A stretch of DNA of 64,000 nucleotides from Macrocystis pyrifera (Eukaryota; Sar; Phaeophyceae; Laminariales; Laminariaceae): contig JASSKH010000020.1 of assembly GCA_031763025.1 (NCBI GenBank), positions 7,876,667 through 7,940,666 of the forward strand, in the 5' to 3' direction. Below the pieces are notes generated by a model. The model saw only the letters and a program-made list of their open reading frames with translations. It was not told where the DNA came from and ran no database searches. The first letter of the stretch is position 1; every line of letters begins with the position of its first letter. The position numbers and the translations under genes were made by a program. Shown one piece after another: positions 1-64,000 of the stretch.

Positions 1-286
1 CCTCCCTGCCGGGACCGAAGAGGCGTCCACGGCGCCCCCTTGAGACGAATCCATCGTCTGGTGTTTCGGACCTCCCTGCCGGGACCGAGGAGGCGTCCAC
101 GGCGCCGCCTTGAGACGAACCCATCGTCTCGGCTGTTTCGGCCCTCCCTGCCGGGACCGAGGAGGCGCCCACGGCGCCCCCTTGAGACGAATCCATCGTC
201 TCGGCTGTTTCGGCCCTCCCTGCCGGGACCGAGGAGGCGTCCACGGCGCCCCCTTGAGACGAACTCATCGAGTTTTCGGTGTCTAA
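1..286. repeat. 72-bp coding minisatellite, four units
   Basis: Four head-to-tail units begin at 1, 71, 143 and 215 with CCTCCCTGCCGGGACCGA. Units 2 to 4 are 72 bp, so on the minus strand each encodes a 24-residue repeat containing SSQGGAVDASSVPAGR. The unit at the window edge is 70 bp because of a 2-nt loss near position 60, which shifts the reading frame. The array may continue to the left of the window. Confidence 0.93.
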
Positions 287-1018
287 TTCCCCTACGGGAA
301 TGTACTGTGGTGGATCCGACACGAAAGCAGACAAGAAACCAACTCCTTTGGCGTAATACCGAGCGTCTCTTGTCCAGGGATTGAACGTAGATTTTAGCCC
401 ACTAAACGATGGCACAGGAGTGTGTTTGAAGGCCAAATGGCGCGATAGAGGCAGATCAAATCCACCACCCAACTCACCGCCAGGGTATGCACCCCATCCT
501 CCTGTCCTCCCATGCTGGTCTGGCGCACCCCTCGGTGGGCCAACCTCGATAGGCAACGCAGTTCCTCCGCGTCCAGTTGCTCCCAAATCTGGCGAGGCGC
601 CCTCACGCAAATTTGTCTCTTCTTTTGCTGCAATCTCTCTTACAGCAGTGGGTACTGCCCCTTGTGGGCTCTCCCCTACAGCAGCGTTACCCTCAGCGCT
701 GCCGGACTCCGATCGACCAATGCCTGCTTCAACAGCAGCAGTAGTCTCTCGTACTTCGGCAGTGGGTACTGCCCCTCTTGGGCTTTCCCCTACAGCATTG
801 GTTCCTACCTCTGCTGGACTTTCTCCTACAGCAACGCTGCCTTCAGCGCTGCCTGGCTCCGATCGACCGTTGTTCCTCATGAACTCGGCCATCATGTCCC
901 TCATGGCTTTCAGCATCGACGCCTCTCTGTTCTCCATCGCCAGCTTGATCTCGCGTCGCAGCGTTTCAACGTCAATTGGAGAGTCGCGCTCTTCTTGAGC
1001 CGATCCCTTCGAGGGCAT
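1..1018 (-). pseudogene. gag-like N-terminal polyprotein frame, LTR-retrotransposon type
   Basis: Reading the minus strand from ATG at 1018-1016, the frame stays open to the 24-residue repeats and off the window edge. The protein begins with an acidic helical stretch (TLRREIKLAMENREASMLKA, coiled-coil-like, residues about 18-37). It continues through a Gly/Ser/Pro linker in which a block containing GSAEG and VGESP occurs twice. It then reaches a globular-looking segment, FSGLKSTFNPWTRDARYY, that resembles the start of retrotransposon Gag domains (substrate-like motif, Trp, basic residues). I infer a structural Gag protein that would package element RNA. The 2-nt loss in the terminal repeat shifts the frame at about 60, so this copy is probably dead unless that is polymorphism. 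Copia and Gypsy cannot be separated because pol lies outside the window. A host repeat protein is the alternative. Confidence 0.45.
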
Positions 1019-1022
1019 CGTT

Positions 1023-1036
1023 GGCTTCTGGTACCA
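1023..1036 (-). promoter_or_regulatory. possible tRNA primer-binding site
   Basis: The minus strand reads TGGTACCAGAAGCC just upstream of the gag-like ATG. This is close to the TGGTATCAGAGC site complementary to initiator tRNA-Met used by many copia elements, with one substitution and one extra A. No CA dinucleotide precedes it, so it is suggestive only. Confidence 0.3.
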
Positions 1037-1192
1037 GACCTCAAACGTTCAAGAACACTAGTGTGTTCGTAGAGTCCAAGCCTAGATGCCCTGACCACCA
1101 CGTGGTCTGATGAGTTGCTTTATAGTCGTTGTATTAGAGGACAGATGAGGGGAGAGAGAGCGGAGCCTAGCTCGTAGCTCGGAGCAGAGAAC
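1037..1192 (-). mobile_element. possible short LTR interrupting LINE copy 1
   Basis: This 156-bp stretch lies between the putative primer site and the point (about 1193) where LINE copy 1 loses similarity to copies 2 and 3, about 14 codons before the LINE stop. It holds a TATA box on the minus strand (ACTATAAAG, around 1119-1127) and short inverted motifs. This is the layout expected if an LTR element had inserted into the LINE end. Canonical TG...CA ends are not visible, and the other LTR and the target duplication lie outside the window. Confidence 0.32.
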
Positions 1193-1193
1193 G

Positions 1194-3201
1194 GTCCACT
1201 GCAGTTTCCCTTCTACTCCTGTTCACCCCCCTCTCCGCATTCCCTTGGTCGGATTTTCTGCTACTCCTCTTGTTGCCCCTCCTCCCCCCATTCCCTTGGA
1301 CACCACCCACGGCGGATGCGCGGCGCGGCCTACTGAGCTCAGCCTCAGTCTCGTGCCACCTCACCATGAACCGTTCGGCTACTTCCAGGATCCCCCGGTA
1401 CCACTTCCCCGCCTTTTTTGCAGCAGTGGGCCACAGCGCGGTCTCAACTCCAAACGCCAAGGGAGCAAGTTCCGTTGACCCTTCGGTGGCTCGGAACTCC
1501 CTATGGTCTTCGACTGTGCATCTATGCCTAGTCTTAACCTGTCCGCCAGGTCTCGGGCTCTCCGCATCAGCCATCGTCCCGAACATTACCCGACTGGGTA
1601 ATCGATCCTTGCTTTGCCGTGCCAACCCCCCCGCGAAGGAGAGACGCCGTTTGCGGATGGTCGTTTCGATGCTCTTGTAACGTGTCATCTTGAGGGCCTT
1701 CGCGTACGAGAGGGTGGTATGGTCGGTACGAAGTCGGCGCTGGAAGCCAATGACTCGCAACAGGACTTGGTGAGCCGTTCGAAGCTTGGCAAAGTGTTCC
1801 GCTCTGAGGGTCCACGTCACACACCCGTACAGCAGGGTCTCAATCACCTCGGCCTTCAGCATTCGGACTTTCAGGCTAAGGGGGGCGGTCGTCGTATCAT
1901 ACAGCTCCGGGCCGACCCGTTTGAAGCATGCTCGCATGAGACGGATCCGTCGGTCGATTTCGAGCGAGAGGCCAGCGGTTTCGTGGATAATGCCGCCTAG
2001 GTATAAGAACTGGGCCGTCTGCTTATACCTCCGGCCTGCTGCTTCGATGACGAGCGGTGGTGCGAGGGTTTTCTGGTTTGGTTTTTGTAGAAGCATAGTA
2101 TGTGTCTTCGTTTCCGACACCGTAAGGCCTGCTGCTTCGAAGACAGTCACGATGACTGTCATCATTTTCGCGAGCACTTCAGCCGACTTCGAGACAATCC
2201 CTGCGTCATCGGCGTACAACATGTCCCATACAGCCCTTCGAACGCACGCCAACGGCTCCTGCTCCTCCGTTCGGACTACTCCAGCATCACAGAGTTGGAC
2301 CAAATCCCTTACGATGGCTTCGTCATGGCTAAATCGTACTAGTACGACGTGCAACGCAGCAGCGAAGAATACGTTGAACAGTAACGGTGATAGCACACAG
2401 TCTTGCCGCAGCCCCTGCGTGACATCAAACCATTCCGAGTGCTCGCCATCATCCGTACGCACGCGACCTGCATGACATCGTGGAATTTACGGATAATTCT
2501 CAGGATCTTGGTTGGTACGCCAAAACGTGTGAGTACTTCCCATAGCAGCTCTCGGTCGACAGAGTCGTACGCTTTCTGCAGATCGGTGAAGCACAAGTAC
2601 AGGGGCTTTCTGCAGATCGGTGAAACACAAGTACAGGGGGATGTTCCTCTGTCTTCCAAGCTCTTGCAACCGGCGCACGACGAACAACATATCAATCGTT
2701 GATCGTGCTGGGCGGAAGCCGCACTGTTCCTCCGGGAGTAATTCCGCAGTAGTTGCTGAGGCGGGACGCGACGATTTTCGACAAAACTTTGCCTGCGTGG
2801 GCAACAAGCGAAATTCCTCTGTAGGTGTTGCAATCAGTTCGGTCCTTCTTTTTGTGAAGGACCTTGATGATCGCATCTTTCCATTGCTGGGGGACTTCTC
2901 CTGTTACCCAAACATTGACAAGGATGTTGTGAAAGCACTGGGCGAATGCGGGGTGGTCGATTTTCAGGACTTCGGTCGGGAGACCATCTGGCCCGACAGC
3001 TTTCCAAGTTGACATCCCCTTAAGGGCCTCCGTCATCCCGTTCATGGATGGTTCACCTCCGAGCGACAGTTTGAGCGGTTGTGGTGGCAAGAGGTCGATG
3101 ATCGTGGGATCGAATTTTAGCGATTTCGTGTTGAAAAGTTTGTGATAACCCCCCCCCCCACCGTTCACGAATTCGCACCTTATCCCGCAACAGCGTGCCA
3201 T
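1194..3201 (-). pseudogene. LINE reverse transcriptase and C-terminal region, frameshifted
   Basis: Segment 3201-2692 has the RT entry motifs [17 protein letters not shown] and YRGISLV. Segment 2833-2339 has motif A, CFTDLQKAYDSVDR. Segment 2462-1194 has motif B, GLRQDCVLSPLLFN, and the catalytic YADDAGIVS. After the RT come LYGCVTWTLRAEH and RTAHQVLLRVIGFQRR, a post-RT region shared with copies 2 and 4, and a basic tail. The enzyme would copy element RNA at the nicked target. A 34-bp tandem duplication at 2571-2638 in motif A shifts the frame, as do other indels. Confidence 0.9.
2571..2638. repeat. 34-bp tandem duplication inside LINE RT motif A
   Basis: GCTTTCTGCAGATCGGTGAA occurs at 2571 and again at 2605, with the rest of the 34-bp unit also repeated at one mismatch. 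The unit is not a multiple of three, so it duplicates the FTDLQKA codons and throws the RT out of frame. A duplication this similar is probably recent. Confidence 0.93.
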
Positions 3202-3460
3202 CCTCTTCCTTAATGAACTGTTCGCTTCTCGCTTTTGTCCCTTCCAATCCTGCCGTACTCTTAAGGTGCTTGTAAAAGCCTCTCTGGTCGTTATTCGCTA
3301 GGAGTCGTTCGGTTTCAGCAAGGTACGCTTCGAAGTACGCATGCAGTCTTGCGGTAATCACCTTCTGCAGGTTCGCAAACGCAGATATCAGTGTCTTCCA
3401 CGCGGTTCTATCCCGGGGGTGGGCACGCAAGAATTGCCGTGCATCTCTCTCGCTGTCCAT
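3053..3460 (-). pseudogene. LINE linker between endonuclease and RT
   Basis: This is an open stretch on the minus strand rich in charged helix-formers ([18 protein letters not shown], then [18 protein letters not shown]), typical of the linker before a LINE reverse transcriptase. Near 3150 a run of ten C on the plus strand coincides with a frame change into the next RT segment, so homopolymer slippage is the likely lesion. Confidence 0.7.
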
Positions 3461-3461
3461 G

Positions 3462-4618
3462 CTAATATGAATGCGGCCAAGGTTTCGGCAGACTCACACC
3501 ATCCATGCCTGCGGTGGCGACATGGAGGTGGTGGTACCTCTTTTTCGATCGCTTCAATAATAGACGCAGTGAAAAACACAACCCCATGCCCGACGTATTA
3601 AGGGGCTGGTTAAGCTGGTTGAGAGTGGAGATGACCCTCGCGACTACTCGTTCACGACACTTTTCATCGGACATAAAAAGCTGCCTGTCGAACTCTCGGC
3701 GTTTTGTCGGTCTACGTATTAGTCTGTTGGACGCAAAGTGACCACTGAGTCGGACTTTGATATACAAGATGTTGTGGTCTGAGTCAGCCTTAGCTGGGGC
3801 AGGAGCCTGTGGGACGACTTCAACATCTTGTACTCTAGGTCGATGAGTTTGATGGGATAGGATGTAGTCGATCCGCTTCCAGTCATTTGGGCTGGTGCCG
3901 TTGCGTGTATGCGAAATCCTACCCTTGCGCGTGCTGAAAAACGTGCTGGTGAGAGCTAACTTGAAATTGGTGGCGAACGACAGCAGTCGTCCGCCATTAT
4001 CGTTACGGACATCACGCCCATATGCTCCAGACACTCTACTTTCATCATCACCACACCCTTCCATCCTCTGTCCAGTGCGCGCGTTTGCATCATTCAGTAC
4101 AAACAGACACTCTTTCGTCGGGATCTCTTCCACCAAGTCCTCCAGCTTCTGCCATAAACTACGTTTCGGTTCAACGTCCTTGGTACAACCAGTTGGAGCA
4201 TACGCAACGACGAAAATAACTGCCTCGCATTTGCTAGCCAGCTCAAAGCGCATAGACATAAGCCCCTCGTCAATGAACTGATGAGTGTACACAGCCTTGC
4301 TGCACAACGATTCCTTTACAGCTAGACCTACTCCGTGCAGCCCTTGCCTGGCAGCTGTTGTTTCCTGACCTGAACAGAAAGCGCGATACCCATGCTGCCG
4401 GCCCTCCATGTTTCCTGCAGGCCAATGAAGTCACAGCCGAGTTGCCGTCCCTTCGCCAGTACATTCTCGTCATGTCCGTACCCGTTCTTCCCCTTTACAG
4501 CCAGGGTGCGCACATTGTAGGTCGCTACCGCCACCAGTGTCTCCTTCTGTCTCTTACGAGCTTCACGTGCTGCTTCCTTTGCCAGCCGACGTGAGGCTCG
4601 TTCCCGCCTCCTTTTCAT
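3462..4618 (-). pseudogene. LINE AP-endonuclease domain, frameshifted
   Basis: This domain nicks target DNA for target-primed reverse transcription. The frame starting at 4618 has a basic N-terminus, then ATYNVRTL (the Asn motif) and IGLQETW (the catalytic Glu). The frame then shifts between about 4400 and 4330. The second frame carries VVAYAPTG, NDANARTGQR (the catalytic Asp-Asn loop), KRIDYILSHQ and ADSDHNILY (the terminal Asp-His). All hallmark residues of the exonuclease-endonuclease-phosphatase fold used by LINEs are visible, split over two frames. Confidence 0.88.
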
Positions 4619-5052
4619 CTTCTTTTGTTTCTTTTTTTTCTCTATGGCGAAAGTGGCTCTCCGTTTCGTAGCCCGGTACGCGCCTTGGTTTCCATTGGCT
4701 GGGTGCAGCCGTCCCAGCTAACGCCGACACTCCCATCCTGCCTGTCGTGCATGCATACTGACGCTGTGACCAGTCTCTCCACTCACCGACTGCCCGTGTA
4801 GCGCTCTCTGCTGTGGTAATGTACCCGTCCCGCCTGAGAGATGGACTCCTTGGCGTCGGGCTTAATAAAACAAAACGTCACCACCACCCCACGCGGTCTT
4901 TAAAGCGACCAGGCCACCAGCCGGACCGCGCAAGGTACCCTCTCTACCCAGCCCGAAGCTCGATGTTCGTGTGACTGTTGCTAGACCGTTGCAGGTTCTG
5001 GCGGACTTCCTCGGCCCACCCCAAGGACGGGGCAGGCCGAAGGGGGTGCTTA

Positions 5053-5106
5053 CGTTGCCACGTATGCAGTAAGCACAGCAGTGAGCAATGCAATGCCATG
5101 CCATTA
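5053..5106 (-). mobile_element. LINE 3'-UTR fragment abutting the 5' end of LINE copy 1
   Basis: GTTGCCACGTATGCAG and GCAATGCAATGCCATGCCAT match, in minus orientation, the 3' UTR of LINE copies 2 and 3 (41370-41400 and 46980-47020). It sits directly upstream of LINE copy 1 on the same strand, giving a head-to-tail arrangement. The match is short and interrupted. Confidence 0.55.
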
Positions 5107-6329
5107 TGTACATGGAGGACGTATACAATATATCCATAATACTAAATATGTATGGCAAGATCCCTAGGGACCCTTGAGTCTATCTCTCTTCCCATCTTGG
5201 CGAGTTATCATGTTGACTCGTTGAAACAGCACCTACACAGCAGTATCTGCTGGATGCACTACCCAACACCCGTATGTTTAGACGATATTTACACGGGGTA
5301 TAATTGATGAAGCTGGACGAACAGTGAAGCTGGGTATAACGTTAGTCTAAAAAGTCAAGACAACAACCTGGAGGATGTATATATATATATGGGTAATACT
5401 ATAGCATAGAACGTACGGCAGTATCTCCCTCGATCCCTGGGACTTACGATAGTTGTCCGTTACTACCGCAGCAAAGCATCACCACCGCTGCCTCCCGGCA
5501 TGAAGTACTGTTGTGAAGCCGTTTCATATGATATTCATACTACTATTTATATAGCTGTTCATGATACTATAGGTCGTACGGCAAGATCTCCCTCGATCCT
5601 TGGGCTCTACAATAGTGCCCCATACTGCCGCAGCAAAGTATCAAAACCGCTACCTCCCGGCATGAAGTACTGCAGTGAAGCCGGTCAGCTGTCCAGTATA
5701 GCAATCAGGTTTTTATTCGGGTGAAAGACACCGCACGAAAGCTACGTTGAAACTGAGAACTATAGAACAACTCATATGTTCACAAAATAGCTGGTGTTGT
5801 GGTCTTCTCGTACCCGGTACGTTGGCATTTTACATGTTTTACCTGTTACGGTATTCTCGTACCCGGTAAGTTGACAATTCACTTGTTTTACCCGGTATTC
5901 ACCGGTACGCTGGCATTTCCCTTCCTTTCATGCTTTACTCATTGCTTTCGCTGCAAATAATGATAAAGCATCAGAACGGACACTCTGGGTTGTACTGATG
6001 TAGTTGGGTATAAAGAACGGTATGGCACACACATAGGGGAGTTACGTACTCCTACGACTCATATCCGTGGGGTATCCATACATTATACATCCAGTAGCAT
6101 TATAAAAATGTTTCTACATCCGTACGATCGCACATTATTAATGCTGACTGCAAAGTATGCTATCTTCATTCATATTCTATAACATACAGTGTGTTCAGCA
6201 TATATATACCGAGCTGTATCACACAGCCCCAGTTTACTTTCGGCAGATACCCCGTATAGTTCTTTCCACTACGGCGAGGAAGTGAGCAATGAGATAATTA
6301 CTGCTGTGCATGAGCTTCGTACGATACTA
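5107..6329. repeat. gene-free stretch with a 165-bp duplication
   Basis: A unit containing CGTACGGCA, TCCCTCGATCC, CCGCAGCAAAG and CTCCCGGCATGAAGTACTG occurs at about 5411-5520 and again at about 5575-5685, a period near 165 bp. A weaker trace is seen at 5142-5170. A second degenerate repeat with the motif CTCGTACCCGGTA lies at 5805-5925, with a period near 50 bp. No gene is supported. A short (TA)n run lies at about 5377-5391. Confidence 0.7.
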
Positions 6330-6434
6330 TTACGGGGGTCCATAGTTAATAGGACCTATGGTACACACAAAACGCTATATATTTACCCATTTTTACTAAC
6401 AAAATTTGGTCCCATTAACAATGGACCCCCGTAA
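6330..6434 (+). mobile_element. MITE, 105 bp, TA target duplication (member 1)
   Basis: The ends are TTACGGGGGTCCATAGTT and its inverted counterpart ending CCCCCGTAA, flanked by TA on both sides. The left subterminal block has CCTATGGTACACACAAAA (end A) and the right one AACAAAATTTGGTCC (end B), so the element has a defined orientation, A to B here. No coding capacity. The TA duplication and inverted ends are what non-autonomous Tc1/mariner-like elements leave. Confidence 0.93.
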
Positions 6435-9400
6435 TATTAATATTGTACTTCTCAGTCTATGGCCGAAGATTTGATTGAAGCATTTATTATATTATTATCT
6501 GCTGTAGAATACATCAAAATAATGCCCGCACAGAAACACATATATTAGATTTATTAGGGTTCGATCTTCGAAATACTTACACCCGATCTGGGTCGTGCCC
6601 TGAAAGAGTTTCGTTAGTTGTGATCACGGTTGGTCTATTCCTTTCATCTAAAGGCCCGCGTGGTATATTAATAGTGTATCGCCTCTGTTTTCAGCGTTGG
6701 ACCATGGAGCTCGAATCTCAAGATGGATGAGGCGGGGATTTATGCAATGCGGTAGATGCAAGCAGCCAGCATGATCACTCAACGCAGCACCACAGACACG
6801 ATGACAGGAGCGACGTACACGGCAGGGCCCAAGGGGCTGGGGGTCGATAGCACAGGTATGACAGATCACTTGGCTTTGACTTCCTTTCTTCACTTGGTGG
6901 TGTTTAGTAAAAACCGGGTGGTCCCGCAACCTCGTTACAGGCTCTGTACCCGCGACCGAAGGCGTTCCCACACCGGGGATCCTCCCTGCCCCTATAAGAT
7001 CCGCCCAGAGGATGCTAACCAAAGCTTGCCCTCTGCCGATCGAATAGAAGAAGACCCGACGAGTGACCCTGATCAAGACAGTGGTCTCGCGCCGTATAAT
7101 CCACCCCATAGCGCTGGTCAGGACAGTCGCAGCGCTATGAACCTCCCGCCCTGGCGCCACCCGCTGTAACAAAACCCTGGTTTTCCATCTAAGATACGCC
7201 TTCCAAATACTACAAATACGTTCCCAGTGCCTGAACCTAGGTGATTACCGGGCTTTCAACCTCATACAAAGCAGTATCAGAACATGAGTAGTAGCAGAGG
7301 TATGCGGGGTTGGGTTTTCAATTGGTACTTTGCGTGATGACAACAGCAGCGTTGAATCTATCCCGCACCTGCCACAAAACGAGATCCTATGACCTACGCT
7401 GGGCATTTGAACTGGTGAAACGTCGTTTTTTGTAGAGAGTCGTCAAAGGCCGAAATTATACCAGAAATAGTCACATTGCAACTAAAATGAAAACAAACTC
7501 TTTTTTTCAAAGACTGATTTTGATGCAGCAGTGTTGCTGTCTTAGTGTACATACATATTTTTTGCCCGAAGGGGCCTCTTAATCCTTTTAGAACCGCAGT
7601 CCCTTTTTGGTGATAAACCACTCAAATTTCTACTAATTTATCACCTACACGGTACTGCGGTTCAAAGAGGGTCAAGGGGAGGTGCCAGAGGCCGAGGATT
7701 TTCAAGTAAAGAGGCGCGTTTTAGGTTTCGGGGGTTCTCTAGACTTCCTCTTGATATTTAGTACCCGAGTTTCGAAAAGAAGAGGCCTTCTTGGTCGACA
7801 GGCTCGCCTGTCTCTCGTTCACCTCTGATTTTCAGTGATTTAGTGTGTAAAAAACATGTGTTGTCAGCAAACGATACATGTACCAGGTATGATGTAACGG
7901 TGACATCTGCAGGCAGTGTCCACGTGTAATCGGCTACAACCTTGCAAGTTGGAGGTGCGGGAATGGGTTGTCAAGTGCCGCATCTTCGACCGATTCTCCG
8001 AATTCTCCTGATCGTTTTAGTTCGTGCCTGAGATCTATATTAATCTGCATATATATACGGTCCTTCAGGGTGGGCTAGTGTTATGGTATCCCCTCTCCCC
8101 TGTTGCGGCGTTTTGGTTTGTAGCAATCGTCCCCTCATAATACCTGGCAGGCTTTATCGCCTGCTTTTCTGATGAGCTCCTCGCCCCTTCGTTCAGAAAA
8201 CATCTTGCGAGGGAAACAGTTGCGAGGGAAACAGCCACTAATAGAAGAGCTTCTAACATCGTCAAGCCCCTCGTGTGAGTGAACAGAACAGAGCCAAAGG
8301 CATCAACGCCAGAAGTAGTCGGTCCCCAGGTCCATACTGCCTTACACTTAACACATCTCTGGGGTTTACCACGGCACCAGACAAGCGTTCCTCCCAAACC
8401 CTTGTTTCCAGAAGGGGCAGGTCTCGAGCCGTCGTAGCGTCGCAGATACCTCTTATTTTCTTGCCATCTGTGTGTCATTGTTGCCCGATACCACAGCAAT
8501 CAAAAGACAAACAACCAGTAATTCCAGCATGTCTGTCCCCCACCGACCGTCTGTGAAGAAGGCGCGATGTCTACCGAGTGGATCCTACCGACTATGCCCA
8601 GTGTGAAGGTAGTTGCCTCCGGGGGGTGAAGGTTTGGCTGTGCCGAAGTTCTCGTCCATCATAGTGACAGTGCTTGCTGTCCCTTTCACTAGGTCAAGCC
8701 CATGAGCAAATACAGGCAACGGGAATGAGGTGATCAAGGGCACATAAAGCGGGGGCAAAACACAGTCATAGATAGAGAGGTAGCCTGGCAGCCTATGCCA
8801 TTCATTGCGGTCCTTCTGATCTACCACGTGCATATCGTTTGAGGGGGTGACACCACTACATCTAAGTACACATACGTGCTCAAATCGATACGTATGGACT
8901 CCATCACGGGGCTGTTTGGGCGTAGTACTGCTCGCACGCACCTCAAAGAGAGTGGTGCTCGATATCGCCGCTGTCGGTCGCTGCTGTAACATCTTGACTA
9001 GACGTTTGTGGCCACAGCCCGTTCCGACCAGGGATTTTGCTTTGCTCTTTTCACGGTTTATTTTTCTGCTATTTGTTCATGTTACTGGGCACCGAGATCA
9101 AGGCACACGCCTGTAGTTGAGATGCGCGTAGTGGCGAGCCCTCATTTAAGGCATGGTGCTTACGATGTCGTGCCCAGTTTGATCTCTCTTCGACGGCAAG
9201 GCGTTTCCTTGCGAGTATAGAAAACCATCTAACGCTTACCAAACCCCAACAATTCCCATTGTATTTCTGGTATGTTATACGCTTTTTATAAACAAAAAAA
9301 AACGGGGATATAATGATTTGCACTACTTCGTATGTTATTCGAAAGAAAGGGACGGGGGGAAAAGGCTGCGCCCCGCGCCTTCAAGATGAAAACCAGGCCG

Positions 9401-12400
9401 CACGCCTATGGTCTTACCTGGAGCCGGCAATTAAAATATATCGGCACGAAGCGCCAAAAACGAGGGAGCAAAGCGACCAAAGTTTGTTTTTGCCGATAGG
9501 CGAAAAAAAATATTTTGTATAGCGGCGGGTACAGGAATCGTCTGTCTGTAACTAAGGTTGCGTGTTTGTATTGCTGATTGCGAGAGCTGTATCTGGCCGA
9601 TTTCCAAACACTCGACATGTACACAAGCAGACGATCGTGTGCTAAAGCGTGCAACTTTTTTCGCTTCACAAGTTGTCTCGAGTTGGTCACTGTCGGAGTG
9701 CTCCTATGGTCTTGGTGATGTTTTGGGGGCGGGACAATTTCGTTTGTACTATAGTTTGACTTCGTTTTCTGGAACACACACGGCCTACGACATGTAACAG
9801 ACAAACTTGGTTTGTCTATCATGGATACTACTGTTACTGGCGGACAATGTGAGTACTACAGCTTTTGGGTCTGTTTACACTTGTCCACAACACAGATGCT
9901 GGGTACGTTTGCCTTGGTGTTCTCCATCTATTTGATACACTTCTTTCTTGTCGCGTTTCCTCTGGATATTTTCAATAGGTCAAACGATGTTTTTCTACAA
10001 CGATCAGTTCAGTTTCCCTATGATGATTCCACGAGCACTAACTTACCGTGAGTAAGCAGCTAGCCTGGCCGGGTGAAGTCAATAATTTATAACTACGTGC
10101 AGGTGGAAGAACGTACGCATGGGAAGTCATCGCCGGGTTTACAGGTGTGCGCATCGTATCTGCTCTTGCACCTAAATCGAGTAGTTTCTCAAACAAAACG
10201 AATTTCCATTACGCTCGTGAGTCCTCGTTGGGGGCAACACGCAGAAACAGTTTTCGTCGCTCACTGCTCGTACAGCCCCCCCAAAACATATAAACGCAGC
10301 AAGTTCTTCGCATATATCTCAAACACATTCCGCTCTCAGAAGCTGTGCACCGCCCGTAAGTGTCGGAAGTAGTATGCAAGGACAGCATGCTACATTTCTT
10401 GAGGAATAATCAAGACACTTGAACCATAGGTTGATTGACAGAATGCCCAATACTAGAATACAACTATCCTCGTAACATCAACGGGGCAAACACGTCACCT
10501 ACAAGCGGTGGCAGAATCTGTCCCTGAAGCATTTTGAGACAGTGCACATACTGCACGCAACGTGCGCCACATAGTTTAATCTGAACAGTAATATTCGGGC
10601 CGCCCGCACTCCACGTGCGCCATCATCGTGGGGTAGAATTGCAGCCCGCCTGACACATTTCGTCTCGGCCGTGTACAACTCGCACTCCCCACTGAATGGT
10701 CTATTTTCGTTCATCTCCTTCGGATGCTTAGAAGTCCCGGGAAAGCTCGCCGGGTGCACAGCACTTAATACACCTTCCACCTTCTTGCTGCTACCAAAAG
10801 TGATTATGATGGTCTTTCTATGCTCCTACTACCTTCTCATACCCCCTGGGAAACCCGCGAAAATCTGGATGGCATTGACGACAGCACAGCTACCCTCTGC
10901 CCCCCCCTGATCTCGGGCAGCTTGATATTCTGCATACTATCTGCTCAAACTGAAGGCCATCAGCGATTCAAGCAAAGCCTTAGCCACGAGTGGTACTTGC
11001 GGGGCCTCCACTACCGACGAAATCGCGGTAGTTGGTCTTGATGGGTGCACCTTTTGCGCAAACAGCCGTTAGCGGTTCCCTGGTGTTGATGTGGCCGTGA
11101 TGCCTGCGTCACCACCCGTGAGACGTCAACCGTGGAAAGGACGAGTCATTTAGCCCAAATGCCGCAAGAAAATAACCGGAATTGTACAGGCCCTCACTCG
11201 AGCATCCGAAACTTTAAAACAAGAAAACGGGCTGGGTTTCACTTGCTGTTTCAACAGTACGCCTCGAGGTGGCCGGCCTTGTTGCTCAAACTGGAGACAA
11301 CGACGTTCTTTACCGCTTCCATATCCGCGACGACATCGTTCTCCTTCAGTTTCGCACCAGTGCAGCAATCCCCCGGCATGTGTGAACATAGCGACACCCG
11401 TCTCGTTCCAGTGTTATGTCTACATCGTAATGGCGCCCGCCCTACTAGTGGAGGGGCTGTTCCACTACCGCGAAGGTTTATGGCAAAGGGTCGCCTCCAC
11501 CACCGCGAAGTCGTACACACGGAATTAAAAAAAAATGTTATTCGCCAATCCTAAAACATGCAAACTACTGCTGGCGCCGTGGCAAAGTAGGATACTGAAT
11601 CGCATGGAAACCTTTAGGCGCAAGCACACTCTGGCCGACGGCGGTGGCAGGGGAAACAAGAGTCATGGAAATTTTAACGCGGCACTCAGTACAACAGAAA
11701 CTACACCCATATCGCTGGTACTGCTGAAGCATAAACGGCACGACCTGCCGTACCCTACCTACTGCTTTGGCACTGCACGAGAAGGCACAACGGTAGGCTC
11801 ACAGCTCACAGAGGTGGTGTGCTCCGTCAGTCACCACGAACAAGTGAATAGAGGTTGGGGTAAAATCAAATGGCTAATATACCCTCAAAGCTTGACACAA
11901 AGTGGGCAAAAACGGCGACGAAAAGAAGTGCCGGTGACTACTTATTCCCAGTGCTGCTCACCTGAATCGCGATTTCCTCCCTACCCTCTTCATGGAAAAC
12001 GCCGGCGTTCACGTCAACATCAATAGGCCCTTGCTCTCCGTCACCATTCAGGGGTTCACCCATCGTGCATGCCTACCCCCCTCCCCCTCGCCCCACCTCC
12101 ACATTTGCGACGACTAGCGTGGGTTCAGCGCTGAGAACTACGACACCGTGGAGTGTTTCACCCAGGAGGTGAATCCGGCGGCGAGGCGGGTTCCCTCTGC
12201 CCCATCTCCGTCGCACGTAGCTCACTCGCCGCGCCGGGCAGGCATGGTGTTCTTTCCTGTCCGCCAAGTCGGGCACCTTTGCAGTTGGCGTTTTCACCAC
12301 GGCGTGCGGTTCCGGACTTGGGCCTGGCCATGGGGTTCAGCGTACCACCCTCATCACCTTCACCCGCCAGGTCTGCTCCTTGCGCCGACTCCCATGCACT

Positions 12401-14008
12401 ATTGCTTACTACTGATTGGTTTGTAGTCTTCCGTCAGCGAATCGACTCCCTCAGCAAGCAACGCCTGTGCTGTTCCTCCTGCTCCCTCTCCGCCGCCGCT
12501 GCCGCTGCAAGGGCATCGCTTTCGGCTGCGTGAAAGATAATCGCACGACACACACCACGTGTATGTTGCAAGTATGCGACACCACTTTAGCATATCTTAT
12601 TTTCTTATTTCGAGTCAGGCTCTATTTCTTTTCATGTGAGACGGGGTGTGTCCTACTCAACTTCCAGTATAAATAATGCCATATCCTTATCTTTGTCCAA
12701 ATCTCGAGCCTGAAGCTATAAACTCCTGTCGCGTACCGTAGCTGTTTTCTCTGGTGTTAGCATACCGCCTAGTGTTTCACTATTTCTAGAGTGAAAGACA
12801 GGCGTGAATGTAAAGAGAAAAACGAACAAAACGTGTTACATCGTCAGTGCCAGCAGTACTGCCAGTACCACCACCCCTCCGCATTGCTCTCAACATGATT
12901 TCAAACGCCACTCATCGTTCGACTATTACTAATCTTACGGAAACTCACAGCGCGAAAATGGTACCGATCAATCACTGCTCCCGTCAGTGCTGCTCCTGCA
13001 GGTACATATATAACCAATGTGGTGCCCAATAACTCCGATATGTGTTGGATGGACTGCTGCGCAACTCTAACACGGCGCACAGCCGGGGGCGTGTAGCGAT
13101 GAGGCCAAGAGGTAACTCGCGGGCAGTTCTTCCTACACCTATTAATACTACTGCTGTAGTATTACAGGGCTCTAGCTCTACATACCACTCTGAACGGAAA
13201 TGTAAGGATTTTTTCGTATTTATATTAATGTGTACACGCTACCTATATTTCCGTTCAGAACGGTACCGCGAGTGACATATTCGAGCTGTACATCAGTACC
13301 ACGCATAGCTACAACAACACACAGGTGCTGCTGCTGCTGCTGTGCGGGAAGGTGCGAGTACAGAGAATTAGGCGAAGCTCGTAGGGTGCAGGCAATAGGG
13401 GTCAATCCTGCCCAAGTAGTAGCGCACCAAGATGTAGAGCCTGTACAGCAGCACACGCACCTTGTACCAGGTACGTACTGCTGTACCTGGTATCTGGTAG
13501 GTCGGAGGAAAAGTCTACAGCAGCATTGGTCGACGTACGTACTCTGTATTCATCGCCACTCTTGTACAACAAGACGACACTACAGTAGCAGGCACCTGGT
13601 GTATAGACGTCTCCTCCGTTATATCGGTCCTGAAGTCAAGCTGATGGCGCTCCATTGGAGCAGTCTCCCACCCGGAGACCAAGTTCCGCCTGCCGTAGCG
13701 GGCTCTCATACTGCGACCGCCAAGGGCCATATCCATCGTCATCCCAGCTGATTACCCACCCTGGGAAGATAAAACAACCCGATCAACAGTAGCTTACCCA
13801 GCCCTGCTGTACCTTTGTGCTGCTTCAAGCCTGCAACTCGCTTCCTACTTCCCTCTGGCCGCGCTACAGCACTACAGCTGAGACGGCCACGTTTTGATAC
13901 TCGGGGGGAAAAAGCTGTAATCTGTTACCCGGGGGATCCACACTAACGCCAAGTAGTCATCTTCGTTGCTCGACATTGGCTTGACAAGTTTCCCCACTCT
14001 TTTTCCGA
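6435..14008. other. gene-poor stretch, no confidently recognised gene
   Basis: Several open frames exist (6756-7169 plus, 8065-8499 minus, 8585-8992 minus, 11535-12026 plus, 12153-12533 plus), but none shows a family motif or supported splice structure. The 8065-8499 minus frame has a hydrophobic segment (LLLVAVSLATVSLARCF) created partly by a 15-bp duplication at 8206-8238. Sequence around 12130-12360 is GC-rich with coding-like phrases (SAENYDTVECFTQEVNP) and could be an eroded exon. A 12-bp inverted repeat, CTGAACGGAAAT/ATTTCCGTTCAG, lies at 13190-13201 and 13247-13258. A CTG run lies at about 13326-13340. Confidence 0.5.
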
Positions 14009-14345
14009 GTGCTTTTCAACAAGCTAGGGGCTGATCCAAGATGTATCCTTCACCATTTTATGCCTATATCTTCCATCGAAACCCTAGCACAGCAGTCACA
14101 CCGCGCCGACACCGACACTACTTACTGCTGTGCCTTGCACGGCCAGGGCAATGAGAGAGGATGCTCCAGTGCAGTCACGCAGGTTGCCATACACCCGTCT
14201 TGGCTGGTGTCTTCTCTTCATGCTCCCTCGGGACTGGATTTACAGCCAGCTGGGCGAGTAGAAGACCGGGCGGCACGACTCTACCAGGCAGGACTTGTTC
14301 GTACACATGAAGGCGGGGGCAGTACGGCAAGTGGGACGGTGACAA

Positions 14346-15332
14346 CCGCTTTCAACACGCGCGCATCGGTGAGTGCGTTCAAGTGCATGCGTCCCAGCGG
14401 CTGCATGGAAGGGAAGGATTTTCAATTCTACGAGCAGAAAGGAGCGTACCACGAGGCAGGCGGGCAACGGTTTGCGTGCTTTAACCCGAACCGTGAGATG
14501 GTCGATGGCTTCTGCCCCGTTCACGCCGCCGACGCCGTGCGGTCACACGCCGCAGCCATGAGGAGATGAGACAAGAGGGAGAATAATCAGAAGGGGGGCA
14601 GGAGAAGCAAGGGCAACGGGGAACGCACAAGAAGGAAACCAGTTCCTGTAGCAGCTGCTCCTGTTGGTGTTGCTTCTGGTGGTGATGGTGGTGCTGGTGG
14701 TGCTGGTGCTGGTGCTGGTGCTGGTCCTGGTGCTGCCGGTGCTGCTGCTGTTGCTGCTGCTGGTGCTGCTCCAGCTGTCGGGGCAGAGACCGCCCACAAG
14801 GCCAAAGGCAAGCGCAAACTGCAGACACCGAGTGGTGGAGCTGCAGCTGGTTGTGCTGCTGGTGCCGCGGCCCCTGCCAGGAGAGAGACGGCCATCCGGC
14901 AGATGAAAAGATGAGGGAAATCGAAGGCAACACCTGCTAGCGACGCCGAGCAGAAGGCAGAGTTAATGCGGATGTTCCCGAGTGAGCCCGAGCTGCGAGA
15001 AGACGACGACGATCTCTCTCCCCTGCTAGAGAAGAGGAAGCAGCGGCACAAGGTGATGGAGGGGTCTGAGCTGAACGCTATGGCGCATAGAGTAGTCATG
15101 GAGCGGTTGGAAGGCATGCCCCGTCCGCAACGGGACGGGAATCTTTCACCGGGCATGCTCCATGGGCCAACTCCGAAAAGACGTCGCTGCCATGTCTTGA
15201 CCTCGGGCGCCCAGCCACCCGAGCGTCAAAGCACTCGCCTACGAAGGGGCATGTCTGGGGAGAAGATGGGAAGAAAAGGGCTCTCGAAGAATTCATGGTG
15301 TTCATCACCGTCATCGGGTTTGTTCCTGAGGT
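14346..15332 (+). pseudogene. Cys/His-rich plus Gly/Ala-rich exon with two in-frame TGA codons
   Basis: One reading frame runs from before 14369 to 15332 and is broken only by TGA at 14567 and again near 14912. It begins with a metal-site-like block: KCMRPSGCMEGKDFQFYEQK, then RFACFNP and GFCPVHAADAV (Cys pairs and C-x2-H). A basic region follows, then a Gly/Ala/Pro low-complexity tract (14640-14780, GGT/GCT repeats) and an acidic/basic helical region (SEPELREDDDDLSPLLEKRK). It ends at a donor (CTGAG|GTGAGT) whose phase 2 matches the next exon at 15621. Both stops could come from CGA or TGG by one transition, so a decayed gene is likeliest. It is probably the N-terminal part of the transposase-like gene downstream. 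Confidence 0.5.
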
Positions 15333-15620
15333 GAGTTCGTATGAATTGGTAGGGTAAATAAGCCAACAACAGCAGCAGCACGTGCGTACGCATACAGTAT
15401 TAACCGGTCGCATATCTCTCCGCAATTTTGATGTAGTAATAGCACAAGTAGTGGTAGTAATGGTAGTAGTAAAGAGTCGGCTGTACATAGCTGTTCCGCA
15501 ACAAACGACGCATTGTTCGAATCCTCTTTCGCCTTCTACGACACGCTTGGTTGATGGTACGTACGCACATATACCGGACGTGGGTTCATACACCTCGCGT
15601 GCGTACAAGTTGTGCTGCAG

Positions 15621-16410
15621 GCATGAACTGTCTCTGGCCCCGCTGTTCAGCAAGAAGTACCAAAAAGAGGAGGGTGGTGAATGGAAAGTTAGGGTAACGC
15701 TTCTGTGTCCGGAGTATCGTTCGCACGAGTATACTACATGTGGTAAAGCGTGGAACCCGTAGGTGGGTGGGACCACGAATACGTCGTGAACGTTGCCAAC
15801 CTCTCACCAGCTGGAAGAAAGCGCTGTACAACTCGTTTTTGCTGTTGAAAGGTGCCTGCCGGGAAGCTTTCATTGAGCACCACTACTGTTCGCTTGATAG
15901 CACGCCGCCGCAGTTGGCCATTGTATTGTTGTGTTCCATGCCGTCCCGTGCTGCCTTTATTTTTGTCTTTGAACAGCTACGGGCAGCACACACTACGACT
16001 GGGAGAAACTGATTGATTGCGGCGCGCCGTTACCGCTGCCACAACCCCGGGTGTCGGAAGGTGAAGGAAGCGGTCAGAAGCAAGATGGCGAGCTTAAAGC
16101 GATGACTACGTGATGCCGCGATCGAAACCGTCGAAAAGGGAGGTCACGAAAGCTGAGCGAGAGTGCATGCGGAAAAGAGAGCTGTCGGAAATAGCACCGA
16201 ATGTCATTGGGACACTCCTCAACGGAGGCTGGTCTTTTTCAATCTACGACGGACGGTGAGTACTTGGCGTTAGTAGGAGTACCTGGCACAGAAAACAGCC
16301 CTATGCGAAGCACGCGCTCGCGGGCAACACCACCCGTGTTCTGCCGTATCCACCTGTCCTTGACGCGCAGGACCTGGCGCTCCCTGAAGGCTGCTTGCAT
16401 ATTTGACAAC
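15621..16410 (+). pseudogene. decayed exons between zinc-binding exon and DDE region
   Basis: An acceptor at 15620 (GTTGTGCTGCAG) opens HELSLAPLFSKKYQKEEGGE, in phase with the preceding donor. Coding then continues over frames separated by single-base indels: WDHEYVVNVANLSPAGRK (15770-15825), ALYNSFLLLKGACREAFIEHH (15821-15883), then after the acceptor at 15976 THYDWEKLIDCGAPLPLP. Next come MPRSKPSKREVTKAERECMR and NVIGTLLNGGWSFSIYDGR (16113-16255, donor GTGAGT). After the acceptor at about 16292 comes KQPYAKHALAGNTTRVLPYP. Matching phases and good codon choice mark real but eroded coding. I recognise no family in this part. Confidence 0.5.
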
Positions 16411-17159
16411 ACGCACTCCCTCCGCCAACACAGGTACATAGCACTCATGCTGCCCAGCGCAAGATTGGCTTTCCTATTCGACTTGTACGCGCGAGGAGGG
16501 GCAGCCCATCAGCTATTGAGCAAGACGATGGTCTGCGGACAGTCAATTTCAGTTGTGACACGCGATATGCTTCAGGTATGGGTTCGTTTTCTAGTGCTGT
16601 CACTGCCGTGAGAGCGTGGGCTTTTTTCAATTTTTGGATTTGTCTCGCTGCCTCCAGTGCTTTATGGCCAAGGTCATCGGCGCTGAAGTCTGTTACTGAG
16701 TCCATGTTTTGAAGAAAATCAGTGGTACATTAAAGAACCATGCAGGCGCGTTGTTTGGGGTGTTTGCGGCGAGGTTTCTTCGCCATTCTCCTGAGCCCTT
16801 GCGTCTGTGCCGCTTATCCTTTCAATCGGGCGTGATTTCCCAGGTGTATCCTCACGAACAGGTGCAAGTAATTCTCACGTACAGGGCATTCACGCAGTCT
16901 CAGGGTGGCATGTGGCGGCCTTGGAGCGCTGTAGGAGAGGACACCCTGCTCTCTCCCCCGACAGTCATGAACATGGAGACATACAGCAACGCCAAATATC
17001 AACAGTTGAGTCATGAAAAGGCACGTCGTTGAGCTCACAAGCTGAGTGGGCTACCCCAATGCCTTGGGTACCGACACACCATTTGCATTCCGATGTGTTG
17101 AGCACACACGGCGTTTCGAGTGCTGCAGTCCCTTCCCCGTCCCGGCGTTATTGCGGCGT

Positions 17160-17370
17160 TGGCGATGGTGCAGGTCAAGCCGTATCTTGAAGCTGAAATG
17201 TGCAGCCGAGGCGCGAAGGTGTTGTCTTGGGATGGTACATTTGCGAGTGCCAGGTGGACAGCGAGGCCAAGGTCTTAGTATCCGCGTTCGACGAGCTGGG
17301 CCATGTACTTGCGTACGCCGTTGTCACCTCCGAAAAATCGACCAACATTCTTCCTTTGTTCATGGGGTGA
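17160..17370 (+). pseudogene. DDE-type transposase: first catalytic Asp region
   Basis: The frame VKPYLEAEMCSRGAKVLSW leads into SWDGTFASA, with the Asp codon at 17231-17233. After a 1-nt shift near 17250 the next frame reads DSEAKVLVSAFDELGHVLAY, then VVTSEKSTNILPLFMG, and ends at a GTGAGC donor. An Asp in a beta strand followed by TF and a second strand is the usual first motif of DDE transposases, which cut and join transposon ends. The superfamily is not assigned. Confidence 0.6.
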
Positions 17371-17448
17371 GCATTGACGATTGCCATTCTTTCGTTTATC
17401 GACGTGTGTTGATATCAATTTTAGTGGCTCGAATAGTACCTCCTCCGC

Positions 17449-18125
17449 GTGGCATTTGACCAAGCCGTCTTTACGTTGCCCCGCTTGACTAGGTTGCGTG
17501 ATCGCTTCGAGCGCTTGGGCATGCTAGAGTCTCTCAGACTGGCTAGCTCTGACACATGCTGCGACGGACTTCATGATCCTAGGGAGCATATCATGCCTAA
17601 GATTTATCCGGGCGTGTCGAGAGCATCTTACGCAGATCTCTTCCACAAGGCGCAAATCCTCACCGACTCTTTCCTCCCGGCCAGTCCGTTGTACGCATCG
17701 GCGTGCAGGTGCGGCGTTTCCCTTGTGCAGATTTTAATACCGTTCCTTTGTGATTGCGCTTCACGACATGTTTTCTTCGCAAGTTCTACCGTCTGCCCCG
17801 GGACAACTTCACGCCGGCAACGACGTTTCTCAGCTCCTCGCATCGGTTGCATTTTCGACGTCCGTTTTCGTACTCTCTTTCACAGAGAGATTGAATCTAT
17901 CCATGCGCGTCCTCACTCGAGGGATGCTTTGAGAGCGGCCAACAGCCTCGTTGAGAGCAGCACAAGCGCGGTAGAGGACAATATCCAGGCCGAATCCGCT
18001 TGGGGCAAGAGGCACATCAGGACGACGGCATCGGAGACGGTTGTCGCGGACCTCGAGGCTTTCAGACAAACGTACCAGAAACTCAACGACGAAGACGTAG
18101 CGAAGGGAAAGCCAGCCTTGTTCAG
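17449..18125 (+). pseudogene. DDE-type transposase: second catalytic Asp region and helical insert
   Basis: DRFERLGMLESLRLASSDTC continues to CCDGLHDPREHIMPKIYPG, with the Asp codon at 17551-17553. This resembles the 'TDNCC'-type second motif of some eukaryotic DDE transposases, followed by SYADLFHKAQILTDSFLP. The same frame later gives a helical segment, LRAANSLVESSTSAVEDNIQ and SETVVADLEAFRQTYQKLND, up to the donor CAG|GTACGG at about 18125. A candidate intron lies at about 17717-17790. A frame change in this exon pair is probable. Confidence 0.58.
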
Positions 18126-18164
18126 GTACGGACGTGTACGGCTATGACTTTCATCTTAGACGGT

Positions 18165-18833
18165 TGCAGCACACCGGCGTTTCCGAAGAAACCGTCACCA
18201 ATAGCTAACCCTTCACTGCTGCGCTGGAAATCCTCTTCTTCCGCGCTCGTTGACCCCGTTCGATCTTCTTGCATGGTGATACCTGACAGGCCACGGAAAG
18301 ATGCCCTGCCGAGTTCGGTGGAGCGTCTCGGGAACGTGGGCAAGTGCGCTCTGAAGGGGTGCTTGGACCGTGGCCTAAGCGTGAAGGACACCTACAGCGT
18401 GGACGCCGTGGGTTCCCAGACAGGGCTCAGGGTCCAACACAAGCTTGTCGGGACTGGCAAGTGCGAGAGCTATCACAGGTGGGTGCATTCGATCGTGCCG
18501 TCGTATGTGCCTAGTTCAACGAGCTGGCCTACTGGTCTATTCGGCTGCAGGAAGCAAGAAAAGGAGTCCATATTGGCTGTGGACGAGCCGTCCGTCGGGC
18601 GTTTGTCGCCCCACACCGGAACAGCGTTCGCTAGGCTCCCCCTCCTGCTGTGCTTCGGCAACCCTTTGACGCCTCGCCCCTGCACCCTGATGGCATTCCA
18701 CGCAGCGAGATCAACAGGCAAGTGGTGTCCCAAGCACCGAAGATCGGTGTGGAACGGTCGGACAGGGAGATGGCCTACTTGATCGAAGGGCACAACGACA
18801 GCGTTGAGGCGGGGTAAGCGCGCACCAGACGTC
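18165..18833 (+). pseudogene. DDE-type transposase: catalytic Glu region and C-terminus
   Basis: After an acceptor at 18164 (GACGGTTGCAG) the frame reads RPRKDALPSSVERLGNVGK and ends in HKLVGTGKCESYHR before the donor CACAG|GTGGGT. GT-x2-x-E-x2-H, with Glu at 18465-18467, fits the third catalytic motif. Acceptor GGCTGCAG at 18551 opens further sequence. From about 18656 one frame reads LRQPFDASPLHPDGIPRSEI and SDREMAYLIEGHNDSVEAG to a stop at about 18815. One internal TAG (about 18636) and frame changes show decay. Together with the two preceding features this gives D, D and E in the expected order across three exons. Confidence 0.58.
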
Positions 18834-19198
18834 CTGTGCGGGAGGAGCTGGGACGAAGAACGGGTGAGGAAGCTGTGGGTACATACCCGCGGCCCGAGTC
18901 CGGGCGGTAACCAGCAGATGCCGTCGCAGGTCGCAGAGGAGGACGGTACAGCGAAGGATGACTCAAACGTGGGGTCAAGGTTGTCCGTATTCAGCCGTAC
19001 GCGCAGTTGGGGGAGGACCCATGATCCCGTAGATTGTTAGAGCTGCCGCTTCTGTAGGCGCAAATAAATACGCATTTACCACGCTCGTTTTGTTTCGTTC
19101 CCCAACACAGTTAGCGCAGTATAACCCCACCCCCCACTGTGGTTGGAGACAATGTCGTACACGAATGTTGTACACGAATGTGGTCCGAACCCCAGCAC

Positions 19199-20880
19199 AC
19201 GCTTGTTTGAAGGTGGGGCTGTGGAATAAAGGGAACGAGACTTTCGGCCACGAGCATCTCGCGACCTACAACCAACAACACATGCGGCAGTGTGCCAAGG
19301 TGGCTGGCGTCGACCTCGACGGCTTCACGAAGAACAGCATTATCGACGGGTCTGCTATCGACAAGTCTGCGGAGGAAGATAGCGCGGGAGGTATGCAACC
19401 GCGCTTACGTTTTTATCCGTCATAATCGAAGTCCTTACAAACGGCGACTGAGTTCGCCGCTGGCGTCTTCGTCCCTGCCTTGAAATTATCTGCTGCTATC
19501 CTCGACAATCTGGTGAACTTACTCTTCGGCAACCCTTTTCTTATATTTTTTTTTACATGCCCGTCAACTTATCTCCCGTAGACTTGTACGAGGGCGACAC
19601 CGTGGGTGGAAAGGCATCTCCCGCCAGTACGACAGCTGAAACGCCAGTTGGTACGCCGTTCGCACCGACCGCAGAGCCGTCGACAAGCGAGGGAGGGGGA
19701 AGGGGTGGTGGTGGCCTTAGCAGGGGGGGAGGGCCACCGCCGATGAGTGAGGGAAGGGGGAGTGGCGCGAGCGCGGGGAGCGGACCACAAGCGGAAGTTC
19801 GCAGCGCGACCAACTCGACGGGGGGTGGAAGAGGATTAGGTGGAAGCTGCTCAAACACCCTCTTCGAGCAAAGTGCAGGCGTGATCTCAGTCAATGTGAC
19901 AACAAAAGGAGTCTTTCCGATCGGTATCGATTGGGGAAAGAGGTAGTAGTCATTAAAATTCTTATCAAGGGCGGCGAATGCTTTGTTTCCAACGTAGCTA
20001 CGACGTTACGGACGGCACTTGAGGAACACTTGCCAGCTTTGCCGACCCCCCATTTTTGTTCGTGCCGGCTGCTTTCACAAGCCCATCGTTACGTGTCGTG
20101 ACTTCACTACATTATGCCATTATGTTTCTATTCGCTTCTCTTTGCTTCGTCAAGGTGCAGTTCCGGCTGTTGACCCCTACACCCGCCAGAAGCTGCCGAC
20201 GTCCACCAGTGCCGCCACTCCACACACCCCTGCTGGTGGCCACCGCGGTTGGGGTCCCAAACAGAGGGGGGCGGATGTGGCCGTGACAACAATAACCCCC
20301 GCGACACACGACGAAAAGTGCCTGTTGAGACAATGCACGGTTCGGGCGGCTAGTACCCCCCGACCTCACCGAAGACCAACGCCTGAGCGCCATCTCCTTC
20401 GACTACAACACTGCGGTCCTCAAAAACGTGGAGAACATTGACAACGAAGCTGTGAGGACGCTCAAGCTCAGGGGGATAGTCACTACGGTCCTGTTGAAAA
20501 AGTACTGGGGTAGGATATCAAAGCACGCCACGGTGCTGCTGCGCGGTCCAGCGACGGGTCGTGTTCGTGGTCCGGGTCGCGGTGCAGGGGGTGGGCGCGG
20601 AGCAGAGAAGGGTAGTGGTGCAGGGTGTACTCACGGTGAAGGAAGGGGAGGTGCTAACCGCCCACGGCCAGCGGGCCATGCTTCGGAGAAAGCTTAGGGG
20701 ACGGAGCGGGGGGAAGTGTTCACCATGACAGAGGGAAGCTATCGACGTCCTCGGTGCTAACGAGCTTAGGCGGGTCTTGCGTGGTCTGGAGGGAAGTTTT
20801 TGCAGGAATAATGTCAAAGCGCCCGTACTCAAGGAGAAGCCTAAAGAGGCAGTCAAACAGAAGACGAGGCTGAGGAAATG
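19199..20880 (+). pseudogene. coding remnants downstream of the transposase, unrecognised
   Basis: Three coding-like blocks lie on the same strand. The first, 19200-19392, contains GHEHLATYNQQHMRQCAKVA and VDLDGFTKNSIIDG and ends at G|GTATGC. The second, 19557-19946, is a Gly-rich frame between PVNLSPVDLYEGDTVGGK and VFPIGIDWGKR. The third, 20353-20880, reads LVPPDLTEDQRLSAISFDYN, NIDNEAVRTLKLRGIVTT and, after a 1-nt shift near 20548, ELRRVLRGLEGSFC to a final stop at 20880. They could be the 3' exons of the transposase gene or a second protein of the same element. No family is recognised. Confidence 0.42.
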
Positions 20881-21329
20881 ATTACTTTTCAGGAAGATAT
20901 TAGGAGGAGGAGGGGGGTGAAGTGATCTCTTTTTTAGGGTATATAGGTTTTTTTTCCGGGGGGGGTGACCCATGGTGTGGGAATGCGATATCAGATACTA
21001 ATTTCAGGAACAAAGAGGCCGTTCAAAAAAACAACCTCTGAATACAGGGCTGCTGCTGAGTGGTCGCGTCAAAACGTGTGCTGCACAAACATGAAATGAT
21101 ACTACAAAAAATCATCAAACAGGACTGCTATGATGCTGCTGTAGACACAGGTACATACAAGCACACTACAGTATTTTTGAAGCGGCACAGTATTTTTGAA
21201 GCCGCTTGCCAGGAAGTAAGTCATACCCTTTTTTTTTTATACGTATATCGCTTGCCAAGCAGTAAGTCATACCCTTGTTCTTTTTTATATATATTATCGT
21301 ATAGCATTTATTTTCATACATATATACGA
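20881..21329. other. gene-free stretch
   Basis: Contains a G-rich tract near 20910-20970, then a 22-bp direct duplication containing CACAGTATTTTTGAAG at about 21169-21200 and a shared TTGCCAGGAAGTAAGTCATA-like phrase repeated at about 21208 and 21252. No gene is seen. Confidence 0.5.
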
Positions 21330-21673
21330 AGTATATCCGGCGTCCCCGGTGGCTTGGTAGGTGGTCCGCGTGCCTATCAAGATCAATTTCGTGGGTTCAA
21401 GTCTCACCGAGTGCATGCTCGTAGGGGCTTTTTCTTGCATAAAAGGGATTGATTAGCGGAAAGCGCGAGAGCGTGAGCTGGCTACATTCGATGAAAATCG
21501 ACGAGCAGTGGGAATGCTGAACCCTATGCGCGATAAAAAGTAAAGGCACGTACCGGGGGGAGAAGGGAAGACACCTGTGACCACGGCTTGTCCAGAAGGT
21601 CGTCGAGGGTAAAACCTCTTACGAATTAGGCTGGAAAGTGAAAGTGATGAGTAAAAAAAAAAAAAAAAAAAAA
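21330..21673 (+). mobile_element. tRNA-derived SINE, full-length-looking copy
   Basis: The head has a pol III A-box-like segment, GGTGGCTTGGTAGGTGGT, at about 21348, and a B-box in a T-arm context, GTGGGTTCAAGTCTCAC, at 21391-21407. The body contains GCTACATTCGATGAAAATCG and GAGCAGTGGGAATGCTGAAC. The 3' end is an A run at about 21653-21673. Copies sharing head, body or tail lie at 46548-46788, 47919-48027, 48028-48310 and 35663-35830. It would be mobilised in trans by a LINE. Confidence 0.82.
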
Positions 21674-23490
21674 TATATGTATCACATATACCTGGTATCA
21701 TATACCTGGTACCAGGTATGTATCACATATATCATATATGTATCACATAAATACATGAAGATAGAATATACCTATATATCACATACGGTACCAGGTTAAA
21801 AATATGAATACCATACGTACCATACACAAAAGGTACGAAAAAAGTTCGGCCAAAAAACAGGCTATTTAATAGTAGAAAATCATACCAGGTATAGTGTACA
21901 AAAACAGGAAAAATAAGGAAAAAGACGAGCAAAAAAAAAAGGTACATGAACTTGGCTGGGCTCGAACTCGGGACATGAAGGTTCAAAAGGTTACAGGTGC
22001 AGCCGGGCACCACTTTTTTTTCGTGGGGAACATACTAACAAGTGAAATTTCCCCCCACGGGGAAATTCTGCCTCTCCAAGCCGTGGACAGAAAAGCACGG
22101 TAACCTTACTGTAGGACTCCCTCTCTTTTCCCGGTTCCCCTCCCAACTTGACGGGGGTGGTTATCTAGCTAGGAGAAGGTACCCAGCAAGAGTCGACCTC
22201 ATGTGACTTACCGGCAGATACCCTGGCCCGTGGGACTGTGCATCGAGCATAGAGCGAGGCGTTTCTAGAATAATTCTGAGTTATTGGGCGAGGTGAATAT
22301 TTTCCTGGAGTGACGAATCTCACATGAATAAAAAAAATGCATTCCACAGTCACAGGCGTATCCACCAGAACCTTAATCTACCAGCTAAGTCGATGCACCC
22401 CTTCCAAAAGAAAGCGCTACTACCGCGACCTATTTCTGAGTGCGCTCTTGTCTCCCTGCGCGCTCTTTATCCTGCCGCTGTTGTGCCACATTTCCTCTAT
22501 GCCTCCCTCGCCATGATGATGTCAATTTCCTGGGGCATGCCTCTTTCGCGCACACCTTCCCTCGGGTAATATGTTCTTCCCCCCTCCTACTGCGCGTGCC
22601 TCTGTGTCTCTATCTGGGTATTGACTCATTTTGTCGCACTCTCTTCAGCTACCTTCTTCACCGTCTCAATCTCCCGTTGCAGCTTCTCTTGTTTCAACCC
22701 TCCTCCTCTCTTTGTAAGAGCTGTTTCAATATACTACTATCGATTACAGAAAACCTTTTGCAATTTCGCGCGTTCCGACCTCTCTTTGTCTAAGAAACTA
22801 TATACGGTTTTGAGGGGGGAGGGTGCAGTTCTTTTTCATGTGTTTTACTTGCATGTGGTTTGGTTAAGGAGACTACACCTACGGAAATATATTATGATCA
22901 TCAGCTGTGAGTGACCCCCCCCAGCAGCTAATGTAGCAGGTATCCTGCAATATTCTGTCTTGGTCGGAACATTCCAACTTGGCGAGAATGCGACCTCTGT
23001 GCCATGAAGGTTTTAGGATAACCACGTGGCAAGCAGCATACGCGCGTGATGTAAATAGCAGCCGACCTTGTCGAAGGGGGCGCAAGCTACGATGCACAGG
23101 GATGCTCCTCATATAATATGAGAGTCCTCGCTTGAGGAAACTATGCATGTATATATTTCCAACGAATGACTCTAAGACCAAAGTTTTAGGCTTGACCCGA
23201 TGGGTGGCTTCACGTCCAGGGTTGAGAGTACCTGAAAAACAAAATATGTACCTGCAACCGAACACTCATGTGGCGACTGAGCCGAGCCAAGTGTCCGTGC
23301 TGTCTTCTCACGCGAGGTTAGCACCCACTCGCCTCGAAGGACGGCCGTCCTCGACCGGATGTGATCGCGCCAAACAGCGCGCTAAACAAGTGTTAACACA
23401 TGCTCGACGGCCTCCGCGAGATAACACACACGCCGCAAGCATGACTGGGCTATAGCTAGCCCGGCGAGAAAACTGTCTTTCAGGCATCTA
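21674..23490. other. gene-poor stretch with AT repeats and a tRNA-like relic
   Basis: 21674-21830 is AT-rich with repeated TATCACATA and three TACCWGGTA sites. At 21945-22015 the minus strand reads GAGTTCGAGCCCAGCC after a tRNA-like D/anticodon stretch. This is a B-box match and is probably a tRNA-derived repeat relic rather than a working tRNA, because I could not fold an anticodon stem. From 22080 to 23490 I see no gene. Open frames at 22324-22914 lack motifs. Confidence 0.4.
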
Positions 23491-23929
23491 TTACGGGGGT
23501 CCATAGTTAATAGAACCTATGGCATAGATTAAAAAAACTATATAAATACAACTGTAATTACGATTTTTGAGGTCGTTGTCACTTGCTAGCTCTTGGCGGA
23601 CAGACCGACTGATAGACAGCTCTTCGCAAACAGCCCTTCTTCTTTGAAATAGCCGAACAGCCAAACAACCTTTCTTCCTTCTTTGAAACAGCCGAACAGC
23701 CAAACAACCTTTCTTCTTTCTTCTTCCGCAAACTGCCAACCAATAGACAGCTCTTCGCACGGCGCCTAAAAGAGGCGTCTCGCCTTCGACGAACGGCATG
23801 GATAGGTGCAGCTGTCAGCGGCCAAGCTGCTGCTGTCGGTGGCGAACCTGCTGGTGCTGCAACCCTCGCCTCTCCCTTCTCCACGCCCCCTAAGCTCACC
23901 TCCCCCCCTCGTCGAGAGGCGCGTGGTCC

Positions 23930-24179
23930 TCGCCCTCTGGCAAGAGAGCGGCAACGACAAAGACCGACCTGGTGCCGGCTGTTGTTTGCGACCAGTGCAC
24001 GGACCAGCACTTGGTCAAGAACTCCACGCCTGGTGGCAAAAACGTGGCCTTCGCCACCTGCAAGGATCTCACGTGCGTGGTGGCGGGATCATCCTGACAG
24101 GGCAACCGACTGCGAGTTCTGTGCTCGCCCGATCAAGGAAGGGACTGTCTCGTACTCCCTCGAGACCGCTGACAGTGGT
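23930..24179 (+). pseudogene. zinc-finger exon 1 of the element gene, frameshifted
   Basis: One frame reads LVPAVVCDQCTDQHLVKNST and NVAFATCKDLTC. After a frame change at about 24080 it continues ATDCEFCARPIKEGTVSYSL and ETADSG to a GTGAGT donor. Repeated C-x2-C pairs point to a metal-binding module. The downstream partner exon begins at about 26062. The function is unknown; DNA, RNA or protein binding are all possible. Confidence 0.45.
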
Positions 24180-24439
24180 GAGTGTCTTATGTCTATTGTG
24201 CATGCTGTATGTTGCCAGTACGTTTTGTTGGGGTTTTCAATTGCCTTTTTGCATACAAACTTACGTCAAAGCGTTTGTTTTGTTTTTTTACTCATCCATG
24301 CTCGTTCTTTCTCCTTCGTGCGTTGCGTCGGCTCCTCTTACACACAGTGCACGCGAACGCGCACATGCACAACTGTTTGCGGGACGTGAACGAAGGAACG
24401 TAGGATTCAGCTGTCGCCGTCACCGCTGCACCGAACGAC

Positions 24440-25920
24440 GTGAGTGCTGCTGCTACTGTGGTGCATTTTCGGTGCATGCACACGACTTCTGTGTGTGCAT
24501 GTTTGGGTGACCCCACATGCTCATTTTGCTCGTTTTCGGCTGCCGCTGCTGCTGCTGCTGCTGTCAGCGCCACGCCATGAGTGCTGCTGCTGCTGTGCAC
24601 CTGCTTCTCCTGTGCACTCGCTGCTGCTGTAGTGCTGCTGCGTTGTTGCCGTGCTGTGCACCTGCTGCTGCTGTATGTAGTGCTGTTGCGTTGTTGCCGT
24701 GCATCATGCTGGAAGCGTACATATTTTCGGATCGTCAATTCCGTAGGTTTCGCGATGGGCTCATACCAGGGCACATGCTTTTTTTCTTCATTATTTTCAT
24801 ATCGTTGCTATGCTGCTGCCAACGCTGCTGCTGCCAACGCTGCTACCAACGCTGCGGCGATTCGTTGCAGCTTCTGCTGCTGCTAATGCTGTAGCTGCTT
24901 CTGCTGCTGCTGCTGCTAATGTGCTGCCGCAATATCCACTGAATGTTCGTATGTGTACTCGGATTACTGTTTTTCTTTGTCGTTTTTGTACTCAAATGGT
25001 TCCTTTTGATACGTGAAAAAATATTTTTGTCGTTTAGCTCCTGCATTTTGCGTACGTACTGCAATTTCTCGCTTTTGGCTTGGTTATTTTCATATGTATC
25101 GTTGCTATGCTGCTGCTGTGGTGCTGCTGCGTTGTTGCCGTACATCATCCTGCACTTGTGTGTGTACATATTTCGGTATCGTCAATGAAATTCCGTAGGT
25201 TTTGCGATTGCGGCATACTAGGGTACATACTTTTTTTCTCCCTTCTTTTCATATCGTTGCTATGCCGCTGCTGCCAACGCGGATTATTGTTTTTATTGGC
25301 CATTTTTGTACCCAAATGGTTTTTTTGATACGTAAAAAAAATATTTTGGTCGTTTTTGCTCCTGCATTTTGCGTACGTACTACTTTTTCTCGTATTTCGT
25401 ATTGTTGCTATGCTGCTGCTGCGTTGTTGCCGTACAGCATGCGGAGGTGGGTCTATAGTTAGGTACCAAAAATGCTTTTCGGACGGCCTCGGGGTACATA
25501 CTTTTTTTCTCCCTTCTTTTCATATCGTTGCTATGCTGCTGCTGCCAACGCTGATGTGGCGATCCGTTGCTGCTTCTGCTGCTGCTGCTGCTCTGCTTTT
25601 AGTGCTGCCGCAATATTCACTGAATGTTTGTGTGTACTCGGATAATTGTGTTTCCTGGTCGTTTTGTGGCGCTGCTGCGTTGTTGCCGTACATCATGCTG
25701 GACATGATTTGTGTGTCTATTACACTTAAACTTGGGCGTGTGTACATATTTCTGTATCGTCAATGATTTTTTTTTGTGGTGCTGCTGCGTCGTTGCCGTA
25801 CATCATGCTGGACGTGATTTGTGTGTGTACTGTACTACACTTGTGTATGTACATATTTCCGTGTCGTCAATGAAATTACGTACTTGCTGCTTCTGCTGCT
25901 GCCGTCGTATAGCAAGCGAT
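24440..25920. repeat. CTG/GCTGCT-rich compound minisatellite
   Basis: The stretch is built from runs of (GCT)n and longer repeated phrases. TTTTCATATCGTTGCTATG occurs near 24797, 25247 and 25519, and a TTTTCATATGTATCGTTGC variant near 25087. TGCTGCGTTGTTGCCGTACA recurs near 25128, 25420, 25675 and 25787. GCTGCCGCAATATYCACTGA occurs near 24922 and 25604. It fills the inferred intron between the two zinc-finger exons. All six frames look open because of the triplet repeats, but no protein is supported. Confidence 0.85.
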
Positions 25921-26061
25921 TACGTACTGTTGTTGTGCCGCTGTTGAGTAGTACAAATAATGAACTCTGCCCCCCCCCCCCCCCGCTTCCCCCCCTCCCC
26001 CGCCATTCCCTGCACGCCACTCCCGCCCCCCCGCGCACCCTATATGTTTACTTCGACCAGG

Positions 26062-26195
26062 TCCGTGGCAAGTGCTACAACTGCCGCCTGTCGGACTCCA
26101 CCATCAAAGACAGAGACATCATCATCAAGCGCAAAAAGACTCCCTTCCATTTCGCCTGCTCCAGGGCTTCGCGGAATTCCGAAGCAGTACGCCAA
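26062..26195 (+). pseudogene. zinc-finger exon 2 (C-x2-C...H-x2-C)
   Basis: A long C/T tract and the acceptor TTCGACCAG precede VRGKCYNCRLSDSTIKDRDI and RKKTPFHFACSRAS. The spacing C-x2-C-x22-H-x2-C resembles PARP-type or PHD-like zinc fingers. Downstream the reading passes into another frame that resembles an OTU peptidase. Confidence 0.48.
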
Positions 26196-26214
26196 GCAGA
26201 TTGTGGCCATCCAG

Positions 26215-26490
26215 GACGAACGAAAGGAAACAAATTGTTTCCCACATTTCCCAAAATCACGATTATTTCTTCCTACACATATCCAACGGGTTCAACAGCG
26301 AACAGATCCACATTCTGGGCCTCCCGCCTCGTTACTACAGCATCCTGGAAGACTATTTACATATCATGTCTCATCCAAACTCCTATGCTGGCTACATCGA
26401 AATCGCGGCCGCCCAGCAACTATACAACATTTCCATAACCGTTGTCGTTGCCGGCACTGCTGCTTTCTCTCCTGTCCCAAACCTATTCCT
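26215..26490 (+). pseudogene. OTU-type cysteine peptidase-like remnant
   Basis: The frame contains QNHDYFFLHISNGFN, then ILEDYLHIMSHPNSYAGYIE and AAQQLYNISITVV. OTU deubiquitinases have D-G-x-C-F/L-F near the start and a W/Y-G-G-x-I-E-L-x-A-x-A-x-x-Y/F-N-V-x-I segment near the catalytic His. The second half matches well. In the first half the catalytic Cys position reads Tyr (TAT), one G-to-A change from TGT. The frame differs from the zinc-finger exon, so this copy is dead. It would have removed ubiquitin if intact. The assignment is inference from a short stretch. Confidence 0.45.
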
Positions 26491-26832
26491 TTAAACAACA
26501 GCCTGTATGTTGTATATCATCCACATGCCAAGCACTACTCCACTCTCTCCCCACACTGATGAAAGATGTTATTCTTATTATTAGACGAATGTCATTCTTA
26601 CTCTTGCGTCACCCGATCTTACGTTTCACATTACATTCATAAATATACGCGATTATTACATCCTTCACCGTTTCTTACACAAATACATTTTGTTCGGTTG
26701 GCTTTGGGCTATGTCGCCAATTATTTCAGTTATATGTACACGAAACGACGGAATACCCACTCCGAAGGAAAGCCTTGTATTTAACTATTTTTTCTAACAA
26801 CATTTGGTCCTATTTACTATGGTCCCCCGTAA

Positions 26833-27717
26833 TAGTCGCTTTGGTCGCGTCTCGACCGTACTCACCTCATGTGGGAAGAGGAGGCAGGGGCCTTTGTCAA
26901 TAACGGCGAGGGGACACCGCAAAGCGAAGGTATCGGAGCAAGGACAAGATCAGATGGAACCGCACAAAGCAAAGAGGACGGTTGATGCGTGCTGCGATCG
27001 GAGTAGCACAGCTTTCGACCGAGTACGCTACACGTGGTGGGGCTTCCCCGCAGAACCATTACTACCCGGTTTCGTTGTTAAGTTATTGCTATATTGGGGT
27101 GTGTTACCCTTACCCTTCTAGCCGCGTATGGCTCAGAGGTTCCAGCTCCGGTCACATCATGGTCTTCAGGTGCAGAAAGGGCGAGAGTGCGAGTGATCAT
27201 TCTGCGACCCATGTTATGGTAGCAGTGATGTATCACCTGGATTTTCTGGGGTTCTTCACTCAAAAAGGTTTCCAGCGCACTTACAGACCAACGACGACTA
27301 AATAAGAAGGGATAACCTTGGCCAACACTCCCCTGGCTTCGGAACATGAGGGTTGGGGCGTTTGTTAACACCCAATCGGCGTCGGGTATCTCCTCCGAGG
27401 GGGAACCGCGTCCGTCATGAAAGTTTTGGCCTAAACCCCTCGATTTTTTTTTCCAGGTTCTTGCTGGTTTTCGTGAAACTGTCACAGCTGTGCATACAAC
27501 ATGAGTTCAGAGATAAGAAAATGGGCGGTAAATATGCCTTAGTCAACGTTAACAGTCTAAACAACACCCCGAAAACCAAGACCCATTTGATATTTCGATA
27601 ACAACTTACAGGGTGCTTCCTCATATGTGGCTCACTATTAATGTGCAATAGATAATGCACATACATACCGCCGTTCGTCATGGCATGCGTACTTTCTTGT
27701 CCGCTACTATTGTGGGG
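26833..27717. other. gene-free stretch
   Basis: Frames such as 26982-27305 and 27078-27485 have no family motif and overlap each other. Nothing else is recognised before the next element end at 27718. Confidence 0.4.
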
Positions 27718-28988
27718 GACCATAATAAATAGGACCAAATATTGTTTGTAAAAGTAGAAATATATATAGATATACTTATAGATATCTCAACCTCTGAGCG
27801 TGCTCGTTGGTACATCCCTGGCCTCTCAGAGCTCCCACTTGGGAATCGCCTCCGTTTATTACTTGCCGGACCGTTCCAGCGAGTCTTTGTTTTCTCCATT
27901 TCTCGTCGTACTTTCAGTCCATATTTCCTTTTTTCTTCTTTCGTTTCGAGAGAGTGCGTGTACTCCGAGCACGGTTGCGCGGGCGAACCCGGCACCGTCG
28001 CGGGTGTCAGCGGATGCTGGCGAGTAGAGGGGGAGTTGCAAGGAGCGCGGTCGCCGCTTTCGTGCCTAGGCGTCGCGTGTGCCTCGAGACAAGAGGGATG
28101 CATCAATAGGCTCTGTCTGGCCTCCATTTGTGATTTTGGATAGAGTACGTACGAGTATTTAAGGTTCGTTCGTGATTGTAAGATAATATTCAAGCGGTGC
28201 TTATTTTTGCGACCGGGCTGAGAGTCACAAGAGGGAGGTACCCCGAATGAGCACCAACATTGTCGAGCTTGCGTCGAGGTCCACGGTGAGCACCGGGCTT
28301 CACGCGAGGCGGGCGACGGGGTTCACTGTGGAAGAGAGAGAGGGAAGCTTTACCTGGACTGAATCGGTGGCGAGATGGTCGCGAGAGGGGCGGGCGGCGT
28401 ACGAGGCTGAGAGAGAAGCTCTGCTGTAAGATTTTTTTTTTTTTTTCATTTTTTTCATTTTTTTTTTGACTGGTGTAACGTGTTCCACTCAAATAGTAAA
28501 TTATTACACGAAAGGGGACGGGGATTTTTTTTCTTTCAGAAATTTTCGGGTTCATTTTCATTGTGTTGGCTGTGTTGCCGTGCCGTTCTGCGCTTTATAT
28601 TTCGTACATACGACGAGTACACAGACACAGAGCGTATCGAAAGAAGAAAATAAGTACCCTACCTGGGGTATGTACGTATGTACGACGTGTGAGCGAGCGT
28701 AGCGGAAAACCGCCCGCGACGCGAAGCATATGTGGCGTCCGAGCTGTTCTCTCCTGAAGCATGGCGGCGGTACTCTTGGCATTATCAAGTCGCCAGTTTG
28801 CAGCTGACTACAGGGGCCATAAAATAAACAATATTCAATCATGGACCTCTGTCCGCTTCGCAAAATTTGATGTTTCCTTCCAGAGCGAGCGTAGCGGGCG
28901 GCGTAGGCCGCCCGCGGAGCGAAGCGCCTTAAATATATATATATATTTTGTGTGTATCGTAGGTCCACTTTACTATGGTCCCCCGTAA
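27718..28988 (-). mobile_element. 1.27-kb DNA element with the MITE family's ends (B to A)
   Basis: The left end, TTGTGGGGGACCATAATAAA followed by CCAAATATTGTTTGTAAAA, is end B. The right end, GTGTATCGTAGGTCC...CCCCCGTAA, is end A inverted. TA flanks both. It is the same family as the short MITEs but 12 times longer. Inside are a short ORF (28247-28429), poly-T tracts (28430-28468) and two related GC-rich hairpin-containing motifs (28690-28725, 28884-28926). Confidence 0.65.
28247..28429 (+). CDS. small hypothetical ORF inside the 1.27-kb element
   Basis: A 60-codon frame starts MSTNIVELASRSTVSTGL and ends RSREGRAAYEAEREALL-like helical sequence before TAA, immediately followed by long T tracts. 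Composition is even and the C-terminus is alpha-helical and charged. No family is recognised. It may be a small element-encoded protein or an exon fragment, or chance. Confidence 0.25.
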   Translation: MSTNIVELASRSTVSTGLHARRATGFTVEEREGSFTWTESVARWSREGRAAYEAEREALL

Positions 28989-31869
28989 TATATGGAAAGC
29001 CTGGCACTCGTGTTTGAAATGATAATACGCCTTGCCTATGTTTGAGGACAAAAAGGTGGTACCATGTACTCTGCTGTAGAAACACCACACGTATCTCAAC
29101 TACAGTCGTAGTTACTCCGGGTAACTACTGCTGTGATATTCTTCGGAAGATCGACCCATCAACTTTCGAGTTACTACTACCATGAATTTTGCGCGCAAAA
29201 GAACTTCGTGCTTGGCTTCCGGATCTTGTACCTCGTGGGAACTTCTTTTTGCACCACAACTACTTGCCGGGGGGCGGATTGTACTTCGGCCGACCTCTAG
29301 CCTGGCGGAAAGATTGACCGGCGGCGTGGACTCATCCCACCGCTCGACGTAGAGGTTGCGCTTCTTGGTCCAATATTCTCTGACGGGTTGAGCTCCTCCT
29401 TCCAGCAAATATCGGTTCGTGTTACGTTTTCTACTACGGGCAACCGTGGTAATCAGGACCCATGATCAGCACAAAACCCTTTTTGTTTCTGTATTGCGTC
29501 TACTGAGCATGCACCTAGCGGGTCCTGACTACCGTCTCCCTCCTCAATACAAACCAGGCACAGCAGTACGTTTCTTTTAAGACTACAGCTGATTGTTGCG
29601 CAGACTGGTAGAAAGTTTGGTCCAGGTCGCACAAGAAAACGTGTTGGAGGTCACATGTTTGGGTTGAGCTATTGAGCTCACATCCCCCATTCGAGGATAT
29701 CATAAAAATTGGCATGACCCCATATACCGTGGCGTTGATTGCTTCTGGGCTAGCAGTTGCGTTGATGTTGTGCGCGTTTCGAATATCGACGTTTAGAAAT
29801 GACTTACTAACTTTCTTCATCAACCAAACTTTAACAAAGAATAGAAAATGCGAGGAGAGCGCGCTAGGTGCCACACACAGGTGCAAGTCGACGATAAGCG
29901 AGAGAAGGAGTGTTGCTGAAACGTCGCCGAGATGACAATGTCGGGAAGGTTTTGAGGGAGACGGGAGGAGGGGGGGAGGGGGGGAGTGCCTGCGATGGTG
30001 GGTTGTCTAGAAGGGGACCTCCACCTGGAATGCGAAAAAAGTACGAAGAGTCTAAAACACATTAATATTCCGATGCCAAAAGGCATCACCACTGCCACCA
30101 AAGAGCCAGACTGCCCCGCCACCAAGACTGTCCACCCGGTTAGTTATCCCTACTGTATCGACGAGAGGGGAGACAATGCCGAACACTCCCGGACATAAAC
30201 AATACAAACGAAAGAGCACGCCCCCACAATGAAGCGGGGGGGGGGGCGGTGGGTACTCGATTGGGAGGGGGGGGGGGGCTGTAGGAGTCCCTTCCATGTA
30301 ATTCTGGACACAGGCTCAAGGTACAGGTAAAGCTGTTTGTTTTTTTCGGGTATCTCGCCTGAGGAGCTCTCCACTGTTTCTGAGTCAATCAGAAGCCACC
30401 CATAAAACACTTACTTCGAAGTATTTGTGAAACATTTATTTTGAGGTGCAAACCCGAAGGGCAATCCCATTTCCTGTTAATAGGTGTACGAGTACTACTA
30501 CTCCTATCGAAAAAACAATAACCGTTCGGACAATTTGGAGTAATGAAGGCCCATCACTCAGGTTATTTTTTACGACAAAATGCTACCTCCGTCAAAGCAC
30601 GACTCGCGGTTCTGTGTCGCGAAAAGGAGAGGAGCTGTTTGTTGGAGAAACGGGAAAACCATACTCCGTACGTTGGGAGCAGTAGATAGATCCGGGGGAT
30701 TGGACATCGGGCATTAAACACAACCGGATCGCATAGCAGACAATAATGGCCTGAAAAACATGATAATATTTCGTGGAACGAAGCATTCATTACCCCATCA
30801 AAGAAGAAGGCAAAGTCTTGATTTTGACGCCGATGATCGACAATTCAAATGTTACACTTTAATCGTACTTGATCGACGTCGGCATGGTGGGACCTCGGTG
30901 AACTTTTTATTTCAAATTTATCCTGGACTTCGAAATAAAAAAACGCTAAAAGTGTTTCTTAGGGTATTGTCATGTGTCGGCGCCGACTAATTTGAGGCTC
31001 ACCGAGGTGAACTCTCCGCAGATTGACCTGATTTGTTTTGTTTTTTTTCCCGAGGACTGCGCGCCGACGCGACCGCAATCACTTGCGATCGGATATAAAA
31101 TCTCTGAAAAAAATGTCTTCATTCCAAAATCACGAAAGGCTGCAAACATCAGCAGATTCTTCGTCAAAGGTGTGCTTCTTCTTTTCACTAATATGATGTT
31201 AAAGGTGGTCAGTTATTTTCTTTGTGAACGATCTACGGGTGGGTGGCGTACAGCGAGCGTGAATCAGTGGGATAAGTGTATTGCTTGCCGCGCCCGGTGC
31301 AGTGGGACGCTTTCCGTTACTACATACATCGGAACCTTGGATGGGGGCGTCCCCTCACCAAGCCGTCAGTAGCCGATCCTGTACTCCCATTGTTCTGTAA
31401 ACGTCTTTACCTTCCTTCGAAATCCGAAACTGGTGCACGCGCTCACCGTGTGGATGTTAAGAGCATTGATTTCTGTGGCATGGCACCAATCTCAAGTGAT
31501 GTTCGTTTGGTCAAGTTCCATTGGCTACTACAGCAACAAGTCTCAGACTAGTCTTGCCACCCGACATATGTTGCGGCATTGAGCTCCAACTTTGATCACT
31601 CCAAAGAACTCCGAGAACAGAAGACGACAGAAACATAACAAACAGCCCAGTTCACAACATCTAACCCCCTTCTGCGACTACTTCCGGCTCGAGCTTTATT
31701 TACTAGATCCCGTGCGCTTGTTCGTGATATGTGTCGGTTGAACTCGTGGTTCGTTCGCCTTGAAACAAATATAACCCGTCCCGCACTGCACGAACGAGTA
31801 TCATACCTCGAAAGGAGATACTCAGTATCGAGCAGATGATTTTTTGTTTTAAAAGTTTGTCGTAAGGAT

Positions 31870-32000
31870 TGCCCTGGGCTAGGTAATCGATCGATATTTT
31901 ACCCTCATAGCCCATACATAGCTCAGAACGTAGTACCTTCACATTTGGCGTCGTTGACGGGACACGGGTTCGAATCTCACTTCGAACTTTTTTTTAAAGT
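31870..32000 (+). mobile_element. tRNA-derived SINE-like relic, second family
   Basis: CATAGCTCAGAACGTAGTAC resembles a tRNA D-arm/A-box, and 40 nt further GGGTTCGAATCTCAC is an excellent B-box/T-arm. Upstream sequence GGCTAGGTAATCGATCGATA matches GGCTGGGTAATCCATCAGCA in the copy at 32160. It is followed by a T run, so pol III could have stopped there. Confidence 0.5.
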
Positions 32001-32144
32001 AACGCTTACGCGTGCGTCCCTTAAAAAACATCTACCTGGTTCCTCAGGTATAGAAACGAAGCGGGCAGGTCCACGTACGGCCGTAGACGATACAGACGCC
32101 CCAAAGAGGTCAACGTTCGGAGGGGGGGCGGGTGGGAGAGGGTC

Positions 32145-32280
32145 TTCTAAGGACTACCCTAGGCTGGGTAATCCATCAGCATTCTACCCCCATAGCTCAG
32201 TAGGTAATACCTTCGCGAGTTTGGGCGGATAAACCTTGGAGCTGTCGCTGGAATCCCCGTTTGAAAACCAGCGCGTCATG
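32145..32280 (+). mobile_element. tRNA-derived SINE-like relic, second family, copy 2
   Basis: CCATAGCTCAGTAGGTAATA is a close tRNA A-box. The preceding 35 nt align with the copy at 31870. The B-box region (CCCCGTTTGAAAACC) is degraded. Confidence 0.45.
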
Positions 32281-33199
32281 CGAGTAACACGTCTACAGTA
32301 AAACGTAGTTCTTGTATATGTACATGCTCGGATTTCTCCTGAACAAATGTGTTTTCAACGATACGTTAGTCAACGTTTGTTTTCCGACATCTGTTGCTTC
32401 GACGAGGTACCCATACAACTCGTGATATAACATGTACCGACACGATATATAAACACGACGTCTTCATCAGTGTACCTCGACGTTCGTCAGACCGCGGTAC
32501 TGAGAATTTCCGGCGGATAGACCTTTTTCGAAGGATCTCATTTGGTTCGCAAAGCAACACAGCGTACGAGTATGATTGCCGGAGAATAGCACTTCGTCCC
32601 TAGAACACGACGTACGCGGACAGTTTTCCAATGGTGGTTATCAGTAGTCTCGGCCTGCGAAACCTGTCGCAGTCTCTTGTTTCGCCGGGGTTGAAAACAG
32701 CCCGTCAGGATAGTACGGGTTTGAGTCCGAAAAATGCGCACCAGTAATTCCCACAAGTATACCTAGACGATATTACAATCGACTTTATTTTCGCAATTAT
32801 ACTGGTGCTCAAACCTTGTTCTTGCAACCTCTCTTATTTACTGGTTTGAAAAAAACACTCGTCGCACACATGTACGGTACAAACACATCCAGTACAGGGA
32901 TATAGTAGTGCTTAACTGCTGCACCCGGATAATCATCAAACAGCCGTATTAAGCAATTCCGGCGGCTAAACCTTTTGGGTTCCCTTGTGTAACTGGTTCT
33001 TAAGAACCCCTCGTACGAGCATGAATGAGTTGCCAAAACGAGCACTGCTTTGTTCAGTAGAATAAGTTCAGGCAATGTTCCAAACAACGTGATTGTAAAC
33101 CTTTTTTGTACTGGACCCGCCCACGCACATACATTGTACTCCGATTCCAAACGTTTAGTCACTACCGCGGCAGTGCAGTCCGCAACACGAAACAAGCAA

Positions 33200-33306
33200 T
33201 TACGGGGAGGCATAATAGTAAATAGGACCAAATATTGTTAGTAAACATATGGAAACATGTGGGCATTTGTGTGTACCGTAGGTCCTATTAACTATGGTCC
33301 CCGTGA
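33200..33306 (-). mobile_element. MITE member (B to A)
   Basis: Begins TTACGGGGAGGCATAATAG with the B block CCAAATATTGTTAGTAAAC and ends with inverted end A (GTGTACCGTAGGTCC ... CCGTGA). The flanking TA is intact on the right, mutated on the left. Confidence 0.85.
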
Positions 33307-33695
33307 TACTACATGCAGTAGTATGGCGGACCAGCCTGTCGACTTCGAGCTCTCTGTACTCGTACCTGATATGTACGACGAGCGCAGCGTTTTTTTTCGA
33401 GCCGTTTTCGGGCTGCCAGCGATTCTCGGGAATATAAACCACAAATACACGTTCTACACTCTGCTCCTCCTACCGTTTTGTAGTAGGTACTCAAACAAAG
33501 GAATATGTTTGCTTTCAATCTAAAATTTCATCTTCGCTCTCTTCTTTTTCCTTTCCTTCGTAATCGTAACTCAGATCCGCAGTCACAAAGCAGGCTCTCT
33601 TTTCTCCCCCCTCCCCACTACGGTTCTTGCCTTGGCAAGCTTTTTCATCTCCGCAAGACTTTATTGAGCCTCTTTTTTTTCCTGGCCGACAATTA

Positions 33696-33811
33696 TCACA
33701 GGGGACCACATAGTAGATAGGACCTACGGTACACACAAAATCGTATATGTTTTCCCATTTTTATCGCCAATTTTGTGTCCCGTTTACTGGTGTTGTTGTG
33801 GTCCCCCGTAA
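33696..33811 (+). mobile_element. MITE member (A to B), diverged
   Basis: Left end TCACAGGGGACCACATAG with CCTACGGTACACACAAAA; right end TGTGGTCCCCCGTAA flanked by TA. It is 116 bp long, with an insertion in the right arm. Confidence 0.82.
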
Positions 33812-33839
33812 TAATAGCATCGAATTGTGCCTACCCGCC

Positions 33840-33975
33840 ACGCTACCAGACGCTCTAACCATGTGATTCCGTTTGTTTTATACGTGTAGGTATTTTTGCA
33901 CGTACACTTGCAATAAATGTCCGACCCATCATGTGGGATTCGAACTTCAGCATCAACTCTGAGCGACAATCAAGG
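33840..33975 (-). repeat. tRNA-like segments between two MITEs
   Basis: The minus strand has AGTTCGAATCCCAC (T-arm/B-box) at about 33943-33956 and GGTTAGAGCGTCTGG (D-arm-like) at about 33845-33862. On the minus strand the T-arm match comes first, so they cannot belong to one tRNA. They are probably two partial tRNA-derived repeats. Confidence 0.35.
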
Positions 33976-33984
33976 GCACCACTA

Positions 33985-34088
33985 TTACTGAGGGCCATAG
34001 TGAATAGCACCTACGGTACACACAAAACCTAAATACTTCCCTATTTTTACTATAAAAAAATTGTCTCATTTACTATGGTCCCCCGTAA
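33985..34088 (+). mobile_element. MITE member (A to B), diverged left end
   Basis: Left end TTACTGAGGGCCATAGTGA with CCTACGGTACACACAAAACC; right end CTATGGTCCCCCGTAA. Flanked by TA on both sides. Confidence 0.87.
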
Positions 34089-35662
34089 TACTACTAGCTC
34101 ACCGGGGGCGACCGTTTCAAGTTTTTGGCCTCTCAGCTGTGTATTACCCTTACCATAGGTATACCGGTCTCATACGCACGATGTTCTGTGACTGCGTATG
34201 AAATAAATGGTTGTCATCTTGCAGGAGATAGAATGTCTTGCGAGTTCTGTTCTGTTTGTCCATATCTCTTTTCATTAATTTCTTGCTTTTCATATAGGAC
34301 TCACCTGGTATCACACCTTTCTGTACGTTACATAGACCCTTGCTTTCTTGGGTGCGTGGTACTGCCGTGCTGCTGCACATATCGTCTCATCATATAAAAT
34401 ACTCGTTGTCCCATTCATTGTATCATTGCCTCATTTTCACTACGTATTACTACTACAATGGATTCTGAAAGTTGAGAAAACGAAAAGAAGTTGAGAAGCA
34501 GAAACAGACGTCTAAGCGGCTAACTTCTTCCATTAATTCGTGAAATGATTCAAGTCTGATAGGCTAAGCGGCTAACTTCTTTAATTCGTAACGTAATTCA
34601 AGTCTCGTAGGCTCAAAAACTATGTACTTTTCAACAGCAACCGAACGCACTTACTCCCATAAGGGTAACATCGAACGAGTACAACAGTAGTCGGAGGTAT
34701 TACAGCAAAAACAATGGTTCGAAGCGAAACATGAATAATCTGGGGTAAATATATAGTTTTCTGTAGTGAGTCAGGCTGTACTGGTTCGGTTTTATTAATA
34801 GTAAGCGCGTTCGGTAGCTGTTAAAGTATACATTTTGTTTTTGAGCCGATCAGACTGAAACTATTTTGCGAATTGAAGAAGTAAGCCGCTTGGACGTTTT
34901 TTTCTCGACTACTTCGTACTTTCTCAACTTTCAAAGTGTTGCGATATGGTCACACGGGGCGAGTGACTCTGTGCCTCGCGCAAGTCGTGCGACTCGCGAA
35001 CAGTTGTTTACTCAGGAAAACAAACGATCCCATGGCGGTGCATACAGCGTGACCAAACGCCATGAAACGGTAGGACTATACTCGTAGCTGAAAAAAACTT
35101 ACCGGGTATATATATATGTATATGTATCCTGTACATGGTAGTCACACCAACGAGCAACCCTCAGAGGCTGAAACTGATATATATATAATTTATAATATAT
35201 ACCAGGTACAGTATATATATATATATATGTCCCTACACATAAGTACCTGTTGTATACAGTATTCTATAACAAAGTATATTTTATCTTCAGCATCAGAACG
35301 AACGGTAAAATTACACCCCCCCCCCGGCTTGAGCAGCATCAGTCAAATCAATACAATGGTGAATAAATCTGTTTCAACAGTTAGTTATATATAAACCTTA
35401 CGTCGGATACCGCAGCACAGGAGCATCAAGAAGAAGAGCTGTAAATGATCACTCCAAAAAATCCAGAAAGAAAAACCGATCGGTGCGGTTGGATTGTTCG
35501 AATAGAAACAGGCGCACTTTTTTCCATATTTTTTCACTTGACTTCAGTATACTCTCCCAAGTCTGGGTCTCGGGAGAAAAACAAACGTGGAGCGTCGATT
35601 CTACACCATTAATAGTATAATATTTTGTGTACCCCTGCAGGTACGTACCATATATATATATA
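34089..35662. other. gene-free stretch with short repeats
   Basis: A 52-bp tandem duplication starts at 34513 and 34565 (TAAGCGGCTAACTTCTT). (TA)n-rich sequence lies at 35108-35230 with a TACCAGGTA at 35200. A C tract lies at 35317-35325. No gene is seen. Confidence 0.6.
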
Positions 35663-35830
35663 TATATTTTTTTAATCATCACTTTTACTTTCCAGCCCAC
35701 TCGTAGGAGGTTTTACCCTCGACGACCTTCTGGACAAGCCGTGGTCACAGGTGTCGTCCCTTCTCCCCCCCCGGTACGTGCCTCTTTAGTTTTTATCGCG
35801 CATAGGGTTCAGCATTATGGCGTGAAACGT
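35663..35830 (-). mobile_element. 5'-truncated SINE copy
   Basis: In minus orientation it carries the SINE tail: T run, CACTTTTACTTTCCAGCC, then GGTTTTACCCTCGACGACCT, GTGGTCACAGGTGTCGTCCC and CGCATAGGGTTCAGCATT. It lacks the tRNA-like head. Confidence 0.78.
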
Positions 35831-38800
35831 ATACCAGGTATATGATATATATACATATATCGATTAGTGAAAAATTCGTTCTGTATTTTCGTGTCCTCCT
35901 TTCGTGGTGGAATTTGTGTTACGCAACATATGTAATGTTACGAAGTTTGGGATGTATGTGTTGGTGCGTTATTACGGAAGGCTTGGCCGCCGGGTTAAGT
36001 TCTTGGCTTCTGAACCTTCGTTTTGAAAACTCCAGTAGTCTATGATGCTTTCACAATGTCATCGACGGCGAGATGCCGCGTTCTAACCCCACAAAATAAA
36101 ATTAACGGGTCGTTTTTGAGGAACTGCTTGCTCGCGCTTGGTGCCACAATTTGTATTCTCCCCCTCGCAATAGTTCGTGGGTGAGGAGTATGTATGTGGG
36201 CAGGCACCTACGAACGCCCAGGCCATGCATACATATGTCAATTACCATGTAACGGAACTGTTGGGTGCTCCAATGTGGCAAGGGTGATACTGCTGTGATG
36301 TTACTCACCACCAACAAGGCTACCCCGTAAGTGGAGTGCATACATCGCGACCGTTTGCCAAACGGGCGGTGCTGGAGGGTGTTCTTGAGTACACTATGCC
36401 GGTGTATACAGCGGGCGGTGGATTGTTCCGTTTATAAAGTTCCAAAATTGTTTTCGTTCCGATATGGTGTTCCGCCACGTCGCTCCAGACCCGTTCGTGC
36501 CTCCTTCGCCCAACGGCGTTGACATTGATGTCAGACATATACCGGGGCTACCGCGAGTCTTCCAACAGGAATCTAGTGAGTGGGAGTCAACGGTAACCAG
36601 CGAGATTCACATGAAATCCCGCAAAACCTGCTATTAATAGACATCCTCGAGACACCTCACAATGCCCACGGGACCCCCTGGATAATCTGCGTGGTCTCAA
36701 TCGTCTCCGCGAGACCCCATGGGAAGACCAGGGGCTGTCATGGGATGTTGTATGGGGTACCGCGGTACTTCTGTCGATTTTTAACCTGGGGTTCGACGGA
36801 CGTTCCCGTGAAGTGTCAAATGGGATCGTATGGGCCTCCACGACTTTTCCCACGGGATGATGTGTCCCGCATCCTGAGACGGAGGTAGATTTTTCCAGAG
36901 TATTTTGTTGGTGCGGATTTCGTCAAATTTTGAACTGTTTTCGTGCACCTGGCCGGCACTATTAATAGTGACGGTGAAAGACACGCTATACTATGTTTCG
37001 TTCCAAGGCTCCTTTGTGTCTCCATCTTGATCTCACGAGGCACCGTTGCCGACTGCTGCGACAGTAGTCGCAATCAGCGTCGCCATACCCTACAGGCCTT
37101 CTTGGCATTGCTATGGGATGCCCGCATCGTCAGCGACAGCACGTTCACAACAATGCATGGCTTCCTCCTTCTGTACCTCCCGCTCTCCTCCTTCTCCTCC
37201 TCCCCCCCGTCCGTCGAGTTTTTCTAACCTGTGTCTTCCTCCTGTTCTCGACGCATGCAACGATAGTGGTAGAACTGTTTGGGCAAAACTGTTCGGACTG
37301 CTTAGTTTACTCAAACGAGAAAAAACGCCATCTCGTTGATCCCACTCTTTTCGTTTTTCGGTATCGTTCGAGCGACACCAACGACAGACCAACGCCAAGC
37401 GCCCGCGTTTTCTCGAGCTGACTTATCGCGAGAGTTATGTAGCCGCCAGGTCGAGGGCTCTCAGGCAACGTATTTGCTAACCGTACCGTATAAGACATCG
37501 TTTGTCCTCCGTCACCTGCTCGTGTGGGAGCTATACCATGCTGCGTGCGATGGCGCTACGTTATTGTTCAGTCGTTTTTTTCAGCCACGCCCAACACAGC
37601 AGCCGTTGAAACCGTGTTCGACAGCGATGGCACGAGCACGAACACTTCCTCGCCGCCGACGTTTTCAGGATGAACACATCCGAGTACCCGACAATCCTAC
37701 GGCAGCGGTCACGGTCGACTGCTGTCGTGGGAGTGGTGGATGAGAGCGAGCATGCTCGGTCGCAGCGGAGCTAGTAATAAGCCTCTTACGGGTGGGATTG
37801 GTCGACGGAGCCTCTCGCTTTGGAGAGCCCGGCAGAGCACATGAACTGCGGAATGTCAGTTTTTCGTGCCGGATCATATTATAGGCGACGTGACACACAC
37901 ATGATGATGTCCGCTGACTGCTGGTGTCGAAATCTACGACATTCCCTACTGCATCTCTACCGACTTTGTCGGTTTGCTATGATGGCTCTTGACGGATCAT
38001 GCGCCGACATGCACCACGACGGAGATGCCGACTAACGTGACGTCATTCATTTTGTCCTTCTTCGTGTGATGCAGCTTGGCCGTTGTATCATTTCACGTTG
38101 ACAAGAAACACCCGCTTCCATCTCCGCAGTGACGACGTAGGAGCTTGTAGACGTTGCTCAGGGTGTCCGGTTATCCTCCAATGAGTATGAAGTCAGACGC
38201 TGAGCCAAGGAGCCATCAGGCCCACCGCCTTGCGCTTCGCCATCCGCTGTATCCGCTGCATCGCTTCTTCATTTTCGTACCTGGACGGCACGTTCGCCAG
38301 TGTTCTGTACGGGGGCATAGCGTTGAGCTTTCGTTGGCAATCGTCGGGTGTGGAGGGTCGGACCGTGGACGTTTAGCAGCTTGATAAACCACCTCACTCC
38401 GCGTTCCCGAATGGTGGAATCGTCCCGAAGTGATCATCCTTCCTAGTGCATGGTGTTCTGGGCGAGTCTAGCATGTGTTCACGTCGAGTCAACCCCTCGA
38501 GATCTCCTACATCGTGAAAGCGAACGCGGTGGCCTTTTCGTATACGCCCTTCGAGTTGGCTGAAATTTCTATGTGAAGGACTTCCGTACGTTCAAGCTGT
38601 TGGTCTACGAACCTTTGGGATTACCGCAGGATTGTTGTTGTTCGGGACTATACTCAACGGTTTCATTGTGTCTTCCTTTTCGTTCGATCACCAGTGCGAC
38701 TCTGTTTTGGCACTCTCGATCGCACACCAACCCCTCGGTTCTCGGTTCCGACAACTATATATGAGGTACTAGATTTACGACAGTCAACAGCAAGGCCTCG

Positions 38801-39743
38801 GTCAGCACGGCTGTCTTATCATCAACGCGAGATTAGTAGTACCCGGGCAGGGGGGGGGGGGTAAGCTTTGCCGATATCTCCGGCCTCAGTATTGTTTGTC
38901 GAGTCAGGATCTAAGTTGCCAGCGCTTCAAACCGTTCCACCCCAAATACATCCCTCAATATATATCAGATATCGGGGTGTCAGCCCGGTATCGTATCGGA
39001 ATCAATCACTCACTGTTTCGAAAATCAACAATCAGCACTACAATCATTCCCCGAAGATTCGGTCCAAAACGGCTGCAGAAGCGAGCACGTGCGACTACGA
39101 CGTGGTGTGTCTGATTCGTGCCGATCCGGAGCCCTGATCGCATATGGTACCGTGCATGTGTAGGCATTAAACGTGTCTACAACAACATCCGCTAGTTTGG
39201 GGCACGTTGCTTTTCGAGAAATAATCGGCATTTTTCTGGAGGTAATTTCCATAACAGATGTCTAAAATATGTACTGCTGGTAGCATATTTCAAGTACACG
39301 TGAAAGGCACGATACACGGCTAAAGTCTTGTGTTCTCCGTTTTATTAGCTATATGATAATGAGAGCGGTATCACTCTTTCGAAGATTTTTTTAGCCAATG
39401 CTTTGCGTTTTCGGTGGGTGGGCAACAAGCACCGCTCACGATTCCTTGACGTTCCTTCCTCGGCGGTCGACCGTCTTGACGTAGTAGTGCAGACCTGACC
39501 CTCCCGTAAAACATTCCTTCGATGAACCGATGACTCCATTCTTCACAACGATCAAATCTCGCTTGTTTGCGTCTGAATATCTATTTTCTCCTATATGTAG
39601 ATATCATATCTCCCCAACCATGGAATCCTCGTTTATTTTTAGTATTACCCCGTTGTACGGTGAACGTCCCACTTTTTTTCTCGTATAAAATCCTCCGAAC
39701 GTCTCCCCCTTCGACTAGTATATATATGTCCTACGCGTTGCCC
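35831..39743. other. gene-poor stretch
   Basis: A possible degraded tRNA-derived repeat at 35955-36090 (GCTTGGCCGCCGGGTTAAG; CGTTCTAACCCCAC) resembles the relic at 31870. Open frames between 36.3 and 39.3 kb overlap on both strands without motifs. A G run of ten lies at about 38852-38861. No gene is supported. Confidence 0.4.
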
Positions 39744-40043
39744 CTCAAACATCAGGTTGTCCCTACCCCAAAGTGAGTCTTTTTTTGGCTCTATCTTGCG
39801 AAAACAAAGCAAACAAAGCCACAAAGTGGTACCAGCGGGTGGGCGAACGGTGAGGGGGAGAAGACGCAGTGAGTGGTCGATTCGCGGTAAATTTCCTGAT
39901 CGTACGGGCCGGCAGATACGGAATCGTCGCGCACCGTCAATCGTTTGGCATTTGCGGTGGGTTCTCGGTACCAGCTAGCCGTTAGAAACGGAACCACCCG
40001 GAAACAGGGTGGTCGACTTGTGGTCGTCATAGTTTCCCGATCG
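39744..40043. other. gene-free flank of LINE copy 2
   Basis: This stretch upstream of the LINE truncation point shows no motif. The open frame continuing into the LINE reads non-LINE sequence here. Confidence 0.5.
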
Positions 40044-40684
40044 CGAACGGCTCACCACCAAGTCCTGTTGCGAGTCATTGGCTTCCAACGCCGACTTCGT
40101 ACTGACCATGCCACCCTCTCGTACGCGAAGGCCCTCAAGATGACACGTTGCGAGAGCATCGAAACGACCATCCGCAAACGGCGTCTCTCCTTCGCGGGGG
40201 GGGTGGCACGGCAAAGCAAGGATCGATTACCTAGCCGGGTGATGTTCGGGACGATTGCTGGTGGGGAGAACCCGAGACCTGGCGGACAGGTTAAGACTTG
40301 GCATAGATGCGTAGTCGAAGACCTTAGAGAGTTCCGCGCCACCGAAGGGTCAACGGAACTTGCTCCCTTGGTGTTTGGAGTTGAGACCGCACTGTGGCCC
40401 ACTGCTGCAAAAAAGGCGGGGAAGTGGTACCGGGGATCCTGGAAGCAGCCGAACGGTTCATGGTGAGGTGGCACGAGGCTGAGGCTGAGCTGAGCAGGCA
40501 GCGCCGCGCATCCGCCGTGGGTGGTGTCCAAGGGAATGTGGGGAGGAGGGGCAACAAGAGGAGTAGCAGAAAACCCGACCAAGGGAATGCGGAGAGGGGG
40601 GGGAAGAGGAGTAGCAGGGAAACTGCAGTGGACGAAAGTAGGAAGGAGATGGCAGATAGGGTAGCCAGGTACCGGGCAGACTAA
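40044..40684 (+). pseudogene. C-terminal LINE ORF fragment
   Basis: Encodes VLLRVIGFQRRLRTDHATLS, then IETTIRKRRLSFAGG and WPTAAKKAGKWYRG before the 1-nt frameshift at about 40433. The other frame resumes LEAAERFMVRWHEAEAELSR and ends SRKEMADRVARYRAD. The basic tail (RGNKRSSRK) would bind nucleic acid. No endonuclease or catalytic RT residues are present. Confidence 0.85.
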
Positions 40685-41035
40685 GAAGTAGAATATGCCT
40701 ATACTACTCGTACCACCAACTGGTGCAGCTGGTTCGAACGTGGTCTTCCTGTTGTTTTTGTTTATTTTTATTTCATTTTATTGTCTTCTTTGCGGTGACC
40801 CTATGTGATTTTCATTTCTCTTCCTTTCTCCGATTGATAAGCCTTATTGAAGGAGTCGTGTGGCGTGGGTGGATGACGAGCCTGCTCTGCTTGTTTCGTA
40901 CTGTCTGACGCCGAGGGGCTGGGCATAGTTGACGAACGCTGGACGATGGTGGCAGACAGGGTAGCAAGGTACCAGGCGGGCCAGCAGGGATACCCTGGCT
41001 GTGCTACTCGTACCATAAACTGCTGCCGCTACCTG
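40650..41035. repeat. duplicated ORF end within the LINE 3' UTR
   Basis: The segment GGCAGATAGGGTAGCCAGGT...TACTCGTACCACCAACTG (40650-40722) recurs as GGCAGACAGGGTAGCAAGGT...TACTCGTACCATAAACTG (40951-41024), about 301 bp apart. The same pair occurs in copies 3 and 4, so the duplication predates the spread of the family. Confidence 0.8.
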
Positions 41036-41536
41036 GAGCATGCCTTGTGCTTTGTTTGGTTTGACTGTTATTTTTACCTTGGTTCTTAGTCTTACTCTGT
41101 TGACGACTAGTGGTGTTTTCTTCTTTTTCTTTTTCTTTTTCCAGCTCGTCCTTTTCAAGTGTCTGCCACGTCCCCTACGTAGGGGTACGATGGTTTGTTG
41201 CTATACTGAAGTATATACATATACCAGGTATATTTTAGTTTCTTTTTTTTGTTTCTTTTCTCTTTCGAATTGTCTTTGTTTTTGTTTTTGTTTTTTCTCT
41301 TTGTTTCGTTTTTGTTTCTCTAAGTCATGGAATGTGTATGTCGTGCCTGTCGTACGCAGTATGATGACATGGCATTGCATTACATACGTGGCAACGTAGT
41401 ATCTCTGTGGCGTAGCTTTGTGACCACAGAACTTGTATCTCTCTAGGTTTGAAGAATCGGCACGGACACTGGTTGTGCTGGATGTCCACGCGTAGAAAGA
41501 ACGGTTTAATGTGAAGAAAACAACAACAACAACACA

Positions 41537-42239
41537 GGCCGTCCCTCACTCCGTCTTCCTGTTGTATTTAGGGGTAGGTGAAGCGTACGCATGCGGAACA
41601 GGGGAGGGGCTAGCGCAGCCTTTCCCCCCCCCTCATGGAAGTCGACAACAGAAGGGGCCATCTTCTATTTTCGACATCCAGCGGAGTGATTTTGCCATAT
41701 GTGGTGGACAAATATCATCAGACACAAATCCTCATCTTCGTGTGGCGACAAAGTCTGAGTAAGATGAAAGAGCCACTATGTGATACCCCGCGGTATGGTC
41801 ATGTCTCGAAAACACATACAGCAGCAGTGTAGGATGCGAGCCACTACTAAAAAAACGGCTGAAGCCTTCTCGCGATAGCGATGCAAGGCAAGAACCACGA
41901 TAGACATGCAAGGAAGGCAAGAAGAACCGTCGGGAGGAAGGGGGACAAAGGCCTGCTTTGTGACCCCGAGTCTAAATTACGGCTGGGAAGGAAAGGGAAG
42001 AAAAGGGCGAAAATGATCAAGGAAACGGAAATAAACTACCAGTAAACAACACAAACTTCTTCCGTATATTTAGAGATACCAGGTATATCTGTAGACTTTT
42101 AATGGTTTTTCACTATATTATTGATTTCGTTTCCTTTCTGGAGCGTTTCTACAGTTGAGTTATTAACCGCTGCCTCGGCTGATAGCTTGTGTAGACTGTG
42201 AGTTTTGTATCCAGTTCAATGGCAGGGTACTGCATCGTG
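41537..42239. other. gene-free stretch between LINE copies 2 and 4
   Basis: No gene or repeat recognised except a TACCAGGTA at 42077. Frames at 41511-41832 and 41732-41920 lack motifs. Confidence 0.45.
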
Positions 42240-45200
42240 TATATTTGCTTCCTTTCTGCGTTACGTACAACGTACAAATGTCCTCAATATTAACGTGGGC
42301 ATGCGGGCTCCGGTGATTGCGGATGACGGCGAGCGCTCGAAATTGTTCAATGTCACGCAGGGGCTGCGGCGAGGGTCCGTATTGTCGCTGTTACTGCTCA
42401 ACGTGTAATTCGCTGACGTCACACGTCATCATGATACAGGTTCTTTTCAGCAAACCGAAGCCATGGTAAGGGGCTTGGTTCACCTCGACGAGGTTGCAGT
42501 AGTCGTGAGGAAAGGAGGAGGGAGCCGTTGGCATGCGTACAATGGGCTGTGTGTGAGATATGGTGCGCCGATGGAGGAGTTCTACGATAGAGGTTCACCC
42601 TTGTTTGTCTGAGGCTCCTCACGTAAGGAGCTCCACACTATTAGTAGGTCAAAATTCAAGTTGCGTCCCGATAAAGAATCCCTTGGTCCAAGTATGCACG
42701 TACGTCATTTTTCGAACCAAGAATAGCCTTCCGGCGATTTTGGTTTAGGGACCCGGTCATTCAGAAAACATTTTAGCGGAAATGTGGTTCTTCTACCGCA
42801 AAAAGCGTCGATGACCTCAGGAATGTCTCCAACGCTGGCTGAAGGACTCGTTACAACGATGGTAGCCATCGTGACTGGCTCCCAAGCAGTAGGTCTCACG
42901 GTTTCGGATTAGAAGACACATACGAATATGCTACGAACACCGGACCAGACAACCTTCGCCCCAACGCTCGTCATCGAAGGAGCAGGCGAGAGGTATAAAC
43001 GAATGGCCCGGTTCTTATACCTGGTCAGTATTATCCACCGAAACGTCGACCCGTCGCTCGAAATCGATTGACGGGTTCGTCTCATGCGGGCATGTCTCAA
43101 ACGTTTCGGCCCGATGTTGTATTATAGGACGACCAACCCACTTCGTGTCAAAGTCCGCATGCTGAAGTACGAGGTTCCTGTTATATTCAGAGCGGAACAC
43201 ATCGCCAAGCTCCGAACGGCTTACCACCACGTCCTCTTGATAGTCGTTGGCTTCCAGCGCCAACATCGTACAGCCGGTACCACCCTTTCGTACGCGAAGA
43301 CCCTCACGATATCACGTTACGAGAGCATCGAAACAACCATCCGCAACCCGGCGGGTCGTTATTCCGTGGGCCGTGACGCCGCAAGCCAACGAGCAATGGT
43401 CCAGTCGGGCAATGTTCGGTACGATGTGTGGTGGGGACAACCCGAGATCTGACCGACAGTTTAAGAATTGACAATGTTGCAGCGTCGAAGCCGTTGCGGA
43501 GTTCCGAGACAAAACTTAGGATCAACGGAATACCACACATCGAATATTTGACTTGTAATCACGCTGCGGCCCACCAGCAGAAACGGCCGGAAAGCATAGT
43601 ACCGGAGGGTCCTCAAAGAAGCCGAATGGTTCATGGTCAAGTGGCACGAGGATGATGCAAAAGCCGAGTAAGCAGCCCCGGGCACTCGTTGTGGGTGGCG
43701 TCCAAGGGCATGAGAGGAGGGAAAGCAACAGAAGTAGCATGAAACCCAACCCGGGGAGTCGGAGCAAAGGCGCAACGGGAAGAGCAGTAGAGCGGAAACA
43801 AACAGCGGTCGACGAATGTAGCGAAGAGATGGCAGACCGCGTGGCTCCAGGCCCACTATGAAGTGGAGCATGTATGTGCTACTCGTACCGCCAACTGCTG
43901 CCCCTTCTGCATGGAACGCAATATGTCGATCATTTTTTCTTATTCCTTAATCATTTAGCGCTTTGATCTTCCACTTTTTTTCTTCTCCCAGCTCTCTGAC
44001 TTCTGGTCCTTATGAAAGAGGTAACATTTCGTGCGTGAATGACGGTTGGTTCTGTTTTTGATTGATTTGGTATTACCTCACGCACCTCCTCCGGAGGCGA
44101 GGCACGGTTGACGAAAAAACAGGAACGAGGCGGCAGACAGGGTAGCAGGGTACCAGACCGACTAGCAAGTAGAGCCTATCTATGCTACTCGTACGACGAC
44201 CAGCTGCAGCTGCAAGGACGGTGTGTTCGGTTTGACTTTTACTTCCTTTGGTTGTTGGTCCTAACTCCATTTAATATATGTATTTGTTGTTGTGTCTTTT
44301 GCCAGTTTTGGGTTGCCTGACACATCTCCTTCGGGCGGCCAAGACACACAATACTTTGTTTTTTACAAGGGCTGCTATGGGCCTGTGCGGATGGGCCGGC
44401 CTGGCCCGACCCACCATGTTTTCAGAGGATGAGTCGCGGTCCGGCCGGGCCCAGCCCGGCCATCATATGATCCTCTGGTGGGCCGCGGCCTGGCCCGGCC
44501 CGGCCCGGCCGATCTTGAGAAGGTGGGCCGTGGCCCGACCCGGCCCCTCAAATTTCCAGAAACCGGGCCACGGCTCGCGCCGGTCCGCCAATTTTTCAAA
44601 CTTCCACGGCCCGGTCCAGTCCGGCCCATGATATTTTCGAATTTGTCAGCCCGGGCCGGCCCGACCCATGACATGTCAGTAAGGTCTATGAAACGAGGGC
44701 CCTGCACGGGCCGGCCCAGCCTTTTTTGTGGGCCAGCCCGTGGATTCGACCAGCCGGTCCGCGGGCCGGCCCATGTGTTGTCCCATATTAAAAGGTAAAA
44801 GCCGGCGTTTTCATTCTTATATTCTTTGTTTTCTTCTTCCTATTAGATTTCGCGGGCCACCTGCTTCTGGCCCACACAAGCCCACTACCCACTACCACGC
44901 AATCTTCTCCGCCAACGGCCCGGTCCAAAGGCTTCCGTCCCATTGGAGGTCCACCCACTTCCTGCTGCCTCTGATTCTGCTGCGACGCATTTATTATATT
45001 TCTCCTAGGCACATCATATTGCCCCTCAGCGCAACAACAATCAACCGCTCTTCTACTGCTCACTCTGATATAAGTGGTACGCGTGCCGCAGGCGTCTCGG
45101 CCCGTGAGAGCCCGTTAGCCGCCTCATAGGCAGAGCGGACGCCATCTTAGAAGCGGTACCAAGTATCAGTTAACCCTATTTCATGGGCCGCGGCCCGAGC

Positions 45201-45990
45201 CGCACCGTGAAAACCGGGGGGTCTCCTCGCGGCCAAGATGGACGCCGTAGTATTAGTAGTAGTATTACATCACTTGTTCTCATGGGCTGCGGCCCGGGCC
45301 GGACCATGAACATACCTGGGCCGCGTCATGGGCCGGATGGTATGGCCCGTGAAGAACCCAAGTATCATGGACCGCGGCCAAGACCGGGCCACCAATTATT
45401 TTATCTCGCGGACCGCTACCCGGCCCGGCCAATCAATTTTTCATAGAACGGGCTGCGGCCCGGCCCGGCCGGGCCTGTAAAGCATGGGTCCAGCACATTT
45501 TCAATTGTGTACGGTCTGGCTCCGGTCCGGCCCATCACGCTAATAGAAACCTCGGCCCGGCTTGGCCCATCGAATATTCACACTTCTCGACCAGGCCCGG
45601 CCCGGCCCTCTTATCGGCATGGCCAGGCCTGGGCCATCAATTGTTTTTGATAGGCCTTGCCCGGCCCGGCCCGGACCGGCTGTGCCCATGACAAGCCTTG
45701 TTTTTTTTCCGATTTGTTTTGCTTTGTTACTTTATAATTTTTATTTTCATAGAATATGTATGTTGGGTATGTCGTATCCAGTACGATGACCTTAGGCATT
45801 GCAAGGCTCACACAACAATTTGTGTACGGAGGGCATCTGTGTTGTTTGTTGAGGTCTGTGACCAGACGACATATTATCTCAATATTAGTAAGACTGAAGA
45901 ATCGGCATAGACACTGTTAACATTATTAATATTACTGCGGAGAGTGGTTGTGCTCGATGTCGACGAGTAGAAAGAACGCTTCGACGCAAA
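42240..45990 (+). mobile_element. LINE copy 4, old and heavily decayed, split by a GC-rich array
   Basis: Recognisable parts in order are: RT motif B region (RSKLFNVTQGLRRGSVLSLL, 42335-42400), a ruined YADD region (about 42555-42580), post-RT CLKRFGPMLYY, FRAEHIAKLRTAYHHVLL and SYAKTLTISRYESIETTIR (43080-43350), and the basic tail (43640-43850). A 3' UTR follows with the duplicated ORF-end segment, up to about 44375. UTR similarity resumes at about 45700 (TATGTCGTATCCAGTACGAT) and ends near 45985 (GAGTAGAAAGAACG). The intervening 1.3 kb is the GGCCCGG array. Confidence 0.78.
44376..45690. repeat. GGCCCGG-rich degenerate array inside LINE copy 4
   Basis: Blocks such as GGGCCGCGGCCTGGCCCGG, GGGCCGTGGCCCGACCCGG and GGGCTGCGGCCCGGGCCGG are separated by AT-richer spacers of 10 to 40 bp. 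Many spacers contain CATG or AATTTT. The array has two dense parts, 44376-44790 and 45180-45690, with a less rich middle. Blocks are self-complementary and could form strong hairpins. The overlapping Pro/Arg/Gly frames on both strands are by-products and not genes. Confidence 0.88.
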
Positions 45991-46547
45991 GGACAGTACG
46001 TAGTATTTTTGGAATCTAACGTATAGTTTTGTAACCATAGTAATTCGTACTAAGGAGCACACCGGTTGGGCTACGAATATGAATATATGTATATATATGA
46101 ATATGATATATGATCCACCTACCTGGTATATATCATACGGCGGTGACGGGTAAATACGCGAAGAAAGGGCGCACAGGCCACGTATCATATAGTGCTATAC
46201 CAAAAAAAAAAAAAAAAACAGGTATACGTTTAATCCAGAGGATCCTGGAAAAAGAGAAAACGTCTCACCTACCTCCACCGACAAGTCAGAATGGAAAACA
46301 AACGGAACGCTGTGATTACCAGATGAAAATACGCAAGTAAACAGTTTTTAATCATAGTTTTCACTTGTTTTTTGACAACCCCCTCCTGTCTAGCTAAATG
46401 AATATCTGCGGCGAGTCATTTTTTATTTCGGCGCCAGTGGGTCAATCTTAAATATATCAATAACTACTATATAGTACTTCTGATCACCCCCAACAAGATA
46501 AACCATGTTTCTATCAATAATTCAACACTCAACAAACGCTGATTAAA
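45991..46547. other. gene-free AT-rich stretch
   Basis: A (TA)n tract and TACCTGGTA lie at 46080-46130. An A run lies at 46203-46217. No gene is seen. Confidence 0.55.
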
Positions 46548-46788
46548 CCGGCGTCCCCCGGTGTCTTGGAATCTGCTCCGCGTGCCTACTAATAATAATA
46601 TAATCAATCTCGTGGGTTCGGGTCTAACCGAATGCATATTTCTGAGGAGTACTCGTACTTCTTGCGTAAAAGTTTGTTGGCGGAAAGGGCGAGAGGGTGA
46701 ATTATTAATTTTTTTTCAAGAGAAATAGCTACATTCAATGAAAATCGAGGAGCAGTGGGAATGCTGAACCCTACCGGGTACCACTCTG
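46548..46788 (+). mobile_element. SINE copy with degraded head
   Basis: GGCGTCCCCCGGTGTCTTGG (A-box region) and CGTGGGTTCGGGTCTAACC (B-box, 46611-46629) correspond to the SINE at 21330. The body, GCTACATTCAATGAAAATCG and GAGCAGTGGGAATGCTGAAC, follows. It stops before the A-rich tail. Confidence 0.78.
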
Positions 46789-46849
46789 TCCCAAAATATA
46801 ATTACCTTTAGGTTAACCAATTATTTCAAAATAGTATCGTACATTATGT

Positions 46850-47918
46850 TGTTTATTGTTGTTTTCTTCACATTAAACCGTTCTTTCTACCCGTCGACAT
46901 CCAGCACAACCAGTGTCCGTGCCGATTCTTCAATCCTAGAGAGATACAAGTTATGTGGTCACGAAGCAACGCCACAGAGATACTACGTTGCCACGTATGT
47001 AATGCAATGCCATGTCATCATACTGCGTACGACAGGCACGACATACCCATTCCATGACCTAGAGAAACTAAAACGAAACAAAGAGAAAAAAAAAAAAAAC
47101 TAAGACAATTCGAAAGAGAAAAAGGAAAAAAGAAACAAATATATCAATACCTGGTATATGTATATACAGCAACAAACCATCGTACCCCCCCCGCAGGGTA
47201 TCTGGCAGACATTCGAAAAGAAGGAGCTAGAAAAAACAAAAAGGAAAAAGAAGAAAACACCAATAGTCGTCAACAGAGTAAGACTAAGAACCATGGAAAA
47301 AATAACAGGCAAACCAAACAAAGCACAAGGCATGCTCCAGGTAGCGGCAGCAGTTTATGGTAAGAGTGGCACAGCCAGGGTCTCCCTGCTGGCCCGCCTG
47401 GTACCTTGTTACACTGTCTGCCACCATCGTCCAGCGTTCGTCAACTATGCCCGGCCCCTCGGCGTCAGACAATACGAAACAAGCAAAGAAGGCTCGTCAT
47501 CCACCCACGCCACACGACTCCTTCAATAAGGTTATCAATCGGAGAAAGGAAGAGAAAGAAAATATAATGAAAATCACATAGGGTCAGCGCAAAGAAGAAA
47601 ATAAAATGAAATAAAAATAAACAAAAACAACAGGAAGACAAAGGAAGACCACGTTCGAACCAGCTGCACCAGTTGGTGGTACGAGTAGTATAGGGATGTT
47701 CTACTTCTTAGTCTGCCCGGTACCTGGCTACCCTATTAGCCATCTCCTTCCTACTTTAGTCCACTGCAGTTTCCCTTCTACTCCTCTCCCCCCCCTCTCC
47801 GCATTCCCTTGGTCGGGTTTTCTGCTACTCCTCTTGTTGCCCCTCCTCCCCCCATTCCCTTGGACACCACCCACGGCGGATGCGCGGCGCTGCCTGCTCA
47901 GCTCAGCCTCAGCCTCGT
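46850..47918 (-). mobile_element. LINE copy 3, 5'-truncated
   Basis: In minus orientation it matches LINE copy 2 from the basic tail (HEAEAELSRQRRASAVGG, 47915-47860) through the stop and 3' UTR to the tail at 46850, which reads as CAA repeats on the minus strand. Truncation at 47918 abuts a SINE fragment. A 14-A run lies at 47086-47099. Confidence 0.88.
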
Positions 47919-48310
47919 TATGGGATAGAGCCTTATGCGCGATAAAAATGAAGACACGTACCGCGGGGTAGAACGGGCGACATCTGTAACCACGCATGAC
48001 TTGTTCAGAAGATCGCCGAGAGGATGAACAACATTTTTTTTTTTATCATCACTTTTTTTACTTTCCAGCCTAAACTTTATGAATTGGAGGTTTACCCTCA
48101 GCGATCTTCTCTCTGGACAAGCTGTGGTCACAGGTGTCGTCCCTTTCCCCCCCCCCCCCCGTACGTGCCGTCATCTTTTTTGTAGTAAAAAAAAAGAAGG
48201 TAGGGTTCAGGATTCCCACTGCTCGTCGTTTTTCATCGAACAAAAAATATAGCAGACTCACGCTCTCGCACTTTCCGCTGATCATTTTTTTATGCAAGAC
48301 TTCATTATAT
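47919..48310. mobile_element. two SINE fragments in inverted orientation
   Basis: 47919-48027 is the plus-strand body/tail of the SINE (ATGCGCGATAAAAATGAAGA, ACGCATGACTTGTTCAGAAG). Starting at the T run at 48028, a minus-strand copy follows (CAGCGATCTTCTCTCTGGAC, GGTTCAGGATTCCCACTGCT, and head-proximal GCACTTTCCGCTGATC). The two are tail-to-tail, so a transcript could fold into a hairpin of about 90 bp. Confidence 0.75.
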
Positions 48311-48529
48311 AACATTGATATTTTAATACGACTCAATCTAGAAAATGAAAGTATAATTCCTGGTACGTAGCATACCTTTTTTTTGAAGCATAAGCTAGGG
48401 GATACATACACGCACATGCTCTTCGCTGATGTGCACGGTCTGCCATATTGCTACTACTACTACATTTACCTGTGTATATTACCAGTACAAGCGTGTTTGT
48501 AGAATATGATTCGGTCACTACCACAGCTA

Positions 48530-48634
48530 TTACGGGGGTCCATAGTTAACAGGACCAAATATTGTTAGTAAAAATACCTCAATATATAGGTTTTTATGTA
48601 TGTCATAGGTCCTGTTAACTATAGACCCCCGTAA
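48530..48634 (-). mobile_element. MITE member (B to A) in an extended palindrome
   Basis: Intact ends TTACGGGGGTCCATAGTT and its inverse, TA flanks. Beyond TA, TACCACAGC (48519-48527) and GCTGTGGTA (48637-48645) are perfect inverted repeats, so the palindrome extends 11 bp past each end. Confidence 0.93.
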
Positions 48635-48809
48635 TAGCTGTGGTATATTGTTTACTAGCTAATACCTGGACGTAGTTTTTTTTACTGGTTGTATGTAATA
48701 CGTAACATATATGTACGTATATTGTGCCAGGTATTTTCCCTGTGAGCACGACAATCATCACATCAGCAAAAATATTAATACGACACAACAGCAGTAGCAG
48801 TACCAGGTA

Positions 48810-48914
48810 TTACGGGAGTCCATAGTTAACAGGACCTATGGTGTAGATAAAAAACTATATATTTACCTATTTTTACTAACAAAGTTTGGTCCCATTAACT
48901 ATGGACCCCCGTAA
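48810..48914 (+). mobile_element. MITE member (A to B) inserted in a TACCAGGTA site
   Basis: Left TTACGGGAGTCCATAGTT with CCTATGGTGTAGATAAAAA, right AACAAAGTTTGGTCCC...CCCCCGTAA, TA on both sides. The left TA is the last two bases of TACCAGGTA (48801-48809). Confidence 0.93.
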
Positions 48915-48984
48915 TAGACCCTTTAGACAAGCCAACGACAACAACAACTACCCCCCAACAGCAGCAACAACACAACAACAAATA

Positions 48985-49050
48985 CCAGTTCTTCACATTA
49001 AACCGTTCTTTCTACCCGTCGACATCCAGCACAACCAGTGTCCCCGCCGA
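48985..49050 (-). mobile_element. LINE 3'-end fragment
   Basis: TTCTTCACATTAAACCGTTC and TCGACATCCAGCACAACCAG match the 3' end of LINE copies 2 and 3 in minus orientation, preceded by (CAA/ACA)n at 48937-48983, the expected tail on that side. A very short insertion of the family. Confidence 0.75.
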
Positions 49051-50699
49051 CTCTTCAATCCATACAAGTCCTGTGGTCCCAAAACTATCCACGTACAACA
49101 AAATAAATGCAAAATGAAAAAACAAAAAAACGACGATAAACAATAATTATTGTATGTGTTGACTGATCAACGCCGAAGCTCATGCTGCAACATTGTCGGA
49201 TGGCAAGCCTAATAATAATATGATCATAAGTGTACGAGAAAGTAATCGCGCTATCTCTACATAGTTTAATGTGAAGAACACACACACACATACTATCATT
49301 TTTAGTACCAGGTGGAAGTTATACGTATGTACGCCGTACCACACAATACATCACCCTATTGATAGCACCGCGTATTGTGTTTGCCGCGGGATAACATTCA
49401 TAAGTTGTTCGTTAGGGGCAATCCTTTGAAAGACAAAAGTATTTATTAATAGTGTCTATGGATACCGATGTCACTGGTATCCATCGTCCATACTCAATAT
49501 TCTTGAAACCAATACATACTATAATACATACGTGATGACGAAAGGTATATTGATGTAAAGGGTCAACAAGCTGGAAAAAGACGGAGAGGCTCGACCGTAT
49601 TATTCCTGCATCTATCTGCTGGGAATTGATAGAGCGTGTGGTAAGTGAAGAAGGGGCCCGACTTTGGAACTTTTCCCGCTTTCGGTGTCGACAGACGTCA
49701 CCAAAAGTTCCCCTTTAACCCGGAAGAATCACGCCTGCCGAAAGACTCAGTGTGGTGCATCCTCGTCTTGTCCCGCCTCTCCCCATCGCCCCATTCGGCC
49801 ACTTGCAAGCAGACCTTCTTCCGTCATCAATCTTTTCGCGAGGTGAGTGCAGCAGACAGAGCAATCCCACCTTTGAGGTTGTGCATTGTTTCTTGAACTC
49901 CCATCACGAGGAGCTCTACATCTCACCTGAGACGTAGCTTCGGAGAAATTTAATGGCGTAACCACCAGCATTTCTATGAAAGAGGTGTAAAACCAGCTGT
50001 CGTGGGAAATCAAGTCTACCAGTAAAGGTATGATAACTAAACGGGTAGTTGCTCAACCGGTCTGAACTATCAATAGTCGCGCCAAAAAGGGCTACCTCTA
50101 CGTGTCCATCCTGGAATAGCTCAGGTACAGCTCCAGAAACATCAGCAGCAGCAGTGCTGTGCGCTGTGCACATGATAGCGGATTTCCCACGAGGCGCACC
50201 CTTTCCTACAGCGTTCGGCGATTTCTATACCCCTTGCAGTTCTTGCTCGTGGCGCGCACGCATATAGTAAGGCCAAAAGGTTTTCACTGCTTGACAAGTC
50301 CAAGTCTTCCGGGGTTTTTTTTGCGACTGGCGTGCCGACACCATTGTCATATATACTGCTATTAATAGTTTTGCGCCCAATTTTTCACAGCGGGGGGTGG
50401 GAACATAGGATACTGAGGCCTATGTACAGCAGTACATTAAGCATGCGATACGCACTGCTTGCTGCTACTACTGCGCTCACCTTGATATATATATATATAT
50501 ATTGTGGTTTCTTAAAATACTTGTGAGCGACGAGTGGTGTCCTTTTCCTGCTGTACACGCGCGCGAGTAGTGTTTGTCCGTCTTTGTTCGGCAGCGAGCG
50601 GGGGTGATGCCCCTGTCACGCTGGAGTAAAAAGGCGCAACGGCTACTATTACTACCATGTATGCCACTACTATTAATATGTATACCACGGCTTCTACTA
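49051..50699. other. gene-poor stretch
   Basis: A coding-like phrase, KKGPDFGTFPAFGVDRRHQK, at 49645-49830 ends at a GTGAGT donor (49841) and could be an orphan exon; no partner exon is seen. 49890-50010 shares a diverged repeat with 59300-59400 (CACGAGGAGCTCTACATCTC; CATTTCTATG). A (TA)n tract lies at 50484-50502. No confident gene. Confidence 0.35.
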
Positions 50700-50805
50700 T
50701 TTACGGGGGATCATAGCAAGTAGGACCTAAGGTACACACAAGAACCTATTAATTTACCTATTTATAGTAACAACATTTGGTCCTATTTACTATGATCCCC
50801 CGTGA
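50700..50805 (+). mobile_element. MITE member (A to B)
   Basis: TTTACGGGGGATCATAGCAA with CCTAAGGTACACACAAGAAC; right end AACAACATTTGGTCC...CCCCCGTGA flanked by TA. Slightly diverged. Confidence 0.88.
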
Positions 50806-51068
50806 TACACCCATTACTAATACGAGAGTTAATTCCTCTACTGCTGCTACTACATGTACTGCTACAACTACTACTGAACGCAAGGGTCGGCAGTCGATTG
50901 CAGCCCGTGGAACAGGACACAAGACACTGATTTGTTCGTACTCCCCAAACGATGCTATCAAGATAAACAACACGTGAAGACGACCAAGTATATATACCTG
51001 GTATATTACAGCAGCACTCGTACGAGTGGACGAATGGTGTTCATATACATTTCTATAGCAGTACCATG

Positions 51069-51173
51069 TTACTGTGGACCTTAGTAAATAGGACATACGG
51101 TGCGCACAAAAACCTCTTGTTTCCTTTTCTTCATGTACAATATTTGGTCCTATTTGCTTGTGGGTATGCAGAT
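51069..51173 (+). mobile_element. MITE member, degenerate
   Basis: TTACTGTGGACCTTAGTAAA with GGACATACGGTGCGCACAAA and right block ACAATATTTGGTCCTATTTG. The right terminus is eroded. Confidence 0.72.
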
Positions 51174-53513
51174 GTGACGACCTAATATAATCAAGCACAT
51201 CGGGGTGCCGTCTCGACCACCGGCCTCTGCCTGTGCAGCAGTGAAGCCGGCTTGCAGCCCAATACTGCTGCTATTGGTAACTCTTACCGAAAAAAAAAAA
51301 TCGCATAGAAGCAGTCGATGGGCGGCGAGGATGCAACCGAGTACAGCTGCTCTCTCTATATAATAATGTACTAACTATTGGAACCCCGGCGATGCACTGA
51401 CAACGACCCCGTGACTAATGAATACCTGGTCACATTTTTACGTTAAGAACATGATGTACTCTTAACAAGTACATACTCCCGTCTTGCATCGGGGCATAGG
51501 ATTTTGAACTTCCATCACTAAACGAAGAAGTTTAGCCGCTTATTTTGACGTTGTTTCTTCTCCACTTCCAAAATACAGTGTTGCTGCTCGTTCTGCTGTC
51601 TGTTGGTGCTTCGCGTCGTGCGGCAAGTCGTGGTCCGCAGTTTCGAAAAGGTAAACGAGCTGCTGTACCTAGTACTTCCTGTTGAGTAGTAGCCCGCAGT
51701 CCCGTTGCTGCAGGACACAGCGTTGCCGATATGTACATTCATGTACACGCCCGACGTAAAATATACCAAGTCAACCAGTAGTATATGCACCAGGTACTCG
51801 TTATATAGTAGGTTGAGCCGTGCCGTTTGCATGAAACCCGCGAGCAAGCGGATTAGCCGAGACTACCTCGCGTGTTTTGCATTTTCGAGCACGCATCTAT
51901 TAATAACACATACACGTATTCGTTCGTATCGCACACATGTATATACGCGTCTGCTTGCTTGTTCGGGGTATATAAACACGGGTCCAAAATGAACCCACGC
52001 CCTTTCAACCCTGGACGTACGCTTGACTAGTGTTTGCGTTTTCAGACGGCAAATATTCGATGTGTCCGGGAAAGTCCGAAAAATGAAAGTCGCGTCGTGT
52101 ATGGAATAATCTTAGGTAGTTGCCATGCGTCAGGCGTATCATGTAAATGACCTCCTGTAACCCGGAAGGCTAATCATGGAAATCATTAGTAGTTGTCATG
52201 TTGGTTGCCCAAGCCAAGCAGATGGTATGGCATTGCTTGATCTTCCCTGCTTGCTGCATACCTGTTCATTAATAGTGTACCCGTATCTATTTGGCGTAGT
52301 TTTGTGGCCGCAGAGCTTACACCGGTTAGGATCGAAGAGTAGGAATGGAAAATGGATTTGACGAGTATATAGAAAAAACGTTTTAGTGAAGACCACGTAC
52401 ATCTGTTGACTTAACATTAGAACCTTTTCAGTACTGGAGTCCCGTTTTTAAGTGAACAAACTACTTGAAATTGGACTGTATTGTCCCCAAAACGGGACTG
52501 CAGTTTTAAAAGGGTTATAGGGTCTTACCTAATATGCGTGAACACATATTATTCAACATTGATCCGATGTGTGGCAAGCCAAGAGCCCCAGGATTAAATG
52601 ATCGGCACGGACACTGGTTGTGCAGGATGTGGGATGTCCAGGTGTATGTAGAAAAGAACGGTCAACACAACCTGTCAAGCACAGCAGCAGATATGATACC
52701 GTAAACCTTTTCCCCACGTGAGTCTTAACATTTTCGAAAGAAGGGTTGACACCTTGATAAACTCCGTCCTACTGCTGCTAGGTGCGGTGTACGTACAGTA
52801 CAAAAACGATCGACAGCAGTAGTAGCCGTGATTGAATATGATTTACTTGATGACAGGATACTTTCCATACTTCCCATAATTTAATTAAGAGTAACGCCAA
52901 AGGGTGTCAAAAGAACCTTTGCCTGATCGGGTCGATTCTGGAGGTCCTCGTAGTCAGCTTGAGAGGAAAAGCCAACGCGGTCCATTCTGCGGACCTCCAA
53001 CAACCCGGTATCTAGTCTGGTGGGATCTTTCATGTTTGACTTTTGAGAGGTATCCTTTCTTGCATGTGTGTTACGAGGTCTACGACCGGTACGTACGCCT
53101 CCGTGACAACAGTATGATATATGTATTTCGGTGATCCAAACGATCCGTATCTGGGGTGCTGGCCTGTGTGCCTCCACGATGGTACCTGTTACCCTGGTAT
53201 TATTGTCTATGCTATACTTGAATAAAGTCAAAATATGCCCATTTTTGAGATTTTTATGGGGACATATTTAGAGACTTTGTTTGACACTTTCTTTCCGCTG
53301 GGAACGCCGAAATGTCAATTGTTTTTAGTGTAGGTTCACTATTATACCGGTTTTAGTATGGGTGACGCGACATGGATGAGCAGAGAGGGGGCCCTACTGG
53401 TATTTTGGTTTGCCCCCCAAGCCTGACTACTTTTTTTGTTAGCCGCTAGCCAATGCAGCGTTGAGGTATTGCCCCATGTATGGCTGATGCGGTGCCCCAT
53501 CATTATTAGCACG
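51174..53513. other. gene-poor stretch with LINE-tail traces
   Basis: 52195-52395 resembles the LINE 3' UTR (ATGGCATTGC; TTGGCGTAGTTTTGTGGCCG; GTTTTAGTGAAGACC) in plus orientation. 52585-52660 repeats the GATCGGCACGGACACTGGTT end motif. Both are fragments. Nothing else recognised. Confidence 0.45.
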
Positions 53514-53755
53514 GCAGTATGTACCCGGAAATGAAACGGAAACACAAAACACTATGCCAGGGTTGAACCACGACACAGCGGTGCGATATTACCACGCAGT
53601 TTGTACCCGGAAATGAAACGGAAAACACAAAACACTATGCCAGGGTTGGAACACGACACAACGGTGCGATATTACCACGCAGTATGTACCCGGAAATGAA
53701 ACGGAAAACACAAAACACTATGCCAGGGTTGAAACACGACACAGCGGTGCGATAC
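53514..53755. repeat. 83-bp tandem repeat, three units
   Basis: Units start at 53514, 53596 and 53679 with GCAGT(A/T)TGTACCCGGAAA and contain AACACTATGCCAGGGTTG. They differ by a few bases and 1-nt length. The last unit stops at GCGATAC (53755). The array lies about 160 bp upstream of the secreted-protein start codon and so within its probable promoter region. Confidence 0.93.
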
Positions 53756-53918
53756 GAGCATCGCACGAGATAGATGGTGCGTATGTGTATACGTAACGGT
53801 ATTTTTGTTTTGCTCAGACCTCTCTTGGTACAAAACCAAGCTCAAACGGTGCTGTGTGTTGCTTCTCGTGTGTTTCCTCCTGCACAACGACCGACCAGGC
53901 AAGGCAATCGGTAACCAA

Positions 53919-53980
53919 ATGGCTCCCACTATGTTCACCGTCGTCTTCTTGGCCGCTCTCGCCGTCGCGGGCGCCTCCAG
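53919..53980 (+). other. signal peptide coding segment
   Basis: Residues 1-20 have a short N-region, a hydrophobic core ([13 protein letters not shown]) and small residues AGASS at the likely cleavage site. This directs entry into the secretory pathway and supports the start codon choice. Confidence 0.8.
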
Positions 53981-56714
53981 CGTATCCTCTTCCGAAGGTT
54001 TGTTTCGTACATTTTACCGGGTGTGCGGCGGCAACAATGACAGTACGGTAGTAGTAGTGGTCTCTTACTTGTGCGATGCTGCCACACTCAAGTGTTACCC
54101 ACCTGTGCAAAGTAGTTCACGAGCACTGAAGCTGGCAACCGGCACGATTGAGGGACAACTCCGTATGGCGGTGGTACCCACGCACCGAATGACTTTTAAG
54201 CCAAGTAGTGTAGTAGTAACTCGAAAGTAGTCGATAAAACAGGTTCGCTCGCTATGATGCCATGCGGTATCGGTATCGGATCATTCAAGGTTCTGATCGG
54301 TACGGGGATTATGGGTTTCGGGTATAGATTTCAAAGTCCTCGAGATAGGGCGGGCGTACGTACGTACGCCACGTAATCGGTGTGGGCAGGTAAGCACAAT
54401 ACTTGTTGAGTTTTCGCAACAAACGGATCAAATGCTGTACTGGTTAACACCGTGGGCAGGCGCAACTTGACGCTAGTCGATAAGGGAAAGGAAATGCCAA
54501 GTTTGAAGCAACGATAAAGGCACGGTGCTGGTCGTAGTAAGTGGGAGCAGGAGAGCCTGTGGTCTGACCCCGGATTTGAGCTCCCCTTGTAATAAGGACA
54601 GAAACAAACGGAGGGAATCAATAAATGCGCTTGAAAAATGATCCGAAATCAGTACCATGTGCTGTACATGAAACGTAAGCATACCTTCTAAATCTGGAGT
54701 TTCTCCCCCCCTAAACATGGAGATGATGGGTATCCTTGTTCGCACAGCAGTTCTTTTTTTTGGTACATGTTTGTAGTTTTTCGAGTTATTTCCGCCATGT
54801 ACTATGTGCACATTCGCATATTTCCTTACGCGTGGCGTCCGAGAGATGCAAAATCTATCCCGCAATTGTGTTCAACGAAACCCCGTCGTATTGCGATTGA
54901 TTCGGTGCTTTTTCCCGACGTCGAACAGAGGTACGTGGAATGGCAGAGCAAGCCCTCCGCGGGGGACGCAAGCTTCAGGTACGATTGTTACGCATGGCCA
55001 TGCATAACAGCTAGTACACCCCCCACCCCCCCCATCAATAGTGTGATGGTTGCTCACCTAGCCTCTCATGTTTTTGCTCGTGCCGCAGTTTCTACCGTGT
55101 TTCTCTAAACCAGCGTTTGAGTGAAGAATGCTACTGAGGCATTCTACCATAGAGGAATCACATTGAACGAAAAAAAACTGAGCCACCCCGGCGTCCATTT
55201 CTGGGCGCCTAGTCCTCACTTTTTGGCATAATGAAGACGTGCACGAATGAGATGCGTGTCGACCAATCTACGGTTTACAACTTTCCTGCTGGATTGATCA
55301 TCAATCGATGGATGTTATTATTATTGTATTGCAGGTAGCGCTAAACCGTTACTTCTTGGCGTGTGTTCCTCGACACCTTTACCTCAACTTTCCCTGAACG
55401 CCTTGTTTTCATTCTTGCGTTCCGACCAGGCGCAGCCGTTGGTCTGCAGCACCGTCCAGTGCCCCGAACGCTCCACCCTGATCGAAACCGCTAGCACCAC
55501 CGAGTGCGGAGACATCTGCGACCCGTCCTTGTGCTGCGAGGCCAGATGCTCCTTTCACGAGTGCCCCGTCCGTACCACGCCCGTGGTTGACGCCGACCTG
55601 ATTGTCTGCGCCGATCTGACGTGCACGGACGACATGTGCTGCGAGGCTCTCTGCTCGTACTTCCAGTGCCCCGACGGCGAGGTTCCGGTGGTGGACGCCG
55701 ACGACATTGCGTGCCCCGGCCTTGAATGCAATGCCGCGATGTGCTGCGAAGAACGTAAGTCTTGACAATTTTCACAACAATTCTGCCTTTGTCGTTCAAA
55801 ATATGGTACAAAAAAAGTAGATAAAAGGATGTTAGCATACTTATTCTTTAGCTGTTGAAACTTTATTGCAGATTTCAGTACCTAAACGTGCTCAATATAT
55901 TAGAGTTCTTTTTGCAGAAATAACTAGAATTTTAAACCATCTTTTAGCTGTAGGTTGTCATGCAATGGATGTAGGAGCAATGACACCTTTTTTGTGGTCA
56001 TTTGAGGAGAGAGAAAAATTAATGGAATTTTATGAAAGAGTTAGTGGTGCACGTACAATTCTGCCTTTGTCGTTCACGCGCCCCCCACCCGCCACCCCTC
56101 CTCCTTTACCCCATCCAGCTGATGCCTTCGTCTCCCTACTCTGCCTGCACCCTGGCCCTTGCGCTTTTCTGAATGAACTGAAATGTTTAGCCTTTTGTCA
56201 TCTAACATTACGGCGCCTCCTCTCTCTCGCGATGCGCAGCGACGAACACCACCACGAACCCCGTCGACGTCACCGCCTCCCCAACCCCCTGCCCCCGTCT
56301 GAGGTTTTCCAACAACGGTAAGTGTTGTATATGTTCCGCTTAACCCGGAGCATGACACTTGCACTGTATGCCCGCTAAATGTAGCGTGCATGGAATTAGT
56401 CGTATCTCGAGGCGCTAACCACTTGTATTTTTTGTCACCACGAAGCATCGGACGGTAGTGCGGATCTTGACAACATTGTGTCTGTCGCGCCTGGCTTGAG
56501 CCCCATTTACAGCCGCACAGCGATCACCCGTGTAAAGGATGAGATGATCGACCACTCTTGGGCAAATCGGATGAAAATAGAGGTGAATATAATCAATCTG
56601 GTGTACCCCCTCTCTACTGGAAAACTCGTCAGTTACGAAGCCGCATGCATGAGTTACGGTTCGTTCACCTGGGACCATGCATACGTGAATTTTTTTTGGT
56701 CATTAGTGCTGTGA
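53919..56714 (+). CDS. secreted cysteine-rich repeat protein, multi-exon (3' end uncertain)
   Basis: Exon 1 (53919-53997) starts ACCAAATGG and encodes a classical signal peptide ([20 protein letters not shown]), ending in phase 1. Exon 2 (55335-55754) carries three modules of pattern C-x4-C-x14-C-x3/4-C-x4-CC-E. Examples are [18 protein letters not shown] and [18 protein letters not shown], each ending in MCCE or LCCE. Exon 3 (56240-56317) is a Thr/Pro linker ([18 protein letters not shown]). Exon 4 starts at 56446 and is open to 56714, though its true end is unclear. All junctions are GT/AG and phase 1, so modules can be shuffled. The protein should be secreted with disulfide-bonded repeats; its function is unknown. 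An alternative acceptor at 55430 has a better pyrimidine tract but the wrong phase. The second intron holds a nad7 NUMT. Confidence 0.68.
55777..56076. repeat. 22-bp direct repeat flanking the NUMT
   Basis: The two copies at 55777-55798 and 56055-56076 are identical and contain TTCTGCCTTTGTCGTTCA. Outside them the sequence is ordinary intron; between them lies AT-rich organellar-type DNA. Confidence 0.95.
55838..56054 (+). pseudogene. nad7: mitochondrial nad7 fragment (NUMT) in an intron
   Basis: From about 55838 the plus strand encodes [20 protein letters not shown], then [37 protein letters not shown] and FYERVSGAR. This is an internal piece of the 49-kDa (Nad7/NuoD/NDUFS2) subunit of respiratory complex I. 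Codons end almost always in A or T, unlike the GC-rich exons around it, as expected of mitochondrial DNA. There is no start or stop, and the fragment stops right after GAR where Nad7 normally continues. About 40 AT-rich bases of unknown origin precede it. The frame is still intact, which suggests a recent insertion. Confidence 0.9.
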
Positions 56715-59700
56715 ACATTCGTTATCGTTCAAAAGTGCAAAACTTTGCGGGTGGGTGACGTAATCACAAGTATCACGGGCATTATTTATGCCAACATTGT
56801 TCCGAGACTCCAGGGGGCCTGGTAGTTGAGTTTCGGCTCTGCCCACAGGAGAGGCGAATCAAACAACAAACTGCTAATAATAAACGTACTGAGGGAATTC
56901 GAACACAAATCGAGGGAATTCGATCTCGCAGACAACGATAATGCAAAACGCCATGCAACTACCTCTCTTTCGCCCCGGCACATTTGTTATACATGCTATC
57001 CACGCCCCTCCCGTGATTGTTTCCCCATGAAATCGAAACGCGTACCGCAGGAGTGGTCGATGCGACGTCTGGAGCTGGCGTTCACAACCCTTCTCATGCT
57101 AGGACACGGAAGGTCCAAACCATTACTGGCGGGTGGTCACAGTACAATCACCGGCGACGAGACGGACGAGCTCCGATTTTTTTCAAAACTTCGTCGCGTC
57201 GGCGAATGCGAATGGAGAGTACTATATACCAATAAAATATAAAGAGGGCAAGCAAGCGTCGTATAGAAACGGAGATAGCGTGCCAAGGGCTTCTAACCCA
57301 GTTCAGCACTTCGCGCTTGATGGCAAGTGGCAAGAAATTACAATTCGTCTACGAAGACCAAACCATCCCGTGGTCTGGCGCAGACGTTCGTTCGATTATT
57401 GTGCTTGTTGTGGGGCGGAAGCAGGGTGCTCCGCACGCGACTCCTGTAATACGGCACCCTCCGTAGGAGTGACGTTGGGGATTAGGCAAAGGTCGAGACG
57501 CAGAGCTGACCCGCGTAGTTTTCATTTATTTTAGTGCAAGCCAAATATGTGGCTTTTCCTCGCATTCGAGGTTTAGGCCTGAATGTCTCAACGAGTTGGT
57601 TCTTGGGAACGAGTGCACGATAGTGAATGCCGTACGTGGCCGATATATTTTGCGGCACTGGTAAGGATCTGGAACAGCATAAGAAACACATGCTTCGGGC
57701 ACAACTAAAATTACTTCATTACGATTTGTCCGTCGGATCGCGTTAGTCCCGTCGTATATTGGATTGTGTCGAGATTTGGATGGATGCACAGTTATGTGTG
57801 AAAGGGTTATAGTCACGGTCCGTCGGGATAAAATAGGGTAAGGATTTAATGAAGATTTCATTACTTCTCTGACTCACCTGTCGGGAGAAACAAGAGTGCC
57901 AAGAGTTTCATAGATACGTCATATCTCTGCAAGGTTTTGTGATGATACAATACAGGGGAGTGGCGAAACAGGACTTCGCTTATTATGTGGTAATGTCACG
58001 AGGTAATGCTGCTTTACCTGGAAACAAATAGTCTTTGACGAAGCGCAGGGTCCATGGGTGCATCCTTTATCTGGCACGGTCTCCCAAGTGACGTGCCTTT
58101 CTGCAACTGTACGTGGGGCATGGGATGAGAATACTCAGGGTTTGTAGGAAATTCAATATTTTGTGCGAAAAGTACTCTGGGGAAAAGTCCTGTTCCCTGA
58201 GTTTTGTCATGCCGTGGTCAGCCAGGTCTTCAAAGAGTGTTAAGAACGCTTGCAGTACTGTTCCTCTGATAAAACATTAGTAAGCTACTTTGTTATGTTT
58301 GACGGATGGCGTGATTCATACGAAAGAACTTCTAAATCGCATAATGGTCACTTGATACTTCGAAAAAACAATCGAAAAGCACCTAACTTTTGTTTCACGT
58401 TGAAGGTTGGTACACAGTACATACAACGCGCCAACAAGGGAGGGCGACGGCGCAGGCTCTATCGTGCACCCGTCGAACATCCTCTCGTTTTGGCGGTGAC
58501 GATGGTTCGTTAAGTACCCAAAGAAAAGCAGCTCACGGGTGACAAATACATACATAAGTGGTATGCGGCGAGAATTAGATAATTTTCAGAGGAAGCAAGT
58601 ACGCGGCGGGAACTCCTGTCATCGATACGACGCACCAGGTACCACGAATTGATGATGAATGAACTTTTGTGACCTAGGACTCTGCACGCAGGTATTACAC
58701 TCCCAAGCCGCCATCCGCTGGTTGTGAACAACAAACTGAACGCATTTTCAATACACCAGCGTTTGCTCCGCGACAATCTTGCGTTAGGATAATCGATCAT
58801 GGTTCTTGTTTATGTACGAGTGAGAATACAGCTCAGCGAATTGTCCAAGCATCCTCCCATCCTGTACTTTTCTACATGCAATTTGTTCTCGTCGCCCCAA
58901 ACGTATTTATACACGTGCGATATTATACGCTGCTGCTACCAGTATACTTCACGGTTATATACATCTGCACGCAGTCGCTTCAAGCTGCTGTCTTCTGGAT
59001 GCAAACAGACGGCACGTGGCTCCAGCACGTAAGACTCTTGGTCCGACCGTAAGCACGAAATTGGTCCTGGGAGACTTGAATGAAGATGAGCATGGCCCTA
59101 GTGTCTGCGACCAAGTTTTTTTCAAGTAGAACATTCCGGCGCATGGAGATGCATAAACGATACCAGTCGTACAGTGGACGTCGAACTTTATCTTGCGAAA
59201 AGTAGGCTTAGCTCGGCACGAACAATGAGAAAATAGGGTATAGAAACTCAACTCGACTGTGGGATCACCTCTTAAGAGCCATCTTACGGTAGGGGTGCAC
59301 CAGAAGTTCCTGAGCCCCTCACATTAGGAGCTCAATATCTCACCCGATATGCTTGGAAGAAATTTGTTCGCGCCACCTGACAGGCATTTCTATGCGCTAG
59401 TCCTAAAACGAATACACGAGTAAAATTTTCATCCTAACCGCTGGTTCCTCATTTAGGGAACTCAATCGGTCGGAAACCTTTGGCCCAGAAAGTGCAACCC
59501 CTACCGCGGGGTGACTCCTTAATCCTACACAATAGAGTTAGATCAGGGTCGGAAAAAACAGAGACATGGAGCTTATTTGATAGTAGATCAGGGTCGGAAA
59601 AAAAACGAGACATCGAGCTTATTTGATAGTATACTGTTGTATAGGCTATACCGATTTTTAGGCAGATTGCCCGATAACAAATGGGGCACTGTCACGTGCT

Positions 59701-59977
59701 GCTGACGGGCGTAGATAAAGATGTATCACGCTGACTCGCGCCGAACATAGCAGAAGTGACAGCAGCCAAGCCAGTGTCGCCGAGGTTATAGTCTAGGGTC
59801 GTTTCGTATGTCGTGTTGTGTGGGTGTGTGATACTCGTACGAGTATGCGGCGGGACATTCTAGCATTTCCGATGCATGAATCCGACTGGCGAGTTGGATC
59901 GAAAATCTCAGTTTTTTCGACTGTCTGATCCAGTTGGAAATCGTACTCGAAAAACCTTGTACTGAAAAGGCGCTTTT
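56715..59977. other. gene-poor stretch with a coding-like patch
   Basis: 57040-57466 contains exon-like phrases in changing frames: VVDATSGAGVHNPSHARTRK after the acceptor ACCGCAG (57049), NFVASANANGEYYIPIKYKE, and KLQFVYEDQTIPWSGADVRS (57320-57466, 48 codons to TAG). The family is not recognised. A 45-bp tandem duplication starts at 59540 and 59585 (AGATCAGGGTCGGAAAAAA). The diverged repeat shared with 49890 lies at 59300-59400. Nothing else is supported. Confidence 0.4.
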
Positions 59978-60480
59978 TCAATCAACTGTCAAAGATTTAC
60001 CATTTTTTGTCCGGTCCGATAGGAAACCGGCTTTGTCAATCCATGTTTCCGACTGCATAAGAAGTGGCCTGAGGACGTGACAAGCCGGGTCCGGAGCGAT
60101 GACGTCATCGAGGTAGGCGGCCACTATGGCTAGGCCTTTGACAATCTCGTTGATAACATTGACGAACCATCCAGGTGCTGCACTGCTCCCTTGTGGCATG
60201 ACAAGCCACTCGAAGAGGCGTAGGGGCGTGCAGAACGCAGTGAAGGGGGGCGTGTCATTGCGTATCGTGATTTGATGACACGAAGAGACCAAGTCAGACG
60301 GGGAGAAAATGCGGCCACGACGGGTATGGGGAGCTTTCCAAGGATGCTGATGTTATTCTACTTCTTCAAACTGGTAGTGAGACGAACCTCACCAGATTTC
60401 TCGAGTATGGGGACCAAAGGGCTCGCGAATGGCGAGGTGGGGTGTTGTACGAAGCCAGCCGTGAGGTAAAATAGCGTCCA
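59978..60480 (-). pseudogene. Gypsy-type reverse transcriptase, partial
   Basis: FASPLVPILEKSGEVRLTTS and ISILGKLPIPVV correspond to the 'SP...V.KKDG..R' and 'YPIP' segments, with an in-frame TAG between them. After a frame change, DLVSSCHQITIRND, TAFCTPLRLFEWLVMPQGSS and IVAAYLDDVIAPDP follow. These are motif A (DL..), the 'MP.G' motif and the catalytic Y-L-D-D. Similarity fades after HVLRPLL, so the thumb, RNase H and integrase are absent. Confidence 0.85.
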
Positions 60481-60499
60481 TTTGTTTGGCCATGATGGG

Positions 60500-61380
60500 A
60501 TTCACGCGACGGGAGCGAGAGGTCACTGGTGGACTCGAAATCTCGAACGGCAGGCGGAGACACGAGCCAAAGTCGGCAGGTGACGTGGAAAAGACATGGG
60601 TGGACACGGTGAGGGTATTTCTTAGCTGGGTTATGATGTGGGGGTCCCAGCCTGGGCCATGGAAATCGAACGAGATTTATTTGAGATGCACCGGCAGTTT
60701 GTGACATACTTGCAGGAAACTGACGCGCTGGTCGCTCCAATAAGGAGGGCTGCGGCTCACGGTCATTCGGGGGGGGCTGGCAGGGTTGGGCCCGCTACTA
60801 GGGGGTGTTTCATTGAGGAGATGAACAAAGCGGTCCGAGCAGGTCGGACGGGCGGAGAGACCGGCCGAGAGGGGGGGCAACAGGACCCGGGACGACCATT
60901 GAAGGCTCGTCGGAGGAGTCCAGGTGCGGGTCGAGGCACTGTCGTCTTGGTGCAAAACCGATGCGACAGGCACACGAAGCAGCGGACAGGAAGAGGTATC
61001 CGGGCTACAATTCCGCAGTGCCAGCAAACGGTATCTGTTGGAAGTCATTTTCAACGAGGTGTTCGTCGACGGAAAAATTGTCGGAACCTCTCAGCATCTC
61101 CACGAAGTAGCAGCCGGCCAAAGCTGGTGACCCGTTGCTGCGAACCAGAGAAACTTGGACGAGCTGGCGGTCACGCGAGAGTGATACACCTCGGTCTCTG
61201 GCGTAATGCAGGTGATAACCACCCGTTGGAGCCGAAAACTCAGAGACGAAGGCCACGGCGCCAGGCGGGTTTTGGTGGGATAAGGCGAGTTCACCTAAAC
61301 ACGGGGCTATCGCCTGGACGCTGGGGCAAGGTGCGGTAGGAGCGCTCGCTCAAACGCATCCAACTGTCACGGACGAGGAG
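60500..61380 (-). pseudogene. Pol connection between protease and RT
   Basis: Minus-strand segments such as SLVRSNGSPALAGCYFVEML and DEHLVENDFQQIPFAGTAEL lie between PR and RT, as the spacer does in Gypsy Pol. There is no independent motif. Overlapping plus-strand frames at 60638-61339 are shadows. Confidence 0.35.
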
Positions 61381-61389
61381 GACGTCGTG

Positions 61390-61700
61390 CTACATGGCCT
61401 CGGAGGGGACTATGTATCCCCATACCGCGAGCGACGCAATAGGTTCATCCTCATGCAAGAAATGTATGCTCAAGCGGACTGTGGTAGAGGTCTGCAAACG
61501 GGGGGGGGCGTTCCGAGGCCGCCCTATTGATAGGATAATGGAGGGGTTTCCGTCTCGCAGATTGTCGAGGCCGCGCCAGATCGCACAATGTGCTCCCAGG
61601 CTTTGAGAGTTAGGAATGACTGTGGGAAGCCTGTATCCGAAAGGGCGATACATCCAAATTTAGAGTACGCGTGGCCGCCGTGGAGCTTGACCTTCGTCGT
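61390..61700 (-). pseudogene. retropepsin-like aspartic protease
   Basis: GCIALSDTGFPQSFLTLKAW holds the D-T-G active site (about 61637-61629), preceded by KVKLHGGHAYSKF. After a frame change the next segment, LQTSTTVRLSIHFLHEDEP and SLAVWGYIVP, continues the beta-rich fold. It would cleave the polyprotein. The position directly after NADAR and before RT is the normal PR position in Gypsy Pol. Confidence 0.72.
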
Positions 61701-62029
61701 AAACGAAGAGTGGTCCATAGGAGCAATACCAGGGACGAGGCACGGTCCCCGTTCAGTGAGGGGTTGGATGCTTGGGGGGGTCCCATCTGCCCTGGGGGTC
61801 ACCGAGACGATGTGGCCACCGTGGTCCGATGGCACGTTCGGCACGAGGGTCGAATATCCAGAGGAAGCAGTGGTCGTATCACGGGTCGAAAGACGCTGTT
61901 GAGAGAAGGGGTCTACATCAAAAAGCAGTATTCGGCCCTTCGTGAGCGAGTCACTTCGTGGCGGAGAAGTATAGTGGTGGCGCACCGGTGATGGGGCGCC
62001 GTCGCGAAGGTGCTGGCGTACAATCTGCA

Positions 62030-62500
62030 AGGCATTTCGTAACAGGTTGGGGACGCACCATGCAGGGAGGCGCTGGGCGTTTCCGTGGTCCGCTCGGTAG
62101 CCTATCCCCTAGATGGTATCGTAAGGGCTGGCTTCTGCAAGCAGCCGGTCGCCGGTGTCCAGAAGGTGCCGTCACATGGTTGGATTTTGTGCAAACTTGG
62201 CGTAGGAGCCGACGAGCAAAATATTTCCCCGTTCGTTCCCACACGGTAGCATCAAAACTTCGTACCTCGCGTCCGTACTGTTTGTGCGGCTTTGGGTCGG
62301 ACACACGCATTATTGTTTGAAGCGCGAGGTGGTCACCGAAGAGGTGACTTTTTCTGTGGCGAAAACCTGTTCCGCGCACAAATAGGAAGTACCGTCTATG
62401 GTGAACCTGAAAGAGGTCCATCGCGAAAAGCAAGAGGGAAGTTGCCAGAAAAAATTATCTGTGAGGGTGCAATATTCCTGGGCTGCATCAAACGCGTGGC
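62030..62500 (-). pseudogene. NADAR (YbiA/DUF1768) domain within the retrotransposon polyprotein
   Basis: Three minus-strand frames join into one domain. The first carries QEYCTLTDNFFWQLPSCF and FRFTIDGTSYLCAEQVFATEK. After a shift near 62350 the next reads HLFGDHLALQTIMRVSDP and GREVRSFDATVWER. After a shift near 62225 the third reads NILLVGSYAKFAQNPTM, then DTGDRLLAEASPYDTI and GIGYRADH. NADAR proteins share LSNF, DG-x-x-Y-x-x-x-E-x-x-x-x-x-x-K, G-R-x-V-x-x-F-x-x-x-W, KF-x-Q-N and EASP-x-D-x-x-WGIG, all recognisable here. Two expected Trp codons are now stops (TGA at 62174-62172, TAG at 62111-62109). Some bacterial and eukaryotic NADAR enzymes remove ADP-ribose from guanine; others act in NAD or riboflavin metabolism. 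The role in this element is unknown. Confidence 0.8.
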
Positions 62501-62519
62501 TGATAGGCGCGGCCTGAGC

Positions 62520-64000
62520 CGGTGGAGAGCGTGGTTTTACTCCTGCCGTGTAACTGGAGAGGTCGTTTTTCGTAAACTGTGCCCGACGAGCGACTTGTCC
62601 CTCCAGGGTCCTAATCTGAGAGCTCGAGGTGGGGGCGCATTTACCTAGGTGGGTCGTTACTGTGGCTCCCGAATGTGTATGGGGAGCGACAGGGGGCTGC
62701 TGACCGACCTTCCTTGACGCGGTCAGCGAGTCTTCCGCCGCCTGTGCGGAGGGCGATTCAAGTGGGTCCACTAAAAAAGGTGGTGTCAACACTTTCGAGG
62801 GGACGGGTGGGATCTGTTCTCTCAGATTCCCTCGCCGCGCCCCGTCCGGAACCAAGGTGTCGCATCTATGCGCCAAGAGTGTATCTGCGTTTGAACCTTG
62901 TGGGGGAAATACGTCCCCTACCGTCTCGCTGGCCGCCGACGGTGAGCCAAGGGCCGGGAAAAACCCTCTGCCGTACGCTGATTGGAAGGGGCATCAAAAT
63001 GAGCAAAATCCAGACTTTCTTCGTCAATGGTGCAGAGCGGAGGGTCTCGACCGGTCTTGCTTGCAGACGCAAAGCAGAGCGCCGATAGGGAACTCTAGCG
63101 TCGGGGACTCCTGTACCCACAACTCAAAGCGACCTTCTCATCTGGGGATCAATATCCTGATGTGCTGGAAGTCTGTGGTGGAGTAGTGGGAGACGCAGGC
63201 GAACGACTGTACTAGTGTCGTTTAAGCGAGGGAGGGCAGCGTGGTACGCGCCCCGATCCCGTAGTTTAATCCCTTGGGGGGGGGATAACGTTGTGGGATG
63301 ATGTGTTCCGTCTACGTGATGGGGGGTAGAGTCGTGTGCGCCCTTACCGTGCGGTGAAGTCCCTGTGGGGATGTACTCATTGTCATGCATGGCCGTAGTC
63401 TTATGACCATAGACCCTCGCATCCCTACAATGCCGGGACGGAGCACGTCTGATTCTCACCGACCGGGCAGACATTGCTTGCACCAAGCGCGAAGCGCAAC
63501 GTGAGGTGTTGGGCAAATCGCATGAAGGGTGAGCTGCATGCTACTAAGATCCGCTTTAGAGGTGGATATTCTCGCATATGGATGACAGCATCAATTAATT
63601 GATGTAATTTTTGGTGTGGCCACTCCCTGGGACATCAATGGGTTCACCATGTAACTGCCTCGTGGGTGCCTCTGTCGGGGGTGGGGGGGTGGTGATGCGT
63701 TGAGTGCTCTGCCGTCTACCCTAGGGAGGGGCGCGTCTTGCTTGCCCTTACCCTGCTTCCAAACACGAATAGATTGCGGCAGAACTCGTTCGTTCAAAAA
63801 GGTTCGTGGTTTGCCTCCCAAACGTGCTACAGGCGGAACTGGGAGGTGGGAGGCACCACCCTTGGACGGTGAGCTGGAGCGAAAAAACCCTGGCTGGAGT
63901 GCATTGGGGTTTCCATTGTTCGAGACGCCGTGGCGCACGACAGGGGTCCCACCGGCCGAGGCGGGGGCCGGAGGTGTTCCATTGGTTGGTTGGTACACTG
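62520..64000 (-). pseudogene. Gag-like region of the Gypsy element
   Basis: Minus-strand frames at 63998-63591, 63516-63124 and 62876-62520 are rich in Pro, Arg, Ser and Thr. At about 63450-63410 HCRDARVYGHKTTAMHD keeps the Cys, Gly-His spacing of a CCHC zinc knuckle with the second and last Cys replaced. I infer a decayed nucleocapsid. The frames do not overlap cleanly, so this is a low-resolution call. Confidence 0.35.

Follow-up and report, generated by a model that had tools for sequence, protein, structure and literature searches.

Whether a NADAR domain lying beside protease and reverse transcriptase (RT) remnants belongs to a retrotransposon or reached its place by accident, and what such a domain would do for an element, is the question raised by this locus. 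The NADAR family was reportedly named by de Souza and Aravind. The window, that is, the whole 64,000-nucleotide stretch of Macrocystis pyrifera DNA analysed here, carries minus-strand remains at 59978–62993, which are very probably those of a degraded, truncated Ty3/Gypsy-type LTR retrotransposon whose Pol opens with a YbiA-family NADAR and continues through a linker into an aspartic protease and RT; this degree of confidence applies to the identity of the window copy, and the role of NADAR stands outside it.

It has been reported that every family in one Gypsy lineage of Ectocarpus carries NADAR (PMC12477816, 2025), so the fusion of NADAR with a Gypsy element is already known from a brown alga and is not new. 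Among the matches listed from the open-licence PMC literature, that paper was the sole relevant report of NADAR or YbiA in Gypsy or other retrotransposons, and the present analysis adds to it one decayed copy and 12 related sequences. At this locus a mobile element has genuinely taken up a NADAR, and because the catalytic residues are retained, an enzymatic role can be tested.

Layout and class of the element

As shown in Table 1, the minus-strand order is a frame without a recognised domain, NADAR, a linker, the DTG protease motif and RT with YLDD. The first-pass annotation had described a near-complete NADAR 5' of DTG and YLDD on the same strand, and this was borne out, the whole NADAR profile (1–163) being matched with E = 1.5e-16 and RVT_1 with E = 2.8e-7 (Pfam). 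The RT fragment is 124 aa long, with YLDD at 60104–60115. The protease is marked by DTG and by HDVLLVRDSW (61360–61389, minus strand), which we take to be retropepsin-like protease motifs, while no Pfam profile match for a protease was found in the window element. Protease then RT on one strand is the order present, with the protease placed by motif only, and this order is not specific to Gypsy. The open frame upstream of NADAR probably encodes either the last part of gag or the first part of Pol, its Pfam matches all falling below the cut-off (NapB, E = 0.016; SKIP_SNW, E = 0.14).

Table 1. Features of the retroelement remains in the window.
Feature	Position	Strand	Basis
Open frame upstream of NADAR, without recognised domain	62454..62993	-	ORF listing
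NADAR (PF08719, YbiA family), interrupted by stop codons and frameshifts	62004..62453	-	Full-profile Pfam match
Glu codon, E43 equivalent of Phytophthora nicotianae NADAR	62370..62372	-	P0004–8bau alignment and residue roles in PMC11543638
Lys codon, K50 equivalent of P. nicotianae NADAR	62349..62351	-	P0004–8bau alignment and PMC11543638
Glu codon, E125 equivalent of P. nicotianae NADAR, YbiA-subfamily marker	62133..62135	-	P0004–8bau alignment and PMC11543638
One 194-codon open frame shared by the NADAR C-terminus, the linker and DTG	61524..62108	-	ORF listing; P0006 alignment
Putative retropepsin-like aspartic protease, split over two frames	61360..61637	-	Motifs: DTG first, HDVLLVRDSW near the end
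Reverse transcriptase fragment with YLDD	59978..60352	-	PF00078, E = 2.8e-7

What distinguishes Ty3/Gypsy from Copia elements is that RNase H and then integrase lie 3' of RT. Neither RNase H nor integrase was found by Pfam in 59700–64000 or in any of the three minus frames of 50100–59999; the window copy stops after RT, integrase is absent before RT too, and the 3' half is missing. No LTR-like direct repeat pair occurs in 58000–64000, where 64000 is the window's end. Because RNase H, integrase and LTRs were not found, it is the domain order, together with a short piece of RT and the lineage already published, and not an RT tree, that supports the label 'Gypsy'. The window copy carries stops and frameshifts, is dead and does nothing now. 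A second copy of the element was not found within the 64-kb window, where tblastn matches all had E values of at least 0.094, and a 72-base match at 49909–49978 in the within-window comparison belongs to sequence outside the element. Just past the element end, at 59539–59631, there is a tandem array of 46 bp units.

Compared by description of arrangement, the window copy resembles elements of the Ectocarpus Gypsy lineage such as Gypsy-12_Ec32 (PMC12477816), in which NADAR likewise lies in Pol, the window NADAR standing ahead of the linker and protease motif; unlike Gypsy-12_Ec32, it is broken and has no RNase H, integrase or chromodomain. The Tx1 element of Crassostrea gigas described in the same paper is also a retrotransposon with a YbiA-family NADAR, placed in ORF1, but it is a LINE rather than an LTR element and is called divergent there.

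The NADAR domain

The first-pass annotation had placed NADAR at 62030–62500; the minus-strand site stands, whereas the extent is corrected to about 62004–62453. The entire PF08719 profile (length 163) was matched in one minus frame at 61.5 bits, well over the curated score of 35.1 bits that marks membership, with stops read as X and no frameshift joined. Separate pieces match the profile in order, namely 1–49 (E = 0.2, weak alone), 46–89 (E = 3.2e-6) and 103–163 (E = 3.6e-10), the last of which exceeds the curated score by itself at 40.8 bits. In the second minus frame NADAR 44–89 was matched (E = 1.7e-4), and in the third RVT_1 (E = 1.1e-5). At least two frame changes must lie inside the window NADAR, since its middle part (E = 3.2e-6 alone) is in another frame. 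On the plus strand, none of the three frames across this stretch gave a NADAR or RT match at E ≤ 0.1, with one chance match to KIF1B (E = 0.079), and base composition therefore does not explain the NADAR match.

A structure search with the profile of A2 recovered 8bau (E = 3.6e-15), the NADAR of P. nicotianae, and also 2b3w; matches to streptavidin (E = 3.7e-4) and to beta-lactamases (E about 0.5) in that search were taken as chance. The NCBIfam model TIGR02464 matched all six sequences tried, its curated score being reached by four of them, P0004 (E = 4e-36), P0006, P0009 and P0011, and missed by P0007 and the window piece.

Junction with the protease and related sequences

An open frame (Table 1) joins the C-terminal end of NADAR to ALSDTG, with the D codon at 61635–61637 and DTG about 120 codons past the NADAR end. 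When 64 residues of this frame were used as a protein query, 16 candidates came up, of which 12 are relatives, lying on ENA contigs no longer than 8.5 kb; PF08719 is present in all 12, and identity is 56–83% in the matched part. P0006 is identical to the window frame at 119 of 193 residues (62%), the gapless alignment running from the NADAR C-terminus across the linker and into the protease region. Since this gapless match lies on another contig, the join of NADAR, linker and protease region recurs and is no chance insertion. Residues 211–213 of P0006 read DKG where the window has DTG, and P0006 is for that reason probably a dead copy too. In P0003, 44 of 62 residues are identical to the window as NADAR runs into the linker. 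A similar linker past NADAR was judged by eye in seven of the 12 relatives (P0002 to P0008); P0001, P0011 and P0012 end or lose frame after NADAR, P0010 loses frame, and the tail of P0009 differs.

These junctions bear on the explanation that a stand-alone NADAR gene or pseudogene was inserted into, or landed beside, an old Gypsy copy. NADARs are indeed mostly free-standing: related NADARs were found at 8 loci in prokaryote genomes and 41 in viral contigs (32–47% identity), the NADAR ORF spans 152–278 aa at all 49 of these loci, and the window protease and RT pieces have no match there at E ≤ 0.01 within flanks reaching at most 2.5 and 4 kb. However, NADAR and DTG share one open frame in the window, P0006 has the same gapless join, P0003 and others run into the same linker, and NADAR is published for the whole Gypsy lineage (PMC12477816). 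An accidental landing is thus highly improbable, and chance insertion is ruled out by the P0006 join unless P0006 stems from the identical insertion event at a single locus. The first-pass annotation had named as its own undoing a NADAR without counterpart in other copies and bounded as a separate pseudogene; its claim that a Gypsy-type lineage carries NADAR at this place is instead upheld by P0006 and by the published lineage.

Two protein searches yielded no relative of Pol length among 265 and 992 candidates, and no intact copy was seen. Genome contigs searched with the protease-bearing frame gave 71 stretches, none of them a relative, and the RT fragment searched against viral contigs gave seven stretches, again without a relative. 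P0006 searched against viral contigs gave 18 loci, mostly on contigs already in the NADAR scan, with matches only within residues 1–93, the NADAR part.

Origin of the domain

In a 53-row tree, ten element NADARs, the window piece included, fall on one side of a branch (100/99), and this element clade is separate from the 41 NADARs of bacteria and viral contigs; the tree check proposed in the first-pass annotation, which asked whether element copies form their own clade, was thereby answered in the affirmative. The window NADAR groups with P0003 (95/92). The bootstrap was unsettled, the window row occupies 37% of the columns, the branch of the YbiA row (2b3w) is very long and 8bau is the sole row known to come from another eukaryote, and for these reasons the tree shows a single clade of element NADARs within the rows sampled, and no donor.

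One viral contig, L001, was dropped as a relative, having 13 matched residues only and lacking a NADAR match. P0009, a protein of 161 aa on an ENA contig with 38% identity to P0004, is a distant element-like NADAR that branches earliest in the element clade; it perhaps represents a second family or is not part of an element at all.

Compared with phages, P0004 gave 672 records, all below 60% identity, and in the 15 matches listed the aligned part was always within residues 1–153. In blastp searches in PMC12477816, NADAR relatives outside Ectocarpus were almost only bacterial, and a bacterial or phage-like source agrees with that result. An ancestor of the lineage may have captured a bacterial- or phage-like NADAR once, and the spread of the 12 relatives suggests that NADAR has long been part of the element.

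Active site and possible function

Residues E43, K50 and E125 of the P. nicotianae NADAR have been described in PMC11543638. In the E. coli C7 enzyme, K95 and D171 (the counterparts of K50 and E125) are needed for hydrolysis, whereas for E88 (the counterpart of E43) the change to alanine has a minor effect in vitro and that to glutamine inactivates the enzyme; in cells, all three residues (E88, K95 and D171) are required (PMC11543638). The P. nicotianae residues were mapped through the P0004–8bau alignment, with the chain numbering shifted by two, to E29, K36 and E109 of P0004. The window copy keeps the equivalents of all three. Those of E43 and K50 are kept in both relatives (P0004 and P0011), of the 12, that cover the site in frame, and Glu stands at the E125 position in all 12, whose search query held that Glu. 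At this position Glu marks the YbiA subfamily, with Asp in BC4488 and His in phage NADARs (PMC11543638, PMC11125620), and by its Glu the window copy belongs to the YbiA subfamily. The W133 equivalent is a stop in the window copy.

The P. nicotianae NADAR shares the YbiA subfamily and the E43, K50 and E125 residues with the element NADAR (P0004 match to 8bau, E = 3.1e-14). It differs in that it is not linked with DarT, and the excerpts of PMC11543638 give it no tie to an element.

In live members of the lineage, NADAR is rather probably a hydrolase, as judged from sequence. Translation would place it at the front of Pol, after which the protease would free it or it would travel into the particle as part of Pol. 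There it would hydrolyse ADP-ribose from guanine in RNA or cDNA of the element, or else from proteins of the particle, and this removal would undo a host modification or process the RNA intermediate. Removal of ADP-ribose from guanine has been demonstrated for several NADARs (PMC11543638, PMC11125620), and protection or clean-up of the element nucleic acid is for this reason the direct guess. Protection of nucleic acid as the role of NADAR is a tentative proposal. Its more specific form, in which live members use the Pol-borne NADAR to strip host-made ADP-ribose from RNA or cDNA guanines inside the particle, is somewhat unlikely; if true, it would reveal an undescribed host defence that acts against retroelements by ADP-ribosylation of nucleic acid. 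The roles in nucleic-acid protection, RNA processing and N-glycosidase activity are all guesses. The first-pass annotation had offered protection from host ADP-ribosylation or an altered use of NAD as purposes, and these too are tentative proposals.

It is possible, though doubtful, that NADAR serves the life cycle of the element and not defence, by processing the RNA intermediate. RNA processing was suggested by the authors of PMC12477816 by analogy with the NADARs of positive-strand RNA virus polyproteins (PMC9503650), which resemble the element in that NADAR lies within a polyprotein that has a polymerase; these viruses, however, use an RNA-dependent RNA polymerase and have no reverse transcription (PMC9503650). 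Against RNA processing, the excerpts of PMC11543638 and PMC11125620 present hydrolysis of guanine-linked ADP-ribose as the demonstrated NADAR activity and include no RNA-processing reaction.

Some ADP-ribose contacts are altered in P0004, where F and A stand in place of Y84 and D86 and the R79 equivalent is C, R being present in the window. Captured domains can lose catalysis, and NADAR might accordingly have ceased to be an enzyme and serve Pol as a structural or ligand-binding module that senses ADP-ribose or binds nucleic acid. This reading is unlikely, given that the window copy and P0004 both retain the active-site E, K and E and that the E125 equivalent recurs throughout the relatives, though the query held it. 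Even less probable is a metabolic N-glycosidase of the riboflavin-intermediate type, acting on small nucleotides rather than nucleic acid. It would fit the matches to TIGR02464, the YbiA model, which NCBIfam names riboflavin-intermediate N-glycosidase, but this model covers the whole YbiA family, so that the family name is no test, and such an activity offers no reason for a retroelement to carry NADAR. The preferred reading of the live-member NADAR is still that of a hydrolase.

Other features of the window

The GC content of the window is mostly near 50%, and CTG-rich repeats are present; together with the nad7 insert described next, these traits are compatible with a brown alga, though no more than that. 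An AT-rich insert at 55799–56054 (about 32% GC over 55800–56060) codes part of nad7/NDUFS2, with a best PDB sequence match at E = 6.2e-35 and Complex1_49kDa at E = 3.2e-8; it is flanked by an exact 22-bp direct repeat (55777–55798 and 56055–56076) and looks like mitochondrial DNA transferred into the nucleus. The neighbouring open frame at 55298–55765 contains repeated Cys-rich units without a Pfam match and is perhaps an exon of a gene for a secreted or wall protein. Remains of a non-LTR retrotransposon lie at 1167–4430 on the minus strand (reverse transcriptase, PF00078, E = 1.4e-9; an endonuclease-like PF03372 match, E = 7.5e-5, just under the cut-off), and a similar stretch, judged by eye and without a Pfam match, seems to be repeated at 39900–40466 on the plus strand. 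Tandem arrays of 72 bp units at 1–270 and of 83 bp units at 53504–53754 are also present.
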